Of a DNA stretch of 64,000 nt, positions 1 to 64,000 are shown one piece after another; within the stretch, counting starts at the first letter, position 1; every line of letters begins with the position of its first letter. This DNA comes from an uncultured Methylocystaceae bacterium (lineage in GTDB: Bacteria > Pseudomonadota > Alphaproteobacteria > Rhizobiales > Beijerinckiaceae), in the NCBI GenBank assembly GCA_903870245.1, contig CAIQCB010000018.1, forward strand, positions 1-64,000, written 5' to 3'. A program made the translations under genes and the position numbers. The notes under the pieces are model-generated. The model worked only from the letters and a program-made list of their open reading frames with translations. It was not told the DNA's origin and searched no databases.

Positions 1-196
1 GTGGATGTTCATGCCGAACTGGTCGGCCAAGGTCGAGTATCTGTATACCGACGTCTCCGGCGGCAACCAGAACACCTGGTTCAACACGGGAGCGGGCATC
101 AACAACGTGAACAACCACACGCGTTGGAACACGGTTCGCGCCGGCGTGAACTATCACTTCAACTGGGGCGCTGCTCCGGTCGTCGCGAAATACTAA
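1..196 (+). CDS. Outer-membrane beta-barrel protein, C-terminal end (partial)
   Basis: Only the last 64 or so codons are present; the gene starts before the window. The frame reads W-MFMPNWSAKVEYLYTD, then a variable loop, then VRAGVNYHFNW and a short tail ending at TAA (194-196). Alternating polar and aromatic residues, the W-S-A-K-V-E-Y-L-Y strand and the final N-Y-H-F strand are typical of the Omp25/Omp31 family of small alphaproteobacterial outer-membrane barrels. These sit in the outer membrane as porin-like or structural proteins. Usually the last residue is the aromatic of the final strand; here a short extension (GAAPVVAKY) also ends in Tyr. A terminator hairpin follows about 70 bases downstream. 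Confidence 0.8.
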   Translation, partial: WMFMPNWSAKVEYLYTDVSGGNQNTWFNTGAGINNVNNHTRWNTVRAGVNYHFNWGAAPVVAKY

Positions 197-265
197 TGGA
201 TATGGGCATTACCTGACGTTTTTTTGGCTCGTCCAGCTTGTGGGCGTCAGGATGTCGCAAAGAAG

Positions 266-296
266 CCCGGTCAGAGATGGCCGGGTTTTTTCTTTT
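266..296 (+). terminator. Rho-independent terminator of the porin gene
   Basis: An 8-bp stem (CCCGGTCA pairing with TGGCCGGG, one G-T pair) with a short AGA-type loop is followed by TTTTTTCTTTT. It lies about 70 bases after the stop codon of the outer-membrane protein and has the right orientation to end that transcript. Confidence 0.85.
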
Positions 297-957
297 GCTA
301 TCTTGGCGCCCTCTATGGCGGAGAGAATCGATAAAATGGAAATAGACTATCAGTAAGTTTCACTTGAACCCTATCGCGGTAACAGCGCTGTACTGTTTTC
401 GCGAAACACTGTGGCTCCATGATTTATTTGTTAGGTATTTATTTTTGCTTTTTTCTCGAGCGGATTTATTTTGAACCATTACGGCTCTGAAGTCCGTCCT
501 GTAATAATCTATCCATATAGCGCTAGCCCATATAATGCTTAGGGTCGGCTTCACAAATTAACGGCCTCCGCATAATGCATTGAGATGGCGACACAGGTAA
601 TCGTATTCGTTATTATAATATCTTTTGATACATATTTTTAATTATCTGACTCACGCTTTAGAAGCGAGCCTTACTTCAACTATAATTATTATGCCAAGAT
701 CGATACTAAAAAGATTATATTTAATCTATGACAAAATATATACGTCGATACTTTCGCCATTGTACAATTTTAAATTGCCGACTGTATATCAAAAAAATAT
801 TATGATTGAAACGTATTGTTTGTAATTTATTTTGAACTGCACTAATTGGGAAGACTATGACCGGGCGTCAGTGACGAGTCCATGGCATATGTTAGCGCCT
901 CACGGGCTTCTGAGGCAGAGCGGCCTGTTTTGCTAATTAGGATTAGGATATAGCTCG
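297..957. other. AT-rich gap without a supported gene
   Basis: No open frame here has a convincing start, ribosome site or recognisable protein. The stretch is clearly more AT-rich than the surrounding genes, especially 600-830, and the frames in it read as low-complexity I/K/Y/L. It may be a decayed intergenic region left after the insertion-sequence event at 958-1227. Confidence 0.5.
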
Positions 958-1227
958 CGTAATGAGGGCAGTAACGCACACTACTGGCGCTGGTGGCTTG
1001 TATCCCAGGGACCAATATGGGCGTTTGGTGTGCGGTGATGTCGCCACCTCTCCACCGTCACGCGAACTTCCGTCAACGAGTAGTAGATCTCCCTACAGAA
1101 GCTCGGCCCGCAGACGCCTATTTAGGCTTGCGATGAATTCTTTTTGCCAAGTGGTTCATGGTGGAATATGGGCAGTCTATGAATCTACAGCTTTGATCCA
1201 ATCCTGCAGAGCCTTGACGACAAATTG
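958..1227 (-). pseudogene. Remnant of an IS3-family transposase (OrfB C-terminus)
   Basis: On the minus strand, short pieces in changing frames match the C-terminal half of IS3-type OrfB integrases. They are RQFVVKALQDWIKAVDS at 1227-1175, then a piece like R-A-E-L-L with EIYYSLTEVRVTVERWRHH, and finally LGYKPPAPVVCV near 975. The normal family reads 'NGRLRDELLNGEIFYSL ... YN-RPH-SLGYKPPAPE'. Stops and frameshifts separate the pieces, so no protein is made. No intact ends or inverted repeats were found. Confidence 0.65.
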
Positions 1228-1981
1228 ACGTCCATTGGCCGACCAAATATATGCCAGCGCGCCGCTCAAAATGAGTAAGTTTAATAACATGTCGATAACA
1301 GCTGTCTAATTTAGCTTGCAGTCAATCAGGATTGCCAGATATACATGCGAGATATTATCGACAATTTTGAACATGCGATATTTTCTCCCATTATACGTGC
1401 TGTCCTCGATAAATTCATAGGACCGTAATTGATTGGAATGTTCGGCGTATAGCGGCATACATGAACAATTCGCCAGCCAGAGCCAGCCATTTATTGGGTT
1501 TGGTGGGCGCCTTCAAATCCTCGCGCCACCAGATCCTTCCTCAGGAGGAAAAAACATATGAGTTTAAATTAAAAGATGAATGACACCTCATTTAGGAAGT
1601 AATTATACAATATGCGAATATTATTGCATAATAAATTTATTTTATGTGCTATTTAAGCGTTTCGAATAGCTGGTCGAATCTGGACAGGCTGGAATAATAA
1701 TGTTTATAAATTTACTCATATATGCATTAAGAGAATTGCGCGCATGTATCATTTAAAAAGATCTACCGTAAGGATGACAACTATTAAAGCTGTCGACTCA
1801 TGGGAAATATCATATCATCTTATAGTGCTTTTATCGATATTTTTGACATATTATGTCGAATAAAAAGAATCCTCTTCCTTTGGAGTCGACCGTCTTGAAT
1901 ATTTGGATGGAATCTTTAATGTTAACTTTCGTCAAAGATGATTTATTCAAATAAGCATGAATATGACATAGGTTAGGGAAG
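1228..1981. other. AT-rich intergenic region before the adenylate cyclase gene
   Basis: No gene is supported. At 1541-1572 a near-perfect ribosome site (AGGAGG) is followed by ATG and only three more codons before TAA, which looks like the leftover start of a deleted gene. The region 1580-1980 is very AT-rich and probably carries the promoter of the cyclase gene, but I could not single out one -35/-10 pair. Confidence 0.4.
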
Positions 1982-3616
1982 ATGAAATTAATAAGCCTAT
2001 TAAAAATTATATTAAGCGGAACCCTTCTTTTCTCTGGTGCTATTACCGCGATGTCCTTCATGCTTAACCAGCTAGAGAAGGGGGTAGAAGATGCGCAGAG
2101 CCGTCGTTATGAATCATATTTACTGGCGGATGAATTGAGACAATCCTCGGATGATTTAACGCGATTTGCTCGAATGTACGTCGCGACAGGAGAAGAGCGG
2201 TATAATCGATACTATTGGAGCATTCTTGACATTCGAAATGGAAAAATAAAGCGGCCAGAGGGCTATGAGGGGGTTTACTGGGATCTGGTTGTGGGAGGAA
2301 TAACGCCAGAGCCTTCCCAGGAAAAGAAATCCGGAGTTTCGCTCGAGGCGCGCCTTTTACAGGCTGGAATTACAGTTGATGAATTCAGCAAACTAAAAGA
2401 ATCACAAAATCTCTCGAACGAACTTGCGCGGCTTGAGACGGTTGCTATTAATGCTGTTAAAGGTCGTTTTGATGATGGCACGGGCGCCTTCCAGAGAGAA
2501 GGTGAACCTGATAGCAATATGGCGAGCAAGATACTCAATGATGAACGTTACAATAATTATAAATCAAGAATTATGCAGCCAATTGGTGAATTTCTCTTAA
2601 TGGTAAACAACAGAACAACCTCCGACCTTGAGGAATTGAATCAGAAATCACAGAAACTACTTTTGGGAATAATTGGACTCTCCATTGCATTCCTTGTCGT
2701 GATGTGCCTGCTATCATGGATTCTTGTGAGAAATATCCTTGATAGAAGCTCCATCCTTATGCATGCTGTGGGTATGATCAGCGAGGGAAATCTTGACGCT
2801 AGAACTAACATTACCGGCGATGACGAGATTGGCGTTCTCGGGAGTGCTATCGATGTAATGGCCGGCAATTTAAAAACAGCTTTGGATCATGCGCATACGA
2901 AAGCTAAGGAAGCTGAGGAACAGGCGGTTAAGTTAAGCGAAGAGCGCCATCACTCAGAAAAACTCTTAAATAATATTCTACCAACTTTGATAGCAGATCG
3001 TCTTCGCAAGGGCGAATCAATGATTGCGGATACGTATCCCGAGGTAACCGTTCTTTTTGCTGATATTGTTGGATTTACTGAGCTATCCGCACGTCTCGGA
3101 CCACGAGAGATTGTTAATATGTTGAATGATGTATTCGGTCGCTTCGACAAACTTGTTGTAGAACATGGTCTCGAGAAAATTAAGACAATTGGCGATTGTT
3201 ATATGGTTGTCGGCGGTATCCCAGAGCGTGATCCGCTGCATTGCCAAAAAATTGCTGATTTTGCTATTGCTGCCCTGAAAACATTTGATGAATATGCAGC
3301 GGATTTCACGCAGCCCCTCAGTATACGTATTGGCATGCATACGGGCACAGTGGTCGCTGGCGTCGTCGGAACGCAGAAATTCGCCTATGATCTCTGGGGC
3401 GATGTTGTGAATATTGCTAGTCGTTTTGAGTCTACAGGTAGACCTAAGCGTATCCATGTATCTGATAGCGTACGTCTAAGACTCGCAGATGATTTTGATT
3501 TCGAAGGTGGGGAAGAGGTTAATTTAAAGGGTAAGGGTGTCATGAAATCCTGGTTTATAGTTGGACGTAAAAACGATCAAAATATTATTTCTTTGAAAGC
3601 TTTACCGAAGTCATGA
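1982..3616 (+). CDS. Membrane-bound class III adenylate cyclase with HAMP domain
   Basis: A 544-aa protein predicted to make cyclic AMP from ATP at the inner membrane. Order: first membrane helix at about 8-28, periplasmic sensor region to about 230, second helix 231-252, HAMP linker to about 305, short coiled coil, then the cyclase domain from about 345. Metal-binding Asp361 lies in TVLFADIVGFT and Asp405 in KTIGDCYM. Lys401 and Asp470 (YDLWGD) are the residues that choose adenine over guanine, and Asn477 and Arg481 are the transition-state pair. The D-x6-N-x3-R spacing matches the family exactly, so the enzyme should be active as a homodimer. The start ATG follows AGGGAAG closely. The ligand of the sensor region is unknown. 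Confidence 0.92.
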   Translation: MKLISLLKIILSGTLLFSGAITAMSFMLNQLEKGVEDAQSRRYESYLLADELRQSSDDLTRFARMYVATGEERYNRYYWSILDIRNGKIKRPEGYEGVYWDLVVGGITPEPSQEKKSGVSLEARLLQAGITVDEFSKLKESQNLSNELARLETVAINAVKGRFDDGTGAFQREGEPDSNMASKILNDERYNNYKSRIMQPIGEFLLMVNNRTTSDLEELNQKSQKLLLGIIGLSIAFLVVMCLLSWILVRNILDRSSILMHAVGMISEGNLDARTNITGDDEIGVLGSAIDVMAGNLKTALDHAHTKAKEAEEQAVKLSEERHHSEKLLNNILPTLIADRLRKGESMIADTYPEVTVLFADIVGFTELSARLGPREIVNMLNDVFGRFDKLVVEHGLEKIKTIGDCYMVVGGIPERDPLHCQKIADFAIAALKTFDEYAADFTQPLSIRIGMHTGTVVAGVVGTQKFAYDLWGDVVNIASRFESTGRPKRIHVSDSVRLRLADDFDFEGGEEVNLKGKGVMKSWFIVGRKNDQNIISLKALPKS

Positions 3617-3790
3617 AGTACTTAATATCATAGTTCACAATCATTCTTTAGACATAAAAGACTCAATTATATCGACTTGATCAGCTAATCTTTTAAGTGA
3701 CCTTGCCCCCCTAAAAAAGTCTCCCAAGTCAGATCGTATAGGATCGGGTTTGGAGGGTAATGACATGAAAGACGCGATACAATGTTTATA

Positions 3791-4306
3791 TTAATCAAGT
3801 CGCTGAACAACGGCATAAACGATCCCTCGGACCATGATGGATTGAACAACAGCACGTCGCAAAAATGGTCCGCTTACAAACTGATAATCATAACGCAATC
3901 CATCTCCTTTCCAAAATCCACTTGCTATTAATACATCAGAAAATTCAATAAAGTTCTCTCGCTCTTCCTCGGGTGTTTGCTCAAGGATCGCTAATCCCGC
4001 ACGAAATCCTGAGCTCTCGGACGCAGCTAGAACATTTGAGAATTCATCGGTAATGATCATCGGAAAAGGACTAGCATCGATAATTTTCAAGAGCCCATTA
4101 ATGGATTCTACACGCATTTCCTGAGCCATTCGTTCAATTTTTCCCTGATATTCAAGAAGCGGAATTCTTTCGCCCTTCTCCCACCGAGATACACTGGCCT
4201 GAGTCGTTCCAAGCTTCTGTGCAAAAGCCCGCTGATTAAGTTGCAAAATGGAGCGAACCTGACCAATTAAAGATGGCCAATAATGTTTTAGTGGCTCTTT
4301 GGACAT
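3791..4306 (-). CDS. XRE-family regulator with a PAS-like domain
   Basis: A 171-aa protein. Residues about 13-65 form a helix-turn-helix of the Cro/CI type (QRAFAQKLGTTQASVSRWEKGER). Residues about 70-165 look like a small PAS sensor domain (INGLLKIIDASPFPMIITDEFSNVLAASE). It is transcribed away from the nitrile hydratase operon across a 305-base shared upstream region, so it is the likely local regulator of that operon. The ligand is unknown. A fully conserved helix-turn-helix makes the DNA-binding role secure; the PAS assignment is less so. Confidence 0.85.
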   Translation of the reverse strand: MSKEPLKHYWPSLIGQVRSILQLNQRAFAQKLGTTQASVSRWEKGERIPLLEYQGKIERMAQEMRVESINGLLKIIDASPFPMIITDEFSNVLAASESSGFRAGLAILEQTPEEERENFIEFSDVLIASGFWKGDGLRYDYQFVSGPFLRRAVVQSIMVRGIVYAVVQRLD

Positions 4307-4462
4307 TAATATCTCATATAAAGTTTAAACCCATTGATATTGCAACTTACTATTTGAGACCCGATAGTAAGCAACGTAGGCCGATGATCTATTTAATACC
4401 ATATCCTTCGTATATCATTGTAATTATTTATACATGATTTCTGCAATGAGCACTGATGCTGC

Positions 4463-4482
4463 AAATATACCAAAATATACCA
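4463..4482. repeat. Exact tandem decamer AAATATACCA x2 in the divergent promoter region
   Basis: Two head-to-tail copies of AAATATACCA occupy 4463-4472 and 4473-4482, one DNA helical turn apart, between the XRE-PAS gene and the nitrile hydratase operon. Such phased direct repeats can be operator half-sites on one face of the helix. That they bind the divergent XRE-PAS protein is an inference from position only. Confidence 0.45.
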
Positions 4483-4611
4483 ACCATTCCATTCTTAAAG
4501 TCGCATGTGGATTGCTAAATCGGTATTTTGTGTTAGTTCTATAGAAATATGAATAATCAAGTATAATCTGGGCCTATATGGCGCAGAAACAGGTATCCCG
4601 GGGAATGTTCC

Positions 4612-5619
4612 ATGCATGAAGACAATAATAATAATGATAAATCACAAAAAACCGAAATAAATGATCCATCTCAGCTGCCCTCTGGGTCCTCTCGTCGTGA
4701 CTTCTTCAAAAATGTTTCTGGGGGAGTGGTAAGCGCTGGTCTTACAGGAATTGCGGGAACCGCTTCTTCGACTATTCCCTCCCCTGCGGAAGCTGCAAAT
4801 GCGACGGCTTGCCCGACAGATGCCGATCCGACGCGCTGGTGGATCGGCGGCACGCCTATCCGTGATTGTGTCAATGAGTTCACACCACCCCAGAACATCA
4901 TGAATCCATTACCTGCGCGAGTAAATGCGCTTAAGGATCTCCTGATTTCCAAGGGCGTCGTCGATCAAGCCAAAATTGATGGCTTCGTACAATACTATTC
5001 GCAAATTATTACCCCAATGCTGGGGGCGGCCGTTGTTGTTCAGGCTTGGCAGGACCAGTCCTTCAAGCAGGCCTTACTCAATCCTCCGCCGTCACAACCC
5101 TTCTATGCCTCTATGTTGATCCGGAATTTCTTGACCGGGACAACAAACCCAAAAACGAATAAACCTTTTCTTGATCCAGCTAGCACTTTTGGCATGACGC
5201 TCGGGCCTGAGGGGGAATATATCCGGGTTGTGGCGAATGGACCTTTGAATAAACCTGAGACTTGTCCTGATGGCAGGCGAATTAGGCTTGTGCACAATCT
5301 AGTGGTTTGCACAGTTTGCTCTTGTTATCCGCAAGCCTTACTCGGCATCCAGCCAACCTGGTATAAATCACAACAATATCGCGCCAGAGCGATAGCAGAG
5401 CCCTTTGGGGTTCTCAAGGAATTTGCAGAAGACGCGGGACATAATATTGATGCCTATCTAAAATCAGTTGATGAGCTTCGAGTGTGGGATTCGAACTCAG
5501 AAGTCAGAATATTTGTAATACCTGAAATGCCATCGTCTTGGAAGGGATTGTCTTTTGAGGAAAAATTAAATCGAGTATCTCGAAATTCGATGCTCGGCGC
5601 GGAAATACTCTATGGTTAA
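4612..5619 (+). CDS. Tat-signal nitrile hydratase / thiocyanate hydrolase alpha-type subunit (cobalt type)
   Basis: A 335-aa catalytic subunit that should hydrate a nitrile to an amide, or hydrolyse thiocyanate. The metal site is plain: V-V-C233-T-V-C236-S237-C238-Y-P, the C-T-x-C-S-C form typical of Co(III) enzymes (iron enzymes have C-S-L-C-S-C). It is followed by the family block QPTWYKSQQYRARA. Oddly, the N-terminus carries a twin-arginine signal (SSRRDFFKN at 26-34, a hydrophobic run rich in G/A to about 62, and AEAAN as a likely cleavage site). Nitrile hydratases are normally cytoplasmic. The beta subunit has no signal, so a folded complex might be exported together. The start has a GGGGA site 7 bases upstream. 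Confidence 0.9.
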   Translation: MHEDNNNNDKSQKTEINDPSQLPSGSSRRDFFKNVSGGVVSAGLTGIAGTASSTIPSPAEAANATACPTDADPTRWWIGGTPIRDCVNEFTPPQNIMNPLPARVNALKDLLISKGVVDQAKIDGFVQYYSQIITPMLGAAVVVQAWQDQSFKQALLNPPPSQPFYASMLIRNFLTGTTNPKTNKPFLDPASTFGMTLGPEGEYIRVVANGPLNKPETCPDGRRIRLVHNLVVCTVCSCYPQALLGIQPTWYKSQQYRARAIAEPFGVLKEFAEDAGHNIDAYLKSVDELRVWDSNSEVRIFVIPEMPSSWKGLSFEEKLNRVSRNSMLGAEILYG

Positions 5620-5682
5620 AGAATTATATTCGTCATCATGTTCTTGATTACAGGTTCTCTAGAATAAGATAAGGAGAGCGTT

Positions 5683-6561
5683 ATGGAAGGTCCGCATTTT
5701 AACGCCGGCTGGAGAGGTTACGGAAAAATTCCAGAAAAATATCAGCCGTATACGGATAAAACCGTATGGGATGAGCCGTGGGAAGGCACCCTAACGGCGA
5801 TGGTGGCTCTGCTTACCAATTATGGAAATGGCTTTCGCCCACCTCCGCCCAGAGAGACAGAACCATTCTGGGGCCTGGATGCATTTCGTTGGGCGCGTGA
5901 ATGCATGCATCCCAGAGATTATATGAATTCGAATTATTATGCGCTTTGGCTTGATGCAATAGCTGCTCTAATCGATAATTATGGCGCGTATATGGGTAAG
6001 GGTGTCTCCTCGCAAGAAATGATCAACTTGGGCATTGTCTCTGCGGCAGAACTTAATCGAGCGCGGGATATCCGCAGGCAAGCCAAGAACGAAACAGTTC
6101 CGGGATGTGGTAAGCCAAATTATCAGGGAGAGTATGCCTCATCGAAATATGATCCAAAAGTAGTCAATGGAGGCATATCAGCGATTGGTTATCATCCAAA
6201 ATTCCGTCTGGGTCAGAACGTATGGTTTATCCGCCAGCAGTCGAGCGGACATACCAGAGAATACCCATATTCTCGTGGTCGGCTGGGAACAATTGTGGCT
6301 TATTACGGACTGGCTCCGCAAGTTTGGATGAATAATCAGCTGCAATTTACTGGTAAATATATGGAAGGCTATGCTGATATTTGGTGCAGAGGGTTACAAC
6401 GCTTCTATGCGCCGCTGTATAGTGTCAAATTTTACGCTGCCGAACTTTGGGGGATAGGATATTCAGATCCCAGACAAGTCGTATACGTGGATGCTTATGA
6501 ACCATATATTTCATCTCGATATGGCTCATATCTATTGAATGAAAGAGATGACGAAAGATGA
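5683..6561 (+). CDS. Nitrile hydratase beta-type subunit
   Basis: A 292-aa partner of the preceding alpha-type subunit. The N-terminal half is helical, as in NHase beta (HFNAGWRGYGKIP, FWGLDAFRWARECM, Y-ALWLDAIAALI). The C-terminal half has the beta-barrel signature (FRLGQNVWFIRQ, GHTREYPYSRGRLGTIV, then APLYSVKFYAAELWG). Both halves are in one chain, unlike classical thiocyanate hydrolase, where they are separate alpha and beta chains. A strong AAGGAG site precedes the start. The gene lies 63 bases after the alpha gene and overlaps the next gene by 4 bases (ATGA), so it is translationally coupled to it. Confidence 0.9.
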   Translation: MEGPHFNAGWRGYGKIPEKYQPYTDKTVWDEPWEGTLTAMVALLTNYGNGFRPPPPRETEPFWGLDAFRWARECMHPRDYMNSNYYALWLDAIAALIDNYGAYMGKGVSSQEMINLGIVSAAELNRARDIRRQAKNETVPGCGKPNYQGEYASSKYDPKVVNGGISAIGYHPKFRLGQNVWFIRQQSSGHTREYPYSRGRLGTIVAYYGLAPQVWMNNQLQFTGKYMEGYADIWCRGLQRFYAPLYSVKFYAAELWGIGYSDPRQVVYVDAYEPYISSRYGSYLLNERDDER

Positions 6562-7112
6562 AAACAACTCAAAATTATATTGAAGAACTTGATAATGAAC
6601 CGATAACGCCTTTGCCAAAAGATAGAGGCGAGCCTGTCTTCAAGGATTCTTGGGAGGCAGAAGCTTTTGCTATTGGGAATCTACTTGTCAAGTCCGGTTT
6701 CATCAGCGCATCTGAATGGATGTCACGGATGGGTAATGCAATTAGAGCTGCTCAAATGCGGGGTGATCCTGATCGGGGAGATACATACTATTATCATTGG
6801 ATGGACGCACTAGAATCATTATGCCTCGACAGAGGCTTAACATCCACTGAATTGTACATTCATAATGTTCATTTATGGGATAGAGCAATAGAAAATACTC
6901 CTCACGGAGTGGCAATCTCTATTGAAAATGCTCTTATGATCCCAGAAGCGCCTAACCCGAATATTGCGCATCCACTTCATGCGCATCGGCGCCACCATCA
7001 TCATGGACCAAGTGAACATCATATACATGATGATGAACATGCATCGGAATGTGGAGCCAGCAATCATCCCCCTGGAAATTTTTATGAACCAGTCGCTATA
7101 CATCGTCGTTAA
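6558..7112 (+). CDS. Nitrile hydratase activator-like protein with a His-rich tail
   Basis: A 184-aa protein resembling the small activators (P14K type) and the N-terminal half of NHase beta: EPVFKDSWEAEAFAIGNLL, then F-SASEWMSRMGNAIRAA and YYYHWMDALESL. Cobalt enzymes need such a protein to bring the metal into the alpha subunit. Residues about 137-165 are packed with histidines (HPLHAHRRHHHHG, then HHIHDDEHASE), a metal-binding tail that fits cobalt storage or delivery. It starts inside the stop of the beta gene. Whether it is a chaperone or a third structural subunit cannot be decided from sequence alone. Confidence 0.8.
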   Translation: MKTTQNYIEELDNEPITPLPKDRGEPVFKDSWEAEAFAIGNLLVKSGFISASEWMSRMGNAIRAAQMRGDPDRGDTYYYHWMDALESLCLDRGLTSTELYIHNVHLWDRAIENTPHGVAISIENALMIPEAPNPNIAHPLHAHRRHHHHGPSEHHIHDDEHASECGASNHPPGNFYEPVAIHRR

Positions 7113-7140
7113 AAAATATAATTAAATAGGAGAGTCTCAA

Positions 7141-7329
7141 ATGCTAATTCAAATGAAAAATAAAATTTTCCTTGAACGACTGAATGCAACTACAGATCAT
7201 TTGCTCACGGCCATTTTATCGCTCTTAATTGGTAGCTTCCTTTTGTTTGTAGTGGGTTTTTCCTCGTCCGATGCACTACATCAAGAAACTCATGATGTGA
7301 GGCATAGTCTATCCTTCCCTTGTCATTAG
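7141..7329 (+). CDS. cbtB: CbtB-type cobalt transporter subunit
   Basis: A 62-aa protein with one membrane helix (about 21-42, LLTAILSLLIGSFLLFVVGF) and the C-terminal histidine signature H-x3-HDVRHSLSFPCH that marks CbtB, the small subunit of a proposed cobalt importer. It starts behind a good AGGAGAG site 28 bases after the activator-like gene, so it is in the same operon and presumably supplies cobalt to the hydratase. The usual large partner CbtA is not found downstream. The context supports a Co rather than Fe enzyme. Confidence 0.88.
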   Translation: MLIQMKNKIFLERLNATTDHLLTAILSLLIGSFLLFVVGFSSSDALHQETHDVRHSLSFPCH

Positions 7330-7541
7330 ATGCTGTCGAAGGATTATCTCTGTTATCCATTCACATGTTATATTTGATATTTAAACATATAATTATGGTT
7401 CATTGAAAGTTGTGTCGTATTTTCTCACTATAATAAATTACATTACTTAATTTATTTCGTTGATTGCTAGGCCAGGCAAGGGGGTATTCGAAGCAAATAT
7501 TACTTTATACCTTTAAATTCATGCTCTTTTTTGCCAGCCCA

Positions 7542-8049
7542 TCATGAAGGTGCTCTGACAGGACTCTTAATCACGGCGCCATACGATTTAAAATTAATCT
7601 GGAATTCATCATTTCTCTGGCCAGCGGAGGCAATTACAATGTCGTTGGGCAGAACTTGGTCTCGAGAATACCAATATGTCATCTTGCGAATATGCGGTTG
7701 AAGAGCTCGACGTCTATCGGAAGGGCGTGACACAATGCTCTGAGGCTTATGCGATGAGAATTATTTGTTCTTGATAAACTCGGCGACATCGAATTCGGCG
7801 CGCCTAGCGAAGCCTTAGTCTTTCACACCAAAGGCTAACTTTGCGAACACTCGAGCGTCATGATCACCAATATCCTGATTGATAGCGAGTGCAACCGAAT
7901 TGATTGAGGCCAAAATTACGACGGGAATTCTTGATGCTATCACCCATTACCTGAACTTCATTTAATGTGGCAACGACTAACTCCATTTCACTGCCAGAAC
8001 GGCGGCAGGAATGATAAGATAAAAATTCCTGACTTAGATCTCTATCCAA
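7542..8049 (-). pseudogene. Decayed gene of unknown function
   Basis: The minus strand shows protein-like stretches broken by stops and a frame change: LVVATLNEVQVMGDSIKNS (7980-7920), then in another frame ASINSVALAINQDIGDHDARV and FAKLAFGVKD, a TAA, GFARRAEFDVAEFIKNK, a TAA, and finally RKMTYWYSRDQVLPNDIVI to about 7542. The pieces are coherent enough to be one former gene. I do not recognise the family. It separates the nitrile hydratase operon from the P450 cluster. Confidence 0.4.
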
Positions 8050-8228
8050 TCTTCAACTCATAAATTCAACTATAAATAAATTCTTCGTAAAATGTTCGGG
8101 TCAAATCTGTAAGTTAATCAACAGCCATGAAAATGGTCAGGAAATTCGTTCGATAACTCCCTCACCTTGCGCTCATTATAAGCGAAAGTGGAGATGATTA
8201 TTTTTTTGTAGAAATATGATTATCTTCG

Positions 8229-8477
8229 TTACTTTTGCCTGCTCAGTAATTCTTTCTCTATAAGAGTAGACAGATCGCCAAAGGTTCGACATGAGCCAAC
8301 CTGTACCTGATCAAGCTCAAACTCCAGCTTCTCTTCAAGAGCCATCACCAGCTCGAACTCTCCAAGACTATCGAGCCCAAGGCTTTCCAGTGACGTCTCC
8401 TCGTCAAATTTCTGTAAATCCTTCAATTTTAAGGAGATGATCGTATCGGTCAAAATCTCAAAGGCTTTGCTAGACAT
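8229..8477 (-). CDS. Acyl carrier protein
   Basis: An 82-aa four-helix carrier protein. Ser37 in the motif E-S-L-G-L-D-S-L-G-E-F-E is the expected attachment site for 4'-phosphopantetheine. The start ATG (8475-8477) lies inside the end of the P450 gene, an 8-base overlap, so the two are translationally coupled. This suggests that the P450 or the acyltransferase-like protein of this cluster acts on a substrate held on this carrier, as P450 BioI does on acyl-ACP. It is not the housekeeping AcpP, which reads G-A-D-S-L-D-T-V-E. Confidence 0.88.
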   Translation of the reverse strand: MSSKAFEILTDTIISLKLKDLQKFDEETSLESLGLDSLGEFELVMALEEKLEFELDQVQVGSCRTFGDLSTLIEKELLSRQK

Positions 8478-9534
8478 CAAATCGAACCTTGATGGACTGA
8501 GGGTAATTAAAGACGTAGTCGCCAGTTCGTTCGCTGACATCAAGCACCACCATTCGGCGAGGGATGGCTGAGAGAAACTCAGTGAACTTCGCCCATATTT
8601 GCCTGCTCAAGTTCATGCCTACGCATTTGTGGCTACCTACCGCGAAAAATAGATCGCTGTATCGCGGATGCTGATCCGGAAAAAGGCCGTCTGCCTCAAT
8701 GAACAACCTGACTCTGTCGCCCTTTTTAAGTTCGAACGGGCCCAATACGGTATCACGCGCTACAATTTTCTCAATGAGCGGAAGCCCGGTTCGCAACAAA
8801 TCTGCGCTCCAGTCCATTTCAGAGAGCAATCTTCCAGGTTGCAAATGCAGTGTTTCTACGATCGTCAGGCTGATAGAGCTGGGAAGTGTATTCGCGCTAA
8901 GTGCGATCACAGCACAACTGAAATATTTTTGCTCCTGAGTCCATTTATTCGGAAAAGCGCTCACGATATTGTTTAAAAGTTCGATGATCGTTTTTCGCCG
9001 CATCGGAGAGATCGCGTCGTCAAGGAACTGAGGGATCATTTCCACGGCGAATTCTTCGGGTAGTCGCGTGTTGGCAAGCGAACCGATGACTTTCAACATC
9101 ACTGGCCGCATAAAGTACGAGTAAAAACAAAACTCCTCTTCACGGTCAATTTTGAGGAGCGCCAATTTCCTGGCATCCAGTTCATCCTCAAGAGATTTGA
9201 GCACACAAGCGGTCTGCTGGGTAATATGGCGCGCAAATTTCTCTCGAAGTATGGCATGTCTTTCACCTTCCTCGGCCATAGGAAACCATTTTCTGATTTC
9301 CTCAACGTGGTGAAGATCGACACCCATTTTTCTCATGACAGGCGAAAAATCAAAGGCAGGAACATCAAAGGCCCGATCGGACATTGCCTGCCGGATCAGC
9401 TGCGGACAGGTCACCATCCACCTCTTAAGCTCATCCGAGAACCATATGCCGGGTGGATAATGATAAATCGCTCCTCTTTGGGGTTCTTTCTGAAGAAGAT
9501 ATTCTGTCATGCCATTATAATTCCCGTCTAACAT
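8470..9534 (-). CDS. Divergent cytochrome P450
   Basis: A 354-aa haem-thiolate enzyme, shorter than the usual 400 or so. The haem loop reads F-A-V-G-S-H-K-C304-V-G and fits F-x2-G-x3-C-x-G with Cys304 as axial ligand. Two usually fixed sites are changed. The K-helix E-x-x-R is replaced by D-L-L-R (SADLLRTGLP). The I-helix, normally A-G-x-E/D-T-T, reads S-A-N-T-L-P-S-S and lacks the acid of the acid-alcohol pair used for proton delivery. The enzyme may therefore use an unusual reaction, such as peroxide-driven or coupling chemistry. A start at Met9 is also possible. It is followed directly by the ACP gene. Confidence 0.85.
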   Translation of the reverse strand: MLDGNYNGMTEYLLQKEPQRGAIYHYPPGIWFSDELKRWMVTCPQLIRQAMSDRAFDVPAFDFSPVMRKMGVDLHHVEEIRKWFPMAEEGERHAILREKFARHITQQTACVLKSLEDELDARKLALLKIDREEEFCFYSYFMRPVMLKVIGSLANTRLPEEFAVEMIPQFLDDAISPMRRKTIIELLNNIVSAFPNKWTQEQKYFSCAVIALSANTLPSSISLTIVETLHLQPGRLLSEMDWSADLLRTGLPLIEKIVARDTVLGPFELKKGDRVRLFIEADGLFPDQHPRYSDLFFAVGSHKCVGMNLSRQIWAKFTEFLSAIPRRMVVLDVSERTGDYVFNYPQSIKVRFDV

Positions 9535-9570
9535 AATCGAATCGAGGTCGTTCAGACCGATCTGACAAGG

Positions 9571-9702
9571 CTATTCACGACTATGATTAAAATAAAACCA
9601 GCGATTATGATTCTTTACCCGTGATGGCGACGACGATTCAGAGGCGCTAGCCACCTCGATTATATCTTGATATTGATCGATTTCAATCACGACCCCAGCC
9701 AT
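9571..9702 (-). CDS. 43-aa peptide with Ser-rich middle and aromatic C-terminus
   Basis: A small frame lies between the acyltransferase-like gene and the P450 gene on the same strand, with a GGAGA site 5 bases before its ATG. The product starts MAGVVIEIDQYQDIIEV, has a Ser-rich stretch (SASESSSPS), and ends R-W-F-Y-F-N-H-S-R-E. An acidic N-terminal half followed by a short aromatic tail is the layout of a leader-core peptide, and P450s are known to cross-link Trp, Tyr and His side chains in such peptides. That this is a precursor is a guess; a chance frame cannot be excluded. Confidence 0.45.
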   Translation of the reverse strand: MAGVVIEIDQYQDIIEVASASESSSPSRVKNHNRWFYFNHSRE

Positions 9703-9720
9703 ATTATCTCCATATATAAT

Positions 9721-10527
9721 TCAAACAAAGAATTCCCTATTTTTTAAATGAAATTTGCGTTCAGGCAATAAAAAACTGACATAATCCAAAGCCTTTCGTC
9801 GCGCATCTTGATATGCACCGGAATATTTAAACTCTACAGTGAATTCACCGTCTTTGGTCGCGATCAATTTAGTAAAATAGACTGATAATCCCATTTTTTC
9901 AGCAAAAACAAATATTCCGGGATTTATCAAGTCATAGGACGAGGATTCGCTGGATGCGGAGTCCACAGCGCAAAGCGCTACGCATCCTCTAGATAACTTC
10001 TTTGCCAGGGTAACCAAACATGATTTATCATTCTTTATTATTTCAATCTGTCCATTGGCAGTCAGTTCACTCCTGCGTAATAGCTGAGTTATGAGTTCAG
10101 GATTTGCCGCGATCAAAAAACACTTCTTATCATTTAATTCCCTCAAAATTACCTCAAGAAATACAGTCGGGTAGTTGTGAATCATAACAACCAGCATCGG
10201 ATCGTTTGATTTTTTCATAAGTTTGATATCTTTGATTCCCGTAGAGCAGACTTCAACGGGAAGGTCGAAACCTAATAAATTCTTCATAATGCGTATAACA
10301 AGAAAATTTACTTTTTCTATAGACGTTAATTGATAATACATATCAGGAATGATATATTGTATTTTCTCAACAATTGAAAAACCCCAAACTCTACGAATCA
10401 CATCATTGCATTTCCGTCGATGCAACGACGCATTTCTTCCCTCCTTGGTAAATATCAGGCAATATAATATAATGGGCGTCAAAATAATTAATGGAATGAG
10501 GTAATGTTTTTTGCTTGCCCAAGACAT
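9721..10527 (-). CDS. Membrane-anchored acyltransferase-like protein
   Basis: A 268-aa protein with an N-terminal membrane helix (about 10-27, LIPLIILTPIILYCLIF). The segment P-M-L-V-V-M-I-H-N-Y-P-T-V-F-L-E-V resembles the H-x-acid block of the lysophospholipid acyltransferase (HtrB/LpxL-like) fold, where family members read 'GHFGNWE'. The match is weak and spacing differs, so the function is tentative. It is first in a minus-strand set with the 43-aa peptide gene, P450 and ACP, which makes transfer of an acyl group from that ACP an attractive idea. A GAGG site precedes the start. Confidence 0.6.
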   Translation of the reverse strand: MSWASKKHYLIPLIILTPIILYCLIFTKEGRNASLHRRKCNDVIRRVWGFSIVEKIQYIIPDMYYQLTSIEKVNFLVIRIMKNLLGFDLPVEVCSTGIKDIKLMKKSNDPMLVVMIHNYPTVFLEVILRELNDKKCFLIAANPELITQLLRRSELTANGQIEIIKNDKSCLVTLAKKLSRGCVALCAVDSASSESSSYDLINPGIFVFAEKMGLSVYFTKLIATKDGEFTVEFKYSGAYQDARRKALDYVSFLLPERKFHLKNREFFV

Positions 10528-10818
10528 TTACCGCCTCGACCGCGTTTAGCTTTTGCGCTGAATGAGATATCTAACGGTTCTCCAAATCGAGAAACGTCTT
10601 CGAGGACTGCCGGCCCTGCGCCAACGATATCCTCCAGCACTCATCACAGGGATAATTCGCCTAATCGCCATCATTTGCTCGTGTGGTGGTCAATGGCTTG
10701 TTCAAAGTACAAAATATGATCACGATCGCTGACAAGCGAATTTAAATTTAATCGAGCAATCATGGATGATGTATATGTTGAGTTTGAATCGACCCAGAGT
10801 TCATGAAAGACGATCAAT
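10528..10818. other. Divergent intergenic region with one unproven short frame
   Basis: This region separates the minus-strand P450 cluster from a plus-strand secreted protein gene. On the minus strand a GTG-started frame (10640-10488, 50 codons, beginning V-L-E-D-I-V-G-A-G-P-A-V-L-E-D-V) overlaps the start of the acyltransferase-like gene. Its composition looks coding-like but no ribosome site is seen. No clear promoter was picked out. Confidence 0.3.
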
Positions 10819-11283
10819 ATGAAATACCTTGTAAGCATTCTTTTGGCAATTGCTATTGAAACCATTTCGCCGGCTTACGCACAAGAGGCGGCTTCGACAG
10901 CTGTCGGTAGGACTGAAGCGGCGATGAAAATAATCGATCAGGCACGTCTCGCTTGCTCATTAGAGAAAGGAAAATTCAAAACGGAGCCAGAAGCCGTGAT
11001 TAAGCTTGACCTCAATGGTGATGGAAAAATTGATGAAATCCTTGACGAGGGGAAGTTTGCCTGTTCTACGGCTGCGTCGCTCTACTGCGGCACCGGGGGG
11101 TGTGGTTTACACCTTATCGTTAATGGTAAGAACCATAATTATCTTTCGCTGGTTTGGTCGTTAGCGAACCTTGGAGATTCTAAAATCATCTTGATGGGCG
11201 TTCATTGGTCTGAATGTAAATACAAGACCCCATGCATCAGAGCTGTGGTTTGGCGTGACGGAAAATTTAGATATCTTCGTTAA
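10819..11283 (+). CDS. Secreted protein with an EF-hand-like calcium loop
   Basis: A 154-aa protein with a Sec signal peptide (MKYLVSILLAIAIETISPAYA, cleavage near residue 21). Residues about 70-81 (D-L-N-G-D-G-K-I-D-E) form one EF-hand-type calcium loop. Paired cysteines (CSLEKG, FACSTA, YCGTGGCG, SECKYKTPC) suggest disulfides in the periplasm. Proteins of this kind with a single D-N-D-G-D loop are common in alphaproteobacteria, but I do not know a function. It appears to be a single-gene unit. Confidence 0.75.
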   Translation: MKYLVSILLAIAIETISPAYAQEAASTAVGRTEAAMKIIDQARLACSLEKGKFKTEPEAVIKLDLNGDGKIDEILDEGKFACSTAASLYCGTGGCGLHLIVNGKNHNYLSLVWSLANLGDSKIILMGVHWSECKYKTPCIRAVVWRDGKFRYLR

Positions 11284-11354
11284 CCAGCCTGGACAACAAT
11301 TGATATTTTGAGCGAGGCCATACCCCGTTCTCTTGCCCACGTAATTGTTAAGAT

Positions 11355-11789
11355 TTGTGCTCCTGATGCCGTCGAATGCTTTCTGCTTTGGCTTATTCCG
11401 CTGTCAATCTTTCTCTACGAACTGATACAACCGAGCTGGCTGGCGTGGACGGAGCAGATGGAGCTGGTATGGTGAGCGTATTTTGGTCAGGTTCTCTGGA
11501 ACCGAACGCTCTGGATATGGTTAGACCTTCACTTCGCTGCCCGCGAAGGGGCTTCAACGAACTTGCCACCTTGATACGTGCAGCGGCAAGACGCTTGAGC
11601 TCCGTTCACACCAGCCATAACGCTCGTAGTCGCCTGCTGCTACGATAGATTGACATTAATCGTCGATACGGGCACCTCGCCTAACTTGCTACCCCCCGAT
11701 GCAAGACAGATAGAACCGGCGGAGCGGACAATCCCGTCTGCTGTCAGGCGGTAAGGCCATTTTTGATCAAGATGAAACGGCGACTTTAG
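11355..11789 (-). pseudogene. Decayed second copy of the lipoprotein segment found at 18.26-18.77 kb
   Basis: This segment is a diverged copy of 18262-18765, which carries an intact lipoprotein gene. On the minus strand the two align from the start region (AGCCGGTTGGCTAAAG here, AACCGATTGACTAAAG there) through blocks such as CGTATCAAGGTGGCAAG and GCGGGCAGCGAA near the stop, and on into the downstream flank (CTCCTGATG). This copy has lost about 70 bases after the lipobox and has several frameshifts and stops, so it is dead. The similarity on both sides of the gene shows a duplication of a DNA segment, not of a gene alone. Confidence 0.7.
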
Positions 11790-12060
11790 CCAACCGGCTC
11801 ACTATATCTCCTTGTCCGGATCTTCGAATTTCAGCCTTTTTCCACCAGGCAGGAATTTTTTTCTTACGAGCGTCATTAGGACGCCGCGACCACTCATCTC
11901 GATCAGCCGGATTTGCGCAGTTAAAGGCAAAGCTGACTCCCTCGCGGATAGAGTCGCGGCATTTTTCTTATCGCACTTATGGTCGAAGATTGTAGTTCAT
12001 TAACTGCTATCTATCTGTTTATATTCTTGTTTATGAGACCAATGACATTAGAGCTCGCGA
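11790..12060. other. Gap with an unidentified coding remnant
   Basis: No intact gene. On the minus strand about 11990-11815 reads in one frame through D-S-I-R-E-G-V-S-F-A-F-N-C-A-N-P-A-D and then W-S-R-R-P-N-D-A-R-K-K-K-I-P-A-W-W-K-K, without a start codon. It looks like part of a former gene that I cannot identify. Confidence 0.3.
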
Positions 12061-12067
12061 CAAAGGC

Positions 12068-12122
12068 GACATATTAATTGTCGGGTTATTGACACCCCGT
12101 AGATCGCGACATATTATATGTC
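12068..12122 (+). promoter_or_regulatory. Promoter with two palindromic operators for the MerR-like / VIT-VWA operon
   Basis: Two 15-bp inverted repeats, GACATATTAATTGTC (12068-12082) and GACATATTATATGTC (12108-12122), lie 40 bp centre to centre. Between them is TTGACA (12089-12094) and, 17 bp later, TATTAT (12112-12117), a good sigma-70 promoter whose -10 box sits inside the second repeat. A protein bound there would block or remodel the promoter. The obvious candidate is the regulator encoded 17 bases downstream, which would make it autoregulatory. Confidence 0.75.
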
Positions 12123-12138
12123 ACGTTAAGGAGAATGC

Positions 12139-12483
12139 ATGACCCTTTCGGAACTTGCGGAAGCTGTTGGCGCCCCCGGCAGGCAGATCCGATTCATGAT
12201 TGCGGAAGGGGTTCTACCGCCGGCCGTTAAAACCGGCCGTTCGGCAGATGCATACAACGAGGAACATCTCGTTAAAGCGAGGCGGTACATGATTTTGCAT
12301 GGATTGGGAATGAAGCCAGCCGCGATAAAGGTGCTCATGGCCTTTGATGAAGCAATCCCGATCTATCAGTCGACCGGGATTGAGTTGCGAGTGGACGCGT
12401 CCATCGATCCTACTTCTATCGACATAGATTCAACACTCAAGGAAATGAGCAAAGCTCTACTGAATTATACAAGGAAAAGGTAA
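12139..12483 (+). CDS. MerR-type transcriptional regulator
   Basis: A 114-aa protein. The N-terminal 70 residues form a winged helix-turn-helix of the MerR kind (MTLSELAEAVGAPGRQIRFM, then EGVLPPAVKTGRSADAYNEEHL), where R-Q-I-R-F takes the place of the usual R-T-I-R-Y-Y. The remainder is short and lacks metal-binding cysteines, so a metal sensor is unlikely. An AAGGAG site precedes the start. The next gene begins 5 bases after the stop, so the regulator and the VIT/VWA protein form an operon under the palindromic promoter at 12068-12122. Confidence 0.85.
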   Translation: MTLSELAEAVGAPGRQIRFMIAEGVLPPAVKTGRSADAYNEEHLVKARRYMILHGLGMKPAAIKVLMAFDEAIPIYQSTGIELRVDASIDPTSIDIDSTLKEMSKALLNYTRKR

Positions 12484-12488
12484 TATCA

Positions 12489-14465
12489 ATGACACCTCAT
12501 TCCATTGGTCACCCTCTTAATACGCTCGTAAATGGTGTTGTCGGCTTTGCCGATGATACTAGGTTTACGCCACTTGTGTCGATGAATATTACAGTTCGAG
12601 TAAACAACGGTTTGGCAACAGTAGTTATGAGCCGCTCATTTGAAAACATGGAAAAAGTGCCAATTGAAGCAATTTTAACATTCCCGATATCTTTTCAGGC
12701 GGTTGTAACGAGCCTTAAGGCGCAAATTGATGGGCGCGAGCTCACGGCCAGGGCACAGGCTCGCGACGAAGCGCGCGAAGCATATGAGGATGCAATAGAT
12801 CGTGGCGTACTCGCAGTACTTCATGAGGAGCCATTACGTGGATTACATCTTATATCGATTGCTCCTTTGGCGCCAAAGCAAAAGGTAGTTATTATAGCGA
12901 CCTATATTATGCCGCTCGCAAATATTGGAGGCGAGCTGATGCTGAATATACCTACTACAGTGGGAGAACTTTATGGAAACTCCCCCTTGTTGCCTGTTGA
13001 CGATATCGCCTTGGGCGCAAATGCTTTAATGAAAGCAACGCTTCAGATCGAGAAATCTTCTGGAAGAGCGATCCTGAATGGCGCGCTTATTGGTGATTGT
13101 CCACTCGAAATTAAACTGAATAAAAGAATAAGTCTTACCTTCCCGAATGCTATCATGGGAAAATTATATGGACATGATGCTTTGGGACGCAGCGTTACGC
13201 TAACATTGAAAAAGGAAAAAATATCAACGCGACCATTGAATTTCATTGTTCTGTTTGATCGTTCTTATTCTACGCATATCCCAATCAATGATCATGGTCA
13301 ACCAGTCTGGAGTTGTATGCAGAATGGCTTGAGGAAAGCGCTTCAAGAACTATCCGATAAAGACTCTATCGAGTTATGGCAATTTGATAATGAATGCCAA
13401 AATATTGGATCGGCAGAGGGAGCTAACTCGTCTAAACTTGTTGATCAAATAGGTGCTCCTAGAGGTGGAACTGATCTTGGAGCTGCAATTAACCAACTAA
13501 ACAATACGCACCAATCCCAAGATATTTTGATCCTGACTGATGGCCAAACATGGGCGGCTGAGGCTCAGTCGATTGCCGCCATGGGTAACCGTATATCAGT
13601 GGTCTTGGTTGGCCAAGACAGTTTCGAAGGGGTCGTTGGGCAACTGGCTTTTATCACAGGAGGAGAAGTCTTCCTGGCAGATGGCGGCGATGTTGCGCCT
13701 GCTATTTCATCAGCGATACAATCACTACGAAATGATTCAGCAGCAGTTGAAGGAACTCTCATTTATGGAATGCCAAATGAGCTTTGGACAAAACGGTCAG
13801 GCGTAGCCATGTCCATCGCTTGGGACCGTGAAATCTCATCTGAGTTATCTGATGATGTCGGCAAATATGCGGCGGCAATCTCTTTACCGCTTCTAGATTA
13901 CGAAAAAGCCTGCAATTACGCTACTTCTCATGATTTGTGTACGCATCTGACAAGCTTATTGATCCTCGATGAGGAAGGAAATAAAATTGAAGGAGTCCCA
14001 GAGCAAAGAAAAATAAAATTACAACAACGAGGGACTATTCCATATGTGGGTGCGGCACGTAGAGACCCGAGCATTACGCTCATATGCGGCGCCTCACCGG
14101 GTTTGAATTCGAACCATGAACGTAGCGCTGCACACGACCTATTATATAAAACAGGCAGAGATTATAATAATAACACAATAGACTGGAATAATTTGGCAAA
14201 TGAGCTGTTGTCAGGCAATATTTCAGTGCTGGAAGATGAACAGATTAAGCTTGTTACTAAATTATGGGACTATGAAGAAATTCGTAAACTCGCAGATAAG
14301 TTGGGTTTAGACCAACTCGATGTTGTGCTCGGACTTCTGGCCAAGTGCGATATTGGCAAAACTGCCCAACGATTTGCGCGAATGGCGCTGGCGAAAGCAA
14401 CAGTTGATGAATTGAAGATTCCATTAGAAATAACAAAGAAATTAATGCATGAATTTCAACTATGA
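12489..14465 (+). CDS. VIT and von Willebrand factor A domain protein
   Basis: A 658-aa protein. Residues about 15-150 are a VIT domain (FENMEKVPIEAILTFPI, ARDEAREAYEDAIDRG). Residues about 248-420 are a VWA domain with a full metal-ion-dependent adhesion site: D257-R-S259-Y-S261, T328 in R-G-G-T-D, and D351 in L-T-D-G-Q. The last 240 residues are helical. There is no signal peptide or membrane helix, so it is probably cytoplasmic. Bacterial VIT-VWA proteins are thought to hold protein complexes together; the partner here is unknown. Coupling to a dedicated MerR-type regulator is notable. Confidence 0.88.
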   Translation: MTPHSIGHPLNTLVNGVVGFADDTRFTPLVSMNITVRVNNGLATVVMSRSFENMEKVPIEAILTFPISFQAVVTSLKAQIDGRELTARAQARDEAREAYEDAIDRGVLAVLHEEPLRGLHLISIAPLAPKQKVVIIATYIMPLANIGGELMLNIPTTVGELYGNSPLLPVDDIALGANALMKATLQIEKSSGRAILNGALIGDCPLEIKLNKRISLTFPNAIMGKLYGHDALGRSVTLTLKKEKISTRPLNFIVLFDRSYSTHIPINDHGQPVWSCMQNGLRKALQELSDKDSIELWQFDNECQNIGSAEGANSSKLVDQIGAPRGGTDLGAAINQLNNTHQSQDILILTDGQTWAAEAQSIAAMGNRISVVLVGQDSFEGVVGQLAFITGGEVFLADGGDVAPAISSAIQSLRNDSAAVEGTLIYGMPNELWTKRSGVAMSIAWDREISSELSDDVGKYAAAISLPLLDYEKACNYATSHDLCTHLTSLLILDEEGNKIEGVPEQRKIKLQQRGTIPYVGAARRDPSITLICGASPGLNSNHERSAAHDLLYKTGRDYNNNTIDWNNLANELLSGNISVLEDEQIKLVTKLWDYEEIRKLADKLGLDQLDVVLGLLAKCDIGKTAQRFARMALAKATVDELKIPLEITKKLMHEFQL

Positions 14466-14474
14466 CCATAAGCT

Positions 14475-14501
14475 CTGCGCGGCATTCACTACGCCGCGCA
14501 G
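14475..14501. terminator. Hairpin after the VIT/VWA gene
   Basis: A perfect 9-bp stem (CTGCGCGGC / GCCGCGCAG, 9-base loop) begins 9 bases after the stop codon. There is no T-run, so it may protect the mRNA end or act with Rho rather than be a classical terminator. Confidence 0.5.
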
Positions 14502-14629
14502 ACAATCAAGGCTAGCGTTAACTGGGCTTTATAAGTCGATCATGAAGTGATTGGTGAAGATTAGATAATACAACTCACTCACCACAATAATCCACTCACC
14601 TCACTGTAAGTAAATGCGATTCGTCTAGG

Positions 14630-14993
14630 CAAACGCATTAATGTGTCGGCGTTTATCGCCGCCGGCCAGACATTTCGGCGATTATCGATGAAGGCGAAGT
14701 TCATATCGACTCCCTCGCGAACCAGGCTGCGGCCTTTTTTAGGATATCGAGCTACGCCGTGCGTTTTATGACCTCGTGTCCTGAGCGGTCAATCTCAGTG
14801 TGCTCCGGCTTTTGTTTCCCGTGACCAGTGAAGGCCTGTGCCGGATCGGAACCGATCTCCTTTACCTACTTGTAAACTAAGTTCTCATATACATCCAGAT
14901 CCCGGCCAGCCTGCGCAACTATAACGCCAAGTTTCTTCTCACCAGCCGAACCGCTTCGACCTTGAACTCTCTACTGAACTTACGCCTCTGCAT
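14630..14993 (-). pseudogene. Remnant of an IS3-family element (OrfA and start of OrfB)
   Basis: The minus strand begins with a typical start region (GGAGGAGTGTC ATG) and reads M-Q-R-R-K-F-S-R-E-F-K-V-E-A-V-R-L-V. After a frameshift it continues with A-Q-A-G-R-D-L-D-V-Y-E-N, then EIGSDPAQAFTGHGKQKPEH, EIDRSGHEVIK, DILKKAAAWFARES, and the OrfB start MNFAFIDNRRNVWPAA. This is the IS911-like OrfA, normally a DNA-binding partner of the transposase. Stops and frameshifts kill it, and it breaks off at about 14630. Confidence 0.8.
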
Positions 14994-15039
14994 GACACTC
15001 CTCCGGATTCATAAATCAACATTGCTCAGTGTCCATCAA

Positions 15040-15394
15040 AACAGCGGTAGGCCAGTTCCTGTCGATACCGAGGCGGATGCCGGAGATGAGACATAGCCTC
15101 TGCTCCTGTGCTTCTTGAACTCTAATAGTGGTGACCATCCCGCCGCCCTTACCGAGATTTGCCTCTTCGGCGTTGCTGTCGGCCCGATCCCTGACGCCGG
15201 ATTTTCGGACTTCGAGCAACGGCGCGCGCCGCTTCATCCATCAACTGGACCGTTTCTTTGCGTTACTTCGCTTACTCGCTGTCATACCTTCGCACGACGG
15301 AGCGATCATAGCTCGAACGGTTCTGGAGGGGACCTATTTGCAAGCGGATAATGTTGCGACCGTAGTCGGCTAAGTCGGCGAGTAAATGCTTCCC
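15040..15394 (-). pseudogene. Fragment of prophage tail gene D (copy 1)
   Basis: The minus strand reads LLADLADYGRNIIRLQIGP, LQNRSSYDRSVVRRYDS, then after a frame change RKSGVRDRADSNAEEANLGK and LCLISGIRLGIDRN. These match the C-terminal half of the intact D protein at 33558-34592 (ADYGRNIIGWQIRP, DRADSNAEEAKRGKGG, LCRISGVRPGVDGN). Frameshifts and missing ends make it dead. It abuts a sheath fragment in the opposite orientation, so the relic has been rearranged. Confidence 0.8.
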
Positions 15395-15472
15395 ACCAAT
15401 TACGACGCCCTCGTCTCCAAACTCGGACCGCTCGTCGCGCGGGGCGCGACACTGCCCGCCCAATATCTCCAG
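15392..15472 (+). pseudogene. Fragment of the prophage tail sheath gene (C-terminus)
   Basis: The plus strand reads TNYDALVSKLGPLVARGATL followed by PAQYLQ. The intact sheath (38507-40057) ends PNYDALVAELGTLVAQAATL then PAQYLQ. Only the last 27 or so codons remain and the stop codon is lost. Relative to the D fragment beside it the orientation is inverted compared with the intact prophage. Confidence 0.78.
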
Positions 15473-15669
15473 AAAAAGAGAAGGAAACGCATCTTGGCCA
15501 CATCGGCTTAGACGAGACCAATCTCGCGCTGAAAGCATGAGCCTGGACATTTTCCAAAATACCTATTTTCGGAACGTGCTCTATCGCACTGCAATTCTGA
15601 TTGCATCCCTCTATCCTCCAATCATCGCAGAGACATTCAGCGCGGCTGAATTAAAAAGGGAGCAGAACA

Positions 15670-15876
15670 ATGACCAAGAATTACGGCTTAACCTCATACC
15701 TGCTCGGTGTGGCGTCTTACTTCAGTGTCTTTGCTATTTTTATGGTGGCCCTTTCAGTATTTGCTCCAGCGCATGCTGATACCATCTCCGACAAGGTTGT
15801 TTATGAGAACGCCGCCTATGCGACCTATACGCCTTCGATGGCGGCCCGAGGTCAGCGCTTCTATGTCGGACCATGA
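15670..15876 (+). CDS. Small secreted protein 1
   Basis: A 68-aa protein with a long signal peptide (hydrophobic GVASYFSVFAIFMVALSVFA, cleavage likely after A-H-A at 36) that leaves a mature peptide of about 32 residues ending R-G-Q-R-F-Y-V-G-P. A GGGAGCAG site precedes the ATG. It is the first of three short signal-peptide genes in a row on the same strand, spaced 39 and 24 bases apart. No family is recognised. Confidence 0.6.
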   Translation: MTKNYGLTSYLLGVASYFSVFAIFMVALSVFAPAHADTISDKVVYENAAYATYTPSMAARGQRFYVGP

Positions 15877-15915
15877 TAGCCGACAGGAGTATAAAACAAG
15901 TCAGGAGTAACGGCG

Positions 15916-16128
15916 ATGAAGACATCATCCGTCAAATTCCTAGTAGCAACCCTAATTGTGATTTTTGCATCGATTTCGCCAGCAAGCGCGCTGTATGTCG
16001 GCGCCGGCGGTCCGGGGACAGCCGAAAATAATCCAGAAGAAAAGGCAAGAAATATCGCGGCCTGTTTCGTCGCCGTCAGAACCGCTGAAGTTGGGCGGAT
16101 TGTCCAAAGCACCCGCGAAAATTGCTGA
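15916..16128 (+). CDS. Small secreted protein 2
   Basis: A 70-aa protein with a clear Sec signal (KTSSVKFLVATLIVIFASIS, cleavage after P-A-S-A near 25). The mature part of about 45 residues starts LYVGAGGPGTAENNPEEKAR and has two cysteines (AACF, and a C-terminal ENC). A CAGGAG site lies at the right distance. It is the middle gene of the three-gene set; no function is known. Confidence 0.65.
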   Translation: MKTSSVKFLVATLIVIFASISPASALYVGAGGPGTAENNPEEKARNIAACFVAVRTAEVGRIVQSTRENC

Positions 16129-16152
16129 TTGATAACTTGACAGGAGGTAAAG

Positions 16153-16320
16153 ATGAAAACTACTCTGATGCTTATCATTACAATTGCTATGCTGGCCGTG
16201 GCGACAGGTCTGACGCTGGGAACAGCAACCGCAGCGACCGCACACGATAACTTTGCGGCTTCAACAGACGGTTCAAGCCTTCCGCCATGCCCGTCTCTCT
16301 TCAAGTGCAGTTTGCGTTAA
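16153..16320 (+). CDS. Small secreted protein 3 (55 aa)
   Basis: A 55-aa frame with an excellent CAGGAGGT ribosome site 5 bases before the ATG. It has a signal peptide (MKTTLMLIITIAMLAVATGL, then GTATAATA), leaving about 25 residues rich in Ser/Pro with two cysteines (LPPCPSLFKCSLR). It directly follows secreted protein 2 by 24 bases and closes the set; a strong hairpin follows. Confidence 0.65.
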   Translation: MKTTLMLIITIAMLAVATGLTLGTATAATAHDNFAASTDGSSLPPCPSLFKCSLR

Positions 16321-16336
16321 TGCGCTTATCATGAAT

Positions 16337-16372
16337 CTGTCTGGCGATTAATACAGGATTGTCGCCAGACAG
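16337..16372. terminator. Hairpin closing the small secreted protein set
   Basis: A perfect 11-bp inverted repeat (CTGTCTGGCGA / TCGCCAGACAG, 14-base loop) starts 16 bases after the stop of the third gene. It has no long T-run, so its role as a terminator is likely but not certain. Confidence 0.55.
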
Positions 16373-16683
16373 TGAATTAGCTTATTTAGATTTGGGGATA
16401 TAAACATTAAGATTTCACCGGCTAATAGATTGATTTAACCGTTAACATCCCAGCATCCTGCCCATTTTTATAACACATAGGGCTACTCATGCGGCTCGAA
16501 ATGAAAATGATTACTTGATGTATGTCTGCCCGTCGCAGAGAATTTATTTCTGATTCTCCAAGTTTAATAATAAGTAAACAACAGGCGCCGCTCTGGTTCC
16601 CTTGCCTACCTCCCCTGCCTGCCGCTTGTAACCATCAAATCCGCCTGATGTCATGTTCATAAAATCATTATTAAAACAGTCTC
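16373..16683. other. Intergenic region without a supported gene
   Basis: AT-rich sequence with no frame that has a start, ribosome site or recognisable product. It ends at the phage-like remnant at 16684. Confidence 0.4.
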
Positions 16684-16870
16684 CTACGTTCCATGAATGT
16701 CAATATCAAAGTCCGGAGCTTTTGAGATAATGGGTCAAAGCGAGAGAAAAATGGCCAGGAGCGACGTCCGGAAGTCCTCAGCTATCGCCGCAAAGGCCCG
16801 GATTTCCTCGGGTTCTTGGGGTATAATCCGGGCAGAGGGATCTTCGGAAAATCCGCGAGTGGCGGTGGAG
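16684..16870 (-). pseudogene. Remnant of a repeated gene of unknown function (copy A)
   Basis: The minus strand reads FSEDPSARIIPQEPEEIRAF, AAIAEDFRTSLLAIFLSL, a TGA, then PIISKAPDFDIDIHGT and a stop. Copy B at 24560-24799 has the same protein with mostly conservative changes and Trp in place of this TGA. Neither copy has a start codon. The DNA of 16770-16830 is almost identical to that of copy B. The family is not recognised; the link of copy B to prophage tail pieces suggests a phage origin. Confidence 0.55.
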
Positions 16871-16962
16871 AAGCGCCAGGCGCGAACTCACTCGGCGGGG
16901 CAGAGGGGATTACCTACGAGTTTCGTCTATAGATTAATGAACATCTCACGAGAATATTGCCA

Positions 16963-17997
16963 ATGACTGATATGACAGAGGTCGACCTTGTCGGCGTAAA
17001 GCAACGTTCATCATTGCGGGTGTGCTTGGTTGGTGCAAGCGGGACGATAGGCCGCGCGGCGCTAGGCGAGCTCGTGAAGCGCGGACATAGGGTCGTTTGC
17101 TTTGTTCGGCCCAGAGCGGATTACGCGGATAGCCTCATAGCGGCGGGGATCAAAGGGCAGTCTAGTAGTGCGACAGTAAGATTCGTAGATTTTTCAAATC
17201 CTATATCGATTGTGAGGGACGGATTTAAGGGCGAGAAGTTCGATGTCGTCATGTCTTGCATGGCCTCTCGAACAGGCGCCCCCAAGGATGCGTGGGCGAC
17301 CGACCATAAAGCGCATCTGTCTCTCCTTTCCGCAGCTCAGGAAACAGGCGTCTCCCACTTCGTGCAGCTTTCCGCTATCTGCGTCCAAAAACCCGTCTTG
17401 GAATTTCAGCATGCCAAACTGGCATTCGAGAAGGCGCTGATGCAATCAGGCATAAAATATTCGATCATAAGGCCGACAGCGTTTTTTAAATCATTGTCGG
17501 GACAAATTGAACGTGTGCAGCGCGGCAAGCCGTTCTTGGTCTTTGGGGATGGCATGCTGACCTCATGTAAGCCCATCAGTAATAACGATCTTGCTGTTTA
17601 CCTGGCCGATTGTTTGGATGACCGCAGTCGCTGGAACCGTGTTCTTCCGATAGGTGGTCCGGGAGACCCCATCACGCCGATAGAGCAGGGAAGGTTTCTA
17701 TTTAAACTAATTGGCCGTCCGCCTCTGTTTCGGCAAGTGCCTGTCGTAATGCTGGACTGTGTTGTCGGCACACTTGGCTTGCTAGGACAAGTCGCGCCGT
17801 CCCTTACCGACAAGGCTGAACTCGCACGGATCGGCCGCTACTACGCGACCGAGTCCATGCTTTGGCTGAACCCTGAAACCGGCCGCTACGACGCAGCCGG
17901 CACCCCCTCGACAGGCGCTGAAACACTCTTTAGTTACTACAGATCTGTCATAAATGGAGAAAGCATAGTCGAGCGGGGCGATCACGCAGTTTTCTGA
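16963..17997 (+). CDS. bciA: Divinyl chlorophyllide a 8-vinyl reductase (BciA type)
   Basis: A 344-aa NADPH-dependent enzyme of the atypical short-chain reductase/epimerase fold. It would reduce the C8 vinyl group of divinyl (proto)chlorophyllide during bacteriochlorophyll synthesis. The nucleotide loop V-G-A-S-G-T-I-G-R lies near the N-terminus. Family blocks are SHFVQLSAICVQKPVLEFQH-A-K, YSIIRPTAFFKSLSGQ, and VLPIGGPGDPITP, followed by RIGRYYATESML with N-P-E-T-G-R-Y. I chose ATG 16963 over a TTG two codons earlier. No other photosynthesis gene lies nearby. Confidence 0.85.
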   Translation: MTDMTEVDLVGVKQRSSLRVCLVGASGTIGRAALGELVKRGHRVVCFVRPRADYADSLIAAGIKGQSSSATVRFVDFSNPISIVRDGFKGEKFDVVMSCMASRTGAPKDAWATDHKAHLSLLSAAQETGVSHFVQLSAICVQKPVLEFQHAKLAFEKALMQSGIKYSIIRPTAFFKSLSGQIERVQRGKPFLVFGDGMLTSCKPISNNDLAVYLADCLDDRSRWNRVLPIGGPGDPITPIEQGRFLFKLIGRPPLFRQVPVVMLDCVVGTLGLLGQVAPSLTDKAELARIGRYYATESMLWLNPETGRYDAAGTPSTGAETLFSYYRSVINGESIVERGDHAVF

Positions 17998-18046
17998 GTA
18001 GAAGAAATTCTCTATACGCTCCGAGCTGTTAATAGCCCCACTCAGG

Positions 18047-18184
18047 TTGATAGTCGCAGATGTGAAGGCGAAGGATTCGGATCACAAGATTATCTGGGAA
18101 TACGAGCCTAAGCAGGACCCGTCGGTTATCCCAGTGGGGAACGACGTTCTCCCCCATAGCGATGGCAAGATTTTACTGGCTTAG
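18047..18184 (+). pseudogene. Coding remnant just downstream of bciA
   Basis: One frame reads L-I-V-A-D-V-K-A-K-D-S-D-H-K then IIWEYEPKQDPSVIPVGNDV and L-P-H-S-D-G-K-I-L-L-A before a TAG. The frame opens after a stop at 18000 and has only a TTG as possible start. Residue composition is protein-like, but I do not recognise it, and it is probably the tail of a lost gene. Confidence 0.3.
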
Positions 18185-18412
18185 AAAAATAAAATGGGTG
18201 ATTAAACTGTTAGCTAGGCCAACGCTATCCAGTTCAGCGGCACATTTTGTCTCCGAGAAATATGCTCCTGATGTCCTCGATAGCTGCCTGTTTTACTTTA
18301 TCCAGCTGTCGAGGATACTCAACGAAGTGACCAGAGCTATCTGTAGTGGACAGAGCAGATGGCAAGGATGCGAGTATGGTCAAGCTCCTGGTCCCGACCA
18401 CACCGGCTTTGG

Positions 18413-18763
18413 TTAGAGTCTCCCTTCGCTACCCGCGAAGAAGACTTCTGCGACCTTGCCACCTTGATACGTGCAGCTCCACGGCGCTTGAGCCCCAGGC
18501 ACACGAACCATAACGCTCGTATTCTCTTGCGATGGGTTGACACTAATCGTCGACACACCCGCCTTGCCGACCTTGCTGGCCACAGCGGCAAGACAGGCAG
18601 ATTCGGCGGCGCTGACGGCTCCCATCGACTGGCTGGTCCTAGCTTGCGTCGCTGTCGAATTTGGCTGCGGGCCTTGCAGCGATGCGGACGGTGCCGTCTG
18701 CTGACAGGCAGTTAGGCCATGTGCGATCAGTATGATCACGGTGGCTTTAGTCAATCGGTTCAT
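18413..18763 (-). CDS. Lipoprotein of unknown function
   Basis: A 116-aa protein. The likely start is the internal ATG at 18763, because it directly precedes a lipoprotein signal (MNRLTKATVIILIAHGLTAC, lipobox L-T-A-C with Cys20). A Ser/Thr/Gln linker follows, and the C-terminal domain reads SACLAAVASKVGKAGV, NTSVMVRVPGAQAPWSCTY, VFFAGSEG. This C-terminal block is common in alphaproteobacterial lipoproteins and secreted proteins with no assigned role. A decayed second copy lies at 11355-11789. Confidence 0.78.
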   Translation of the reverse strand: MNRLTKATVIILIAHGLTACQQTAPSASLQGPQPNSTATQARTSQSMGAVSAAESACLAAVASKVGKAGVSTISVNPSQENTSVMVRVPGAQAPWSCTYQGGKVAEVFFAGSEGRL

Positions 18764-19025
18764 AATATCTCTTCCTACACTTCTTCCAAAATCAGCGTAG
18801 CTCAACCGAGCCAGAATGGCTTACGCTTAATCATCACGATGCCGCATATGATCGACGATACTGTGATCTGTCATTCCGACAATCAGAGAAGATCCATCGA
18901 TTACCTGATCGATTTCTTTCCTCAGTCAAGTCAACTCAGCATAAGCTATTAAGTGTCCGTCGTCAGATGGTTTGGGACATTTTTTTTCGGGACGGAGGCT
19001 CTGGTTCAATTGGTTGGGGGTTAAA

Positions 19026-19219
19026 TTAAGCGGCTTTCAGCTGATGCGGCAAGCGACGATTGTGGATTGTGAGCTTTATGCTCCTTTCCCTTTCCTCCAA
19101 AATGGCTTGACTTCGCCCGAAGTAGATATCCGCCGGGGTGAGATTGTTCAGGCTCTCATGTAGTCGTCGAAGGTTGTAATCGTCAACGAAGGTGTAGATT
19201 TTCTCCTCCAGTTTCCTCG
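19026..19219 (-). pseudogene. Remnant of an IS3/IS481-type transposase (C-terminus)
   Basis: The minus strand reads LTRKLEEKIYTFVDDYNLRR, LHESLNNLTPADIYFGRSQA and ILEERERSIKLTIHNRRL ending H-Q-L-K-A-A and TAA. The Y-N-x-R-R-x-H-E-S-L-N-N-L-T-P-A-D block is the end of the DDE integrase core of IS3-type elements. The catalytic residues lie upstream and are absent. The frame itself is clean, so the truncation is fairly recent. Confidence 0.85.
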
Positions 19220-19454
19220 TCAGATTAAACAGGCCAGGGCGCTAACATTTTTTTGTGTTACGATTTGTTTCGCCGGATCAGTTTCCGCCTCGGCGGTAAG
19301 CTCTCTAATACGACGAGTCGAGCGTTAAAGGAGTGAGCAAGAAGAATGCACTGAATTCTTTGATTTATTATAATTCATTTTCGATTGACGAAGCCTTGAT
19401 CCCAAGCTGGTATTCTACACATCTAGACATGATGAAATTAGGGGGACGCCTTCG
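19220..19454. other. Intergenic region before the His-rich secreted protein
   Basis: No gene seen. The stretch 19330-19450 is AT-rich and should hold the promoter of the gene at 19455, but no single -35/-10 pair stands out. Confidence 0.35.
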
Positions 19455-19703
19455 ATGATGACCAAAGCCACAATCGCCACTCTGATGGGGGGATTATCCA
19501 CAGCTCTGTTGCTAATTGCTCAGCCAGCCGCTGCCAACGATCGATCCTTTGGTGACGACAATGAATACTTCGCCTCAAAGTATCATTATCGTCATCCGTA
19601 TCACTGGAATCACGATAGGCAATTAGGTAGTGATACTTCGACGTATCGGGGGAGAGACCGACACCGGGGGATACATCTCGACGGTCACGACGGCGACGCA
19701 TGA
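19455..19703 (+). CDS. Small secreted His/Asp-rich protein
   Basis: An 82-aa protein with a Sec signal (MMTKATIATLMGGLSTALLL then IAQPAAA, cleavage near 27). The mature part is rich in His, Arg, Asp and Tyr (YHYRHPYHWNHDR, HRGIHLDGHDGDA), which suggests metal binding or envelope stress roles, but no family is recognised. A GGGGGA site precedes the start and a strong terminator follows at once, so it is a single-gene unit. Confidence 0.7.
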   Translation: MMTKATIATLMGGLSTALLLIAQPAAANDRSFGDDNEYFASKYHYRHPYHWNHDRQLGSDTSTYRGRDRHRGIHLDGHDGDA

Positions 19704-19706
19704 TAT

Positions 19707-19744
19707 CTACCCTCGCCGTAACTAATACGGCGAGGGTAGTTTCT
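19707..19744 (+). terminator. Rho-independent terminator
   Basis: A perfect 13-bp stem (CTACCCTCGCCGT / ACGGCGAGGGTAG) with a 7-base loop is followed by TTTCT. It starts 4 bases after the stop codon of the His-rich secreted protein. Confidence 0.85.
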
Positions 19745-19982
19745 GAACACCTCAGATCCGACAGGAATCATGATTGCTCAGTGCTAAGATTCCAGTAGGA
19801 TGGCTATCCGGGCGAAACCGTAAAAAGTAGAAGCAAGAATCTTGACTTGTCCCGGGGCTCTGGATGTTGCTGGTCCGGATAAGACCCTGTCGTCCAATCC
19901 TCTTCGTTAGATATTGGTCAAGACTGGCACAACGCCACCGAGAGAACCAATCATGAGGGTCCGAGCCTGTTTAACTCGCGCA
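19745..19982. other. Gap without a supported gene
   Basis: The only frame of any length (minus strand, 19907-20137) overlaps the better-supported DUF3955-like gene in another frame and has no recognisable content, so I treat it as chance. Confidence 0.4.
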
Positions 19983-20189
19983 TCATAGTTTCCATAATTT
20001 TCGTAGAACCCAGGACACAACGCCAATCGCGACAAGAAAAAAGCCTGTAGGTATGAGAAAGAATGGTTCATGCAGCCACCCTTCCTCATCGACATGAGAA
20101 CCGATGAGCGATTTTGCGAGTAAGCTGGCGAAGCCAAGAAAAATCAATGCTTCCGGCAGCCGGGGGACATAGGACCTGATTTCAAGCAT
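19983..20189 (-). CDS. Small two-helix membrane protein (DUF3955-like)
   Basis: A 68-aa protein with two membrane helices (about 12-28 and 45-64) joined by a loop reading GSHVDEEGWLHEPFFLIPTG. The V-D-x-x-G-x-L-x-E-P-F-F-L-I-P block is typical of the DUF3955 family of tiny inner-membrane proteins, whose role is unknown. The ribosome site is weak (GAAAG). It lies just after a prophage fragment and the SOUL gene on the same strand. Confidence 0.65.
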   Translation of the reverse strand: MLEIRSYVPRLPEALIFLGFASLLAKSLIGSHVDEEGWLHEPFFLIPTGFFLVAIGVVSWVLRKLWKL

Positions 20190-20234
20190 GAATTTCTTTC
20201 ATCCACCGCCGAGGCTAAATCACATACCATTACT

Positions 20235-20348
20235 TCAGCGCGAGACCCGTGCCATGAATAACGCGTGTGGCATTGACCAATAATCACGCCGTATGGTGGC
20301 AAGTTTATCACAAACCTTGACTTTGAGATCGGCTTGCTTGCCCCATTC
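20235..20348 (-). pseudogene. Fragment of prophage tail gene D (copy 2)
   Basis: The minus strand reads EWGKQADLKVKVCDKLATIR then RDYWSMPHALFMARVSR and a stop. The intact D protein has EWGKKADLDVRVSDKLAANQ then RDYWSMQNESFMAWGAR. Only 38 codons remain. This is a third broken D piece within 6 kb and is more diverged than copy 3. Confidence 0.78.
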
Positions 20349-20357
20349 TTTATACTA

Positions 20358-20993
20358 TCAATCTTGCGAAGAAACCTTCGCAAGAATCTCGTTGCGTCGT
20401 AAGAAAGGCAGGGTCCAGGGGGGATTATAGAAAGCCAGCGTCGGTTCGCCGTGAACGGTTAGACCCTGCTGAGCGATGCGCTCCAATAAAAGTTTGCGGT
20501 GACTGGAGATTGAGTTGTCCCCAGCCAATCCCGAAAATCGAATGGCGGCGACGCGCTCAGCAGGAATCCTGATAATCTTGACGTCGGGATTATTGGGAGC
20601 CGGTAGAGTTTCCAGCGTGTAACTGGATGGCATGATAAAACGGACCCTCCACATGCTACCCGACGCTTGCTGCGACACCGGCGCTGTCATCGCGATCTTT
20701 TCCCCCGCCTGTTGGGTGACGGGAGCGGTCATCGCTATTTTTTGTCGTGGGGCGTTATTTCCGAAAATGTAATCCGCAATCATGCGAAACCCGGCATTGA
20801 TAGCCTGTTTCCGCTCACCCGGAACCTCGACCTGGGCCGCAATCAGCTGCGGATAATCCCGAAGTTCTACGTCGCCCCATGAGTCCACGACCGTATAGGA
20901 TGGCTGTTCAACACGGCTCATGATTGTTCCTGAAAGGCTTGCTCCAATAACCAAAATCGCGACCCCCGCGCTCAGCGCGACACGCCAATTCAT
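20358..20993 (-). CDS. SOUL-family haem-binding protein
   Basis: A 211-aa protein with an N-terminal membrane anchor (about 5-25, VALSAGVAILVIGASLSGTI) and a SOUL/HBP fold. Markers are QPSYTVVDSWGDVELRDYPQ, then IADYIFGNNAPRQKIAMTAP, a second KIAMTAPVSQQ, and MWRVRFIMPSSYTLETLPAP. Relatives bind haem or tetrapyrroles; in bacteria the role is unsettled and the anchor would place it in the periplasm. I chose the ATG at 20993, directly before the hydrophobic segment. A GTG three codons earlier sits better behind GGGAGG, and an ATG at 21035 is also possible. Confidence 0.85.
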   Translation of the reverse strand: MNWRVALSAGVAILVIGASLSGTIMSRVEQPSYTVVDSWGDVELRDYPQLIAAQVEVPGERKQAINAGFRMIADYIFGNNAPRQKIAMTAPVTQQAGEKIAMTAPVSQQASGSMWRVRFIMPSSYTLETLPAPNNPDVKIIRIPAERVAAIRFSGLAGDNSISSHRKLLLERIAQQGLTVHGEPTLAFYNPPWTLPFLRRNEILAKVSSQD

Positions 20994-21105
20994 AATTGCC
21001 ACAACGCCTCCCGGGCCCTGAACTTCTACGATCATAATTCAATGCATAAATATGCATGTCAAACTATCGAGAATTGGGATAGTATAAGATCTCAACATGG
21101 CCGGG

Positions 21106-22118
21106 TTAGTTCCCGACTTCCGCCTGCAAATCGCACACCGTCACCCACCCTCCATCCCGTGAGAAATTATGCGTCGCTTCCAAGACGCGATAGTCCCCGT
21201 CGATGATGAGGCGCATGCCAGCGATGCGGCAGAGCCCCTGCCCTTTCGCCTCCGGCGCGCCGATCAATGTGATCGTGCCGCCGCCCTTGCCGCGCTTAGC
21301 CCCTTCGGCATTACTGTCGGCGCGATTTCTCGTCCGATCCCTGTCGCCGGCTTTCCGGGTAGCGGTACGCGCTCAGCCTCGTCCATCAACTGGGCCGTCT
21401 CCTTGCGCCACTTCGCTTCCTTGCTGTCATACCAACGCACAACGGAGCGATCATAGCGCGGACGGTTCTGGAGGGGGCGTATTTGCCAGCCGATGATGTT
21501 GCGACCGTAGTCGGCCATGACGACAGGTAAGTCTTTCCTGCCTGCTGAGGCGCTAGCGTTGCGCGGCACGAACACCGCCCTCTTGCCCATGATCTCGAAG
21601 GTCGCGCCCATCTCTTGCGCCATGCGCGCTCCTCACGCCATGAAAGATTCGTTCTGCATAGCCCAATAGTCGCGCTGTATGGAGGCAAGCTTTTCGGAAA
21701 CCCGGACATCGTGATCGGCTTTCTTGCCCCATTCCTTCGCAACATCGCCGGATTTCGCGCTATCCTTGTGCGCCTGCCGCTTTTCTTTAGTCTTGCCCTT
21801 CATATCGGCGGCATGCGCTGTGATGTTCAGCACCATGCCCTGACCGCGGGAGCCTTCGCTTTCGGGTTCGTCGGTGACGCCCTCAAAGATTACCGCGCCG
21901 CCGCCGTCGCTCCGTGCGAGGGTTACCACGATCTCAGCGCCCTCGCGCGGCATGTTGATACTACCGCCGGCGTCGTCGAGCGAAATATCCAGCGTGTCGC
22001 TCTGCCCACCGTCGGTCAGCTTGATCTGCAGGGAGAGCAAATGGGGTTTGAATTTGCTGGTGACGTCCTGTCCGTCGATCGTAATGGTATAAATGGCGCG
22101 GCGGGCGGCGTTGGTCAT
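21106..22118 (-). pseudogene. Prophage tail gene D, nearly full-length but broken (copy 3)
   Basis: This copy begins MTNAARRAIYTITIDGQDVT and follows the intact D protein (33558-34592) closely to QNESFMA. There Trp has become TGA (about 21633). The frame resumes with G-A-R-M-A-Q-E-M-G-A-T-F and runs to the region D-E-A-E-R-V-P-L-P, where a frameshift near 21360 occurs. The last part is then R-K-A-G-D-R-D-R-T-R-N-R-A-D-S to W-V-T-V-C-D-L-Q-A-E-V-G-N and TAA. The relic keeps an original-looking C-terminus, whereas the 'intact' copy has different last residues. Confidence 0.88.
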
Positions 22119-22127
22119 AGAGCGTCA
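22115..22127. repeat. 13-bp direct repeat, left flank of the higBA insertion
   Basis: TCATAGAGCGTCA lies at the start codon of relic gene D and recurs exactly at 22852-22864, at the stop codon of relic gene X. In the intact prophage (TCATAAAGCGTCA near 34590) the site occurs once and D and X overlap there. The pair therefore looks like a duplication made when the 725 bp between them was inserted. Confidence 0.75.
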
Positions 22128-22215
22128 ACATATTTCATCTGACCTCGAGCCATATATCTGACTTTTGTGCCCCACAGTGGTTGAGGATTGCAGGGGCTCG
22201 GATGTAAATCGAGGC

Positions 22216-22243
22216 TTGACAGTGTAAACCATAACGCTACACT
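22216..22243 (+). promoter_or_regulatory. higBA promoter and operator
   Basis: TTGACA (22216-22221) and TACACT (22238-22243) are 16 bp apart. AGTGTA (22221-22226) and TACACT (22238-22243) form an inverted repeat over the promoter, a natural binding site for the HigA antitoxin. The toxin ATG begins only 7 bases after the -10 box and has no ribosome site, so the transcript may be leaderless. Confidence 0.65.
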
Positions 22244-22249
22244 GACGCC

Positions 22250-22534
22250 ATGATTAAAAGCTTCCGGAGTCGGGCGCTGAAACGCCTCTGGTCCAAAAGT
22301 GACGCTTCTGGACTACGCCCCGACTGGGTCCGAAAAATTGAGCGCCAGCTGACGCTTCTTGATCAGGCCGCGCTCCCGGAAGACATGAACGTTGTTACAT
22401 TTGGCTTTCACGCTCTGAAAGGAGATCAGGTTGGTCGTTTTTCAATAGTTGTTTCCAAAAACTGGCGCCTGACGTTTGCTTTCGATGGTCAAGACGCCTC
22501 AGAAGTCGATCTGGAGGATTATCATGGCGACTAG
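22250..22534 (+). CDS. higB: HigB/RelE-family toxin
   Basis: A 94-aa toxin of the HigB (plasmid maintenance killer) family: MIKSFRSRALKRLWSKSD, then LLDQAALPEDMNVVTFGFHA-L-K-G and RFSIVVSKNWRLTFAFDGQD. Such proteins cut mRNA on the ribosome. The K-N-W-R-L-T-F strand holds the Arg usually needed for catalysis. Toxin-first order and an 11-base overlap with the antitoxin are typical of higBA. The pair is inserted between two prophage tail-gene relics. Confidence 0.9.
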   Translation: MIKSFRSRALKRLWSKSDASGLRPDWVRKIERQLTLLDQAALPEDMNVVTFGFHALKGDQVGRFSIVVSKNWRLTFAFDGQDASEVDLEDYHGD

Positions 22535-22829
22535 AGATAAGAAACGACCGCCGGTTCACCCGGGCGAAATTCTGCGGGAGGATATCCTTCCCACCCTTGA
22601 CATGTCCGTTACGGAAGCGGCGAGTATTCTAGGCGTTTCTAGGCAGTCTCTACACCGTATATTGGCCGGCACTGCTTCAATCTCGCCCGAAATGGCGCTG
22701 AGGGTTGGAAAGTTCTGCGGTAATGGCCCGGAATCCTGGATAAGAATGCAGGCCGCTTATGATCTCTGGCACGCAGAGCAAAAGATCGGCGACGAAATTG
22801 CAGGCATCAAAACACAGCGCGCCGCCTGA
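22524..22829 (+). CDS. higA: HigA-family antitoxin
   Basis: A 101-aa antitoxin with a helix-turn-helix (SVTEAASILGVSRQSLHRIL) preceded by the HigA hallmark R-P-P-V-H-P-G-E-I-L-R-E-D. I take the ATG at 22524, inside the toxin gene, because homology begins at once (MATRDKKRPPVHPGE). A longer frame from 22476 lies wholly in the toxin gene. HigA binds and silences HigB and represses the shared promoter, probably through the inverted repeat at 22221-22243. Confidence 0.92.
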   Translation: MATRDKKRPPVHPGEILREDILPTLDMSVTEAASILGVSRQSLHRILAGTASISPEMALRVGKFCGNGPESWIRMQAAYDLWHAEQKIGDEIAGIKTQRAA

Positions 22830-22847
22830 CCAATGCCGTATACGGCC

Positions 22848-23081
22848 TCAATCATAGAGCGTCACCACGGGCGCGGCACGGCGACCCTTCTTCGGCTCGG
22901 GATCCGGCTCGGCGACTTTCACGGAGAGCCCGACTGGCAGAAACGCTCCAAGCCGTGCGACGCCGGGGTTTCGCCGCAGCGTTTCCTCGACGAGGCCCGG
23001 CGCCTCCCGCCGAAACCGCCGCCACAGCAGCAAGTCCAGCGTCGTGCGCTCGGCTTTGACTTCAATTACCTCGATCGTCAT
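22848..23081 (-). CDS. Tail protein X, relic prophage copy (frame intact)
   Basis: A 77-aa frame (MTIEVIEVKAERTTLDLLLW ... LPVGLSVKV ... APVVTLYD) nearly the same as the X protein at 34585-34815. X proteins of P2-type phages carry a LysM-like fold and sit in the tail. The frame is undamaged, but its partners D and U are broken on both sides and D is 730 bases away because of the higBA insertion, so it is unlikely to serve a phage. It overlaps relic U by 4 bases (ATGA). Confidence 0.75.
   Translation of the reverse strand: MTIEVIEVKAERTTLDLLLWRRFRREAPGLVEETLRRNPGVARLGAFLPVGLSVKVAEPDPEPKKGRRAAPVVTLYD
22852..22864. repeat. 13-bp direct repeat, right flank of the higBA insertion
   Basis: TCATAGAGCGTCA, identical to 22115-22127. 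See the left copy. I found no inverted repeats just inside the two flanks, so a classical transposon is not evident. Confidence 0.75.
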
Positions 23082-23509
23082 GAAAACAGACTCGCCAGCA
23101 TCGACATCATGGAATCGACAGACGCGGCGTTCGGCGATTTGACCAGTTCGATCTCGAACTCGATCATCCGGCAGATGCCGGCGACATCGAGATAGCTGTG
23201 CTTGTCGGTGACCTTTTCGATCACATACCAGCCGAATACCGACCCGTCGCCGCGCATCAGCATCTAAGGTTCGCCGGCGCGGGCCACAGATTGTAGAGCG
23301 TCGATTCCGGAGAGGCCACCGAACTTTTGTGGAAACAGGGCGCCGGAGAAGGTAAGCCGCTCGTCGGTCTCGCCGACATATTCGCGCGGACGCGGCCCGC
23401 CCATCACATCCATGGCGGCAAAATCCGAACCCGTCTCGCACGAGACCTGTCTGATATTGACGGGCGCAACCTGAAACTGGATGGAGCCTAATTGATACAG
23501 CATATTCAT
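23078..23509 (-). pseudogene. Tail protein U, relic prophage copy with a nonsense codon
   Basis: The protein (MNMLYQLGSIQFQVAPVN ... LIF-type tail of 143 codons) follows the intact U at 34812-35243 over its whole length. One Gln codon has become TAG at 23264-23266 (A-R-A-G-E-P-stop-M-L-M-R-G-D). Apart from this the frame is open. U proteins help finish the tail tube end. Confidence 0.85.
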
Positions 23510-23702
23510 TGATTAATCCAAATTATAGCTTGGGTATAATATCCAATAAAAACCGATGCTGGAATTGTTACAGATTTGGAATTAAGTCAGATGCTACTAA
23601 TCAGCGAAAAAGATGGCAAGGCAAAATATCCATTCATATTGTTATTTCTGGTATTCACATTTTAATATAACATGTAATGCGGGCGTTTTAGGATTGATCA
23701 AA

Positions 23703-24368
23703 ATGGAACAAGCTCAATATTTGATGTGTGACTTTGTTCGGGTATTATATAATTGGCAAACCCTCGTGGGGAGTGTTCTCGCCCTGTTTGGCGCGTGGCT
23801 CACGGTAAGGGGTATAAACAGCCAGCTCAATCAAGCTCAAACATTTGAAGATCAGCGCAACAAGAGAGAAGAACGAGCAGCAAAAGCAGTGCTGCCGTTA
23901 GCTTTAAGCGAACTTATGGAATATTCTAATTGTTGCATGAAATTTTTGAAAAATAATTTCCTTTACAGAGATTTTAAGTCAAAACAAGAAGCAGATCTAT
24001 TTCAGCCAAGCGTTTCAGGGTCTATTCTCTCAATCTTCCAAAACTGCGCCAAATATTCTGACCAGATTACTGCTGATCAGATACATCAGTTACTCCTGCG
24101 CCTGCAGATACAAAATTCGAGACTTAAGGGACTAATCCTTCAGACTAAAGAGGCTTCGCAACCTCAGATCACATACGACGCTAAAGTAGCTATTCTGGAT
24201 GCAGCAGAACTTCATGCTAGATGTATTGATATTTTTGCATATGCAAGGGATAGCGATAATCCTCAATACCAAATGACCTTTCAGGAGAAATTAAATAATG
24301 CGCTTTTCTTTGCAGATATTCATGATGATGAATTGAATGAGATGATAAAAAATCGGAAAGATATATAG
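23703..24368 (+). CDS. Single-pass membrane protein inserted in the relic tail operon
   Basis: A 221-aa protein if the ATG at 23703 is used, which has an AGGA site upstream; a longer frame from 23613 lacks one. Residues about 18-36 (LVGSVLALFGAWLTVRGI) form one membrane helix. An acidic-basic helical segment follows (QAQTFEDQRNKREERAAKAV), then a helical cytoplasmic region. It is on the opposite strand to the tail genes, AT-rich, and lies exactly between relic U and the relic tape-measure end, which are 3 bases apart in the intact prophage. It is thus a cargo gene of unknown function; phage-exclusion proteins often have this build. Confidence 0.7.
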   Translation: MEQAQYLMCDFVRVLYNWQTLVGSVLALFGAWLTVRGINSQLNQAQTFEDQRNKREERAAKAVLPLALSELMEYSNCCMKFLKNNFLYRDFKSKQEADLFQPSVSGSILSIFQNCAKYSDQITADQIHQLLLRLQIQNSRLKGLILQTKEASQPQITYDAKVAILDAAELHARCIDIFAYARDSDNPQYQMTFQEKLNNALFFADIHDDELNEMIKNRKDI

Positions 24369-24407
24369 ATATATAACAAATACTTCACGCTTTTGTTGGA
24401 TTTTTGC

Positions 24408-24535
24408 CTATTCACCCTACACGCCGCCGAACGAGAAATTGCCGCGCTGGATTTTGCCGTGGGCGCTGATCTTTGGGGCCGCGCTGCCGACGACAGTCGC
24501 CGCGTTTCCCGCCGCCGCCCACCGCTCGCACCTTC
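24408..24535 (-). pseudogene. Tape-measure gene 3' end, relic copy
   Basis: The minus strand reads G-N-A-A-T-V-V-G-S-A-A-P-K-I-S-A-H then GKIQRGNFSFGGV, a TAG, G-E and the old stop. The intact tape-measure protein ends N-A-A-S-S-A-A-A-K-I-S-A-L then GKIQRGNFSFGGVQGE. Only about 40 codons remain. Confidence 0.8.
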
Positions 24536-24559
24536 CAACTTTACATTTTTTGGTGAATT

Positions 24560-24799
24560 CTAAATCGCATCAAAAACAGCCCCCTGCGTTATCTGGATGT
24601 CAACATCAATGTCCGAAGCTTTTGAGAGAATGGGCCAAAGAGAGAGAAAAACGGCCCTGAGGTTAGTTCGGCAGTCCTCAGCTATCGCCGCAAAGGCCCG
24701 GATTTCCTCGGGCTCTTGGGGTGTGATCGGGGCAGAGATATCTTTGGAAAATCCGCGACTGGTGGAGGGAGTGGAACTGGGAGCGAACTCTCTTTCATT
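24560..24799 (-). pseudogene. Remnant of a repeated gene of unknown function (copy B)
   Basis: An open stretch of 79 codons with no start: F-A-P-S-S-T-P-S-T-S-R-G-F-S-K-D then ISAPITPQEPEEIRAFAAIA, EDCRTNLRAVFLSLWPILSK and ASDIDVDIQITQGAVFDAI before TAG. It matches copy A at 16684-16870. The differences between the copies (C/F, N/S, R/L, V/I, L/I, V/I) are what selection on this frame would leave, so it was once a real gene. A stop directly precedes the frame, so it is truncated. Confidence 0.55.
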
Positions 24800-24955
24800 C
24801 TAACCTATTGAATTTAAATGTATTCAAAATGATCGATCAATATGATCGGTGATATTTTCCATTCGGCTTTGCAACCCAACTAAGACTTCTGGATCTTTTT
24901 AACCCAAAGCCGACGGCTGGTGCATAGCCACAGGGGGCTTGTGTTTCGATTTGGT

Positions 24956-24973
24956 GTTGTCTATATAGACAAC
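24956..24973 (+). promoter_or_regulatory. Perfect 18-bp palindrome at the XRE gene start
   Basis: GTTGTCTATATAGACAAC is fully self-complementary and ends one base before the ATG of the XRE regulator. Its centre TATATA may double as the -10 box. The sequence is typical of autorepressor sites of phage-like XRE proteins. No ribosome site fits between it and the ATG. Confidence 0.8.
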
Positions 24974-25354
24974 ATGCTTACTCTTGAGCGCACCCGAGAG
25001 TGGATCGAATTCGGAGACGCCGTTCGGCGCCTCAGGGAGACGCGCGCCGTTTCTGAGCAGGGGTTTTCGCTGAGGCAGGTTGCTGCACGTTGCGGCATTA
25101 CCCCGGCATACTTGTCACGCGTTGAGCGCGGTGAAGTAGCGCCTCCGGGAGAAGATACGCTGGTCAAGCTAGCAATGGAAATAGGAGAGGATCCTGATGT
25201 CCTGCTCGCGATGGCCGGAAAAATCTCAAGCGACTTAAGGGCAGTGATCCTGGCCCGTCCGAAGCTTTTTGCTGAATTGCTGAGATCAATCAAGGAAGCG
25301 CCGGACAACGCAGTGCTTCGACTTGTTCGTGAAGTTCGAGATGGAAACTGGTGA
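24974..25354 (+). CDS. XRE-family transcriptional regulator
   Basis: A 126-aa repressor-like protein with a helix-turn-helix at about 30-80 (FSLRQVAARCGITPAYLSRV-E-R-G-E). I start it at the ATG directly after the palindrome at 24956-24973; a frame upstream would read through the operator. A helical C-terminal part (KLFAELLRSIKEAPDNAVLR) may form the dimer. The next gene begins 16 bases after the stop, so the two are an operon, and the palindrome suggests autoregulation. Confidence 0.88.
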   Translation: MLTLERTREWIEFGDAVRRLRETRAVSEQGFSLRQVAARCGITPAYLSRVERGEVAPPGEDTLVKLAMEIGEDPDVLLAMAGKISSDLRAVILARPKLFAELLRSIKEAPDNAVLRLVREVRDGNW

Positions 25355-25370
25355 CCGGAGAATATTTCCC

Positions 25371-26417
25371 ATGGCTACGCTAGAGAACGAAAATCTTGTG
25401 TTTCGCTTCCCTCAGATCGAGAAAGACGCTATTTTTTCGATCAATTTTCAACGGACATTGCGGATCCCTGATACCGACAAGACTTATTCTTTGCCACCCG
25501 GATTGGGGAGTTTTCCGGTCCGACACGTTGAGGATTTTACAGGGCGTATTCCTGCTTCGATGACTGATCGAGGTGGTGTCATTCTCCCCATGTGGCAGGC
25601 AGAGGCTATGTGGCTGTTATTTAAAAATCACGGCCCCGATTGGGAACTCGACTTTCCAGTCGCAATAAAGATAGCAGCTGGCAAGGTGAATGCAGTTACA
25701 GGTGATCCATGGCGTCCCGGCCTTCACCGAGAACCTCAGGACTATCTCGTATCGCCAGAACAGCCTTGGCTCGACGGGTTCGCGATCGAAAAGGGCGTTA
25801 TCCGTCAGTTCGTCGCCATGCCCCTGGGAGATGGCTATACACCTGAAGAACAGCTTACGGGCGACGCTAAATGGGGCGGAATTCAGATTTCGGTCACCCC
25901 ACTGAAGCGCGCAGTTTGGGAAAAGAAGTTCGCAGCATGGCGGGAAGAGCAGCGTCATATTCATAGTAGACCCTTCGTCGAGTGTTGCGATCTATTGATC
26001 GACGAATGCTCGTCGGCGATGGGCCTCGCGGCTGGCGGCCGGATGAAACAGGAAATATATGAGGACAGTTTCTCTCTAGATGATTGGGATCAAGACGCGA
26101 CGGATCGCGTGTTTGTTTCGTTGGTTCACGCAAAAGATTGGAGATTCATAACGGGTGAGGCGGCTCCAAATGAGCCTCCATCCGCTGAGGAATATAGTGC
26201 GGCTGGGCTACCGTGGTTCGATTACTATGGCAAGGATCAGACCGTATTACATGGCAGCAAAAAGCTCGCAAATATCAAATCAGTCGCAAATATTTTTAAG
26301 GAACAAACAGGTGCTCAGCTAGCAAAATCGTCCGATACTGCAATCGGGAAAACGGTTAAGCTTGGACCCGGATTAGATGGTTCTCGGACGATAATGACTT
26401 CGAATGACCGGGAATAG
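25371..26417 (+). CDS. 348-aa protein of a conserved unknown family, paired with XRE
   Basis: The ATG at 25371 follows a GGAG site by 9 bases and the conserved part starts at once (LVFRFPQIEKDAIFSINFQR-T-L-R-I-P-D). Other blocks I remember from a widespread uncharacterised family are LPPGLGSFPVRHVEDF, GGVILPMWQAEAMWLLF, AIKIAAGKVNAVTGDPW, P-Q-D-Y-L-V-S-P-E-Q-P-W-L-D-G-F and RQFVAMPLGDGYTPEEQLTG. It has no signal peptide or membrane helix. The C-terminal third is unlike the rest. The XRE-plus-effector arrangement resembles toxin or stress modules, but nothing in the sequence gives a reaction. Confidence 0.8.
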   Translation: MATLENENLVFRFPQIEKDAIFSINFQRTLRIPDTDKTYSLPPGLGSFPVRHVEDFTGRIPASMTDRGGVILPMWQAEAMWLLFKNHGPDWELDFPVAIKIAAGKVNAVTGDPWRPGLHREPQDYLVSPEQPWLDGFAIEKGVIRQFVAMPLGDGYTPEEQLTGDAKWGGIQISVTPLKRAVWEKKFAAWREEQRHIHSRPFVECCDLLIDECSSAMGLAAGGRMKQEIYEDSFSLDDWDQDATDRVFVSLVHAKDWRFITGEAAPNEPPSAEEYSAAGLPWFDYYGKDQTVLHGSKKLANIKSVANIFKEQTGAQLAKSSDTAIGKTVKLGPGLDGSRTIMTSNDRE

Positions 26418-26521
26418 AGAGTGTTTGGAATTGATCATAGTTATAAAAACTGTCCTACTACCAGAGGGCCTTAGCAATCTGCCTTAAACGGCGAAATGCT
26501 TTAATAAGCTTGGATGAAGCC

Positions 26522-26764
26522 ATGAAAACCATACTATCAATATTAGTCTCGATTGTATTTACAGGGTCGGTGAAGGCCCAAATGTTCGATAGCATACACT
26601 GCTCAGGAGAAAACCTAAATAGCCGACAAGTGCAAGGATATTATAATTATAGAGGAACTTATGTAGTTTCTTACCGCCGAACAAACCCAAACAACAGAAC
26701 GGATGACAACCACAATACACAGGGCAACGACAAGCCCTTCGGCAGTATTTATGGACGTTGCTGA
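26522..26764 (+). CDS. Small secreted protein with a GTYV / Y-RT-PN tail
   Basis: An 80-aa protein with a Sec signal (MKTILSILVSIVFTGSVKAQ, cleavage near 19). The mature part has VQGYYNYRGTYVVSYRRTNP followed by N-x-T-D-D-N and GNDKPFGSIYGRC, the pattern of a family of small periplasmic proteins frequent in alphaproteobacteria (G-Y-x-R-x-x-G-T-Y-V-x-x-x-Y-R-T-x-P-N). No function is known. I prefer this ATG, with a GGATGAAG site, over one four codons upstream. Confidence 0.7.
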   Translation: MKTILSILVSIVFTGSVKAQMFDSIHCSGENLNSRQVQGYYNYRGTYVVSYRRTNPNNRTDDNHNTQGNDKPFGSIYGRC

Positions 26765-27019
26765 AACATTTCAAAATTTAGCGAAAATCAGTGATAATAA
26801 TGGTTTTACATATCAGCTTATAGAGCTAGAACGGCGCATTTAAGTCAAAATTTTCCGAATAGGTTTCTTTGAAATAACCTCAGCTTGGAGTTTGTCGAAA
26901 AGGCTGTCTGAAAGACGGTGCCATAAAAAACACCATATTCTGTAAATTATCTGGATCAGATTAATTCGTCTTAGCAGCATTCCGGACTACGAATGGTAAT
27001 GATGCAAGGAGACTTACCA

Positions 27020-28795
27020 ATGCGGCTCTATTACTCAGATGAATGTGAGTGCATTAACATGACTATAAGCCAGTCATCTCACTCACCGAATTTATGCACT
27101 CTAGGCGCATTTTGGGTGCGTTCATTGGCTTTATTATGCACTAGGAATATAAGAAATAAGTTACTATTTATATTGTCGGCGATTGCTGCCTTTTCATTTC
27201 AAGAAATCGCTTGGAGCCAGCAAATCAATTATACAATAAATACTATGAATTTATCGCCTGTCATAGGATATGCGAGATTGCAACAGTTTAACACTCCAAT
27301 CAATCCTGCAACAATCAATGCGAATGCGATTGGGCAGTCGATAGCAACTGGGAACGGTGCTTTAGCTATAGGGGCAGGTAGTCAAGTACAAAATTTTCCA
27401 AATACTCCAGTGAACGCCCAAGAGACATTGGTCTATGATGTTGGGGCGTCTGCTACTGGAGACCGATCAATCGCGATTGGGACAGGTCAAGGTAATCAAG
27501 CCCGGTTGTTAATTCAGCAAAACTATACACCGAACAACCCTTGCCAATCTGATAATAGCGGTTTCCTGAATTGTTCAGGCCAAGTCACGCTAGTAGGACT
27601 TGGTGCTACAGCGAACGATGCTATTGCTATAGGTACGGCCGCATCGGCCTCGCATACAAATTCAACGGCAATTGGATTGAATTCTGCAACTTCTAGGCAG
27701 AATCAGCAAACATTTGGATCGTCAATAAATAATTATACACTTTCCGGTTTGACCACTGGCGGAAACTTCCAAAGTGGAGCGACTTACATGGTAACAACGG
27801 ATTCGGGCGGCAATCTCGCTTATGCTGCCATACCCGCTCCAGCAATAGATCCTTGTGCTTCCGTGACACAGACTGGAACCAATGCCATAGGTTGTGGAGA
27901 CGGGGCATCGGCCGGGGGAGCCGGAGCAAGCGCCTATGGGAAAAACGCAAATGCCTCAGCTACGAATTCAGTTGCAGTTGGCAATGGGGCCACGGCCTCA
28001 ATAGTCGATAGCGTTGCACTAGGTTCAAATTCCGTAACAAGCGTAATAAACACTGGTTTATATACAATAAATGGTGGGTCAATTTCAGGCGCAGGCTCAA
28101 TTGGAAGCACTTTAAGTGTTGGCGCAATTGGATCGGAGAGACAAATCCAAAATGTTGGCGCAGGTGTGGTATCGGAAGCGTCAACTAACGCCGTCAACGG
28201 TTCGCAACTTTATGCGGTTGGATCACAGGTTAATCTGAATACATCAAACATAAGCAATTTAAACACAACTGTTTCTTCTCAAGGAAAGCAAATCAGTTCC
28301 AATGCTGCGAACATTTTTGATGCAGGTCAAACAACAGCAGCAGCACTTGGGGGAGGAGCTACTTACACTTCTAATGGTGGGATAAGTGCGCCATCATACA
28401 GGGTTCAAGGTTCTGTGTATAATAATGCTGGATCAGCGATAGGTGCGATTAATTCCCAATTGGGACTTCATGAAAATCAGATTTCTAACATAAATACTGC
28501 GCTTGGTGGCTTGGGCGCAGGATTAGTCATTACAAATCAGCGGCTTGAAGGTATTGATAGAAAAGCGATGCAGGGTGTAGCAATTGCTGGAGCAATGGTT
28601 GCGGCACCAATGCCATCAAGTCCAGGGAAAACTCGAATAAAGTTGAATAACGCATATTATCGTGGTTACGGCGCTACATCAATATCTGTGGCTCATCGAT
28701 TGCCTGTAAATATGCCGGCAGCAATAACGGCTGGAGCTTCGTTAGGTTATCGAAATTCCGTTATGGTATCAGGCGGTATGGAGGTTGAGTTTTGA
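27020..28795 (+). CDS. Trimeric autotransporter adhesin (YadA-like)
   Basis: A 591-aa surface protein. The ATG at 27020 has a GGAG site 8 bases upstream. An extended signal region ends at about 66 (LLFILSAIAAFSFQEIAWSQ). The head has repeats of the A-I-G-x-x-A-x-A type (SIATGNGALAIGAGSQVQ, DRSIAIGTGQGNQA, DAIAIGTAASASHTNSTAIG, TNSVAVGNGATASIVDSVAL). Next come a neck (VSEASTNAVNGSQLYAVG), a coiled-coil stalk, and a C-terminal YadA anchor (IDRKAMQGVAIAGAM to MEVEF) that forms a 12-strand trimeric barrel. It should mediate attachment to surfaces or other cells. The gene after it may be in the same operon. Confidence 0.93.
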   Translation: MRLYYSDECECINMTISQSSHSPNLCTLGAFWVRSLALLCTRNIRNKLLFILSAIAAFSFQEIAWSQQINYTINTMNLSPVIGYARLQQFNTPINPATINANAIGQSIATGNGALAIGAGSQVQNFPNTPVNAQETLVYDVGASATGDRSIAIGTGQGNQARLLIQQNYTPNNPCQSDNSGFLNCSGQVTLVGLGATANDAIAIGTAASASHTNSTAIGLNSATSRQNQQTFGSSINNYTLSGLTTGGNFQSGATYMVTTDSGGNLAYAAIPAPAIDPCASVTQTGTNAIGCGDGASAGGAGASAYGKNANASATNSVAVGNGATASIVDSVALGSNSVTSVINTGLYTINGGSISGAGSIGSTLSVGAIGSERQIQNVGAGVVSEASTNAVNGSQLYAVGSQVNLNTSNISNLNTTVSSQGKQISSNAANIFDAGQTTAAALGGGATYTSNGGISAPSYRVQGSVYNNAGSAIGAINSQLGLHENQISNINTALGGLGAGLVITNQRLEGIDRKAMQGVAIAGAMVAAPMPSSPGKTRIKLNNAYYRGYGATSISVAHRLPVNMPAAITAGASLGYRNSVMVSGGMEVEF

Positions 28796-28866
28796 TCCTT
28801 CAGAATTAAAAGAGATGAAAAGATAGCGAGCTAATTCCATACATTTAGTAAAGTTAGGAGCATTTT

Positions 28867-29337
28867 ATGGTCAAAGCATTTTCAAGAAATTTCGTGCGAT
28901 CAGTTCTGATTCTAATGGTATTTTTTTCTTTTACCCCGAAATCTTGGAGCGGATCAGGGATTGAATGTCATAACAATCGTATTGGCGTTGGTTTTCCAAA
29001 TGAAGAGGAAACCTGCTTAGCTATAAAGAAGCAAATGGAAAATATGCAAGAAAATCAGAAGATTATAAATGATTATAAAGACACTTTGCACGATGTTGTC
29101 CCACAGAGTTATCCACCTGTCATGACATGCTATGTTCCTTATAGTCGCGGCTTGGGAAAGTTCTGGATAAATAGAAAATTGATTGAATCTAGTGACATTC
29201 ATGCACTTACAATTGAGCGTCGTTGGATTTGTGGCGAAAGCTCGCCACCACCGAAAAATTTCGCAACTGACTGGCAGTTTTTAAGTCAAGAAGAGTTTGA
29301 TCAATTTATGAAAAAAAACAGTAGTAAATATCAGTAA
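28867..29337 (+). CDS. Secreted protein encoded after the adhesin
   Basis: A 156-aa protein with a signal peptide (SVLILMVFFSFTPKSWSGSG region, cleavage near 28) and four cysteines (IECHN, ETCLA, MTCYV, WICGE) that could form two disulfides. A short acidic coiled segment follows the second cysteine. A good TTAGGAG site lies 8 bases before the ATG, 71 bases after the adhesin stop, so the two may be co-transcribed. It could aid adhesin assembly or presentation; no family is recognised. Confidence 0.7.
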   Translation: MVKAFSRNFVRSVLILMVFFSFTPKSWSGSGIECHNNRIGVGFPNEEETCLAIKKQMENMQENQKIINDYKDTLHDVVPQSYPPVMTCYVPYSRGLGKFWINRKLIESSDIHALTIERRWICGESSPPPKNFATDWQFLSQEEFDQFMKKNSSKYQ

Positions 29338-29545
29338 ATAAAATAAATTCTGATACATGGCGCATATCTCCACTTATGTAGTGTTTATTATTCTTGTTTT
29401 ACCCCATTAGAACAAGTCCATGGTTCACATTCGCTGTGACAAAAAGAAGGGCAGCATTAATGATTTTTTCTGAAAGCCTATGGCGTTTTTTTGCAATCCA
29501 AAAGATCTTTAATTTCAGCATGATGAAGTCTACAACAAACTTTCC

Positions 29546-29860
29546 TCACGTCACCCCCGCCCGCCGCAGGATTTCCGCCTTCGTCCGCTTTCGCTTGACC
29601 ACGTAATACTGCCCTTGGGTCTGGGCCTCGGCAAACTCCTTGGCCTGCTTGCCGGTCTTGAACCACCCCGTGATGCTGTCCTTCAGCTCATTGCTGTCGA
29701 CAGACAGAGAGACGCACCGCCAGCCGCCGTCCGGCTCGGCGTTGATCCGGGCGATAGCGAGGCCGCTGGCGGCGTCCCAAAGGCTCCAGTCGTCTGGCAG
29801 TGGGGCCAGTCGGCCGTTGCGCGCGATGGCGGTGCGGCGCCAGGTGCGGCCGGGGGTCAT
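29546..29860 (-). CDS. Hypothetical protein at the left end of the prophage cargo
   Basis: A 104-aa soluble protein with no family I can name. It begins MTPGRTWRRTAIARNGRLAP, has LPDDWSLWDAASGLAIARI in the middle and ends in a basic stretch (GQYYVVKRKRTKAEILRRAG). Its ATG overlaps the TGA that would end the full-length nuclease frame (29857-29860), so the two were a coupled pair. GC content is like the phage genes and unlike the AT-rich host genes to the left, so I place the prophage boundary left of it. Confidence 0.6.
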   Translation of the reverse strand: MTPGRTWRRTAIARNGRLAPLPDDWSLWDAASGLAIARINAEPDGGWRCVSLSVDSNELKDSITGWFKTGKQAKEFAEAQTQGQYYVVKRKRTKAEILRRAGVT

Positions 29861-30351
29861 GGGTGTGGTGGCTCAGTATGGCTCTCGCGTGGCTGTTTTC
29901 GCCATTCCCATGGCGGGATAAGTGATCCAGACCAGATGCCGCGCCGGTTGTTTTGGGCCTCTTGCTCGGCACCGATATAGTCAGAGGATTATCGGCGGTA
30001 GGCCATGGCGTAGCCATTGCGAACCAGCCAGAGTTCGATATCCTCGCCTCTGACTGAGCAATTTGCTATTGTTCTGCCATATCGATCAGTGTCTCGCTCA
30101 CGGCATGTGACGGGCGACGCCCCGATGAACTGGTCGAGTGCACGGGCAGCGATGGTCCCGCATCGATAGGGCCGGCCTGCGGCGTCACTGCAAGGCTGGC
30201 CTTTCTCCGGAGCGTCGACGCCATGGAGCCTGATTCGCTGGCCTTGGACTTCGATGGTGTCGGCGTCGATGACTGAGGCGCGGCCGAAGATCTCTGCATG
30301 CGCTGCAATAGTAATAAACACTGCGAATAAAACGATTATTAGCCTAATCAC
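29857..30351 (-). pseudogene. Thermonuclease (staphylococcal nuclease family) with a premature stop
   Basis: The 120-codon open frame has a signal peptide (1-19) and the SNase active site: D31, R41 and D46/E49 in R-I-R-L-H-G-V-D-A-P-E-K, and R93 in D-R-Y-G-R-T. It stops at TAA 29989-29991, where relatives have Tyr (A-Y-R-R-Y-S). The same frame goes on with S-S-D-Y-I-G-A-E-Q-E-A-Q-N-N-R-R-G-I-W to a TGA at 29857-29859, overlapping the next gene. So one base change has cut off about 44 residues, including a structural helix. The catalytic residues remain, and some activity is possible. Confidence 0.8.
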
Positions 30352-30445
30352 AAGTTGTTTACGCGATTGCGCTCCCTGCAGGATACCTAATGATTTTTGA
30401 GGTGAAGCTTTAACAATCGCTTCGTAATATCGCCGTTCACTTGAT

Positions 30446-33400
30446 TTAAGTGCGTTTTAGTATGGCCATCTCTCCTATAATTTCCATAGTTTCAACGCTG
30501 ACACGCGTTACCCGCGCCAGATGATCGACGACAGACTCCTTGTATTCGGAGAAGCGATAGCTGTTGAACTTCTCCCGTATCGTTGGGTCTCTCGGGGTCT
30601 TTTCTTTGTATTGATCGAGTATCCAGTCGAGCGCTGAACGATTGCCTAGTCGGTAATCCCAAGCGCTGGCAGGTATGCTCGAAAGCTGGGTTTCACTGTC
30701 GAGCACAATGGTCCCATTCTCCCGGTCGGCTTTGAGAATAGTTTTCGGCATAACTCCTGCAAGCGCTGCCTTTTTGTCTCGTATTTCAATACGTTTCAAC
30801 TTCCACGGTTCGACGGTCTCATAGCCAATATGCAGTTTTATTAACTTTTCTCCCCATACGACCCAACGGCGGAAATCAGGATATAAGGGAATGCGCGGAA
30901 ATTCACGTTTCAGATTGAGAGCGTATTTTTTGCGATAGACTGGATCGTGCAGCACAGCGTAAACATAATGGAAAATATCGTCTTTAGTAATTGGACCTTT
31001 TAGTTTGTTGTAGTGTGTTCGAAATTGATCAAGCGCCCAGTTTGTGATGTTATCTATGCGGACGCCGTCAGAAGAATACCTGTAACGGGGAAGGCAAACA
31101 GTTCCGGCGCCACTGCCCACATAATGAAGGTCGGGCGGAATATTCACGCTACTTACAAGCCAAGGTTTCTGTGAAGATGGATCAGTGAAGCAAATAATTT
31201 TATTGTCTGACTTATTTGAGTAGTATCTGTCGAAATTTCCAAGTCTGTCTATAAAAACTTGGGAACAATATAGGTAGTTAGCAGAAAATGGGCGATAAGC
31301 TGATTTTATTATTGAATCTGCATTAAATTTTTCAAAAATATTTGCGTCTGCTCGCCGCTTTAATGTTTCTGACCACTTGATTTCACCTGGATACACCCTT
31401 GTTTGTTTGTGGGTGGTGTAGACGCTTATGAAATATTTCATTTTTGATTTAAGACTTAGTTTATCGATATCGTAGACCCATTCATCCCGGTTGGTTGAAA
31501 CACCAAGAGAGAAAAGTTTAAAGATTGCACGATCCTTGGCTCCAATTAGGTCTTCCTTAACAGCTTTTGAGGCCAGTGTCAGTTCAGACTCGAAGCTATC
31601 TTCTGGATGATTTAGCCACGCAAACTGATCATCAGGCTTTAGACACTCAAAATCAACATCTGAAATTTTGTTTTTGTTCAACCACGATAATTTGTCGTCA
31701 GCATAAGTCAGCTTGGTCTTAGAATAAAAGATTTTACATGCCCTATCTTGGCTGCTATTTTTTTTTCGAATCAAGAAACTAATAGCAACACCAGTTCCTA
31801 TGCCAAATACGTTCCCACCACCCCCATCTCCAGGCGTTTTCCAATCACCACCTAGTTCTACAACACGAATTTCATCAAATTCTCTTGCGGCAACCTTACG
31901 AAATCCATCATAGGTCTTTTTGTCCAAAAACCCCCTATTAGTTACAAACGCGATGATCCCCTCATCGTTAATTCTGTCCGAGGCCCAGCGGAAAAACCGC
32001 GCATACATATCGTAGAGTTTTGTTTTCTGCGCTGTACTTTCCTTGATGTAGGTCGCCTTGATGCGGGCGTCAATGCGCGGATAGTCGCGGTTTTTGTTAT
32101 TGTCGTTTTCGTTCTGCTGATTGGCGTTGTAGGGCGGATTGCCGATAATCACCGAAATCTTACGCTTATTTTGTCGCTTGATGCGCTCGACATTTTCCTC
32201 CGACATTGCACCGAAAAGCTCTTCCTGATGGTCGGAGAACTTACCGAGCCCAGCGACATTATCCAGTGTGTCGACGAAGCAGAGGTTGGGAAATTCCGCA
32301 TATTGGCCGCTGATCGCGGCGTAAGTCGCCTCGATATTCAGATTGGCGACGTAATAGGGCAGGATTGCCACCTCGTTGGCGTGCAACTCCTCCTTGTATT
32401 TAAGGACCAGTTTCTGTTTCTGGCCACGAAAATGCTCCAACAATTCGCATATAAAGGTGCCGGTGCCCGTGGCGGGATCGAGAATCTCGACGCCCTTGTC
32501 GATAAGATTTTTGCCGAAATGTTTTTCGCAGAGCCAGTCGGCGCCTTCGATCATGAAGCGCACGATCTCGTTAGGCGTGTAGATCACCCCCAGCCGGTCG
32601 GCGGCCTTGGGATTATATACCTTGTAAAAATTCTCGTAGATGACTTTCAGAAAGGTCTGTTTCTCGGCGTGGCTGGGGATTTGCGACGCCGCCGTGCGAA
32701 TGGCGGCGTAATAGGGTTCGAGTTGCTTGAGAGAGTTTTTCTTTGTCGCACCGGTGAAGAATTTATCCTCCAGCCCATAGAGTTCTTTTGCAATATTGTT
32801 CTGTCGATGGAAATCGCTGTCGTCGAACACACGCGCGAAAATATCCTCGGTCAGAATGTGCTGGATGAGCATTTCACGTACGTCTTCCACCGTAACCGAT
32901 GGATTGATCGTATCGCGGGCGTGGCAGAGAAACTGCGTTTCCGCGTCCGCGTAGCCTTTGTTGGTGCGACTCGCGTCCTCGACTTTGTCGCGCAGTGCTG
33001 CGAGAACCTGCGGTAAATCGACTTTGAATTGTTCGACTGCCTTGCGGAATTCGGCAATTTCCGCCCGCTCGTAGGCGAAGAACAACGTCAGTAGTCGCTC
33101 CAGCGCCTTAGGATCGTCATAGGAGACGCGGAGTACTTCCTGTCGGTTCTGTATCAGAACCGCCTGTCGCGAGTCCTCATATATGATATTGTCCTGCGGA
33201 TAGCCCTTGCGTTTCTTTTTATCGATTTCCCTGTCGAGATCGTCTTCCTCGTCCTTCGCTTCCCAGTAACCGAGCGGCACGCGTAGCGAATAAAGCAAGG
33301 CACCGTCGGGATAGACGCGGGTTTTGGCGGGCGTTTCGTATTCATATTCGGGAATGAAAACGAGTTCGTGTTGCTTGCCCCAAGCCTTGAGCAAATCCTT

Positions 33401-33496
33401 AAACGCCTCGCGCACCACGCTTTCTCGGCTAGTGCCGGAGATTTTGCGCAGGCGGTCCAGCTCGTTGAAGAACTGACCTATCAGAAGCTGGCTCAA
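30446..33496 (-). CDS. Single-chain restriction-modification enzyme (type IIG/ISP-like)
   Basis: A 1016-aa protein with nuclease and methyltransferase in one chain. Near the N-terminus, P-D64-G and E79-A-K81 (VYPDGALLYS, GYWEAKDEE) form a PD-(D/E)xK nuclease site. The adenine methylase has motif I, L-D340-P-A-T-G-T-G-T-F, and motif IV, N453-P-P-Y456. The C-terminal 350 residues should recognise the DNA target. A helicase domain, present in full type ISP enzymes, is missing. It lies just beyond tail gene D and is AT-richer than the tail genes, so it was probably acquired as cargo to block rival phages. Methyl-adenine would protect the host. Confidence 0.88.
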   Translation of the reverse strand: MSQLLIGQFFNELDRLRKISGTSRESVVREAFKDLLKAWGKQHELVFIPEYEYETPAKTRVYPDGALLYSLRVPLGYWEAKDEEDDLDREIDKKKRKGYPQDNIIYEDSRQAVLIQNRQEVLRVSYDDPKALERLLTLFFAYERAEIAEFRKAVEQFKVDLPQVLAALRDKVEDASRTNKGYADAETQFLCHARDTINPSVTVEDVREMLIQHILTEDIFARVFDDSDFHRQNNIAKELYGLEDKFFTGATKKNSLKQLEPYYAAIRTAASQIPSHAEKQTFLKVIYENFYKVYNPKAADRLGVIYTPNEIVRFMIEGADWLCEKHFGKNLIDKGVEILDPATGTGTFICELLEHFRGQKQKLVLKYKEELHANEVAILPYYVANLNIEATYAAISGQYAEFPNLCFVDTLDNVAGLGKFSDHQEELFGAMSEENVERIKRQNKRKISVIIGNPPYNANQQNENDNNKNRDYPRIDARIKATYIKESTAQKTKLYDMYARFFRWASDRINDEGIIAFVTNRGFLDKKTYDGFRKVAAREFDEIRVVELGGDWKTPGDGGGGNVFGIGTGVAISFLIRKKNSSQDRACKIFYSKTKLTYADDKLSWLNKNKISDVDFECLKPDDQFAWLNHPEDSFESELTLASKAVKEDLIGAKDRAIFKLFSLGVSTNRDEWVYDIDKLSLKSKMKYFISVYTTHKQTRVYPGEIKWSETLKRRADANIFEKFNADSIIKSAYRPFSANYLYCSQVFIDRLGNFDRYYSNKSDNKIICFTDPSSQKPWLVSSVNIPPDLHYVGSGAGTVCLPRYRYSSDGVRIDNITNWALDQFRTHYNKLKGPITKDDIFHYVYAVLHDPVYRKKYALNLKREFPRIPLYPDFRRWVVWGEKLIKLHIGYETVEPWKLKRIEIRDKKAALAGVMPKTILKADRENGTIVLDSETQLSSIPASAWDYRLGNRSALDWILDQYKEKTPRDPTIREKFNSYRFSEYKESVVDHLARVTRVSVETMEIIGEMAILKRT

Positions 33497-33557
33497 GATC
33501 TCTCTCGGTTATACTTAATTAATCGATAGAATCGGAAGTTATTCGCATATTTCTGGA

Positions 33558-34592
33558 TTAAAATGAACTATTACACCCTTCCTTACAAGTCTGGATTACG
33601 CACACCGTCACCCACCCTCCATCCCGCGAGAAACTGTGCGTCGCTTCCGACACGCGATAGTTCCCATCGACGCCGGGGCGAACGCCGGAGATGCGACAGA
33701 GCCCCTGCGCCTGCGCTTCTGGCGCGCCGATCAGCGTAACCGTTCCGCCGCCCTTGCCGCGTTTCGCCTCTTCGGCGTTGCTGTCGGCGCGATCCTTGGC
33801 CCGGTCCTTGTCACCGGATTTTCTGGCGTCGATCAGCGGCACGCGCGCCACTTCGTCCATCAGCTGGATCGTCTCCTTGCGCCACTTCGCCTCTTTGCGG
33901 TCATACCAGCGGACAACGGAGCGATTATAACGCGGGCGGTTCTGTAGCGGGCGTATCTGCCAGCCGATGATGTTGCGACCGTAGTCGGCCCTGAGGACGG
34001 GAAGGTCTTTGCCGCCTGCGGATGCGCTGGCGTTGCGCGGCACGAATACCGCCTTCTTGCCCATGATCTTGAAGGTCGCGCCCAACTCCTGCGCCATGCG
34101 CGCGCCCCAAGCCATGAAGGACTCGTTTTGCATGGACCAGTAGTCGCGCTGGTTGGCGGCGAGTTTATCGGAAACCCGGACATCGAGATCGGCTTTCTTG
34201 CCCCATTCATTCGCCACATCGCCGAATTTCACGCTATCCTTATGCGCCTGCCGCTTTTCTTTCGTCCTGCCCTTCATGTCCGCGGCGTGGGAGGTGATGT
34301 TCAACACCATGCCCTGACCGCGCGAGCCCTCGCTTTCGGGTTCGTCGGTGACGCCTTCAAAGATCACCGCACCGCCGCCATCGCTCCATGCGAGGGTCGC
34401 GACGATTTCGGCGCCCTCGCGCGGCATGTTGATCCTGCCGCCGGCGTCGTCGAGGGAAATATCCAGCGTGTCGCTCTGGCCGCCGTCCGTCAGTTTGATC
34501 TGTAGTGACAACAGATGCGGTTCGAAGTTGCTGGTGACGTTCTGTCCGTCGATCGTAATGGTATAGATGGCGCGGCGAGCGGCGTCAGTCAT
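33558..34592 (-). CDS. D: Phage late control / tail protein D (gpD-like), intact copy
   Basis: A 344-aa protein of the P2 gpD family, a tail hub component. It opens MTDAARRAIYTITIDGQNVT and has DDAGGRINMPREGAEIVATL and ADYGRNIIGWQIRPLQNR. The last 12 residues (VIQTCKEGCNSSF) differ from relic copy 3, which ends D-L-Q-A-E-V-G-N. The DNA of the two copies stops matching at about base 33600, where the sequence also becomes AT-rich. The C-terminus was therefore replaced when foreign DNA was joined here. It overlaps gene X by 8 bases. Confidence 0.9.
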   Translation of the reverse strand: MTDAARRAIYTITIDGQNVTSNFEPHLLSLQIKLTDGGQSDTLDISLDDAGGRINMPREGAEIVATLAWSDGGGAVIFEGVTDEPESEGSRGQGMVLNITSHAADMKGRTKEKRQAHKDSVKFGDVANEWGKKADLDVRVSDKLAANQRDYWSMQNESFMAWGARMAQELGATFKIMGKKAVFVPRNASASAGGKDLPVLRADYGRNIIGWQIRPLQNRPRYNRSVVRWYDRKEAKWRKETIQLMDEVARVPLIDARKSGDKDRAKDRADSNAEEAKRGKGGGTVTLIGAPEAQAQGLCRISGVRPGVDGNYRVSEATHSFSRDGGWVTVCVIQTCKEGCNSSF

Positions 34593-34815
34593 AAAGCGTC
34601 ACCACGGGCGCGGCGCGGCGGCCCTTCGGTTCGGGATTCGGGATGGCGACTTTCACGGAGAGTCCGACCGGCAGCATAGAACCAAGCCGAGCGAGGCCAG
34701 GGTTGCGCCGCAGCGTTTCCTCGACGAGGCCGGGGACCTCGCGGCGGAACCGCCGCCACAGCAGCAAGTCCAGCGTCGTGCGCTCGGCTGTGACTTCAAG
34801 CATCTCATTGGTCAT
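34585..34815 (-). CDS. X: Tail protein X
   Basis: A 76-aa LysM-like tail protein of the P2 gpX family (RTTLDLLLWRRFRREVPGLV, then NPGLARLGSMLPVGLSVKVA). It is placed between U (4-base ATGA overlap) and D (8-base overlap), exactly the P2-type order. It probably helps tie the tail hub to peptidoglycan or complete the tail. Confidence 0.88.
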   Translation of the reverse strand: MTNEMLEVTAERTTLDLLLWRRFRREVPGLVEETLRRNPGLARLGSMLPVGLSVKVAIPNPEPKGRRAAPVVTLYD

Positions 34816-35243
34816 GAAAACAGACTCGCGAGCGTCGACATCATGGAACCGACAGAAGCGGCGTTTGGCGATTTGACCAGTTCGATCTCGAACTCGATCA
34901 TCCGGCCGACGCCGGCGACATCGAGATAGCTGTGCTTGTCGGTGACCTTTTCGATCACATACCAGCCGAACACCGAACCGTCGCCGCGCATCAGCATTTG
35001 CGGTTGCCCGGCACGTGCCACAGATTGCAGGGCGTCGATTCCGGAGAGGCCGCCAAATTTTTGCGGAAACAGGGTCCCGGCAAACGTCAGCCGCTCGTCG
35101 GCCTCGCCAACATATTCGCGTGGACGCGGCGCGCCCATCACATCCTTGGCGGCGAAATCCGATCCCATCTCGTGCGAGACTTCGCTGACGTTGACGGGCG
35201 CGACCTGAAACTGGATCGCGCCGAGTTGAAAGAGTGTCGACAT
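34812..35243 (-). CDS. U: Tail protein U
   Basis: A 143-aa protein of the P2 gpU family (MSTLFQLGAIQFQVAPVNVS, ERLTFAGTLFPQKFGGLSG, MLMRGDGSVFGWYVIEKVTD). GpU acts at the end of contractile-tail assembly. It starts 3 bases after the tape-measure stop. A relic with one nonsense codon lies at 23078-23509. Confidence 0.88.
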   Translation of the reverse strand: MSTLFQLGAIQFQVAPVNVSEVSHEMGSDFAAKDVMGAPRPREYVGEADERLTFAGTLFPQKFGGLSGIDALQSVARAGQPQMLMRGDGSVFGWYVIEKVTDKHSYLDVAGVGRMIEFEIELVKSPNAASVGSMMSTLASLFS

Positions 35244-35246
35244 GAC

Positions 35247-37460
35247 TTACTCTCCTTGAACGCCGCCGAAAGAGAAATTGCCGCGCTGGATTTTGCCGAG
35301 CGCGCTGATTTTCGCAGCGGCGCTGCTGGCAGCGTTGGCGGCGTTGCCCGCCGCAGCTGCGGCGGAGTTGGCGGCGGCGCCGACCGAGTTCAGGAGAGAT
35401 AGCAACTGCTGCGCCTTGACGATGGCGACGTCGATCGATCCGGAGTTAACGTTGGGCGTGACGCTGAGGTTCAATCCCTGAACGGCGTTTTTCGCCTCGT
35501 CCGCTTTCAGCCGCGCGGCGTCGAGGCCGGAAGTGTCGACGGTGGGTTTGACCGTCATTTGCGCGAAGGACGGCAGCGCGCTAGCGGCGCCCATGCCGCC
35601 GGTGACGCCGAAAGGCGTGGCGCTTGCGTCCCGCGCCCACGCGCGCCGCGACAGGCCCGCGACGGGCATGGTTTGAAAGACGGGTTTCGGCGGACCCCGG
35701 TAGCTGGCGAAGGCGTCGCGATAGGGCGTGCCGGGTTCAACGGAGGGCGCGCTATACCGTCGCCATGCGTCGAGCACGGTCGCCTTTTGCCCGAATGCTT
35801 TCTTTTCCGCCTCAACCTGCGACGCGGCTCCGAAGAATTTTTTCGCTTCGCCAAGCCCAGTGCTGAAACTGCGCAGACCGTCGGCAAGCGTCGAGAGCGC
35901 CTGCGCAGCCGGAACCGCCTCCAGCGCCGCTGCGCCAAGATCGAGCGTGGCCGCCTTCAACGCGTTCCAGGACGCCTTCGGGTCGGATCGCTGGTTGGCG
36001 ATCATCCGATCCATGTCTGGCGTCGACTCGAAAAGCTTGGCCTGCGTTTTAAGCGATTGCTCCTGTTGCATCAGGATGCGGCCGAGATTTGCGGCGCGTG
36101 ATGGCAGGACTTCGCTCAGCAGTTTCACCATGTCGGCTTGCGACTGCACGCCGATCTTCGCAGCGGCGGGTTTAAAAATCTCCTGAAACCATTTGTCGGG
36201 ATCGGAGGCGAGAAGATTGTCGCCCACCAGCTTTCCGGCATAGCCCTTGATGTCGCCGCTTTTGTTACGCGTGATCATGCCGGGTTCGGCGAGAAGTCCC
36301 ATCTGCTCCAGCTTCTGAACAGATAGGTGCCGGTTCTGCAGCCCCCCGCGCAGGGTCTTGGTCAGCATGGAGAGCGTATCGCCGGCGCTGGAGCCGCGCA
36401 TTTCCTGAATGAGACCCGGCAGGGTCAGGTTCAGAAAGCGATCCGACAGCGTCGCGCCGGCGGATTTGGAATATTTGGCGGCTTCGTAAACCTGCTCCGT
36501 CGTCACCGTCCGCCCAAGCACCGCCATGGATTTGACCTGTCCGGCGAGAAACTTCTCGAAGCGCTTCGGCTCGGTCAGCAATCCAAGCGTGTCTCCGGCT
36601 TTGACGATGTCGCCGATATTGGCGTCGCCCGAACCCATGCCTTTCAGAATGGAGGCGGCGCGGGCCGCCTGCGGCAGGATGCGATAGAGGTCTTTTTCTT
36701 CCTGAACCGAGGAACGGATGTCCTGCACCAGCTCCATGATCTCGCTGGCGCTCATGGTCGGCGCATATCTGGTTGCAGCCACGGAAGCCTTTTCAGCCGC
36801 CTTCAACTCTTCCGGCGTCATGCCGGCGTTCAACGCCGAGACGCGCGCGTGCTGGCGCTCCACGCCGCCCGTGGCGATTTTCCGCGCCGCCTCGTAGCCA
36901 TAGTAGCCGGCGGCGATCTGGCCGAGGCCCATGCCGCCAAGGAGGCCGGCGCCCGCCGCCATCTCCGCCGCGCCGATTTTACCCTGCGCCGATTTCCGCC
37001 CGCCCCCCGCCGACATGCCGGCGATCATGAGCCTGTTCGCCAAGGACGATTGCGACATGGCGAGCATCATTGGCGAGACGCCCGCGCCGCCCGCCTTGCC
37101 TAGGGAGCGGGCGAAGGCGGCCTGTTCGCGCTTCACGCTCCTTAATGCAGAGAGCGTGCTGCGCTCCCACGCCCTGACGTCAGCCGCCTGCTTTTTCGTC
37201 CACTGCGCCGAATTGGCGGCAAGACCTGCGCTTTTCGAATAATCGCGCCACGCGAGCGCGACCTGCTCGATATCCTTGCGGGTCGCTTTCAGACCGGAGA
37301 GCGATTTGATGAAGCGGTCCGTCGCGCCGGTCCCGGCCATGCCTTTGGCGACATCGCGCGCGGCTTTCTCCGCGTCCCGCAGCGCCTGCGCCACCGTGCG
37401 CGCAGGTTTCGACACATCGTCGATCAGCTTGACGGTGAGCGAAGATGTCAGATTGGCCAT
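35247..37460 (-). CDS. T: Tail tape-measure protein
   Basis: A 737-aa protein whose length sets tail length. The N-terminal 200 residues are helical and charged (KPARTVAQALRDAEKAARDV). A central part has glycine-rich hydrophobic stretches (AEMAAGAGLLGGMGLGQIAA) that enter the host membrane, and the C-terminus is Ala-rich (NSAAAAAGNAANAASSAAAK). By the rough 1.5 angstrom per residue rule the tail would be about 110 nm. It starts 3 bases after the stop of the E/E' frameshift product. A fragment of a second copy lies at 24408-24535. Confidence 0.9.
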   Translation of the reverse strand: MANLTSSLTVKLIDDVSKPARTVAQALRDAEKAARDVAKGMAGTGATDRFIKSLSGLKATRKDIEQVALAWRDYSKSAGLAANSAQWTKKQAADVRAWERSTLSALRSVKREQAAFARSLGKAGGAGVSPMMLAMSQSSLANRLMIAGMSAGGGRKSAQGKIGAAEMAAGAGLLGGMGLGQIAAGYYGYEAARKIATGGVERQHARVSALNAGMTPEELKAAEKASVAATRYAPTMSASEIMELVQDIRSSVQEEKDLYRILPQAARAASILKGMGSGDANIGDIVKAGDTLGLLTEPKRFEKFLAGQVKSMAVLGRTVTTEQVYEAAKYSKSAGATLSDRFLNLTLPGLIQEMRGSSAGDTLSMLTKTLRGGLQNRHLSVQKLEQMGLLAEPGMITRNKSGDIKGYAGKLVGDNLLASDPDKWFQEIFKPAAAKIGVQSQADMVKLLSEVLPSRAANLGRILMQQEQSLKTQAKLFESTPDMDRMIANQRSDPKASWNALKAATLDLGAAALEAVPAAQALSTLADGLRSFSTGLGEAKKFFGAASQVEAEKKAFGQKATVLDAWRRYSAPSVEPGTPYRDAFASYRGPPKPVFQTMPVAGLSRRAWARDASATPFGVTGGMGAASALPSFAQMTVKPTVDTSGLDAARLKADEAKNAVQGLNLSVTPNVNSGSIDVAIVKAQQLLSLLNSVGAAANSAAAAAGNAANAASSAAAKISALGKIQRGNFSFGGVQGE

Positions 37461-37463
37461 GAG

Positions 37464-37930
37464 CTACCGCCCCTCGAAATCCCGCGCGACGATCAACTCC
37501 GCCAGAAACTCATCCCAATAGAGCGCGTCGAGCTCCGCCATGGACCAGCCGATCACCCGTTTGATGTAAGCGCGGTATTCTCGCCAGCGTCCGGGCCAGA
37601 AACAGGTTCCGCGATCCCACGGAACCGGCGGGGCAAAAAATCGGCGGCCGCCCGATCCAGTTCGAACCTGTCGTCGTCGTCGAGCGCATCAAGGACGGCG
37701 TCCGGGATCGGCTGACCGGCCTCGTCGCTGAACATTGGAAAACGCAGAGAGGCGTCGGGATTGTTCTTGAGCAATGCGTCCAGCTCATCCTGAAACCTTG
37801 CGACATCGCGCGCCGTCAGGCGCTTCAGCGTGACAGACCGGTATTCGCGCCCGAGATAGGAAACGGGCCATTGCAGATCGATTGTTTTCAGACGCGGACG
37901 ATCGGATAGAAATTGCGGCGCTTCTTCCAT
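37464..37930 (-). CDS. E: Tail assembly chaperones E and E+E' (programmed -1 frameshift)
   Basis: The zero frame (37553-37930) gives a 125-aa chaperone starting M-E-E-A-P-Q-F-L-S-D-R-P, with a GGAG site before the ATG. At 37640-37634 the minus strand reads T-TTT-TTG in the exact X-XXY-YYZ phase. A shift back by one base there opens a second frame of 56 codons to TAG 37464-37466. That extension ends W-R-E-Y-R-A-Y-I-K-R-V-I-G-W-S then M-A-E-L-D-A-L-Y-W-D-E-F and gives a 155-aa fusion. P2 uses the same T6G slip for E+E'. The fusion stop lies 3 bases before the tape-measure ATG, which fits its role in holding that protein. Confidence 0.88.
37634..37640 (-). promoter_or_regulatory. Slippery heptamer TTTTTTG for -1 frameshifting
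   Basis: T-TTT-TTG in phase with the E frame (GAT TTT TTG) at codons 97-99. Slippage lets both tRNAs re-pair and leads into the E' frame, which has no stop until 37464. It is the same heptamer as in phage P2 gene E. Confidence 0.85.
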
Positions 37931-37951
37931 GATTTTTCTCCGTGGCAATTC

Positions 37952-38485
37952 TTACGCGATGCGCAGAATTGAATTCATCTGCGCCAGCTGGTTGACGCCG
38001 TTCACCCGCCAGACGCTGCCGAAGAAATCGTAGTAATAGACCTCCGCCTTGTCCTCCCACAGTTCGTAATGCGTGATCTCGGCGATGCGATGATCCTGAT
38101 CGACCAGCTGCCCGCGCTGAAACTCGTTCTCTCCGACTTCGATCATCCGGCCGAAGACCACGATCTTGCGCTCGATCATGCGCCCGCCGTTCTTGTCGCG
38201 CAGCGCGCCATAGATGGTGTAGGGCCGCTGGCCATTGGCGCCGATCCCGAACAGGGCCTTGGTCTGGGCGTCGGAGCCGGTCAGCTTGAAAGTGACCTCC
38301 GGCGGCTCGAAACCAAGCCCACCGATGGTGATGGCGCCGATGCCGCCCCCGGGATGATGCTCCTGCGTCTTTTCCTTGGGCTGCCAGAGCTGGATGTTCT
38401 GGATGGTGAGATGTTTGGAGTTGGCGGCGCTGTCGTCGCCGGCGAAGAGGTTTGCGGCCTCCCAGACAATGAGAGATGCGGCCAT
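37952..38485 (-). CDS. FII: Major tail tube protein (FII-like)
   Basis: A 177-aa protein of the contractile-tail tube family. It opens MAASLIVWEAANLFAGDD and has GLGFEPPEVTFKLTGSDAQT and a strand-rich middle (MIERKIVVFGRMIEV, ITHYELWEDKAEVYYYDFFG). Its place directly after the sheath and before the E/E' gene matches P2 FI-FII-E-T order. It forms the inner tube through which DNA passes. Confidence 0.88.
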   Translation of the reverse strand: MAASLIVWEAANLFAGDDSAANSKHLTIQNIQLWQPKEKTQEHHPGGGIGAITIGGLGFEPPEVTFKLTGSDAQTKALFGIGANGQRPYTIYGALRDKNGGRMIERKIVVFGRMIEVGENEFQRGQLVDQDHRIAEITHYELWEDKAEVYYYDFFGSVWRVNGVNQLAQMNSILRIA

Positions 38486-38506
38486 GAGCGGCGTGTCCTT
38501 TTTCTG

Positions 38507-40057
38507 TTACTGGAGATATTGGGCGGGTAATGTGGCGGCCTGCGCGACCAGCGTGCCGAGTTCGGCGACGAGAGCGTCGTAATTGGGCCGCGAGTCGATC
38601 GTGACCTGAACGATGGGCGCGGGTTCTTCGGTTGCGAAAAACACCCGAAACTTGCCCTGTCGCAGATCGTCGGGACTGTTCTTGCTGGCCTCAAAGCCAA
38701 CCTTGAAGCCGACCGAGCACTGGTTGCGGATCAGATTCTGGCCGATGGCGACCATGTCGTTGAGAACCGCCTGCACGCCATGGGGCGTGACGTTGTCGAC
38801 GCCAAGCCGCAGGCGGATCGATTTGAGGAGCGCCAGATGCGCCCAGTCGCGCCCGCGGGTCTTGTTGTAGAAATGCCAGAGAGGATCATTGTCGGCGTTC
38901 CAGACGCCCGCGAAGACGAAGCCGTTCGAAGCAATGGCGGTATCGACGCCGGCCTCGCCTCGGGCGATGGTGCCGATATGAAGGGCGAGCAGTTCCTGCC
39001 CGACCGTCGCGCCGTCGAGGAGCGAGAAGGGATAGTAGTTTTTCAGGCCGATGGTGCCGTTCACCTGCTGTCCGGAGATCGACCAGAAGGGATAGCCGCC
39101 GTGCTGGAAATCGACCCGCGCGGCGAGACCGAGCGCCGCCGCGACGCCGTCCTCAAGTCGGGTGGCCTCCCCATCACGGACTTTACGCCACGCGTCGATG
39201 GCGATCAGCCGGCCGGAAGTGAGTGTCTGGAACCAGTTCACGGCGGCTGTGACGCCAGCGCCGGGGCCACCGACAATGGCGTGCGCGAGCAGCGCCGAGC
39301 AGACCGACGGCAGCGCCGCGCAGATGGCATTGGCCTGAACGACGCCGAAAACGGTGATGGTGAAACCGTCGCCCGCGACAAAAGCCGTGGCGCCTGCGGT
39401 GATCGAAAAACCAACCTGCGTCGAGAAAGCCGTCCCGACCGCGCCAGAACCCACAATATTGCCGGCGGGGTCATAGACGGTGAAGGCGGTCGCCGATGTT
39501 AAAATCACCTGATAGACGCGAGCGATAATTCCGGTCTGGGCGGTGACGGCGCCCATGGTCCCGTTTCCAGTGTTGCCGGTTTTGGCGGCCTTGGTAATCG
39601 TTGGCGAAGCGGCTGTCGTCTGCCAGGTATAGCCCGGGCAGCCGATCAGGCGCGGGATGACGCCAAGCTGCGAACCGGCGCGCAATAGTGCATATATCCC
39701 GATGCCGACATTACCCGCAGGGGTTGTCGCCGTCCGCTCGCCGATAATGTTGACGATGGTCGCGGCGTCATTGACGCCTTTGGCGACCCGCACGGCGACA
39801 ATCCGTGCGCTGGTCTGGAAATCCGCCAGCTGATCGTCGATCGCGATGATCGCTTTCTGAAGATCGCCCGTGCCGAGCTTCGCGAGATAGGCAACATCGC
39901 CCGAGTCGAAGGCGACAGGCTCGTTGAGCGGAAACACCGTGGCGTCCGCGTCGTCGCTTGGCAAAACCAGACCGATCACCGAAAGATCGGCGGGTTGCGC
40001 GGGACGCGGGTCGGTGCTGTCACGATTGAAGATCACGCCATAGGCGGGCGAGGTCAT
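38507..40057 (-). CDS. FI: Contractile tail sheath protein (FI-like)
   Basis: A 516-aa sheath protein. I take the ATG at 40057, with GGAG 8 bases upstream, because the sheath N-terminus (MTSPAYGVIFNRDSTDPRPA) starts there. It has VARVAKG-type sheath strands (ARIVAVRVAKGVND), the conserved block FQHGGYPFWSISGQQVNGTI, WHFYNKTRGRDWAHLALLKS and the ending PAQYLQ. A central insert of about 100 residues (170-270) resembles phage Ig-like or knob domains. A second copy survives as a 27-codon fragment at 15392-15472. Confidence 0.92.
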   Translation of the reverse strand: MTSPAYGVIFNRDSTDPRPAQPADLSVIGLVLPSDDADATVFPLNEPVAFDSGDVAYLAKLGTGDLQKAIIAIDDQLADFQTSARIVAVRVAKGVNDAATIVNIIGERTATTPAGNVGIGIYALLRAGSQLGVIPRLIGCPGYTWQTTAASPTITKAAKTGNTGNGTMGAVTAQTGIIARVYQVILTSATAFTVYDPAGNIVGSGAVGTAFSTQVGFSITAGATAFVAGDGFTITVFGVVQANAICAALPSVCSALLAHAIVGGPGAGVTAAVNWFQTLTSGRLIAIDAWRKVRDGEATRLEDGVAAALGLAARVDFQHGGYPFWSISGQQVNGTIGLKNYYPFSLLDGATVGQELLALHIGTIARGEAGVDTAIASNGFVFAGVWNADNDPLWHFYNKTRGRDWAHLALLKSIRLRLGVDNVTPHGVQAVLNDMVAIGQNLIRNQCSVGFKVGFEASKNSPDDLRQGKFRVFFATEEPAPIVQVTIDSRPNYDALVAELGTLVAQAATLPAQYLQ

Positions 40058-40070
40058 GTGGATTCTCCAT

Positions 40071-40096
40071 AGAAAAAGCCCGCGCAAGGCGGGCTT
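40071..40096 (-). terminator. Rho-independent terminator between lysis and sheath genes
   Basis: On the minus strand AAGCCCGC / GCGGGCTT form a perfect 8-bp stem with a CTTGC loop followed by TTTCT. It lies just upstream of the sheath gene and should end the transcript from the lysis cassette, so the sheath-to-D operon needs its own promoter or antitermination. Confidence 0.75.
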
Positions 40097-40121
40097 AAAA
40101 AAATCCTGTCGTGGGTAGGGG

Positions 40122-40250
40122 TTATTCAATCAGTGCTGCTTGCCCCAGCTCATTAATGGCTTCGACGATCAGCAAACGGGTAGATGTGTCGTTGATCGCC
40201 TGAAGAGCTTCGAGCAGTAGTTCAACGGCAGTGACGATCTGTTGATCCAT
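40122..40250 (-). CDS. 42-aa helical phage protein
   Basis: A small frame with a strong GGAGG ribosome site 5 bases before the ATG. The product, M-D-Q-Q-I-V-T-A-V-E-L-L-L-E-A-L-Q-A then INDTSTRLLIVEAINELGQA, is predicted to be one or two amphipathic helices. It sits between the lysis cassette and the terminator at 40071-40096, so it is the last gene of that transcript. No function is recognised. Confidence 0.65.
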   Translation of the reverse strand: MDQQIVTAVELLLEALQAINDTSTRLLIVEAINELGQAALIE

Positions 40251-40316
40251 GGGAGCCTCCTTTCAGAGAAGGCCATAAAACGACAGAACCGAAACACGAG
40301 TCATGGTGTCAAAAAA

Positions 40317-40550
40317 CTACTTCAATCCCATCGCCTTTGTGAATACCTGCCAGTTATCGGCGATGAGCGCGGCCACCCCGCCCGTAGTCGAATAACCCAG
40401 GATGCGCAATACGCCGGCGACGCCCGAGCCCTGATCGACGATCGACATCAGCCGACGCATATCCTTTTCGATCTCGGAGACTGATTTCTCCAGCGCTTCG
40501 ACCTTGGTGCGGACTTCGATGGCGATATCGCGGGTGTCGTCGCTGGTCAT
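40317..40550 (-). CDS. Holin/XhlA-like small membrane protein
   Basis: A 77-aa protein. The first 40 residues are a charged coiled coil (DIAIEVRTKVEALEKSVSEI-EKDMRRLMS). A hydrophobic helix follows (GVLRILGYSTTGGVAALIA) and a short tail. Haemolysin XhlA-like proteins in phage lysis cassettes have this layout and assist membrane permeabilisation. The start ATG at 40550 overlaps the stop of the preceding lipoprotein gene (AAATGA). Confidence 0.65.
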   Translation of the reverse strand: MTSDDTRDIAIEVRTKVEALEKSVSEIEKDMRRLMSIVDQGSGVAGVLRILGYSTTGGVAALIADNWQVFTKAMGLK

Positions 40551-40777
40551 TTCTGGATCCATCCACATTTGAGCGCGAGTCCAACCGCATTGTGTTCGCG
40601 GATCTGCGCGATGGTCGGCGCGGTGTCATGACGGGAGTAATAGATCGCCCGCGCGGCGTCACAGAAGGAGGCGTCGCTAATCGCGGAGGAAGGGGTCGTC
40701 GTCTGGCACCCGCTCAGGGCGGCGAGCAATATCGGCGCGCACAGTCTCGCGTGCGGCCAATGCGATTTTCGAAGCAT
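40547..40777 (-). CDS. Outer-membrane spanin-like lipoprotein (Rz1-like)
   Basis: A 76-aa protein with a lipoprotein signal (ARLCAPILLAALSGC, Cys24 at the lipobox). The mature part S-F-C-D-A-A-R-A-I-Y-Y-S followed by QIREHNAVGLALKCGW is common in phage lysis cassettes. Its start lies inside the gene at 40677-40913 in another frame, as Rz1 lies within Rz. It would reach the outer membrane and fuse it with the inner membrane through the partner. Confidence 0.75.
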   Translation of the reverse strand: MLRKSHWPHARLCAPILLAALSGCQTTTPSSAISDASFCDAARAIYYSRHDTAPTIAQIREHNAVGLALKCGWIQK

Positions 40778-40913
40778 CGATCTGGCCCTTTATGCTGTCG
40801 AGCTGCTGCTGCGCGCGACCCGCGTCGACAAGCTGGCGGCGCTCGAGAAAGGCGATGAAGGAGACGGCGAGCCTTGTGAGCCCGCCGATCAGATCTAGGA
40901 GTATTGTGATCAC
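40677..40913 (-). CDS. Inner-membrane spanin-like protein (Rz-like)
   Basis: A 78-aa protein starting at GTG (GTGA overlap with the preceding gene). An N-terminal membrane helix (TILLDLIGGLTRLAVSFIAF) is followed by a helical periplasmic coil (RAQQQLDSIKGQIDASKIAL). This is the normal i-spanin layout. About 100 bases of its end are shared with the lipoprotein gene in a second frame. Together they should carry out the final, outer-membrane step of lysis. Confidence 0.72.
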   Translation of the reverse strand: MITILLDLIGGLTRLAVSFIAFLERRQLVDAGRAQQQLDSIKGQIDASKIALAARETVRADIARRPERVPDDDPFLRD

Positions 40914-41098
40914 GGCAGTTTCACGCCGCCGGTAACATTAAAGTCTTTGGCGCCGACGAGACCGACGCCAACAAGGGCGTCGACGAGATCGTCCCAGTTA
41001 ACGGTTCGCGTCTGCCAGACGGTGTACAGAACCAGCACCAGCTTCGCGACGCCGGCGGTGGTGGTGATGGGGTTCGCGAGAATAGCGGAAAAACTCAT
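40910..41098 (-). CDS. Small phage membrane protein, holin candidate
   Basis: A 62-aa protein from the ATG at 41098 (AAGGGA site 7 bases upstream). It has one hydrophobic helix at about 13-27 (TAGVAKLVLVLYTVW) and an amphipathic C-terminal half (WDDLVDALVGVGLVGAKDFN). Placed directly after the endolysin gene, it may be a holin. Only one clear helix is seen, so it would be of the single-pass kind. Confidence 0.55.
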   Translation of the reverse strand: MSFSAILANPITTTAGVAKLVLVLYTVWQTRTVNWDDLVDALVGVGLVGAKDFNVTGGVKLP

Positions 41099-41203
41099 CT
41101 GTATTTCCCTTGACATTGACCGGGGCTCTGGGCGGCCGCCCACGGATGGCCGTTCGCGCGGGCTGACAGCCAGCGCGGATTTGCAAAGTCGAGTTGAGTA
41201 GGA

Positions 41204-41737
41204 TCAATTTTGGGTGAGGGCGCGTTTGGCGCGGGCGAGAAAGAGTTTACGATCAGAAAGTCCGTTCAGCCCGCCATTGATCCGGCGCGTAATCGTGAGG
41301 ATGTTGTCAACGTCAGCGTAGTCGTTCAAGCGGTGGTCGTCCCAATAGATTGCCGCAGTATCGGCGGCCCATGGGAACCGGCGAAGCAATTCAGGGTAGC
41401 GTTCGAAATCCTGCCCGAGCGCGCGAGACATGCGGCGCGCATTCGCCCGACCTGTCACCTGTATGAGCCCTCGGCCCTTGAACCGTTTACCATCGCCAGC
41501 CTGCGTGTTACCGAGGTTTTTTACGCGCCCCTCATATTCAGAGCCGCTGGCATATTCCTCCGTCGTGTGAAATCCATCACTTTCATGCGCGAGTTGCGCA
41601 AGGAAATGCGCAAGACGAAGATCCGTCGTCAACTTCGCGCGTTCGATCATTCGTGGCATGGCGTCGACCAAACCAGAAACAATCCAGCCGGCCGCTCTCG
41701 GCGCCACCGCTCGGATGACGCTCGTCCAATCTCTCAT
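41204..41737 (-). CDS. Endolysin, GH19 chitinase-like
   Basis: A 177-aa glycoside hydrolase family 19 lysozyme that cuts peptidoglycan at lysis. The catalytic Glu52 is in HFLAQLAHESDGF. Other family blocks are T-T-E-E-Y-A-S-G-S-E-Y-E-G-R, LGNTQAGDGKRFKGRGLIQV-T-G-R and AADTAAIYWDDHRLNDYAD. There is no signal peptide, so it needs a holin for release. It heads the lysis cassette. Confidence 0.92.
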   Translation of the reverse strand: MRDWTSVIRAVAPRAAGWIVSGLVDAMPRMIERAKLTTDLRLAHFLAQLAHESDGFHTTEEYASGSEYEGRVKNLGNTQAGDGKRFKGRGLIQVTGRANARRMSRALGQDFERYPELLRRFPWAADTAAIYWDDHRLNDYADVDNILTITRRINGGLNGLSDRKLFLARAKRALTQN

Positions 41738-41999
41738 GATTGTTCTCCGGTTAAAGTCGGCAAAAAAAGCCGATTATGAAAATCACCAGCAGAAGCGTCG
41801 GGAAGCACAGAACAAGATGGCTTCCCCATGTCGCGGGAAGAAGCGCGCGACGATGCGCGTCTCCCTAACGCCATGGCTTTTGGTTTTTAATTATGAACTC
41901 GTCCCTGATCGGCTCGCCGCCGAGATAGATCAGGCCAACGATACAGAGAGCGATTATCGCGATTGATATCTCATGAAGAGAAAGCGATACGCTCTCGCC
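41738..41999 (-). other. Gap between tail fibre and endolysin with short hydrophobic frames
   Basis: Two overlapping minus-strand frames are strongly hydrophobic: E-I-S-I-A-I-I-A-L-C-I-V-G-L-I-Y-L (about 41970-41870) and HLVLCFPTLLLVIFIIGFFC (about 41825-41757). Neither has an ATG, GTG or TTG in a useful place. They may be decayed holin genes. Confidence 0.35.
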
Positions 42000-44900
42000 T
42001 TACGTCGGCGTTTTCACAAGCATCCATCGCACTGGTCCCGTGATGCGAATCTCTAAGTTTGTCACCGCTGAGAAAGCAACAGAACTGTCACCCGTCCCGC
42101 TAGACCTTGAAAGCGACCCACTTGTTGCGCTCGGGACCGTGCCCAACGGCGCCGATGCGTGGATGGTGCCGTAGAAATTCGCGGCTGGAGAGTTTGTCAG
42201 CGATGTGCTGCGCACTGTGTAGCTGACGCCGCCCAATGTGTAGACGGCATTTATCGCAGGCGCGATGCTGATGCCGGATACGTTAAATGTGAAGCCGGCA
42301 TAAGCCGCAGAGAACGCAATGGTATTATCGCCAGTCCCGTTTAACCTCGTTAGCGATCCACTCGAAGGCGGGTCAGAGTGGCCAGATAGCTGGATCGTTC
42401 CCGAGCGCGCTCCTGATGCGCCAGACAAACTCACGTTCGTCACGGTGTAGCTCACCGGGAATGACACGGCGTCTGCGATAAAGGCGACAGAAGTATCGCC
42501 AATCCCGTTTTGTTTTGTCAGTGTGCCGGTGGAAGGCGGAGCCGATGGGCCAAAGACTTGAACTTTCCCGGTTGCCCCTGAAATGGATGTCGCGCCCACC
42601 GTGTAATTCACACCACCGACTTGATAGACCGCCCCAACTGTCGGGGCCGTGGTCAGCCCAGAGAGGTTTAGCTGGTAGCTATTGGTTCGATAAATCGCGC
42701 CGACGACAGGGTCAGTCGTAATGCCCGAAACCGCCAGAACATAGTTGAACGCCCCGGTCCCGGCGTCGATAGTAAAACCGACGTTGGATTTATTCGTTAC
42801 GCGCAGCGGCCTATCCAGTTCTATTGCGCCGCCGTATTCGAGGAACACGGAATAAAGCCCATCTACCTCGGTGAGTTGGTTGTAATACATCTCCTGCCAA
42901 GAACGACTGACGTTGTCGCCCGTGATATTGTTGATGTAGACCCCAGACCCGGAGAATGTTTCAGACAACGTGTAGTAGTATGTTTCAGGAGTGGCGCCCT
43001 GCGCTGTGCCGGTGCTGTTCAGTGTCGCATAAAAACCATCACCAGAAACCGCGATTCCGGCGATCATAGTGCCAAGTGATGAAGTAAGAATATTCCCTGC
43101 TATCGACCCGAAAAACCTTGTTGGACCAGTTGATTGCACGGTTGGGAACCGGACATTCTTGGCGCGCTCGGCCGCAAAAGTTACTGACCCGGTGAAATTG
43201 TAAGGGATTTGGTGTCCACTGGAGAGGCCGTTAATGCCTCTCAATTTCATCAATCGAGTTGAACTTCCACTGCCAAAAATAGTCCCAAGATCACCAGAAC
43301 TTAGCGTTGTGCCGATCGCTTTGTGCTGAACATTCAAATGCTGATATACAGCAGTATTGTTAATAGCCGGATTGGAAGATATTAATCTGCCGATAATGCC
43401 TCTGTTTAACTGGCTGAACCGATAGACAAATGGATCACCATATTCAAGAGTGATTGGCGATGCCGCTGACGCTGTTACTGGCGTCGCATGAGAATTTGAA
43501 AGTTTGTAATTTCCGGGGCCAAAAGCTATGCCGGAAATCTGCCACAGGATACGCGTTTCTGCGATAACGCCCGTCCCGCTTGCCAACATATTGGATTGGA
43601 CGTTTGAGCCAGCACCTACTGTGAGAATGTCGCCCGAGATGCTTGCGTTTGTCAGAACAACAGGGGCCCCCGTCGTCGCGCCCCACTCAAAGCCGTGATT
43701 ATTCCACAGCGACATCGGCCCGATAGGAGTGCCGATCTGAGAGGAATCTTGATCATTTACCGGAATGTTGTTTGGGTTTTTGATCCAGTTAACGCAACTG
43801 GTTATATTGTGATTGAACCCTGTCGTAAGCGGGACTTGAACAGCGTTAGCAGTTCCTTCGATGCTAATGGCGGCGTGAAGCTTCTCAAGGCGATTAAAAG
43901 CAAAAACGCACCCTGATGACATATATCGAGTTGCGCCGATATTGTGGTCGCAATTGAGGACAAAAGCCACCATCAGCTCATCAACGACGAATGGCGTGCC
44001 GGAGGAAGCGGTTATGGCGCCAGTATGTGTTTTTGAGATTTGATAAGTGCCAGCGCCGCCCAAAGCCCCGCCAGCGGCAGTGCTTGTCAACTGGCTTAGA
44101 ATTGTCGTCTCCGCGATAACTCCAGTTCCGCTAATACCCTGCCCGCCTGCAAGAGGAATGCTTGGCGTCCCGACAACGGTCAGCACGTCATTAGTGATGA
44201 TAGCATTCGTTAAATTAAATGTTGCGCCGCCCTCGAAGGCGTTGTGCGTCACCATTACCGCGTTGGGAACGTATGTTTGGCCCGGCGCATTGCTCGCAAG
44301 GATATGCTTTCGCGCAGCACCTAATTTGCATCGAGTAACCCTAATCCCATTTTGAATATTATACAGGCCAATATTAACTGGCGCAGCGCCGTCTTGTGAT
44401 CCGAAGTTACCGAATAAGCAGCTATCAATATCAGAGAGAGTGCATTCTCCCTCGAACAAAATATTATGGAATGTCGAAGGAACTTTTGCGCTTGCGTAGA
44501 AGGTATTCATAAATAGTTCTAAATTGCGCGTATCGACGGCCCATATTCCAGCCTTGGCTGCGGTATTATTTTGATTATGGAATGTGAAGCCCTCAATCAT
44601 CAACTGAGTGTAAGATGACTGATAGGTTGTCTTAAATCCTGCGATATTCCCATCAACATGAACTTCACAGCCGAAACCGGAAATCTTTAACAGTCGGGTT
44701 CCAACAAATTCATACTGAACGCCGCCAGACGTCGGATAGGCGCCACCTGTAGTTCGGTTGATCGAAACTTGAGAACCAAACCGCATTTTGCCGGGGGGAA
44801 ATATAAGGTGCCCACCGATAGGTGACATGAAGTCGACGGCCTTTTGCGCGGCTGCATGGTCGTAGTCTGTAAAGTTTGCCTTCACCCCCCACCAGCCAGC

Positions 44901-46364
44901 AGATACCGGCATAGAGAAATCAACTTGCCGAATCCACGCCGTCGATCCGTCGCCAGCAGAGCCGTTAGCGTTATTTGGGACAATATAAAGCCCGCCGTCG
45001 TCGACAAACTTGGCCGTCATTGCTATCGAAACGGTATCAACTTGCCCCGCAGTCGTTTTTACTGCGTAGGTTCCATCACCGCCTGGAACGCCAGAAATCT
45101 GCTTTAGAACCGTAATGTTCGAGCCATAGGAAAGCAGCATTCCAATGTAAATCGCTCCGGCGCTCAACCCGGTAACGGTCAGCAATCGAATAGTATTGGT
45201 TCCGCTTGATGTATTATAAGAGAGTGATCCATTAAACTGGGCCGCAACGGCGCCGATAAATGAGCCCGAACCAAAATCGTTCACTCGATTTAAACCAAGT
45301 AGCTCGACGCTTTTTCCTGCAATAACAGCGATTGACCTCAAGGCAGACGCCGTCAGCGAAGCAATTTTTGCTCCCGCAATCGTTGTCGTAGCGGCCTGAG
45401 CGGCTGCAGCTTCGGCCGCTTCCCTAGCCGTAACCGCTCCCAGACGAGCGCTCTCGGAGCTTGTGGCGCTGAAGGCGGCAGCGGCAGCGCTGACGCCCGG
45501 CAGGATTTCGTCACCCCACGCGCTACCAGAACGTACACGAAACTTGTTTGTGACCACATTATAATAGCGCAGACCATCTACGAGCTGGTTGCCGCCTGCG
45601 GTCCAAACATTATTGGCGGCGGCGTCGCTGTTCAGCTCCCCAAGATGAATCGCGTATAAATCTGCGCGGATCGTATCGATATAGTTTTTATTCTGCGTGA
45701 TCTGCTCGCTCAATATCAGCGAAGTATTTCTATATTGCTCTGCCGCAGCAGCATGCATACCGGCCAGCGCAGCAGAGAGACCAGCGTTGGTCTGGCTCTG
45801 CTGCGCTGTCGCGTCATAATCTTCCCATACAGTATTCTTCCACTGCCGCGTCTTATCTATAGTCGTGTTAAAGTATTGCAGGCCGTCCGCCAGAGGAATA
45901 CCATTTTCCAAGCGATAAGCATTCGCCGCATCGTCCGCAACAAAAGCTCCGAGCCACGTTCTTTGAAAGGATCCGACAAGGGATTGTGCGAGCTGGCGAT
46001 CGAGCTGCGTCGATGCCCGGTCAGCCGCGACAGCTTCCTTGCAGGCCAAAACGACGACTTTATCGTTATTCACAGCCGTTGCGGCGAGGGCCACGTCGTC
46101 AGCTTTGGATAAAACCGTTCCGATTGCGCCGGAAACTTGAAGCGCCATAGCAGTAGCCGCGTCAGCCTGCGTTTTTGCAAATTCAGCATAACCTGCGGCA
46201 TTGTTAACACCAGAGAGAACTTCACCAGCTTTTTGAACCGATAGATCACGCGCGCTTTTGCTTTCCTCCGCAGCTTTAACCGCGATTGCGGCGGAAACGA
46301 CACCGTCGTCTTTTGGGAGGGGAGATTCCTGAGACGGGTCAAGGGGGAAAATAAGATCAACCAC
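42000..46364 (-). CDS. Large tail fibre / tailspike with pectate-lyase-like region
   Basis: A 1454-aa protein starting at GTG, 8 bases inside the preceding gene. The N-terminal 350 residues are Ala-rich and coiled (phage attachment part), with the twice-used block L-A-D-G-L-Q-Y-F-N / LVDGLRYYNVVTNKFRVRSG. At about 490 a pectate-lyase-3-like start appears (WWGVKANFTDYDHAAAQKAV, GGHLIFPPGKMRFGS), followed by a beta-helix with N-x-F-x-G turns. This is the usual design of spikes that bind or cut capsule sugars. The last 270 residues hold three copies of a unit ending S-G-S-L-T-R-L-N-G-T-G-D-N-T-I-A-F-S-A. Confidence 0.85.
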   Translation of the reverse strand: MVDLIFPLDPSQESPLPKDDGVVSAAIAVKAAEESKSARDLSVQKAGEVLSGVNNAAGYAEFAKTQADAATAMALQVSGAIGTVLSKADDVALAATAVNNDKVVVLACKEAVAADRASTQLDRQLAQSLVGSFQRTWLGAFVADDAANAYRLENGIPLADGLQYFNTTIDKTRQWKNTVWEDYDATAQQSQTNAGLSAALAGMHAAAAEQYRNTSLILSEQITQNKNYIDTIRADLYAIHLGELNSDAAANNVWTAGGNQLVDGLRYYNVVTNKFRVRSGSAWGDEILPGVSAAAAAFSATSSESARLGAVTAREAAEAAAAQAATTTIAGAKIASLTASALRSIAVIAGKSVELLGLNRVNDFGSGSFIGAVAAQFNGSLSYNTSSGTNTIRLLTVTGLSAGAIYIGMLLSYGSNITVLKQISGVPGGDGTYAVKTTAGQVDTVSIAMTAKFVDDGGLYIVPNNANGSAGDGSTAWIRQVDFSMPVSAGWWGVKANFTDYDHAAAQKAVDFMSPIGGHLIFPPGKMRFGSQVSINRTTGGAYPTSGGVQYEFVGTRLLKISGFGCEVHVDGNIAGFKTTYQSSYTQLMIEGFTFHNQNNTAAKAGIWAVDTRNLELFMNTFYASAKVPSTFHNILFEGECTLSDIDSCLFGNFGSQDGAAPVNIGLYNIQNGIRVTRCKLGAARKHILASNAPGQTYVPNAVMVTHNAFEGGATFNLTNAIITNDVLTVVGTPSIPLAGGQGISGTGVIAETTILSQLTSTAAGGALGGAGTYQISKTHTGAITASSGTPFVVDELMVAFVLNCDHNIGATRYMSSGCVFAFNRLEKLHAAISIEGTANAVQVPLTTGFNHNITSCVNWIKNPNNIPVNDQDSSQIGTPIGPMSLWNNHGFEWGATTGAPVVLTNASISGDILTVGAGSNVQSNMLASGTGVIAETRILWQISGIAFGPGNYKLSNSHATPVTASAASPITLEYGDPFVYRFSQLNRGIIGRLISSNPAINNTAVYQHLNVQHKAIGTTLSSGDLGTIFGSGSSTRLMKLRGINGLSSGHQIPYNFTGSVTFAAERAKNVRFPTVQSTGPTRFFGSIAGNILTSSLGTMIAGIAVSGDGFYATLNSTGTAQGATPETYYYTLSETFSGSGVYINNITGDNVSRSWQEMYYNQLTEVDGLYSVFLEYGGAIELDRPLRVTNKSNVGFTIDAGTGAFNYVLAVSGITTDPVVGAIYRTNSYQLNLSGLTTAPTVGAVYQVGGVNYTVGATSISGATGKVQVFGPSAPPSTGTLTKQNGIGDTSVAFIADAVSFPVSYTVTNVSLSGASGARSGTIQLSGHSDPPSSGSLTRLNGTGDNTIAFSAAYAGFTFNVSGISIAPAINAVYTLGGVSYTVRSTSLTNSPAANFYGTIHASAPLGTVPSATSGSLSRSSGTGDSSVAFSAVTNLEIRITGPVRWMLVKTPT

Positions 46365-46755
46365 GGGTCACGCCTTTTTTGATCAGGAAAAAGCCGGATG
46401 CGATGACATCAACGCGTGGCGCCTCCGACCCACGCGGACGCGTCAGTCTTATGTCAAAGAGATAATGTTGCCCACGCGCCAAAGGCTCAATTGCCTGCTT
46501 GGGCGCAAGGACGCCGAGTTGGAGCACATTCCTGGTCGCGTCATAGAGCGTATCAATCGACATTACGCCTTTACGTGGTGAATTCACCGACGCGAATGAG
46601 AGAACCGCAGGCGCATCAGGATTAGCTCGAACATCCATCTCGAAATACGACCCCTCGGGAAGTGGCCATTGACTTGCCAGCCACTTGAAGGGGAATGCCG
46701 TCTCCAGATTTTCGTTGTTGATTACTTCTCGCGCAAAATTTACGGGTTTTGTCAT
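46357..46755 (-). CDS. Phage fibre-region protein of unknown function
   Basis: A 132-aa protein from the ATG at 46755, directly after the stop of the gene before it. It reads M-T-K-P-V-N-F-A-R-E-V-I-N, then FPFKWLASQWPLPEGSYFEM and RGQHYLFDIRLTRP, mostly beta strands. It overlaps the large fibre gene by 8 bases and may be a small fibre-linked structural protein. No family is recognised. Confidence 0.65.
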   Translation of the reverse strand: MTKPVNFAREVINNENLETAFPFKWLASQWPLPEGSYFEMDVRANPDAPAVLSFASVNSPRKGVMSIDTLYDATRNVLQLGVLAPKQAIEPLARGQHYLFDIRLTRPRGSEAPRVDVIASGFFLIKKGVTRG

Positions 46756-46759
46756 TGCC

Positions 46760-47254
46760 TCACCCGATGACACGCGGCGCAACAGGCGGCTCACCTGCAA
46801 TGACATTCGCTTTACGTTCTGTGGTCAAAGGCGATCCGAGGGTGATACACAGGTCCAGAAACCCGGCGACGCCCGACGAGTTGAGATCAACGCCGTTCTC
46901 TGCTGTCGCAAGGGCGATCATGTCTCGTATTGCCGCCGGGCGCGCGTTATCAAACGCCCAATGCAGCTCGTCCTCTGTGAATAGAGCACGCCATTCAGCG
47001 TAAGTGACCCACCTTTTTTGAGGCGTAATTTTTGAGGGGTTTACGATGATCACCGCATCAGGGTTCGAAAAGTCGAATTCCCAGGCATCACGCGTGCTGC
47101 GATCTTCCGGGATCAGCGATGCGTCAATAATGCGATAGGTTTTGCCAGTAGGGACATCTTTCTCAGCGATCTCTTGGACTGTCAGATCGTCTACAACGGG
47201 ATAGATAATGGCGATCCCGCCGGGGTTATTGGGGAAGATGATGCACTTGGCCAT
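46760..47254 (-). CDS. Phage protein next to tail fibres (possible fibre assembly or adaptor)
   Basis: A 164-aa soluble protein: MAKCIIFPNNPGGIAIIYPV, then DVPTGKTYRIIDASLIPEDR and WEFDFSNPDAVIIVNPSKI. The first 70 residues resemble small N-terminal domains found with phage fibre genes. A helical tail follows. It lies between two fibre genes on the same strand with gaps under 10 bases, so it is in the tail operon. Confidence 0.65.
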   Translation of the reverse strand: MAKCIIFPNNPGGIAIIYPVVDDLTVQEIAEKDVPTGKTYRIIDASLIPEDRSTRDAWEFDFSNPDAVIIVNPSKITPQKRWVTYAEWRALFTEDELHWAFDNARPAAIRDMIALATAENGVDLNSSGVAGFLDLCITLGSPLTTERKANVIAGEPPVAPRVIG

Positions 47255-47263
47255 GAATTTTCC

Positions 47264-48340
47264 TCAGCAGAATATGGCGACCGTAACGATTTCGCAGTCC
47301 AGCGAATATTCAGCCCCACAATGAATTCTGACGGAACTCGGTGTCGGGTTATTAGGCGATCTTCTAATTCCAAAATTAGGAACAACTGAATTGATGTTTG
47401 TGCTGTCAAATTTTCCTGAGCCTGATACGGCATAATTTGCGTCAGGCATTGCAACTATGAAATTGACCGTGTAGTCGCCGACGCCATTGTCCGTGATGGA
47501 CGACACGTTGCCGCCGCCGTTTATGGCTACCGCGCCGATCCCGTTGAACCTTACCCACGCGCGGCAGATATATGCCGGACGGCCGTCCAGAAGATGCCCG
47601 TTTACGTCCGTGGCCCATCTGGTTCTCAAAACGCCTGAGCTGTTTCTTCCATCAAAAAACGAATTATTGCTGGCGTCAAAAAATACGCCGCTCTCGTTAG
47701 AAATGCCGACATTTTTAGTAACGACGCCCCATCCAGCCACGCCGGCGGGTTTCTGCGTAACCAGTTGCCCGTTAGCGTCGATAAGCGGGACCGTGTTCGC
47801 AAGGTTCCCTGTATTCTTCGTCGCTGCGGTTCCAAGACCCTCAATCGCCGAAACATTATGACCATGAGACGCATTTGCTTTTCCGCTTAAAGAAGTCTCC
47901 AAGCCGGCGATATTCGAAATATCATGGCCGTGATTAACGTTTGCCTTGTTGTCGAGTAGAGCGCCCAGGCCTGTAATAGCCCATGGCGCATGAATATGAT
48001 TAAGGTCTGCCTTCTCGCTTATGAGCGCCAGCAGCTTTTTAAGCGTGTCTCCTGAGGAAGAGACCCCATCGCGAACCAGGGCCAGCACCATATCGCGGAT
48101 GACGTTTGTGTTGCCGTTGAACTGCGACAGGATCGCCACGAGTTCTTCAACTCGTGGCGCAATCTGCTGATCATATGACGAGACGATGTGATCGCGCGCC
48201 TCGTTAGCGGTCTCGCCAAACGCCGTTGCTGCGGTTTCGAGCACATGCAGTCGCAGATCGATATCCTGACGAAACTCATTTTCACTGGTCAGAATTTGAG
48301 TATTCGCCGCGATCTTGTAGTAAGGCTCGAACTTCCGCAT
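47264..48340 (-). CDS. Tail fibre protein
   Basis: A 358-aa protein from the ATG at 48340. The N-terminal 130 residues are a long helical coil. Next come repeats with the phage-fibre pattern H-x-H (KADLNHIHAPWAI, KANVNHGHDISNI, KANASHGHNVSAI). The C-terminal part is beta-rich (AYICRAWVRFNGIGAVAING-G-G-N-V-S-S-I-T-D-N-G-V-G-D-Y), resembling the knob domain of many fibres. It should be one of the host-recognition proteins. Confidence 0.85.
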   Translation of the reverse strand: MRKFEPYYKIAANTQILTSENEFRQDIDLRLHVLETAATAFGETANEARDHIVSSYDQQIAPRVEELVAILSQFNGNTNVIRDMVLALVRDGVSSSGDTLKKLLALISEKADLNHIHAPWAITGLGALLDNKANVNHGHDISNIAGLETSLSGKANASHGHNVSAIEGLGTAATKNTGNLANTVPLIDANGQLVTQKPAGVAGWGVVTKNVGISNESGVFFDASNNSFFDGRNSSGVLRTRWATDVNGHLLDGRPAYICRAWVRFNGIGAVAINGGGNVSSITDNGVGDYTVNFIVAMPDANYAVSGSGKFDSTNINSVVPNFGIRRSPNNPTPSSVRIHCGAEYSLDCEIVTVAIFC

Positions 48341-48345
48341 GGCGT

Positions 48346-48558
48346 TTAGTCTTTCTTCTTGAAGTCTCTGATCTTCGCCTTGCAATTAGGGTCTGCAAGC
48401 ATGCGCGAGAGCATGTCTCCAGAGATTTCGATCTCATAGAGCGGCGCGAATTCTGCGCCCTCAAAATTTATGCGGGACGTTACCCGCATCTCATATATTC
48501 CTGATGTATCGACTTTAGGTATGTCTAATTTTATCGTCGAAGCTTTTCTGACTGTCAT
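48346..48558 (-). CDS. Small phage protein in the fibre region
   Basis: A 70-aa basic protein, MTVRKASTIKLDIPKVDTSG then IYEMRVTSRINFEGAEFAPL and a Lys-rich tail. I use the ATG at 48558, which lies between the two larger genes; a longer frame to 48702 would overlap the gene at 48575 by more than 120 bases. The ribosome site is weak. No function is known. Confidence 0.6.
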   Translation of the reverse strand: MTVRKASTIKLDIPKVDTSGIYEMRVTSRINFEGAEFAPLYEIEISGDMLSRMLADPNCKAKIRDFKKKD

Positions 48559-48574
48559 TTTAATTTTTCCGAAT

Positions 48575-50878
48575 TTACGCGGCCGAGTGTGTCCGATTCT
48601 CGATGTGGTAAGTGATCCGGGAATTGTTGGTCGCCCCATCGAGTCGGACTTTGAACCCGGAAATCGCAGGGGATATTCCGGTGAATGTCCACGTGATTTC
48701 ACGTGCCTCGGGACGATTAACGACCGTTTTTACAACGCTTACACTATGGTTCTTAACCGTTGCATAGTTCGCGCCGTGCAGGATAAACGCCGTGATCGCA
48801 TGCCGGGCCGAGTCCCAATTCTCTACAACAACCTTCACCATTATTGACGAGACAGTGACGCCCGACGCCATCAGATACGGCGAAGAGATGTGCTTAAACG
48901 TCGACGCTGAGCGGAAAAGCGTGATCTGGCTTGCAGCCATATCGATCACCGGCATTGACCACTCATTGCCGGTCAGCATCACCCGGAAGTCGTAGTATGG
49001 CGTCGTTCCCTGACCAAACAGCGTCACGCCATCATCGGCCGTTGGCTCAATCGTGCGCCACGATCCAGCGACCTGCAGCTGCCACTCCGCCTTCGCGTTC
49101 TCCGGCACGATCATGCCGGCGACGATGCCGATATTATGAATGCCGCCATCGAGATTGATGCCATTCAACTGCACGGGCAGCCGGGTCACATCGAAACGGC
49201 AGTATTCGACGCCGAAGCAGAGATCCTTCGTCAGGTCGCCGGAGAAGAAAGCGCCATCCGTCGATTCGAACAGCGTTCCGCCAAGGAAGTCCGAGCCGGC
49301 CGCGAGCGACGCTGTCACCTCGCCGGTCGTGGCGAACATGACCGCGTAGCGCTGGCCTTTGCTCAGGAAGACAGGTTTCGTGAACGGGAAGCGGGTGAAT
49401 TCCGGGAACGTCTTAAAGTTCGTTGCCGCTAGCGTAGCGCTGGCCAGCGCGCGCTTCGGATTGGGTGTGCCATTATCGAAGCATTCGACGATCGAAGCCG
49501 TGATCGAGGCTCCAGCCGCCCATGAGGCCAAGCCGACCTTGATCGTGGGAACCCATCGATCCTGCGACTGAATAAAACTCTGCGCCTTGATGACGCCCTG
49601 GATCGTCTGCGTAACCGGCGCATAGACCGCGTAAGGGTCTCGAAGGGTGTCCGACCAAAAGCGACGCAGCCTTACGGACTGATGGCCTGCCCACCAGCCG
49701 GTGATGCTCTCAACCTGATAGGTTGAGCCATCGATCGCGAAGATCTGTGTCGACGGATCGTATCGGCCAGACTGCCAGAAGCCTGAGTTCGTGCAGACCG
49801 TGTACCAGTCGCCATAACGGGTCACCTGACGGCTCATCGTCATCTGCGTGAGCTGCATCGTCTGATAGGTAGTCCCACCCAAAGGCGCCGTCGTCGCCTG
49901 CTTGTCGATTAATATCCCGTCGACAACTGTAAATTTCGGGCAAATCAGGCTCTGCGCCGCGTAAGCGAAATTCGGATCGTTGGGATTTTGCAGAGACAGT
50001 GTTGGGCGCGAATAATTGGCGTAGGGGAACCGAATGCCTTCCTCGATGCGCGAATAGTAATCGAAATTGGCGATGTCTGACTCTGCGTTGTTCAGAAAAT
50101 TGTCGGCGCCATAAGGCGACCCCGTATCAGGGATCTGCAAACGGTCCTTAATGCCAGCGACATCGCTGACAACAGCAGCGATTGTTTCCAGAGACACGGA
50201 GTTTCTGAGCTGCGAAGCGAGAGCGGCCATATCATTCCGGAGACCCCTGATGGTCTGTTTGATCAGGCCGATCTCCTCCTGCTGCTCGGCGAAGTCGCGG
50301 GCAACCTCGTAGAGGTCCGGCGCTTCATTTTCGCTGCGACGCTCGATCGAGACAATGCCGCCCGTCCCGACCGTGATATCGGCAATGGCGACCGCGCCAA
50401 TGGGCGTGGCCGGCGCAACTGGCGCGGCCGACGATGGCGATACGACGGCTGCGACGACAGCGTTCCGAACTTTGGCGCGCGCCTTGGTGTCGGGCACCTG
50501 CTGGACCGTGGAGCCGCCGCCGCTGGTTACGACTTCGCGCTCGTTGTTTCGGGCCTCGACAAAACCGTCGACCTCCTGCCCCTGCACGATCAGTCGGACG
50601 ATTACCTTCTGGCCGGCGATGAGCGGCACATAAGAGGCAATGGAGAAGTTTTGAGCCGCGTCAGCTGAATACTGCGCCCCGGCGTCATACACACGTCCAG
50701 CGGCGATGCTTACAGCCGTCTGGCCGTTGGCCGTGGCCACAAAGCCCGTAAACCCCCTGCCCTTCAGAAGAAAGTCGCGAACGATCGCGTCGTCTCCCTC
50801 CTGAGGCCATACGCCCAGACGGTCAAAATCTTCCTGCGTAACTTCCTGGTCGGTTCCGACGACGACTCGTCTATACAT
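48575..50878 (-). CDS. Large tail / baseplate-associated protein (receptor-binding candidate)
   Basis: A 767-aa protein. The first 190 residues, MYRRVVVGTDQEVTQEDFDR with GFVATANGQTAVSIAAGRVY and GQKVIVRLIVQGQ, look like a phage attachment domain (DUF4815-like). A helical linker follows (YEVARDFAEQQEEIGLIKQT), and then a long beta-rich part with W, Y and N as in carbohydrate-binding tail proteins. It lies directly after gene I, where P2 has its fibre gene H. Receptor binding is an inference from position and fold. Confidence 0.75.
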   Translation of the reverse strand: MYRRVVVGTDQEVTQEDFDRLGVWPQEGDDAIVRDFLLKGRGFTGFVATANGQTAVSIAAGRVYDAGAQYSADAAQNFSIASYVPLIAGQKVIVRLIVQGQEVDGFVEARNNEREVVTSGGGSTVQQVPDTKARAKVRNAVVAAVVSPSSAAPVAPATPIGAVAIADITVGTGGIVSIERRSENEAPDLYEVARDFAEQQEEIGLIKQTIRGLRNDMAALASQLRNSVSLETIAAVVSDVAGIKDRLQIPDTGSPYGADNFLNNAESDIANFDYYSRIEEGIRFPYANYSRPTLSLQNPNDPNFAYAAQSLICPKFTVVDGILIDKQATTAPLGGTTYQTMQLTQMTMSRQVTRYGDWYTVCTNSGFWQSGRYDPSTQIFAIDGSTYQVESITGWWAGHQSVRLRRFWSDTLRDPYAVYAPVTQTIQGVIKAQSFIQSQDRWVPTIKVGLASWAAGASITASIVECFDNGTPNPKRALASATLAATNFKTFPEFTRFPFTKPVFLSKGQRYAVMFATTGEVTASLAAGSDFLGGTLFESTDGAFFSGDLTKDLCFGVEYCRFDVTRLPVQLNGINLDGGIHNIGIVAGMIVPENAKAEWQLQVAGSWRTIEPTADDGVTLFGQGTTPYYDFRVMLTGNEWSMPVIDMAASQITLFRSASTFKHISSPYLMASGVTVSSIMVKVVVENWDSARHAITAFILHGANYATVKNHSVSVVKTVVNRPEAREITWTFTGISPAISGFKVRLDGATNNSRITYHIENRTHSAA

Positions 50879-50889
50879 TGCTCCGTTTC

Positions 50890-52122
50890 CTAATTCAGAA
50901 TGGCGCGCCCATAGCGAGCGTCATCGGGCAGATGGGATAAGTCGGCATAGGTGATTGCGCGCGTTGAATTGATGTCCATGTAGACGGTGTCTCGCGCCGC
51001 CGAGGCAGAAACGATGGCGCCTTCCAGCTCTGCGATCAGCCTCTCCGGGCCAGACCGCGCAATCCGGCCACGCGGATAGATCGACGGCAGGCGATCACGC
51101 GGCGCGTGAACCAGAAATCCTGCAGTAAACGGTGGGCGTCGGAGCCTGGTATGACCGACGCGGTTTCTCAAACGCGTTGTCTCGATCTCCGCGCCTGACC
51201 CGTCCGCCAGTCTGAGGGATGCGTAAAGGAAGGATTCGGCGTCGTTAAAGCGGACGCCACGTCGCAATCGTGATCGATTTGCAAAAAACCCACGACCGGA
51301 CGGACGAGGCTCGGCAAGATACTTAGGCGTCACGTCGACGGGCGTTAACGATGGAGAGATCGCGTTCCGAAGAAACTGATCGGACCTCATCGAATAAGAC
51401 AGCGAGACAACCCGGGAGCCGGCGACGCGTCCTGAAGCGACAGGCCACCCGACGAATCCGCCCGCTCGAAATTTCCGAACTGAGGGGCCAGGGATCAAAA
51501 GCCGCTCCGGTTCCGACAGGATCGAGCCGTCTGGCGATCTCACCAGCCCTGAAATCACCAGCTGCGTCGTGGAACCATTCCGGATCAACTCGGCCCGTCG
51601 GGTGTCCCACATCACCCGCTCGATGCTGCGAGCGAAGCGACGACCGATGAAGAAACCTTTTCGCCCGGGCCGGATGCGCGATGACGCCTGATAGATACGG
51701 ATTTCAGGCAGGCTAGATAGCCATTTCTCGTGCGACTCCGGCGTCGGGGCTAAACCCGCGAAGAACGCATTTCGCGGGAGATTGGCGCGCACCATCTGAG
51801 CGTCGCGATATCCGAGCGCCATCCGATAGCCAGCCAGCGTCGTTTTGCGCGCATGATAGGCGCGCGATTCCGACACGACTGTGCGTTTACGGGTCTCTGG
51901 CCAGCTCTCATTCCAAATATCGACCGACCAGGCCCACGCAAGAAGCGGCAATTCAGAGGCAGGACAGGTCCATGGGTTCCATAGCGTCGTTATGGCGTCG
52001 ATCAGGGCGGCTCGAGTGTCGCCTGCACGGATTTGCGCGGCTGACATAATTTTCACGAACGTCCCGGAATTGGCCGGGACCAACGAAAGGTCAACTAACT
52101 CATTGATGGATTGCAGGCTCAT
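50890..52122 (-). CDS. I: Tail protein I, extended
   Basis: A 410-aa protein. The first 140 residues match P2 gpI (LIDAITTLWNPWTCPASELP, LLAWAWSVDIWNESWPETRK, RAYHARKTTLAGYRMALGY). The remaining 270 residues, with repeated R-S-R / R-R-x-R-F segments, are beyond the usual 180 to 200-residue family length and may connect to the fibres. It starts in a 4-base ATGA overlap with J. Confidence 0.87.
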   Translation of the reverse strand: MSLQSINELVDLSLVPANSGTFVKIMSAAQIRAGDTRAALIDAITTLWNPWTCPASELPLLAWAWSVDIWNESWPETRKRTVVSESRAYHARKTTLAGYRMALGYRDAQMVRANLPRNAFFAGLAPTPESHEKWLSSLPEIRIYQASSRIRPGRKGFFIGRRFARSIERVMWDTRRAELIRNGSTTQLVISGLVRSPDGSILSEPERLLIPGPSVRKFRAGGFVGWPVASGRVAGSRVVSLSYSMRSDQFLRNAISPSLTPVDVTPKYLAEPRPSGRGFFANRSRLRRGVRFNDAESFLYASLRLADGSGAEIETTRLRNRVGHTRLRRPPFTAGFLVHAPRDRLPSIYPRGRIARSGPERLIAELEGAIVSASAARDTVYMDINSTRAITYADLSHLPDDARYGRAILN

Positions 52123-53060
52123 GATGTAGCCGCCTCCGTCAGGATCTGTATGCTGGAGGCATAGGGCGCGCCGGCGGCGCCGCCTGTGACATCGGCCACA
52201 GGCAGTTCAACACGGGCGTACCGCACACCACCGACGCGAGCCACGGCGCCAAGCGCCTGCACGTGAAGAGTCTCGCCGATCTTGTGGCGCTCTGCCGCCA
52301 GCGCCGCGACTGCGCTGGTCGCTTCTGTAATCACAGGGGCAGTGTCGGGACCGGGTGGGACGCCAAGAACAATACGAACCGGAGTAGATACGATCGTCGC
52401 CGATACAGCTGTTGGGATATCTGTGCAGGCCGAAGCTTCCTCGCTTTCGTAAAGAGCCTGCAAATCACCAATCATTTCCGCTGGCGCTGCGCCGTTGCCT
52501 GCCCTGGCCAGAATTACGACATCGACCTTTCCGCCGCCGCGACGGATCGTGCGAACGTCTTTAATAAGGTCGCCGAAAAGTTTTCTGACACGATAAACGT
52601 AACCGCCAGGCGTAAGGCCAAAAAGCGGATAAGCTTCCAGGGAGAGCTGCGCACGAGCGCGATAGGCCTCGTCGGGCTCGTAGAGTGGCGGGCGTGGCGG
52701 GTTCGCCATCGCATCACCCAAGTCCAGCAGCAGCCGATGCGTGTTCTGATAGGTGATTGCAATATGATCGAGGTCGGCTCCATTCGCTTTCGCCAGACGC
52801 AGCGCGTTTGCTGCATCGTTGAGCGCCTGACGCAGCAAAGTATCGCCATACGCGAACTCTTCTGTCAGTATGACGGCAGGATCGGTCTCAAGCGTCTGGA
52901 CGTCGTAAAGAGGAAGACTCGTATCCTTCGCCATCGCCTCTTGCCAGAGGCGAACGAATTCTGCGAGCAGTCTGGCGCGCGACGCCTCATAATCAACCTC
53001 TGCCAGGGTCGGCGCTGCGATGAGCGAGAGATCAAGAGAGTCAGCCGTGTAAAGCGTCAT
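52119..53060 (-). CDS. J: Baseplate assembly protein J
   Basis: A 313-aa baseplate wedge protein of the P2 gpJ family: LAEVDYEASRARLLAEFVRL, TDPAVILTEEFAYGDTLLRQ, G-A-D-L-D-H-I-A, and YEPDEAYRARAQLSLEAYPL followed by F-G-L-T-P-G-G-Y. It lies between W and I, as in P2. It is needed to join the tube to the baseplate. Confidence 0.9.
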   Translation of the reverse strand: MTLYTADSLDLSLIAAPTLAEVDYEASRARLLAEFVRLWQEAMAKDTSLPLYDVQTLETDPAVILTEEFAYGDTLLRQALNDAANALRLAKANGADLDHIAITYQNTHRLLLDLGDAMANPPRPPLYEPDEAYRARAQLSLEAYPLFGLTPGGYVYRVRKLFGDLIKDVRTIRRGGGKVDVVILARAGNGAAPAEMIGDLQALYESEEASACTDIPTAVSATIVSTPVRIVLGVPPGPDTAPVITEATSAVAALAAERHKIGETLHVQALGAVARVGGVRYARVELPVADVTGGAAGAPYASSIQILTEAATS

Positions 53061-53434
53061 CAGAGCCTTACAGTCTTAACGGTCTCGACAGTCATATCGC
53101 CTTCGAGCGCGCGAGGCCTGTAATCACCGACCATGCGAATGCCGATTTTGCCCTGACGTAAATTGTCGGCGCTGATCTCGGTATTGGGATATTCGAACCG
53201 ACGAACGCGAAAACGCGGCTCCCAGACTTCGATTGCAATAGCGATCGCTGTGTAGAATTTCAGCATTGTTGATGGCGTCAGGTTTTGTCCGAGGATTCCA
53301 AAAATGGAAGATCCAAAACTGCGTCGCATAACGCGCTCGCCGAATTTCGTCTCGAAAATGACCTTGATCGATTGCAGGACATGAGGCCAACCCGAAATGG
53401 GTTTTCCAGTGATGCGATCAATCCCGGTGGACAT
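53060..53434 (-). CDS. W: Baseplate protein W (gp25-like)
   Basis: A 124-aa protein of the gpW/gp25 family, which carries the conserved lysozyme-like wedge fold. Its key blocks are MSTGIDRITGKPISGWPHVL, the family motif KFGERVMRRSFGSSIFG-I-L-G, and ISADNLRQGKIGIRMVGDY. It adjoins J with one shared base. Confidence 0.9.
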   Translation of the reverse strand: MSTGIDRITGKPISGWPHVLQSIKVIFETKFGERVMRRSFGSSIFGILGQNLTPSTMLKFYTAIAIAIEVWEPRFRVRRFEYPNTEISADNLRQGKIGIRMVGDYRPRALEGDMTVETVKTVRL

Positions 53435-53440
53435 CTTGTA

Positions 53441-54304
53441 TTACCATGTGGTTGCATTTGGCGGCGCTCCGGGAGTCCCGGCAATTTGCGGGCCGATCAG
53501 CCCAATGACGCTTTGGATCGTCTTTCCTGAATGAATGGAACCGGAAACCATAAGATCGCCGCGGTGCTGAATTTGTGGCGCCTCTATCGTCACACGTTGC
53601 GACGACTTGTGCTTGATTCCGTTCTGCGGGTGGATAGCGATCTCGTGTTGACCGGCGTTGACGCTGTGCATAATCCCGTTGCCCGGATGGAATTGGATCT
53701 CGTGCTGATCGTTGCCGATCTTCACCTTGAAGACGAAGCCGCCATCCTTGGTTGCTTCCAGAGAATGCAACCCATCCGCTTTATTGCCTTGCCATGGGTG
53801 GGCGTCATCGACGTTCGCCAGGTTCAGCTCGTCCTTATGGATGGTCAGCGAGCGCGATTGTTTTGAGAGAATCTCCGTAACGCCATCGACTTCTCTTTTG
53901 AAAAAAGCATCTTTTTGCGTCGTGCGCATCTTGCCGCGCGTCTCGATATCCTCATCGCCGTTCTCGGATGGCGAGGGATTATGGTTCGACCATGTGAATG
54001 GGACCGCTACCGCCTGCAGATAGTCGCCATTTGGCGATAGCATCGTCATTTGCTGTCCATGGCTCGGGACCGAGTGAACCTTCCGCGTTCCGGCGATTTG
54101 CGAATAAGGAATCCACGGCGACTTTACTTCCTCGCCATCCTCGTTTTCCCCCACAACGATCCGACAAAGATGCTCCTTCGCATCTACATCGCAGACCGGA
54201 CCATGCAGCATTGAATGATCATGCGCCCAGCGCAGTCGAGCGATCTCAGCATGAGCCTCCGCAAGGCTATTTTGAATCTCGCGGATAGCGTCGAAGATGT
54301 TCAT
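53441..54304 (-). CDS. V: Baseplate spike / assembly protein V
   Basis: A 287-aa protein of the P2 gpV group that forms the membrane-piercing spike. The N-terminal half has the OB-fold core (DVDAKEHLCRIVVG, followed by WIPYSQIAG and GQQMTMLSPNGDYLQAVAVP). The C-terminal half has strand repeats ending in a metal-binding style H-x-H region (DQHEIQFHPGNGIMHSVNAG, QHEIAIHPQNGIKH). I prefer the ATG at 54304 over a GTG eight codons upstream. Confidence 0.87.
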   Translation of the reverse strand: MNIFDAIREIQNSLAEAHAEIARLRWAHDHSMLHGPVCDVDAKEHLCRIVVGENEDGEEVKSPWIPYSQIAGTRKVHSVPSHGQQMTMLSPNGDYLQAVAVPFTWSNHNPSPSENGDEDIETRGKMRTTQKDAFFKREVDGVTEILSKQSRSLTIHKDELNLANVDDAHPWQGNKADGLHSLEATKDGGFVFKVKIGNDQHEIQFHPGNGIMHSVNAGQHEIAIHPQNGIKHKSSQRVTIEAPQIQHRGDLMVSGSIHSGKTIQSVIGLIGPQIAGTPGAPPNATTW

Positions 54305-54377
54305 GTTCTTTCTGATGTGCTCCCTCACACATTTTTTATTTATCTCTCGTTTGATGATTGCAAATATGAGGAATTAA

Positions 54378-54563
54378 ATGATGGAGGCTGAAATGAGCTG
54401 GGAAGAACTTATGCTGGAAGGCTATCCGGGCTGGGGGCCGATTACTTTTGGTGCACTCGACATTCGTCATCTAGACAGAGAAGAACAAAGTGTTGAGATT
54501 AATCCGCCATCATATGTTGAACCGTCACAGTCCCCTCCAGAGATCCCCGACGATATTCAGTAA
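54378..54563 (+). CDS. Small plus-strand cargo gene inside the tail module
   Basis: A 61-aa acidic protein (M-S-W-E-E-L-M-L-E-G-Y-P-G-W-G-P-I-T-F then GALDIRHLDREEQSVEINPP) on the strand opposite to all surrounding phage genes. It fills the 263-base gap between V and the next minus-strand gene and converges on the latter's end by 5 bases. GAGGAATTAA precedes the first ATG and GGAGG the Met6 codon. Its AT-rich upstream region suggests its own promoter. This is how phage morons are built; the function is unknown. Confidence 0.55.
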   Translation: MMEAEMSWEELMLEGYPGWGPITFGALDIRHLDREEQSVEINPPSYVEPSQSPPEIPDDIQ

Positions 54564-54567
54564 TTCG

Positions 54568-55335
54568 TCAGGTATATTCCGGGTCGCCCGGCGTCTCGAC
54601 GAGAGCGTCGCCCTCGACATCCCCAGCGCTCTCGAATGCCGGCTCTACCCGGATCGTCTCGGCGACATGTTGCGACAGGCCCAGATAGGCCGCGTCGCGG
54701 GTGGTCTGCGGCCGGTCGGCGCTGTTTTGGATTTCTCCCTCCAGCCAATCGGCGAGAAGCGATAGGCCGTCGCCTTTCGTGTCCGCACGCATGAGCTCCA
54801 GAAGTTGCGCCCATGCGTATCTCGGCGCGCCGCCGGGAACGGGCTCGTGCAACGGTTCGCAATCGATTGTCGCCTCGCGTGCTGTGACACGCACGCCCTG
54901 CCGCTCGATCAGATATGAATTGTTGTGAAGGGCGGGAACGGAGATCACGAACTCTCGCCACAGCGCCGCCCATGGCTCCGTGCTGTTATTCAAGGCGACG
55001 ACAGCCATTCGCCAGAGCACATCCAGCGCCGTCTCCGCGCCCTGTCGGCGGGTATCAATCGTAATCTCCCCACCGTTCTGCAATCGAAAGGCGAATGTCT
55101 CCGGCAGCATGATCTGGATCGACAGCGCGAGGTTGCACGTGCCGCCCAGAATGTTGCGTCCCTCGTATTTGGTTAGCACCGATCCGGTGTAGACGGCGAC
55201 GATCGGACGAGGCGCCTCGATGTCGAGCAGCGTCAAGGGCTCTTGCGGACTGTCGACGACTTCGACCGAGGCCGGCAGCACCGCCTGTAGCGCGCGCACC
55301 GTGCAAATCCGGATGGCGAAGGGGATCAGACTCAT
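54568..55335 (-). CDS. Head-tail connector / tail completion-type protein
   Basis: A 255-aa protein of unknown family, MSLIPFAIRICTVRALQAVL with PIVAVYTGSVLTKYEGRNIL, then LALSIQIMLPETFAFRLQNG. It starts in a 4-base overlap (ATGA) with the gene before and lies between the capsid genes and gene V, where connector and tail-terminator proteins are normally encoded. That placement is the main reason for the call. Confidence 0.6.
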   Translation of the reverse strand: MSLIPFAIRICTVRALQAVLPASVEVVDSPQEPLTLLDIEAPRPIVAVYTGSVLTKYEGRNILGGTCNLALSIQIMLPETFAFRLQNGGEITIDTRRQGAETALDVLWRMAVVALNNSTEPWAALWREFVISVPALHNNSYLIERQGVRVTAREATIDCEPLHEPVPGGAPRYAWAQLLELMRADTKGDGLSLLADWLEGEIQNSADRPQTTRDAAYLGLSQHVAETIRVEPAFESAGDVEGDALVETPGDPEYT

Positions 55336-55721
55336 CGCGCTGTCCGCACCAGAAACAGGATTGTCCGATCCGTGCCATAGGGCGCGACTCGGCTGACGCG
55401 CAGCGTCGGCGTGTCGGCCTCAATAAATTCGACAAGGTCGCCAGCTTCGACGGCATAAGGCAGCGTCGACGTTTTGAACTTCACCGTATCGGGGCTCAGT
55501 CGCAGCTCCGCGTTATGGCCGGATGTTGCGCCGCTGCTCTGCGTCCGCTCCACGCCCGGATTGCGAGCAACATAGCCGACAAATTCGGCTGGCGGGCGGA
55601 GAGGATCGTCGCCCCCAACAACGTAACCGCCACCGCGCTGCGGGCGCACGCGCAACCGCTCGCCCATTTGCCGGTCGGCGGCGGCGTGAAGCCGCGCAAG
55701 GCGCTCCGCCTTGCTGGCCAT
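55332..55721 (-). CDS. Head-tail joining protein candidate
   Basis: A 129-aa protein: MASKAERLARLHAAADRQMG, then LRVRPQRGGGYVVGGDDPLR and TLPYAVEAGDLVEFIEADTP. A helical start is followed by beta strands. The gene begins one base after the capsid gene ends and overlaps the next by 4 bases. Small proteins at this place in lambda-type heads (such as FII) join head and tail. No motif settles it. Confidence 0.6.
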   Translation of the reverse strand: MASKAERLARLHAAADRQMGERLRVRPQRGGGYVVGGDDPLRPPAEFVGYVARNPGVERTQSSGATSGHNAELRLSPDTVKFKTSTLPYAVEAGDLVEFIEADTPTLRVSRVAPYGTDRTILFLVRTAR

Positions 55722-55722
55722 G

Positions 55723-56745
55723 TCAGTTTATCTTCCCCGTATCCAGCGCCTGCGGCATGAGGCAGACATGGAGCGGGTAGGAATATTGCTCGATGTCTGC
55801 CCATGAGTCGCGATCCCGGTCCGGAACGATCCACGAATAGGTCTCCTGCCCGGGCGTGTTCACGAACTCGAAGCGTTCGGCCGGCGCATGCGCGATCTGA
55901 AAGATCGGGGCGCCGACGGGAAAGAATTTGACCTTCTTGGCCGGGATCGCCACGGTCGAGTTATCGTCCGTGCCGCGATAATTGTGCCAGGTCACGCCGG
56001 CGAAACGGAAGCTTTCCCATGCGGCGCCGACGTCGTTCTGGAGCGCCAGCGCCATCTGCGCCTGATAGGTGTGGCGGATCTCGGGGGCGGTGATGAAGGC
56101 GTCCCAGAAATCGTCGCCGCAGAGCGCATGGATGGCGACCCCTGCGCCGCCAAGACCTTTGAGGTTGCGCACCATGCGGCGCTTGATGGCGTTCGTCGCC
56201 TTGCGAATGTCGCCCTCGGTCGCCGCAGCGGAGAAGTCGAACACCCGTTCGGTCGGTTTCGTCTGTCCGAACTCCTCGAACCAGTCGTAGATCACCGTGC
56301 CGTCGGCGTCGACCACGACGCCCTGAATGCAGCCAAGGCGCATGTTCTCCTTGGTGAGAGCGAAGTCCGCCTTCATCTTCATCTGGCGGCGGGCGACCTC
56401 CATCTGCATATCCTTGACGGCGGCCTCGTCGCCGAAGGCGCGGACGTTCTGGATCTCATAGGCCCAGATGCGCGAGGCGTCGGCGATACGGGTGGTCATG
56501 AAGGCGCGGGCCTTGCGCTGTTCGCCGCCGCGCTGGGACGGCGCTGCGCCGCGCGGCGACGTCTGGATCAGCGCGGGGGCGAAGTCCCGCTCTTCGATCC
56601 AGACCTCGGCGGTGCGCACCGGCTTCTGCGCAAAGAGGCCCGGCAGCGTTTCGAGGAAGTTTGGAACGTAGCTGTAGCGGTCGACCGCCGCGGTGAGCGA
56701 GCGCGCCGAGAAGACGTCGCCCAGAAAGACGTCCATGATGGCCAT
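55723..56745 (-). CDS. Major capsid protein (lambda gpE-like)
   Basis: A 340-aa capsid protein with the HK97 fold of the lambda E family: MAIMDVFLGDVFSARSLTAA, RTAEVWIEERDFAPALIQTS-P-R-G, KADFALTKENMRLGCIQG, ALCGDDFWDAFITAPEIRHT, and the C-terminal APAERFEFVNTPGQETYSWI. It comes after the decoration protein as in lambda (D then E). Confidence 0.93.
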   Translation of the reverse strand: MAIMDVFLGDVFSARSLTAAVDRYSYVPNFLETLPGLFAQKPVRTAEVWIEERDFAPALIQTSPRGAAPSQRGGEQRKARAFMTTRIADASRIWAYEIQNVRAFGDEAAVKDMQMEVARRQMKMKADFALTKENMRLGCIQGVVVDADGTVIYDWFEEFGQTKPTERVFDFSAAATEGDIRKATNAIKRRMVRNLKGLGGAGVAIHALCGDDFWDAFITAPEIRHTYQAQMALALQNDVGAAWESFRFAGVTWHNYRGTDDNSTVAIPAKKVKFFPVGAPIFQIAHAPAERFEFVNTPGQETYSWIVPDRDRDSWADIEQYSYPLHVCLMPQALDTGKIN

Positions 56746-56776
56746 ATGAGAAAATCCTGTTTAACGGGGGAATGGA

Positions 56777-57169
56777 TCAGCGGATCTTGATCAGCGCCGC
56801 ATCCATCTGGGCGACGATTTCCGCCTTGTCGGCTACGCTGACGCCGGCAGGCCAGGTCAGATCGGAACCGCGCACGGTGGCGTGACGATTGATCCCGACA
56901 AACTCCAGCGTCTGACCGGCCGGCACGTGCGCACGGTAGCCGGCGATCCCGGCGAACTTCTCGGATCCGTCGGTAGCGGACGGATCGAGCTTGACTGCCT
57001 TGCCGTCGACGACGGCGAAGATCTCGCCGACGAGAAAATCGATGCCGTTGGCGCCGCCCTCGGCGACGAAGGTGTCGCGGGAGAGATAGCCCGCGCCGTC
57101 AGAGTCCTCCGAGACGACGAAGGTGAAGGCGTGTTTTTGTTCGTAAAGGGTCAAGCCTTTTGCGGCCAT
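56777..57169 (-). CDS. Head decoration protein (lambda gpD-like)
   Basis: A 130-aa protein that sits as trimers on the capsid surface and stabilises it against DNA pressure: FTFVVSEDSDGAGYLSRDTF, FLVGEIFAVVDGKAVKLDPS, EKFAGIAGYRAHVPAGQTL, and the ending RGSDLTWPAGVSVADKAEIV. It is unrelated to tail protein D despite the shared letter. Confidence 0.9.
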   Translation of the reverse strand: MAAKGLTLYEQKHAFTFVVSEDSDGAGYLSRDTFVAEGGANGIDFLVGEIFAVVDGKAVKLDPSATDGSEKFAGIAGYRAHVPAGQTLEFVGINRHATVRGSDLTWPAGVSVADKAEIVAQMDAALIKIR

Positions 57170-57187
57170 GGGAGGGAGCCTTTCGAT

Positions 57188-58567
57188 TTATCGCGCGACG
57201 CCGGGGCGGCGCTGGGTTTCGGCGTTGAGCTTGTCGGCGATCGACGACCACGGCACGGCGCCGGGCTGCATGTTCTCGGCTGGAACATGCTCACTGCCAG
57301 CGACGGGGGTGATCGTCTCGCTGGCGCGGGCGGCGATGCTGCTCGTTTTGGCGAGCCCGGATAAAGCGCCGGTGACGTCCTCAACACTCATCGGCGTGTT
57401 CAGCGCGAGATGGGTGGCGGAGGCCTCGCGACCTTTCGCCTCCGCATGCGAGAGGATCGCCTTGATGCGGGCGCGTTCGTCTTCGGCTCCCATGCGGCGA
57501 CCCTCTAAGGCGCCGGCCTCATAGCCTTCCTTCACGCCATCGGCCTTACCCTCGAGGTAACCCGCCTCGCGTCCGGTCTTTTCGCCTTCGATCAACCCTT
57601 CCTTGCGGCCTTCGGCGCGCGCGGTGGCGATGTCGTTATCGTCATGCATGTTCAAACTCATGTTGCTGGTCCTTTTTTTCATGCTGGCTGCGCTGCTTTT
57701 CGACAGCTGGTCGAGCAGACCGGCGAAGTCGCCAATGCCGTCGACGAGGCCGGCGTCCTGCGCCGCCTGTCCAATGAATGTGCGCGCCTCCGTGGCGCGC
57801 GCCGCTTTTGCGGAAAGCCTGCGGCCGCGTCCCGTCGCGACGGCGTTGAGAAAAAGCGCGTAATAACGGTCGACTTCCGCCTGTAGATCGTCCTTCACGC
57901 CCGTCGACAGCGGCGTGTAGGGATTACCGTCCACCTTGTGCGCGCCGGCGTGGATCAGCGTCGGCGTGATCCCGGCGCGATCGACCGCGCGGGAATAGTC
58001 GGCATGCATCAGCACGACGCCGATCGATCCCGAGACGCCCGACTGCGTCGAGAAGATCGCCTTTGCGCCGGATGCGATGGCGTAGGCGGCCGAAGCCGCC
58101 ATGCCATTGACCATGGCGTAGACGGGCTTTTCCTCTCGCGCCTTGCGCACCATCGCCGCCGTCTCCATCGCACCGACCGCTTCGCCGCCGGGCGAGTCGA
58201 TGTCGAGGAGGATGTTTCTGACTTTTCTGTCTCGAACCGCGCTCGCAATCTGATGCGCGATCCCCTCATAGCTGGTCATGCCGGACTGGGCGCCGATCCA
58301 TGCGCCGCGATTGACCAGCGAACCGGTGATGGTGATGACGCCCGTCCCTTCCGCCGTGCGGCGATAGGGCAATTTGCCAACTTGCCGTCCCGCACCATCC
58401 GTCTCGCTGGCGTCGCCGACAAAGCGCGAGCTTTCCGGCAGCCCGATCCCTTCGACGCCGATGCGGCCCGAGAGCACTTGCGTGATCAGGGCGAGCTTCT
58501 CCTGCAGGATCAGCAGCGGTCTATTCAAAACCCGATCTGCGACCCGCAGGAGAAAGGTCTCTGACAA
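57188..58567 (-). CDS. Prohead protease, S49 (SppA/lambda gpC) family, with scaffold-like tail
   Basis: A 459-aa protein. I start it at TTG 58567 with GAGG 6 bases upstream. The open frame runs 96 codons further, but that part is only the other frame of the W gene (basic, Arg-rich, no homology). Ser in G-V-S-G-S-I-G-V-V and Lys in H-K-V-D-G-N-P form the S49 catalytic pair, and LLDIDSPGGEAVGAMETA is the family signature. The last 130 residues are charged repeats (EGRKEGLIEGEKTGREAGYL) ending in a scaffold-like helix, like the lambda Nu3 part of gene C. It matures the capsid. Confidence 0.88.
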   Translation of the reverse strand: MSETFLLRVADRVLNRPLLILQEKLALITQVLSGRIGVEGIGLPESSRFVGDASETDGAGRQVGKLPYRRTAEGTGVITITGSLVNRGAWIGAQSGMTSYEGIAHQIASAVRDRKVRNILLDIDSPGGEAVGAMETAAMVRKAREEKPVYAMVNGMAASAAYAIASGAKAIFSTQSGVSGSIGVVLMHADYSRAVDRAGITPTLIHAGAHKVDGNPYTPLSTGVKDDLQAEVDRYYALFLNAVATGRGRRLSAKAARATEARTFIGQAAQDAGLVDGIGDFAGLLDQLSKSSAASMKKRTSNMSLNMHDDNDIATARAEGRKEGLIEGEKTGREAGYLEGKADGVKEGYEAGALEGRRMGAEDERARIKAILSHAEAKGREASATHLALNTPMSVEDVTGALSGLAKTSSIAARASETITPVAGSEHVPAENMQPGAVPWSSIADKLNAETQRRPGVAR

Positions 58568-58569
58568 GA

Positions 58570-58875
58570 TCAGCCTCGCGGATCGGTCGGATCGTAGCTG
58601 GATGGCGGGCGCGCCGGCCGATAGCTGCAGCCGATGGCGAAGCGCCGGTTGGCGTTCGGTAGACCCAACTCGGCGCGGCACGCCGTTTCCGCCGCGCGCA
58701 TCTCGTTGCGCAGCGTGTTCAGATCGGCTTTGGAAAAGCGAACCATCTCCTCGGCGTCGAGGGTGCGGGTGCGGATCTCTGTTTCCAGCGCCCCGGTGAC
58801 GAGGCTGTAATAGGCTCTGCTCAGCGCCGCGAAACGTTCGCAGGGCTTCGTCCAATCAACGGCCTGATCGGTCAT
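58570..58875 (-). CDS. Head-tail joining protein W (lambda gpW-like)
   Basis: A 101-aa protein with the lambda gpW pattern: a helical pair around RTRTLDAEEMVRFSKADLNT and LRNEMRAAETACRA, and a disordered Pro-rich end. It overlaps the portal gene by 20 bases and comes directly before the S49 gene. gpW fills the portal channel after DNA packaging. Confidence 0.85.
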   Translation of the reverse strand: MTDQAVDWTKPCERFAALSRAYYSLVTGALETEIRTRTLDAEEMVRFSKADLNTLRNEMRAAETACRAELGLPNANRRFAIGCSYRPARPPSSYDPTDPRG

Positions 58876-60436
58876 TGGCGGGCTCCGTCTCGCTTGTTTC
58901 GTCGATCACTGGCTCTGGCGCGATGATCTGCGGCTCCGGCAAGCCGCGCTCCCGTCGCATCTCCATCTCGCGGGCGAGCTGGTCGTAATTGTCTTCGATG
59001 TCCTGACCGAGTTCTGCGGCGATATATTCCGCCGTGATCACGCCGAGGCCGTAGAGTTTTTCGTTCGCCGTCGCGAACTTCACTTCGTCGGGAATAGGTT
59101 TCGCCGGTCCGCGCCAGTCGGCGCGACAGGCCGCCATGCGATTGGCCAGAAAGGCGTCGATCCCGCCCGGAAAGGGAACGACACCGCGCTCTATGCCCTC
59201 TTCGAGCCAGCATTCGAACGCCGACTGATAGAAAGGAGCTGCGATATGCGAGCGCCGCCACATCTGGATTGGCCAGTTGGTCGTCGTCGACATCTTGATT
59301 GATGAATAGGTGGCGCCGGTGTAATCGCCGGTCACATCTTCAAAAGTGAAGCCGCCGCAGGCCGCCGTCTCGCGCAGCAGGAAACGAACGAAGGGCTCGT
59401 AGTTGGAATTGGGCGTTTCGCTGCGCTGGAAGTTCAGCTTTTCGCCAGAGAACAGATGGACGATCCGGGCGAGCCCGCCAAGATCGAAAGTCGTCTTGTC
59501 ATACCAGCCTGCGCGGGCGTCGAAATAGCTATCGATGTTGCCGCCGAGCCCTTGCTCATCCATCGTCTCGAACGCCTGCAACACATCCTGCGTCGGCGAG
59601 GGACTTTCGATCGTCGCGGCGACGATGGCCTGCGTCAACGCCGTCGACAGGGTGGCGTTGGAGAGCTGGTCGTATTGGCGCAAAACCTGCAACACCGGCG
59701 CAAATACGGATATGCCGCGCATCTGTCCGACGTCGCCGTCGAAACAATGCCGGATCACCGGCCGATTGCCGCTGTCGCGCGCCGCGACTTCCAGAATCTG
59801 GCCCGTCTCCATGATCGGGCTGGTCAGTCGCAGCTGATAGGCTTTCGGCAGTCCGGTTTTATCGATGCGAACGCCCTGAAACAGATCCTGGCCGTTGGAG
59901 TTCTGTACCAGCCGATGCGCTGGCACGAGATGGATCTTGGTCGCCGTCGCGGATTCCCGCCGTGGCAGCCAGCGATACCAGGCGACCCATTCGCCATGCA
60001 CGAAATAGCTCCGCAACGCCGCTTTGCAGAGCTGATGGATGTCGTTCTTTCCGGCCGCATCGCATTCGAGCGGCGTGTTGGCCCACAACTCCCAGCGACG
60101 CTCGACGTCGCGCGCCCATGCGTCCGACATCTTTTGATCCCAGCCCAGCGCGCCATAATCGGGTTTCGAGGCGAGCCGCAGGCCTGTTCCCATGATAGAG
60201 GCGCAGCCCTTGTTGACCACGCCGGCGATCCAGCCGGAATTGTGCAACAGGTCGATCGTGCGCGCGGCCGAACGCCAGTAAGCGGCGCGGACGTCCTCGC
60301 GCGGATCACGCAGGATCGGATACCAGTTCTCGAACAGCGGATGCCGCTCGTTACGCATATAGGCTGCGCCGGGCCGGACGCGCGTCGGTGCCCGCTCGCC
60401 GCCAATCAGCGCGCCGAGACGATCCATGAAGCCCAT
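58856..60436 (-). CDS. Portal protein (lambda gpB-like)
   Basis: A 526-aa portal of the lambda B family: VRAAYWRSAARTIDLLHNSG, INKG-type V-V-N-K-G-C-A-S-I-M-G-T-G, KIHLVPAHRLVQNSNGQDLF, ETAACGGFTFEDVTGDYTGA-T-Y-S-S-I and WPIQMWRRSHIAAPFYQSAF. It forms the dodecameric ring through which DNA enters and leaves the head. Confidence 0.93.
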   Translation of the reverse strand: MGFMDRLGALIGGERAPTRVRPGAAYMRNERHPLFENWYPILRDPREDVRAAYWRSAARTIDLLHNSGWIAGVVNKGCASIMGTGLRLASKPDYGALGWDQKMSDAWARDVERRWELWANTPLECDAAGKNDIHQLCKAALRSYFVHGEWVAWYRWLPRRESATATKIHLVPAHRLVQNSNGQDLFQGVRIDKTGLPKAYQLRLTSPIMETGQILEVAARDSGNRPVIRHCFDGDVGQMRGISVFAPVLQVLRQYDQLSNATLSTALTQAIVAATIESPSPTQDVLQAFETMDEQGLGGNIDSYFDARAGWYDKTTFDLGGLARIVHLFSGEKLNFQRSETPNSNYEPFVRFLLRETAACGGFTFEDVTGDYTGATYSSIKMSTTTNWPIQMWRRSHIAAPFYQSAFECWLEEGIERGVVPFPGGIDAFLANRMAACRADWRGPAKPIPDEVKFATANEKLYGLGVITAEYIAAELGQDIEDNYDQLAREMEMRRERGLPEPQIIAPEPVIDETSETEPANDRSGR

Positions 60437-60441
60437 GAATT

Positions 60442-62484
60442 TTACCTGTTGAGCCGCTGCGCGAAATTGGCGAAGCGCGAGCGAATGGCTTTCTGCGCGA
60501 CAACCGGAGTAGCAGATGCTGACTCTGCTGGCGCTTTCGGCGGCGCCTCGTAGTCCGGTGGGTCAATTCTTCCCGAACTGGAAGAATTGATTTCCTTCTT
60601 CGCCGCCTTCTGTCTGTCGGAGCCGATTCGCCACGCGGCGGCGGCCGCCATCGCCTCGCAATCGAGGAAATGGTTCTCGCGGTAGCGCGCGACCCATATC
60701 CATTTGCCAGACGGCCCCTTCACTCTCGCTTCGGCGACAAGCTGTTGGCAGTAATCGTCGTCCGCCGCATCGTTCAAGCGCAGCGCCCCGGGCGCGTCGC
60801 GTTCGAACGACAGACGTTCATGCACGACCGCTTTCCAGTGGTCGGTGTCGAGCCGGAGCAAATGGAGACCGTATTTCTTGGCCTTGCCGTCGACGCCCGT
60901 GACTTCGATCGCGGATTCGATCAGCGGACGCGCCATCGGCGTCGACGAGCCCTTGGTCGCAAAAACGAAACGCTTGTGCTTGCGACAAAACTCATAGACC
61001 CGGTGGATGGGCAAGGACTCTTTCTTACCCGGGCGAAAGCCGGAATCGACGAAAGCGATCTTGATCAGCCTGTCGTCGATTGGCGCCGTCAGCTTTTCCG
61101 AAAGCCGCCGCCAGACCTCCTCATCCTTGGTCGGACCCCAGATATAGCCATGTTCGATCAGCCAGGACGTGCCCTGCGCGCCAAAGCCGCGAATGACATA
61201 AGGCAGCCGGTTGCCCTGAACGTCGACGGCGGCGACAAGGAACAGGACTTCGTCCGGCACACGCTGCGCGAAACTCTCGCGCATTTTGACGACTTCGGTC
61301 CATTCCGGAACTTCGCCGCCGCCGGCGAGATAAAGCTCACCAAAGCCGGCGTTGACCGCCGTCTGGATCTTGTCCTGTTCGCCGCTGGCCAGCGCCCGCA
61401 GGTATCTTTCGGCTCGCTCGCCGATGGTTTTGAACGGCGAGCAGAAACCGGAAATCCAGAACGACAGCGTCGTCGTCTCCGGCGGATCGCCAGAAATCAC
61501 CCCCTCGGCGTCAATCGTCTCGCCCGGCGCGACGAAGGCGCCATTGGCGTTGCATTGCGCCTTGTGCTCCTCACGGATTTTAAAGCTGCATTGCGGACAT
61601 TCCAGCCATGAATTGGTCAGCGCCTGAGATGGCGTAGCGTTTTTCGGATAGCGCAGCAGTTTCGAGCGCGGGATAAAATATTTGCCGCAGTCGGGGCATG
61701 GCCAGCAAAAATGATGGCGGGTGCCTTCCTGCCACAGCCGCCAGATTGGCGATGAAATGTCGTCGTCCTCGCCCTTGCGCCAGAAATCAAGGTCGCTTGC
61801 ATCGTCATGCACGATCTCGACCATCCCCAGCGTCGGCGTCGATGTGATCCCGACCTGAAAATCCGCATAGGTGTCGCCGCGCGCCTCGACGAGGCCGAGC
61901 GGATCGCCCTGGCCGCGAATGTTGCGCATCATCTCGTCATATTCGTCGACCAGAGCCAGCGCGGCGGCGTCTGATTTGAGCGCCGCTGAGGAACCGGCAT
62001 GAGCCAGACGCAGCCTGACGCCGGCGACGCGTTTTAAGGTCTTCTTCTGCTCCTTGCTCTCGATGCCGCCGATCACCTTGGCGCCGAGCGACTCCGCCTG
62101 CCGAAACATCTCCTCGATGCGCGGCTCCAGCTGATCGGTCAGAAACTCCTTGTTTGGTCCGACATAGAGGATCGGCGCAGGTCGGTTGTCGAGCCGCTCG
62201 CCAATAATGTCGAGCACCGTCGCCGTCTTGCCGCTTTGCGCCGCCGTGACGCCGACGACGCGCTTCCAGTGATGATCGCCAAAGGCGCGGGAGAACCAGC
62301 GCATGTAGGGCGTGAGATCCGGATTACGCGGTCCTGGCCAACCCGTCTCTGGGCCATAGACAATGTTTTCGGACGCCCACTCGTCAGGATGTTGGCGTTT
62401 CGCCGGCCATGTCGAGATCGCGACCTGCTCGTAGAGCCGCGCTCGATTTCTCAAATCTGCTGCGGGCGCGATCAAGCGCGTCAT
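60442..62484 (-). CDS. Terminase large subunit (lambda gpA-like)
   Basis: A 680-aa packaging motor and nuclease. The ATPase Walker A-like loop A-A-Q-S-G-K-T lies at 81-87 and the Walker B L-A-L-V-D-E-Y-D-E-M near 176. The zinc-like pair C-P-D-C-G-K / C-P-Q-C-S-F lies at about 260-300. The nuclease part contains FVDSGFRPGKK and RYRENHFLDCEAMAAAAAW. It starts about 100 bases inside the small subunit gene. Confidence 0.93.
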   Translation of the reverse strand: MTRLIAPAADLRNRARLYEQVAISTWPAKRQHPDEWASENIVYGPETGWPGPRNPDLTPYMRWFSRAFGDHHWKRVVGVTAAQSGKTATVLDIIGERLDNRPAPILYVGPNKEFLTDQLEPRIEEMFRQAESLGAKVIGGIESKEQKKTLKRVAGVRLRLAHAGSSAALKSDAAALALVDEYDEMMRNIRGQGDPLGLVEARGDTYADFQVGITSTPTLGMVEIVHDDASDLDFWRKGEDDDISSPIWRLWQEGTRHHFCWPCPDCGKYFIPRSKLLRYPKNATPSQALTNSWLECPQCSFKIREEHKAQCNANGAFVAPGETIDAEGVISGDPPETTTLSFWISGFCSPFKTIGERAERYLRALASGEQDKIQTAVNAGFGELYLAGGGEVPEWTEVVKMRESFAQRVPDEVLFLVAAVDVQGNRLPYVIRGFGAQGTSWLIEHGYIWGPTKDEEVWRRLSEKLTAPIDDRLIKIAFVDSGFRPGKKESLPIHRVYEFCRKHKRFVFATKGSSTPMARPLIESAIEVTGVDGKAKKYGLHLLRLDTDHWKAVVHERLSFERDAPGALRLNDAADDDYCQQLVAEARVKGPSGKWIWVARYRENHFLDCEAMAAAAAWRIGSDRQKAAKKEINSSSSGRIDPPDYEAPPKAPAESASATPVVAQKAIRSRFANFAQRLNR

Positions 62485-62893
62485 TGAGCCTCGTCTCGAT
62501 ATCGGCGCGCAGGTTCAAATCACGCGTCGCCGCCGCCGGCACGCCGGCAAGCTCGGAGCGAAACGCGCCCCAGACATCAGCGAAGATGGTCTCGACCGTG
62601 CGCATCTCGATCAGCGTCGCCGCTTCGCGCTCGCGCCGCATGCGGATTTCCAGCGCGCGCTCCTGCTGGACCTGTGAGGCGGCGGTCGATTTCGATGTGC
62701 GGCGCTCTTCATCCTTCAGCCAACGAATGTAGCCCTGCACAGCGGCAACCAATGGTACCATTCCGCCGACAGCTTTTGGCACATATCCCTTCTTGCCGAG
62801 ATCGCGCACCCACTGGTCGCTGATCATCAACAAGGCCGCCGCCTTGGCGACCGTAATTAATCCGGCGGAGTTTTGGGAAGATGCATCGCTCAT
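62384..62893 (-). CDS. Terminase small subunit (Nu1-like)
   Basis: A 169-aa DNA-binding subunit that selects phage DNA. An N-terminal winged helix-turn-helix (LITVAKAAALLMISDQWVRD, L-G-K-K-G-Y-V-P-K) is followed by a helical basic region (LEIRMRREREAATLIEMRTV). It is the first gene of the minus-strand structural operon. The end overlaps the large-subunit start by about 100 bases, an unusually long overlap. Confidence 0.88.
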   Translation of the reverse strand: MSDASSQNSAGLITVAKAAALLMISDQWVRDLGKKGYVPKAVGGMVPLVAAVQGYIRWLKDEERRTSKSTAASQVQQERALEIRMRREREAATLIEMRTVETIFADVWGAFRSELAGVPAAATRDLNLRADIETRLNDALDRARSRFEKSSAALRAGRDLDMAGETPTS

Positions 62894-63014
62894 CTGAACA
62901 TCAACGCCCGATTGATCATTTGTCGCAGATTAAATCGAAAGATGATGGCGATTACGCCTTCACTTTCCGCTCAACTCACGCCTGTATGCGCTCATCGCAA
63001 CCATGGAGGCGATC
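62894..63014. promoter_or_regulatory. Divergent intergenic region at the head of the late operon
   Basis: The minus-strand structural operon and the plus-strand genes to the right diverge from this 121-base gap, so both promoters and possibly the cos/pac region should lie here or nearby. I could not single out -35/-10 boxes. Confidence 0.35.
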
Positions 63015-63239
63015 ATGACCACGAAAAACGATCAGAACACGCAAATCGCCATTGCAGGCGTCATTTCCGAACTCACCCGCCTGTTGGCGCAATCCGCCGC
63101 CGTCGCCGCCCAGGCGCAAGATGCGATCAACAAGGGCGACCGCAATCTTGCTGTTGGAACCTTGCTTGGCGTGGAAGCAGCCATTCAATCCATCGCCCCG
63201 CTTTTCGCCGCGACGCTCTCTCTGCATCGAAACCACTGA
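63015..63239 (+). CDS. Small helical phage protein
   Basis: A 74-aa protein from the ATG at 63015 (GGAGG site 6 bases before). It is almost wholly helical and Ala-rich (ISELTRLLAQSAAVAAQAQD, LAVGTLLGVEAAIQSIAPLF). It is the first plus-strand gene right of the structural operon, in the presumed early or middle region. No family is recognised. Confidence 0.65.
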   Translation: MTTKNDQNTQIAIAGVISELTRLLAQSAAVAAQAQDAINKGDRNLAVGTLLGVEAAIQSIAPLFAATLSLHRNH

Positions 63240-63260
63240 AGGTTTTCAAACCAAAGCTCT

Positions 63261-63324
63261 AGCCCGGTTCGATCCCGGGCTTCAGCCCGTAGAAGGCTAC
63301 GGTCCTCGTAGCCTCCGGCTGAAG
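63261..63324 (+). promoter_or_regulatory. Two hairpins in the leader of the DUF3489 gene
   Basis: The first hairpin is AGCCCGG / CCGGGCT (63261-63281, loop TTCGATC). The second, larger one has an outer stem CTTCAGCC (63280-63287) / GGCTGAAG (63317-63324) and an inner stem AGGCTACG (63294-63301) / CGTAGCCT (63307-63314). Its outer arm includes the first bases of the ribosome site (GAAGGAG, 63321-63327), so folding would hinder translation. The two hairpins share two bases and might exclude each other. Confidence 0.6.
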
Positions 63325-63331
63325 GAGCCAG

Positions 63332-63961
63332 ATGATGAAACTCACCGACACCCAGCTCATCGTTCTGAACAAGGCGGCTCAACGCTCGACCATGCTGGCG
63401 TTGCCGCTTCCGCCCAATCTAAAAGGCGGCGCGGCGAACAAGGTGGTGATTCCGCTGATACAGAAAGGGCTACTCGAGGAAATCGACGCCGATAAGCGCA
63501 TCGGCGAAGCGATCTGGCGCGAGACGCGGTCTGGCCAAGGCGTAACGCTCGCCATCACCGAGGCCGGTCTTGCCGCCATCGGAATCGGATCCGAGACCGA
63601 CACGAAATCGAAAGCGTCGCCGAAGCCTGCCGCCAACAAGACGCCCGCAAAGACGCCAAAAGCCGCCACAGGCGCGAAGAAGACGAAACCCGTCAAGGCT
63701 GACGCACCAGTCAAGAAAACCGCACGCACGGCGCCCTCTGGCGCGACAGCGCCAACGCCCCGCGAGGGAACAAAACAGGCGACCATGATCGCCATGCTCC
63801 AGCGCCAGAATGGTGCAACAATCGCCGAGATCGTCGAGGCCACCGGCTGGCAGCAGCATACGGTGCGTGGCGCCTTCGCCGGTGCGCTCAAGAAAAAGCT
63901 CGGGCTCAATATCGTTTCCGACAAGGTCGATGGGAAAGGAAGAGTGTATCGGATCGGTTAG
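63332..63961 (+). CDS. DUF3489-domain protein
   Basis: A 209-aa basic protein. Residues 1-80 are a winged-helix-like domain (LTDTQLIVLNKAAQRSTMLA, ITEAGLAAIGIG). Residues 85-140 are a Lys/Ala/Pro-rich linker like a histone tail. Residues 145-209 are the DUF3489 domain (REGTKQATMIAMLQRQNGAT, IAEIVEATGWQQHTVRGAFA, K-K-L-G-L-N-I-V-S), another winged helix. It probably binds DNA; such genes are common in alphaproteobacterial prophages. Translation may be controlled by the leader hairpin at 63280-63324. Confidence 0.85.
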   Translation: MMKLTDTQLIVLNKAAQRSTMLALPLPPNLKGGAANKVVIPLIQKGLLEEIDADKRIGEAIWRETRSGQGVTLAITEAGLAAIGIGSETDTKSKASPKPAANKTPAKTPKAATGAKKTKPVKADAPVKKTARTAPSGATAPTPREGTKQATMIAMLQRQNGATIAEIVEATGWQQHTVRGAFAGALKKKLGLNIVSDKVDGKGRVYRIG

Positions 63962-64000
63962 AGCGCATTGCGCTGGCGGTCGAAATACTTGTTGAATCAC

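Follow-up and report, generated by a model that had tools for sequence, protein, structure and literature searches.

Nitrile hydratases are generally regarded as intracellular, and an activator protein helps to build their cobalt and oxidised-cysteine site, either by subunit exchange or by direct transfer of the metal. In thiocyanate hydrolase (ScnABC), a Co-dependent enzyme whose gamma subunit is homologous to the nitrile hydratase alpha subunit, the beta-type domains are split over two proteins. For the Co-type activators, both self-subunit-swapping and metallochaperone roles are described in the accessible part of a review (PMC7193024). Here, an operon of this family is examined in a stretch of DNA of 64,000 nucleotides, hereafter the window (Table 1). 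We consider it likely, with a probability of roughly 70%, that the operon encodes a cobalt nitrile hydratase, or a relative acting on a small compound with a C-N triple bond, that works outside the cytoplasm, its alpha and beta subunits being exported in folded form by the twin-arginine (Tat) pathway. This reading is drawn from sequence comparison.

Table 1. Features of the operon and its divergent neighbor in the window.
Feature	Coordinates	Strand	Remarks
Nitrile hydratase alpha-type subunit	4612..5619	+	335 aa, intact; Co-type CTVCSC at C233/C236/C238
Putative Tat signal region of alpha	4612..4803	+	n-region, SRRDFF 27-32, uncharged 34-59, candidate A-x-A-type sites ending 59-66
Alpha insertion of ~30 residues	5083..5178	+	PPxxxPFxAxxxxRxFLxxTxNPxTxxP[FY]
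Nitrile hydratase beta subunit	5683..6561	+	292 aa, intact; both beta domains, export signal not seen
Co-type nitrile hydratase accessory (activator) protein	6558..7112	+	184 aa, intact; His-rich C-terminal tail
CbtB	7141..7329	+	62 aa, intact; C-terminal HDVRHSLSFPCH; without adjoining CbtA
Divergent HTH regulator	3791..4306	-	171 aa; HTH_3 29.5 bits (Pfam)

Intergenic distances, in operon order, are 63, -4, and 28 bases. Beta and CbtB are each preceded by a GGAGA-type ribosome site, and that of alpha is less clear. Judged from its position, the divergent HTH gene is a possible regulator of the operon. Scanning for regulatory signals yielded 6 promoter-like sites (8.9 in shuffles) and 3 terminator-like sites (2.6 in shuffles, sd 1.3), counts so close to those in shuffles that they give no basis for regulatory claims. 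A 16S search of the genome returned no match.

Membership of both subunits in the family is clear at the domain level. The alpha subunit matches NHase_alpha (PF02979) at 155.3 bits against a Pfam cut-off of 27.2, and its top phmmer match is the alpha chain of a Co-type nitrile hydratase (4ob1; E 7.5e-46). The beta subunit carries NHase_beta_N (PF21006, 63.2 bits) and NHase_beta_C (PF02211, 48.4 bits), both above the Pfam cut-off, and in an alignment with 1ugp_B, a Co-type beta chain of known structure, its R69 and R192 fall on Arg52 and Arg157, which we take to be the catalytic arginines. Neither subunit reaches the cut-off of its NCBIfam equivalog model (alpha, nitrile_alph, 156.7 versus 249.85 bits; beta, nitrile_beta, 104.6 versus 152.2 bits), and alpha also falls short of that for the thiocyanate hydrolase gamma subunit (TIGR03887, 86.9 versus 291.45 bits). 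The two proteins are therefore divergent and are classed as a variant of Co-type nitrile hydratase rather than as a plain member, with nitriles as candidate substrates only. The Co-type metal site that the first-pass annotation described in alpha is present at the cysteines it named. For comparison, 97 distinct alpha ORFs were found by the metal-motif pattern in the loci of the best matches listed (at most 30 per search), after seven duplicate loci had been excluded and repeats merged, with many weaker matches left out and, in some of the genome searches, the best few candidates per genome scored. Within this set, the threonine of the motif occurs in 93 ORFs and the site of 86 is CTLCSC, in place of the CTVCSC of the window alpha. 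An AlphaFold2 alpha model (built from the window sequence and the cyanobacterial relative L003) was set aside, given a mean pLDDT of 37 and a pTM of 0.28.

Two distant relatives come from Cyanobium (locus L003) and from a second cyanobacterial genome (L107, genome G827), with alphas that are 46 and 52% identical to that of the window. Both loci share with the window the N-terminal motif RRxF[FL]xN followed by an uncharged hydrophobic stretch, the gene order alpha-beta-accessory, and a His tail; the L107 alpha, beta, accessory, and porin sequences as used lack their final residue, on which no conclusion depends. A Tat-like start, defined by our own rule of motif plus hydrophobicity and not by SignalP, is passed by these three of the 97 alpha ORFs, which are also the only ones to combine it with a CTVCSCY site and the insertion of 30 residues; the insertion core NPxTxxP[FY] occurs in the same 3 of 97. 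In a quick tree the three Tat-type alphas form a single clade (SH-aLRT 100) on a long stem (2.29), and the distance from the arginine pair to the metal motif is similar in all of them (205, 201, and 198 residues). No relative was found among viral contigs, and none of the plasmid matches viewed, the best 40 of 177 to the window alpha and the best 15 of 115 to the L107 alpha, had at least 60% identity. Two plasmid matches of high coverage (H1 and H22) were rejected as Tat-type candidates, since the extra coverage came from the neighboring beta gene and not from a Tat segment. The idea, taken from the accessible part of PMC7193024, that the order alpha-beta-accessory is unusual for the Co type was likewise dropped, as most loci, 78 of 105 when repeats of some genes are counted, have alpha before beta.

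The clade-specific insertion and long stem, the alpha scores under both equivalog cut-offs, and the lack of an amidase among the window ORFs scanned would each be in keeping with an exported enzyme that is not a nitrile hydratase by substrate, that is, a cousin acting on thiocyanate, cyanide, or an isonitrile. This alternative overlaps with our preferred explanation, and we regard it as rather unlikely though worth keeping in view, given that beta is one fused protein with N- and C-terminal domains, as in nitrile hydratases and unlike the split arrangement of thiocyanate hydrolase.

The product of the third gene is activator-like, as had been proposed, matching the 'nitrile hydratase accessory protein' model TIGR03889 at 56.2 bits (NCBIfam cut-off 46) as well as NHase_beta_N at 27.7 bits (Pfam). 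Its His tail is also borne out, with 13 His among the final 60 residues. The accessory proteins of the Tat-type clade have 11, 13, and 15 His in this segment and 78 other rows have 0-8; these 81 rows, one best match per locus minus frames longer than 330 aa and beta-like frames, contain three repeats (L042, L044, and L045), some doubtful starts, and one probable beta end (L072). A His-rich stretch lies upstream of the core in 28 of 94 other alphas, and in the Tat-type clade the His-rich segment is on the accessory protein, not on alpha.

The twin-arginine segment reported in alpha, S27-R28-R29-D30-F31-F32-K33, is present, and between the predicted start of this protein and residue 97 there is no further Met. 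The segment exceeds chance: with residues 2-75 shuffled, 0 of 100,000 sequences passed the Tat rule, whichever of the three proteins was used. Against the Tat model TIGR01409 (NCBIfam, cut-off 16.7 bits) the window alpha scores 11.6, L003 16.3, just short, and L107 17.3 bits, the one score above the cut-off, and the Pfam Tat models had no match in the alphas scanned. The net charge of the n-region through the arginine pair is -1 in the window, -2 in L003, and +2 in L107, an acidic n-region being atypical. A typical motif, [ST]-R-R-x-F-L-K, is given for an unrelated periplasmic thiocyanate dehydrogenase in the accessible part of its description (PMC5328954). The first-pass annotation had noted that the export idea would fail if close relatives began after the arginine pair; both cyanobacterial alphas retain the pair in frame, and since two such distant relatives begin alike, the export signal of the window is probably real, unexpected as a Tat-like start is for the nitrile hydratase family. 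The genome also has a TatC gene. The earlier proposal of an exported enzyme is thus strengthened by conservation of the Tat-like signal in two relatives and weakened by the sub-threshold TIGR01409 score of the window, and export stands as a prediction.

That same score could be taken to mean that the enzyme is cytoplasmic, its arginine segment an unstructured N-terminal extension with no role in export. Odd N-termini do occur elsewhere in the family, as the His-rich stretches of other alphas illustrate, and in the accessible portions of the literature no nitrile hydratase is said to carry an export signal by nature; in one of these texts, the review PMC7193024, cytoplasm, intracellular, extracellular, and secret- are absent as words. 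We also count against export that only three Tat-type members were found, in a survey whose species scan used six short peptides from the window protein and had limited reach. According to the available part of another paper, an artificial pelB (Sec) signal placed on a Pseudomonas putida alpha subunit and on its activator was not cleaved and activity remained in the cell extract (PMC3680314); this concerns Sec and not Tat, yet it indicates that outward movement of a nitrile hydratase is not automatic. A cytoplasmic enzyme nevertheless seems improbable to us because RRxF[FL]xN and at least 15 uncharged residues are kept across three diverged alphas while most flanking N-terminal residues are not, and because the clade carries its His-rich segment on the accessory protein rather than on alpha.

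Export by Tat as a folded alpha-beta unit could proceed as follows. Alpha would be made with an N-terminal Tat signal. While it is still cytoplasmic, the accessory protein with its His tail would insert cobalt, the predicted metal, into the C-T-V-C-S-C site and assist cysteine oxidation, in the manner of Co-type activators. The cobalt-loaded alpha would then pair with beta, which lacks a signal as claimed (there is no twin arginine in its first 40 residues) and opens with a conserved M-[ED]-G-P-H of its own, so that there is no space for one. The folded pair would pass the inner membrane through Tat, beta hitchhiking on alpha, and the accessory protein would remain in the cytoplasm for reuse. 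Tat export of signal-less partners is described for HybOC and PaoABC in the accessible part of PMC4273604. That alpha is instead exported or membrane-anchored alone or with another partner, beta being a cytoplasmic assembly factor and the active form something other than alpha-beta, is very improbable: the signal is on alpha only and its several A-x-A-type candidate cleavage sites, none sharply defined, would allow an uncleaved anchor, but beta retains both domains and both aligned arginines, which fits a role in completing the active site.

In both cyanobacterial loci, a gene for an SLH/OprB porin lies immediately upstream of alpha, and in these organisms the substrate may enter the periplasm through this outer-membrane porin. 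The window operon has no adjacent porin gene, and none was matched in the other 103 loci, for which flanks were mostly 1.5 kb. The fourth gene was correctly named CbtB (PF09489, 64.5 bits, cut-off 27; TIGR02459, 65.9 bits, just above 64.4), and the proposal of an own cobalt importer or self-contained metal supply finds no support: CbtB stands in the operon without CbtA, and the single CbtA match in the genome is on another contig (G000:C41), adjoining another CbtB and putative CobW and CobO genes. CbtB had no match in the 9.2 and 12 kb around the L003 and L107 operons and was found close to six further nitrile hydratase loci; it is thus not confined to the Tat-type system and was discarded as a marker of it; most loci have flanks of 1.5 kb, the distance for which absence of CbtB or porin holds. 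The three supposedly independent signs of cobalt are thus all present and weaker than had been claimed, the threonine being general in the family and the orphan CbtB local to this genome. Whether these loci represent a distinct, seldom sampled lineage of periplasmic cobalt nitrile hydratases spread across phyla, with cytoplasmic metal loading, Tat export of alpha-beta, a His-rich metal store on the retained accessory protein, and in Cyanobacteria a dedicated porin for the substrate, we consider an even question.

If the export reading is true, a cobalt and oxidised-cysteine site can be completed before membrane passage, beta is capable of hitchhiking, and a nitrile or related compound is processed in the periplasm; the system would also offer a natural template for an exported form of nitrile hydratase, an enzyme of heavy industrial use. 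The Co-type nitrile hydratase of Pseudonocardia thermophila (EC 4.2.1.84; PDB 1ugp/1ire/4ob1) shares with the window the subunit domains, a C-T-x-C-S-C site, and the beta arginines, and Co-type operons likewise include a small activator gene; the window differs in its Tat-like alpha start, 30-residue insertion, CTVCSC site, and His-tailed activator. Compared with thiocyanate hydrolase, both beta domains are on one protein and alpha scores lower against the thiocyanate hydrolase model than against that of nitrile hydratase. Plasmids of Rhizobium beringeri and Caballeronia insecticola also hold alpha, beta, accessory, and CbtB genes in a single cluster, but in the order beta-alpha-accessory and with alphas of 205 and 207 aa that have no Tat-like start, and the C. 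insecticola cluster has CbtA too, unlike the window operon. Escherichia coli hydrogenase-2 (HybOC) and PaoABC, although unrelated in proteins and cofactors, likewise combine one Tat-signal subunit with one or more signal-less partners, the arrangement that is predicted here for co-export of alpha and beta after cofactor loading.

The coordinates and features given in the first-pass annotation were confirmed: four plus-strand genes span the interval assigned to the nitrile hydratase system (see table), and because they are separated by only 63, -4, and 28 bases (alpha to beta to accessory gene to CbtB), they likely form one operon. Both the alpha and beta subunits score well under the NCBIfam nitrile hydratase equivalog cut-offs and are therefore classed, from sequence, as divergent members of the family. 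The active site looks intact: the metal site of alpha reads C233-T-V-C236-S-C238, and in the alignment R69 and R192 of beta fall on Arg52 and Arg157 of the P. thermophila beta-chain structure, arginines that contact the oxidised cysteines. On the minus strand at 8229-9534, an acyl-carrier-like protein (PF00550) is overlapped by a 354-aa ORF that has no Pfam or NCBIfam match and carries a P450-like FAVGSHKCVG segment.

Genes of the nitrile hydratase operon and the adjacent regulator-like gene in the window
Feature	Position	Strand	Family model or location
Divergent HTH gene	3791-4306		Upstream side of alpha
Nitrile hydratase alpha-type subunit	4612-5619	+	Pfam/NCBIfam NHase_alpha
Nitrile hydratase beta	5683-6561	+	NHase_beta_N plus NHase_beta_C
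Co-type accessory protein	6558-7112	+	TIGR03889, above cut-off
CbtB	7141-7329	+	CbtB model, above cut-off

The twin-arginine (Tat)-like segment noted on alpha also held. Residues 27-33 read S-R-R-D-F-F-K and are followed by 26 uncharged residues (34-59) and by several A-x-A-type sites, and the segment is kept in two cyanobacterial relatives, Cyanobium sp. LBMAG (PRRSFLRN) and genome G827 (SRRKFLQN), each with a hydrophobic stretch after it. When the three alphas were aligned, the only invariant positions within window residues 1-60 were M1, R28, R29, F31, N34, A42, and G43. A rule of our own (RR-x-two hydrophobic residues, 15 uncharged residues, and hydrophobicity) was passed by exactly these three of 97 distinct alpha ORFs, and by none of 100,000 shuffled N-termini for each. 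The NCBIfam Tat model was equivocal (11.6 bits for the window, 16.3 for Cyanobium, and 17.3 for G827 versus a cut-off of 16.7), Pfam Tat models gave no match over threshold for the three alphas, and the n-regions of the window and Cyanobium proteins are slightly acidic. A TatC gene is present in the window's genome. Export of the enzyme is a prediction, one well supported by conservation. The window alpha also has cysteines 67, 86, and 218, absent from the other two; a disulphide in the predicted exported form is possible and would not be conserved.

In a quick tree of the 97 alphas, the three Tat-type proteins form a single clade (SH-aLRT 100) whose stem measures 2.29 substitutions per site. 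Confined to them are an insertion of roughly 30 residues with the pattern NPxTxxP[FY], N-terminal to the metal site, and the motif CTVCSCY; CTLCSCY occurs in 85 of the 97. Their accessory proteins carry 11 (Cyanobium), 13 (window), and 15 (G827) histidines in the last 60 residues, versus 0-8 in 78 other accessory rows, and 28 of the 94 other alphas have a His-rich stretch upstream of the alpha core. Where export of alpha is predicted, the His-rich segment would thus belong to the partner expected to remain in the cytoplasm. In two species congeneric with the window's (G017 and G015), alpha has the Fe-type CSLCSC motif and no Tat-like start.

The Cyanobium relative (53% over residues 78-333) was the one recovered from the species collection (genome_contigs), scanned with six short peptides of the window alpha; the second came from a search of 388 genomes of the Cyanobium relative's class. 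In samples that overlap one another and were mostly drawn from larger groups, a full-length Tat-type alpha was found in 1 of 322, 1 of 299, and 1 of 385 genomes from the window's order, phylum, and class, respectively, and in 1 of 101 relatives (each time the window's own), and in 2 of 388, 1 of 250, and 1 of 242 genomes in cyanobacterial samples; the carriers were always the same three genomes. The window genome's TatC is nearest, among named plasmid records, to those of Methylobacterium (64%) and Microvirga (62%), which points to an alphaproteobacterial host. The two relatives sit in a different phylum, and GC is 45% in the operon and 42-44% over the window's first 12 kb versus 59-61% in two stretches sampled elsewhere in the genome; horizontal transfer is likely. 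The flanking cyclase and VIT/VWA genes have low GC3 too, and the low-GC stretch (1-12000) therefore exceeds the operon. From 32 kb on, GC is 52-64%, above that of the operon region. A trimeric autotransporter-like protein with a YadA head and stalk repeats lies at 26993-28795, and a prophage-like block at 30446-62484 (terminase, lambda-type portal, S49 protease, capsid E, baseplate, and tail genes), whose terminase-capsid DNA matches Microcystis phage Mae-JY30 at 67% over 20% of 7 kb.

In both cyanobacterial loci, the gene directly 5' of alpha encodes an SLH/OprB-type 'iron uptake porin' (NF033921, above cut-off) and ends 37 bases from alpha in Cyanobium and 103 in G827; the two porins share about 46-47% identity. 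Neither porin had a match in the remaining loci of the 105 searched, and no such gene adjoins alpha among the window's ORFs.

The suggestion that the operon has its own cobalt importer was not borne out. CbtB is its last gene and no CbtA adjoins it; the genome's sole CbtA match is on contig 41, beside another CbtB. CobW- and CobO-like genes, so named from their translations, lie next to that pair, which is probably the genome's general cobalt/cobalamin locus. CbtB has no match at either cyanobacterial locus, and six of the loci examined (L036 and L037, both in genome G007, and L049, L061, L109, and L110) have it in the vicinity of a different nitrile hydratase, so an operon-specific importer is not supported and CbtB is a general pointer to cobalt only.

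Cobalt would be loaded in the cytoplasm, the loaded alpha assembled with beta, and the assembled complex exported through Tat. Catalysis would then take place in the periplasm or, in cyanobacteria, possibly in the thylakoid lumen. The scanned window ORFs include no amidase.

No naturally exported nitrile hydratase is described in the titles and abstract openings of the open-access papers surveyed, or in passages of PMC11928666, PMC5744179, PMC6504805, PMC3323583, PMC10098168, PMC3680314, PMC12993501, and PMC5328954. Where these passages mention Tat, they deal with thiocyanate dehydrogenase, with other proteins from its cluster, or with tools. Self-subunit swapping and a metallochaperone role have been described for Co-type activators (PMC7193024), and a partner lacking a signal can be transported via Tat (PMC4273604). 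An artificial pelB signal placed on a P. putida alpha and its activator was, as PMC3680314 reports, not cleaved.
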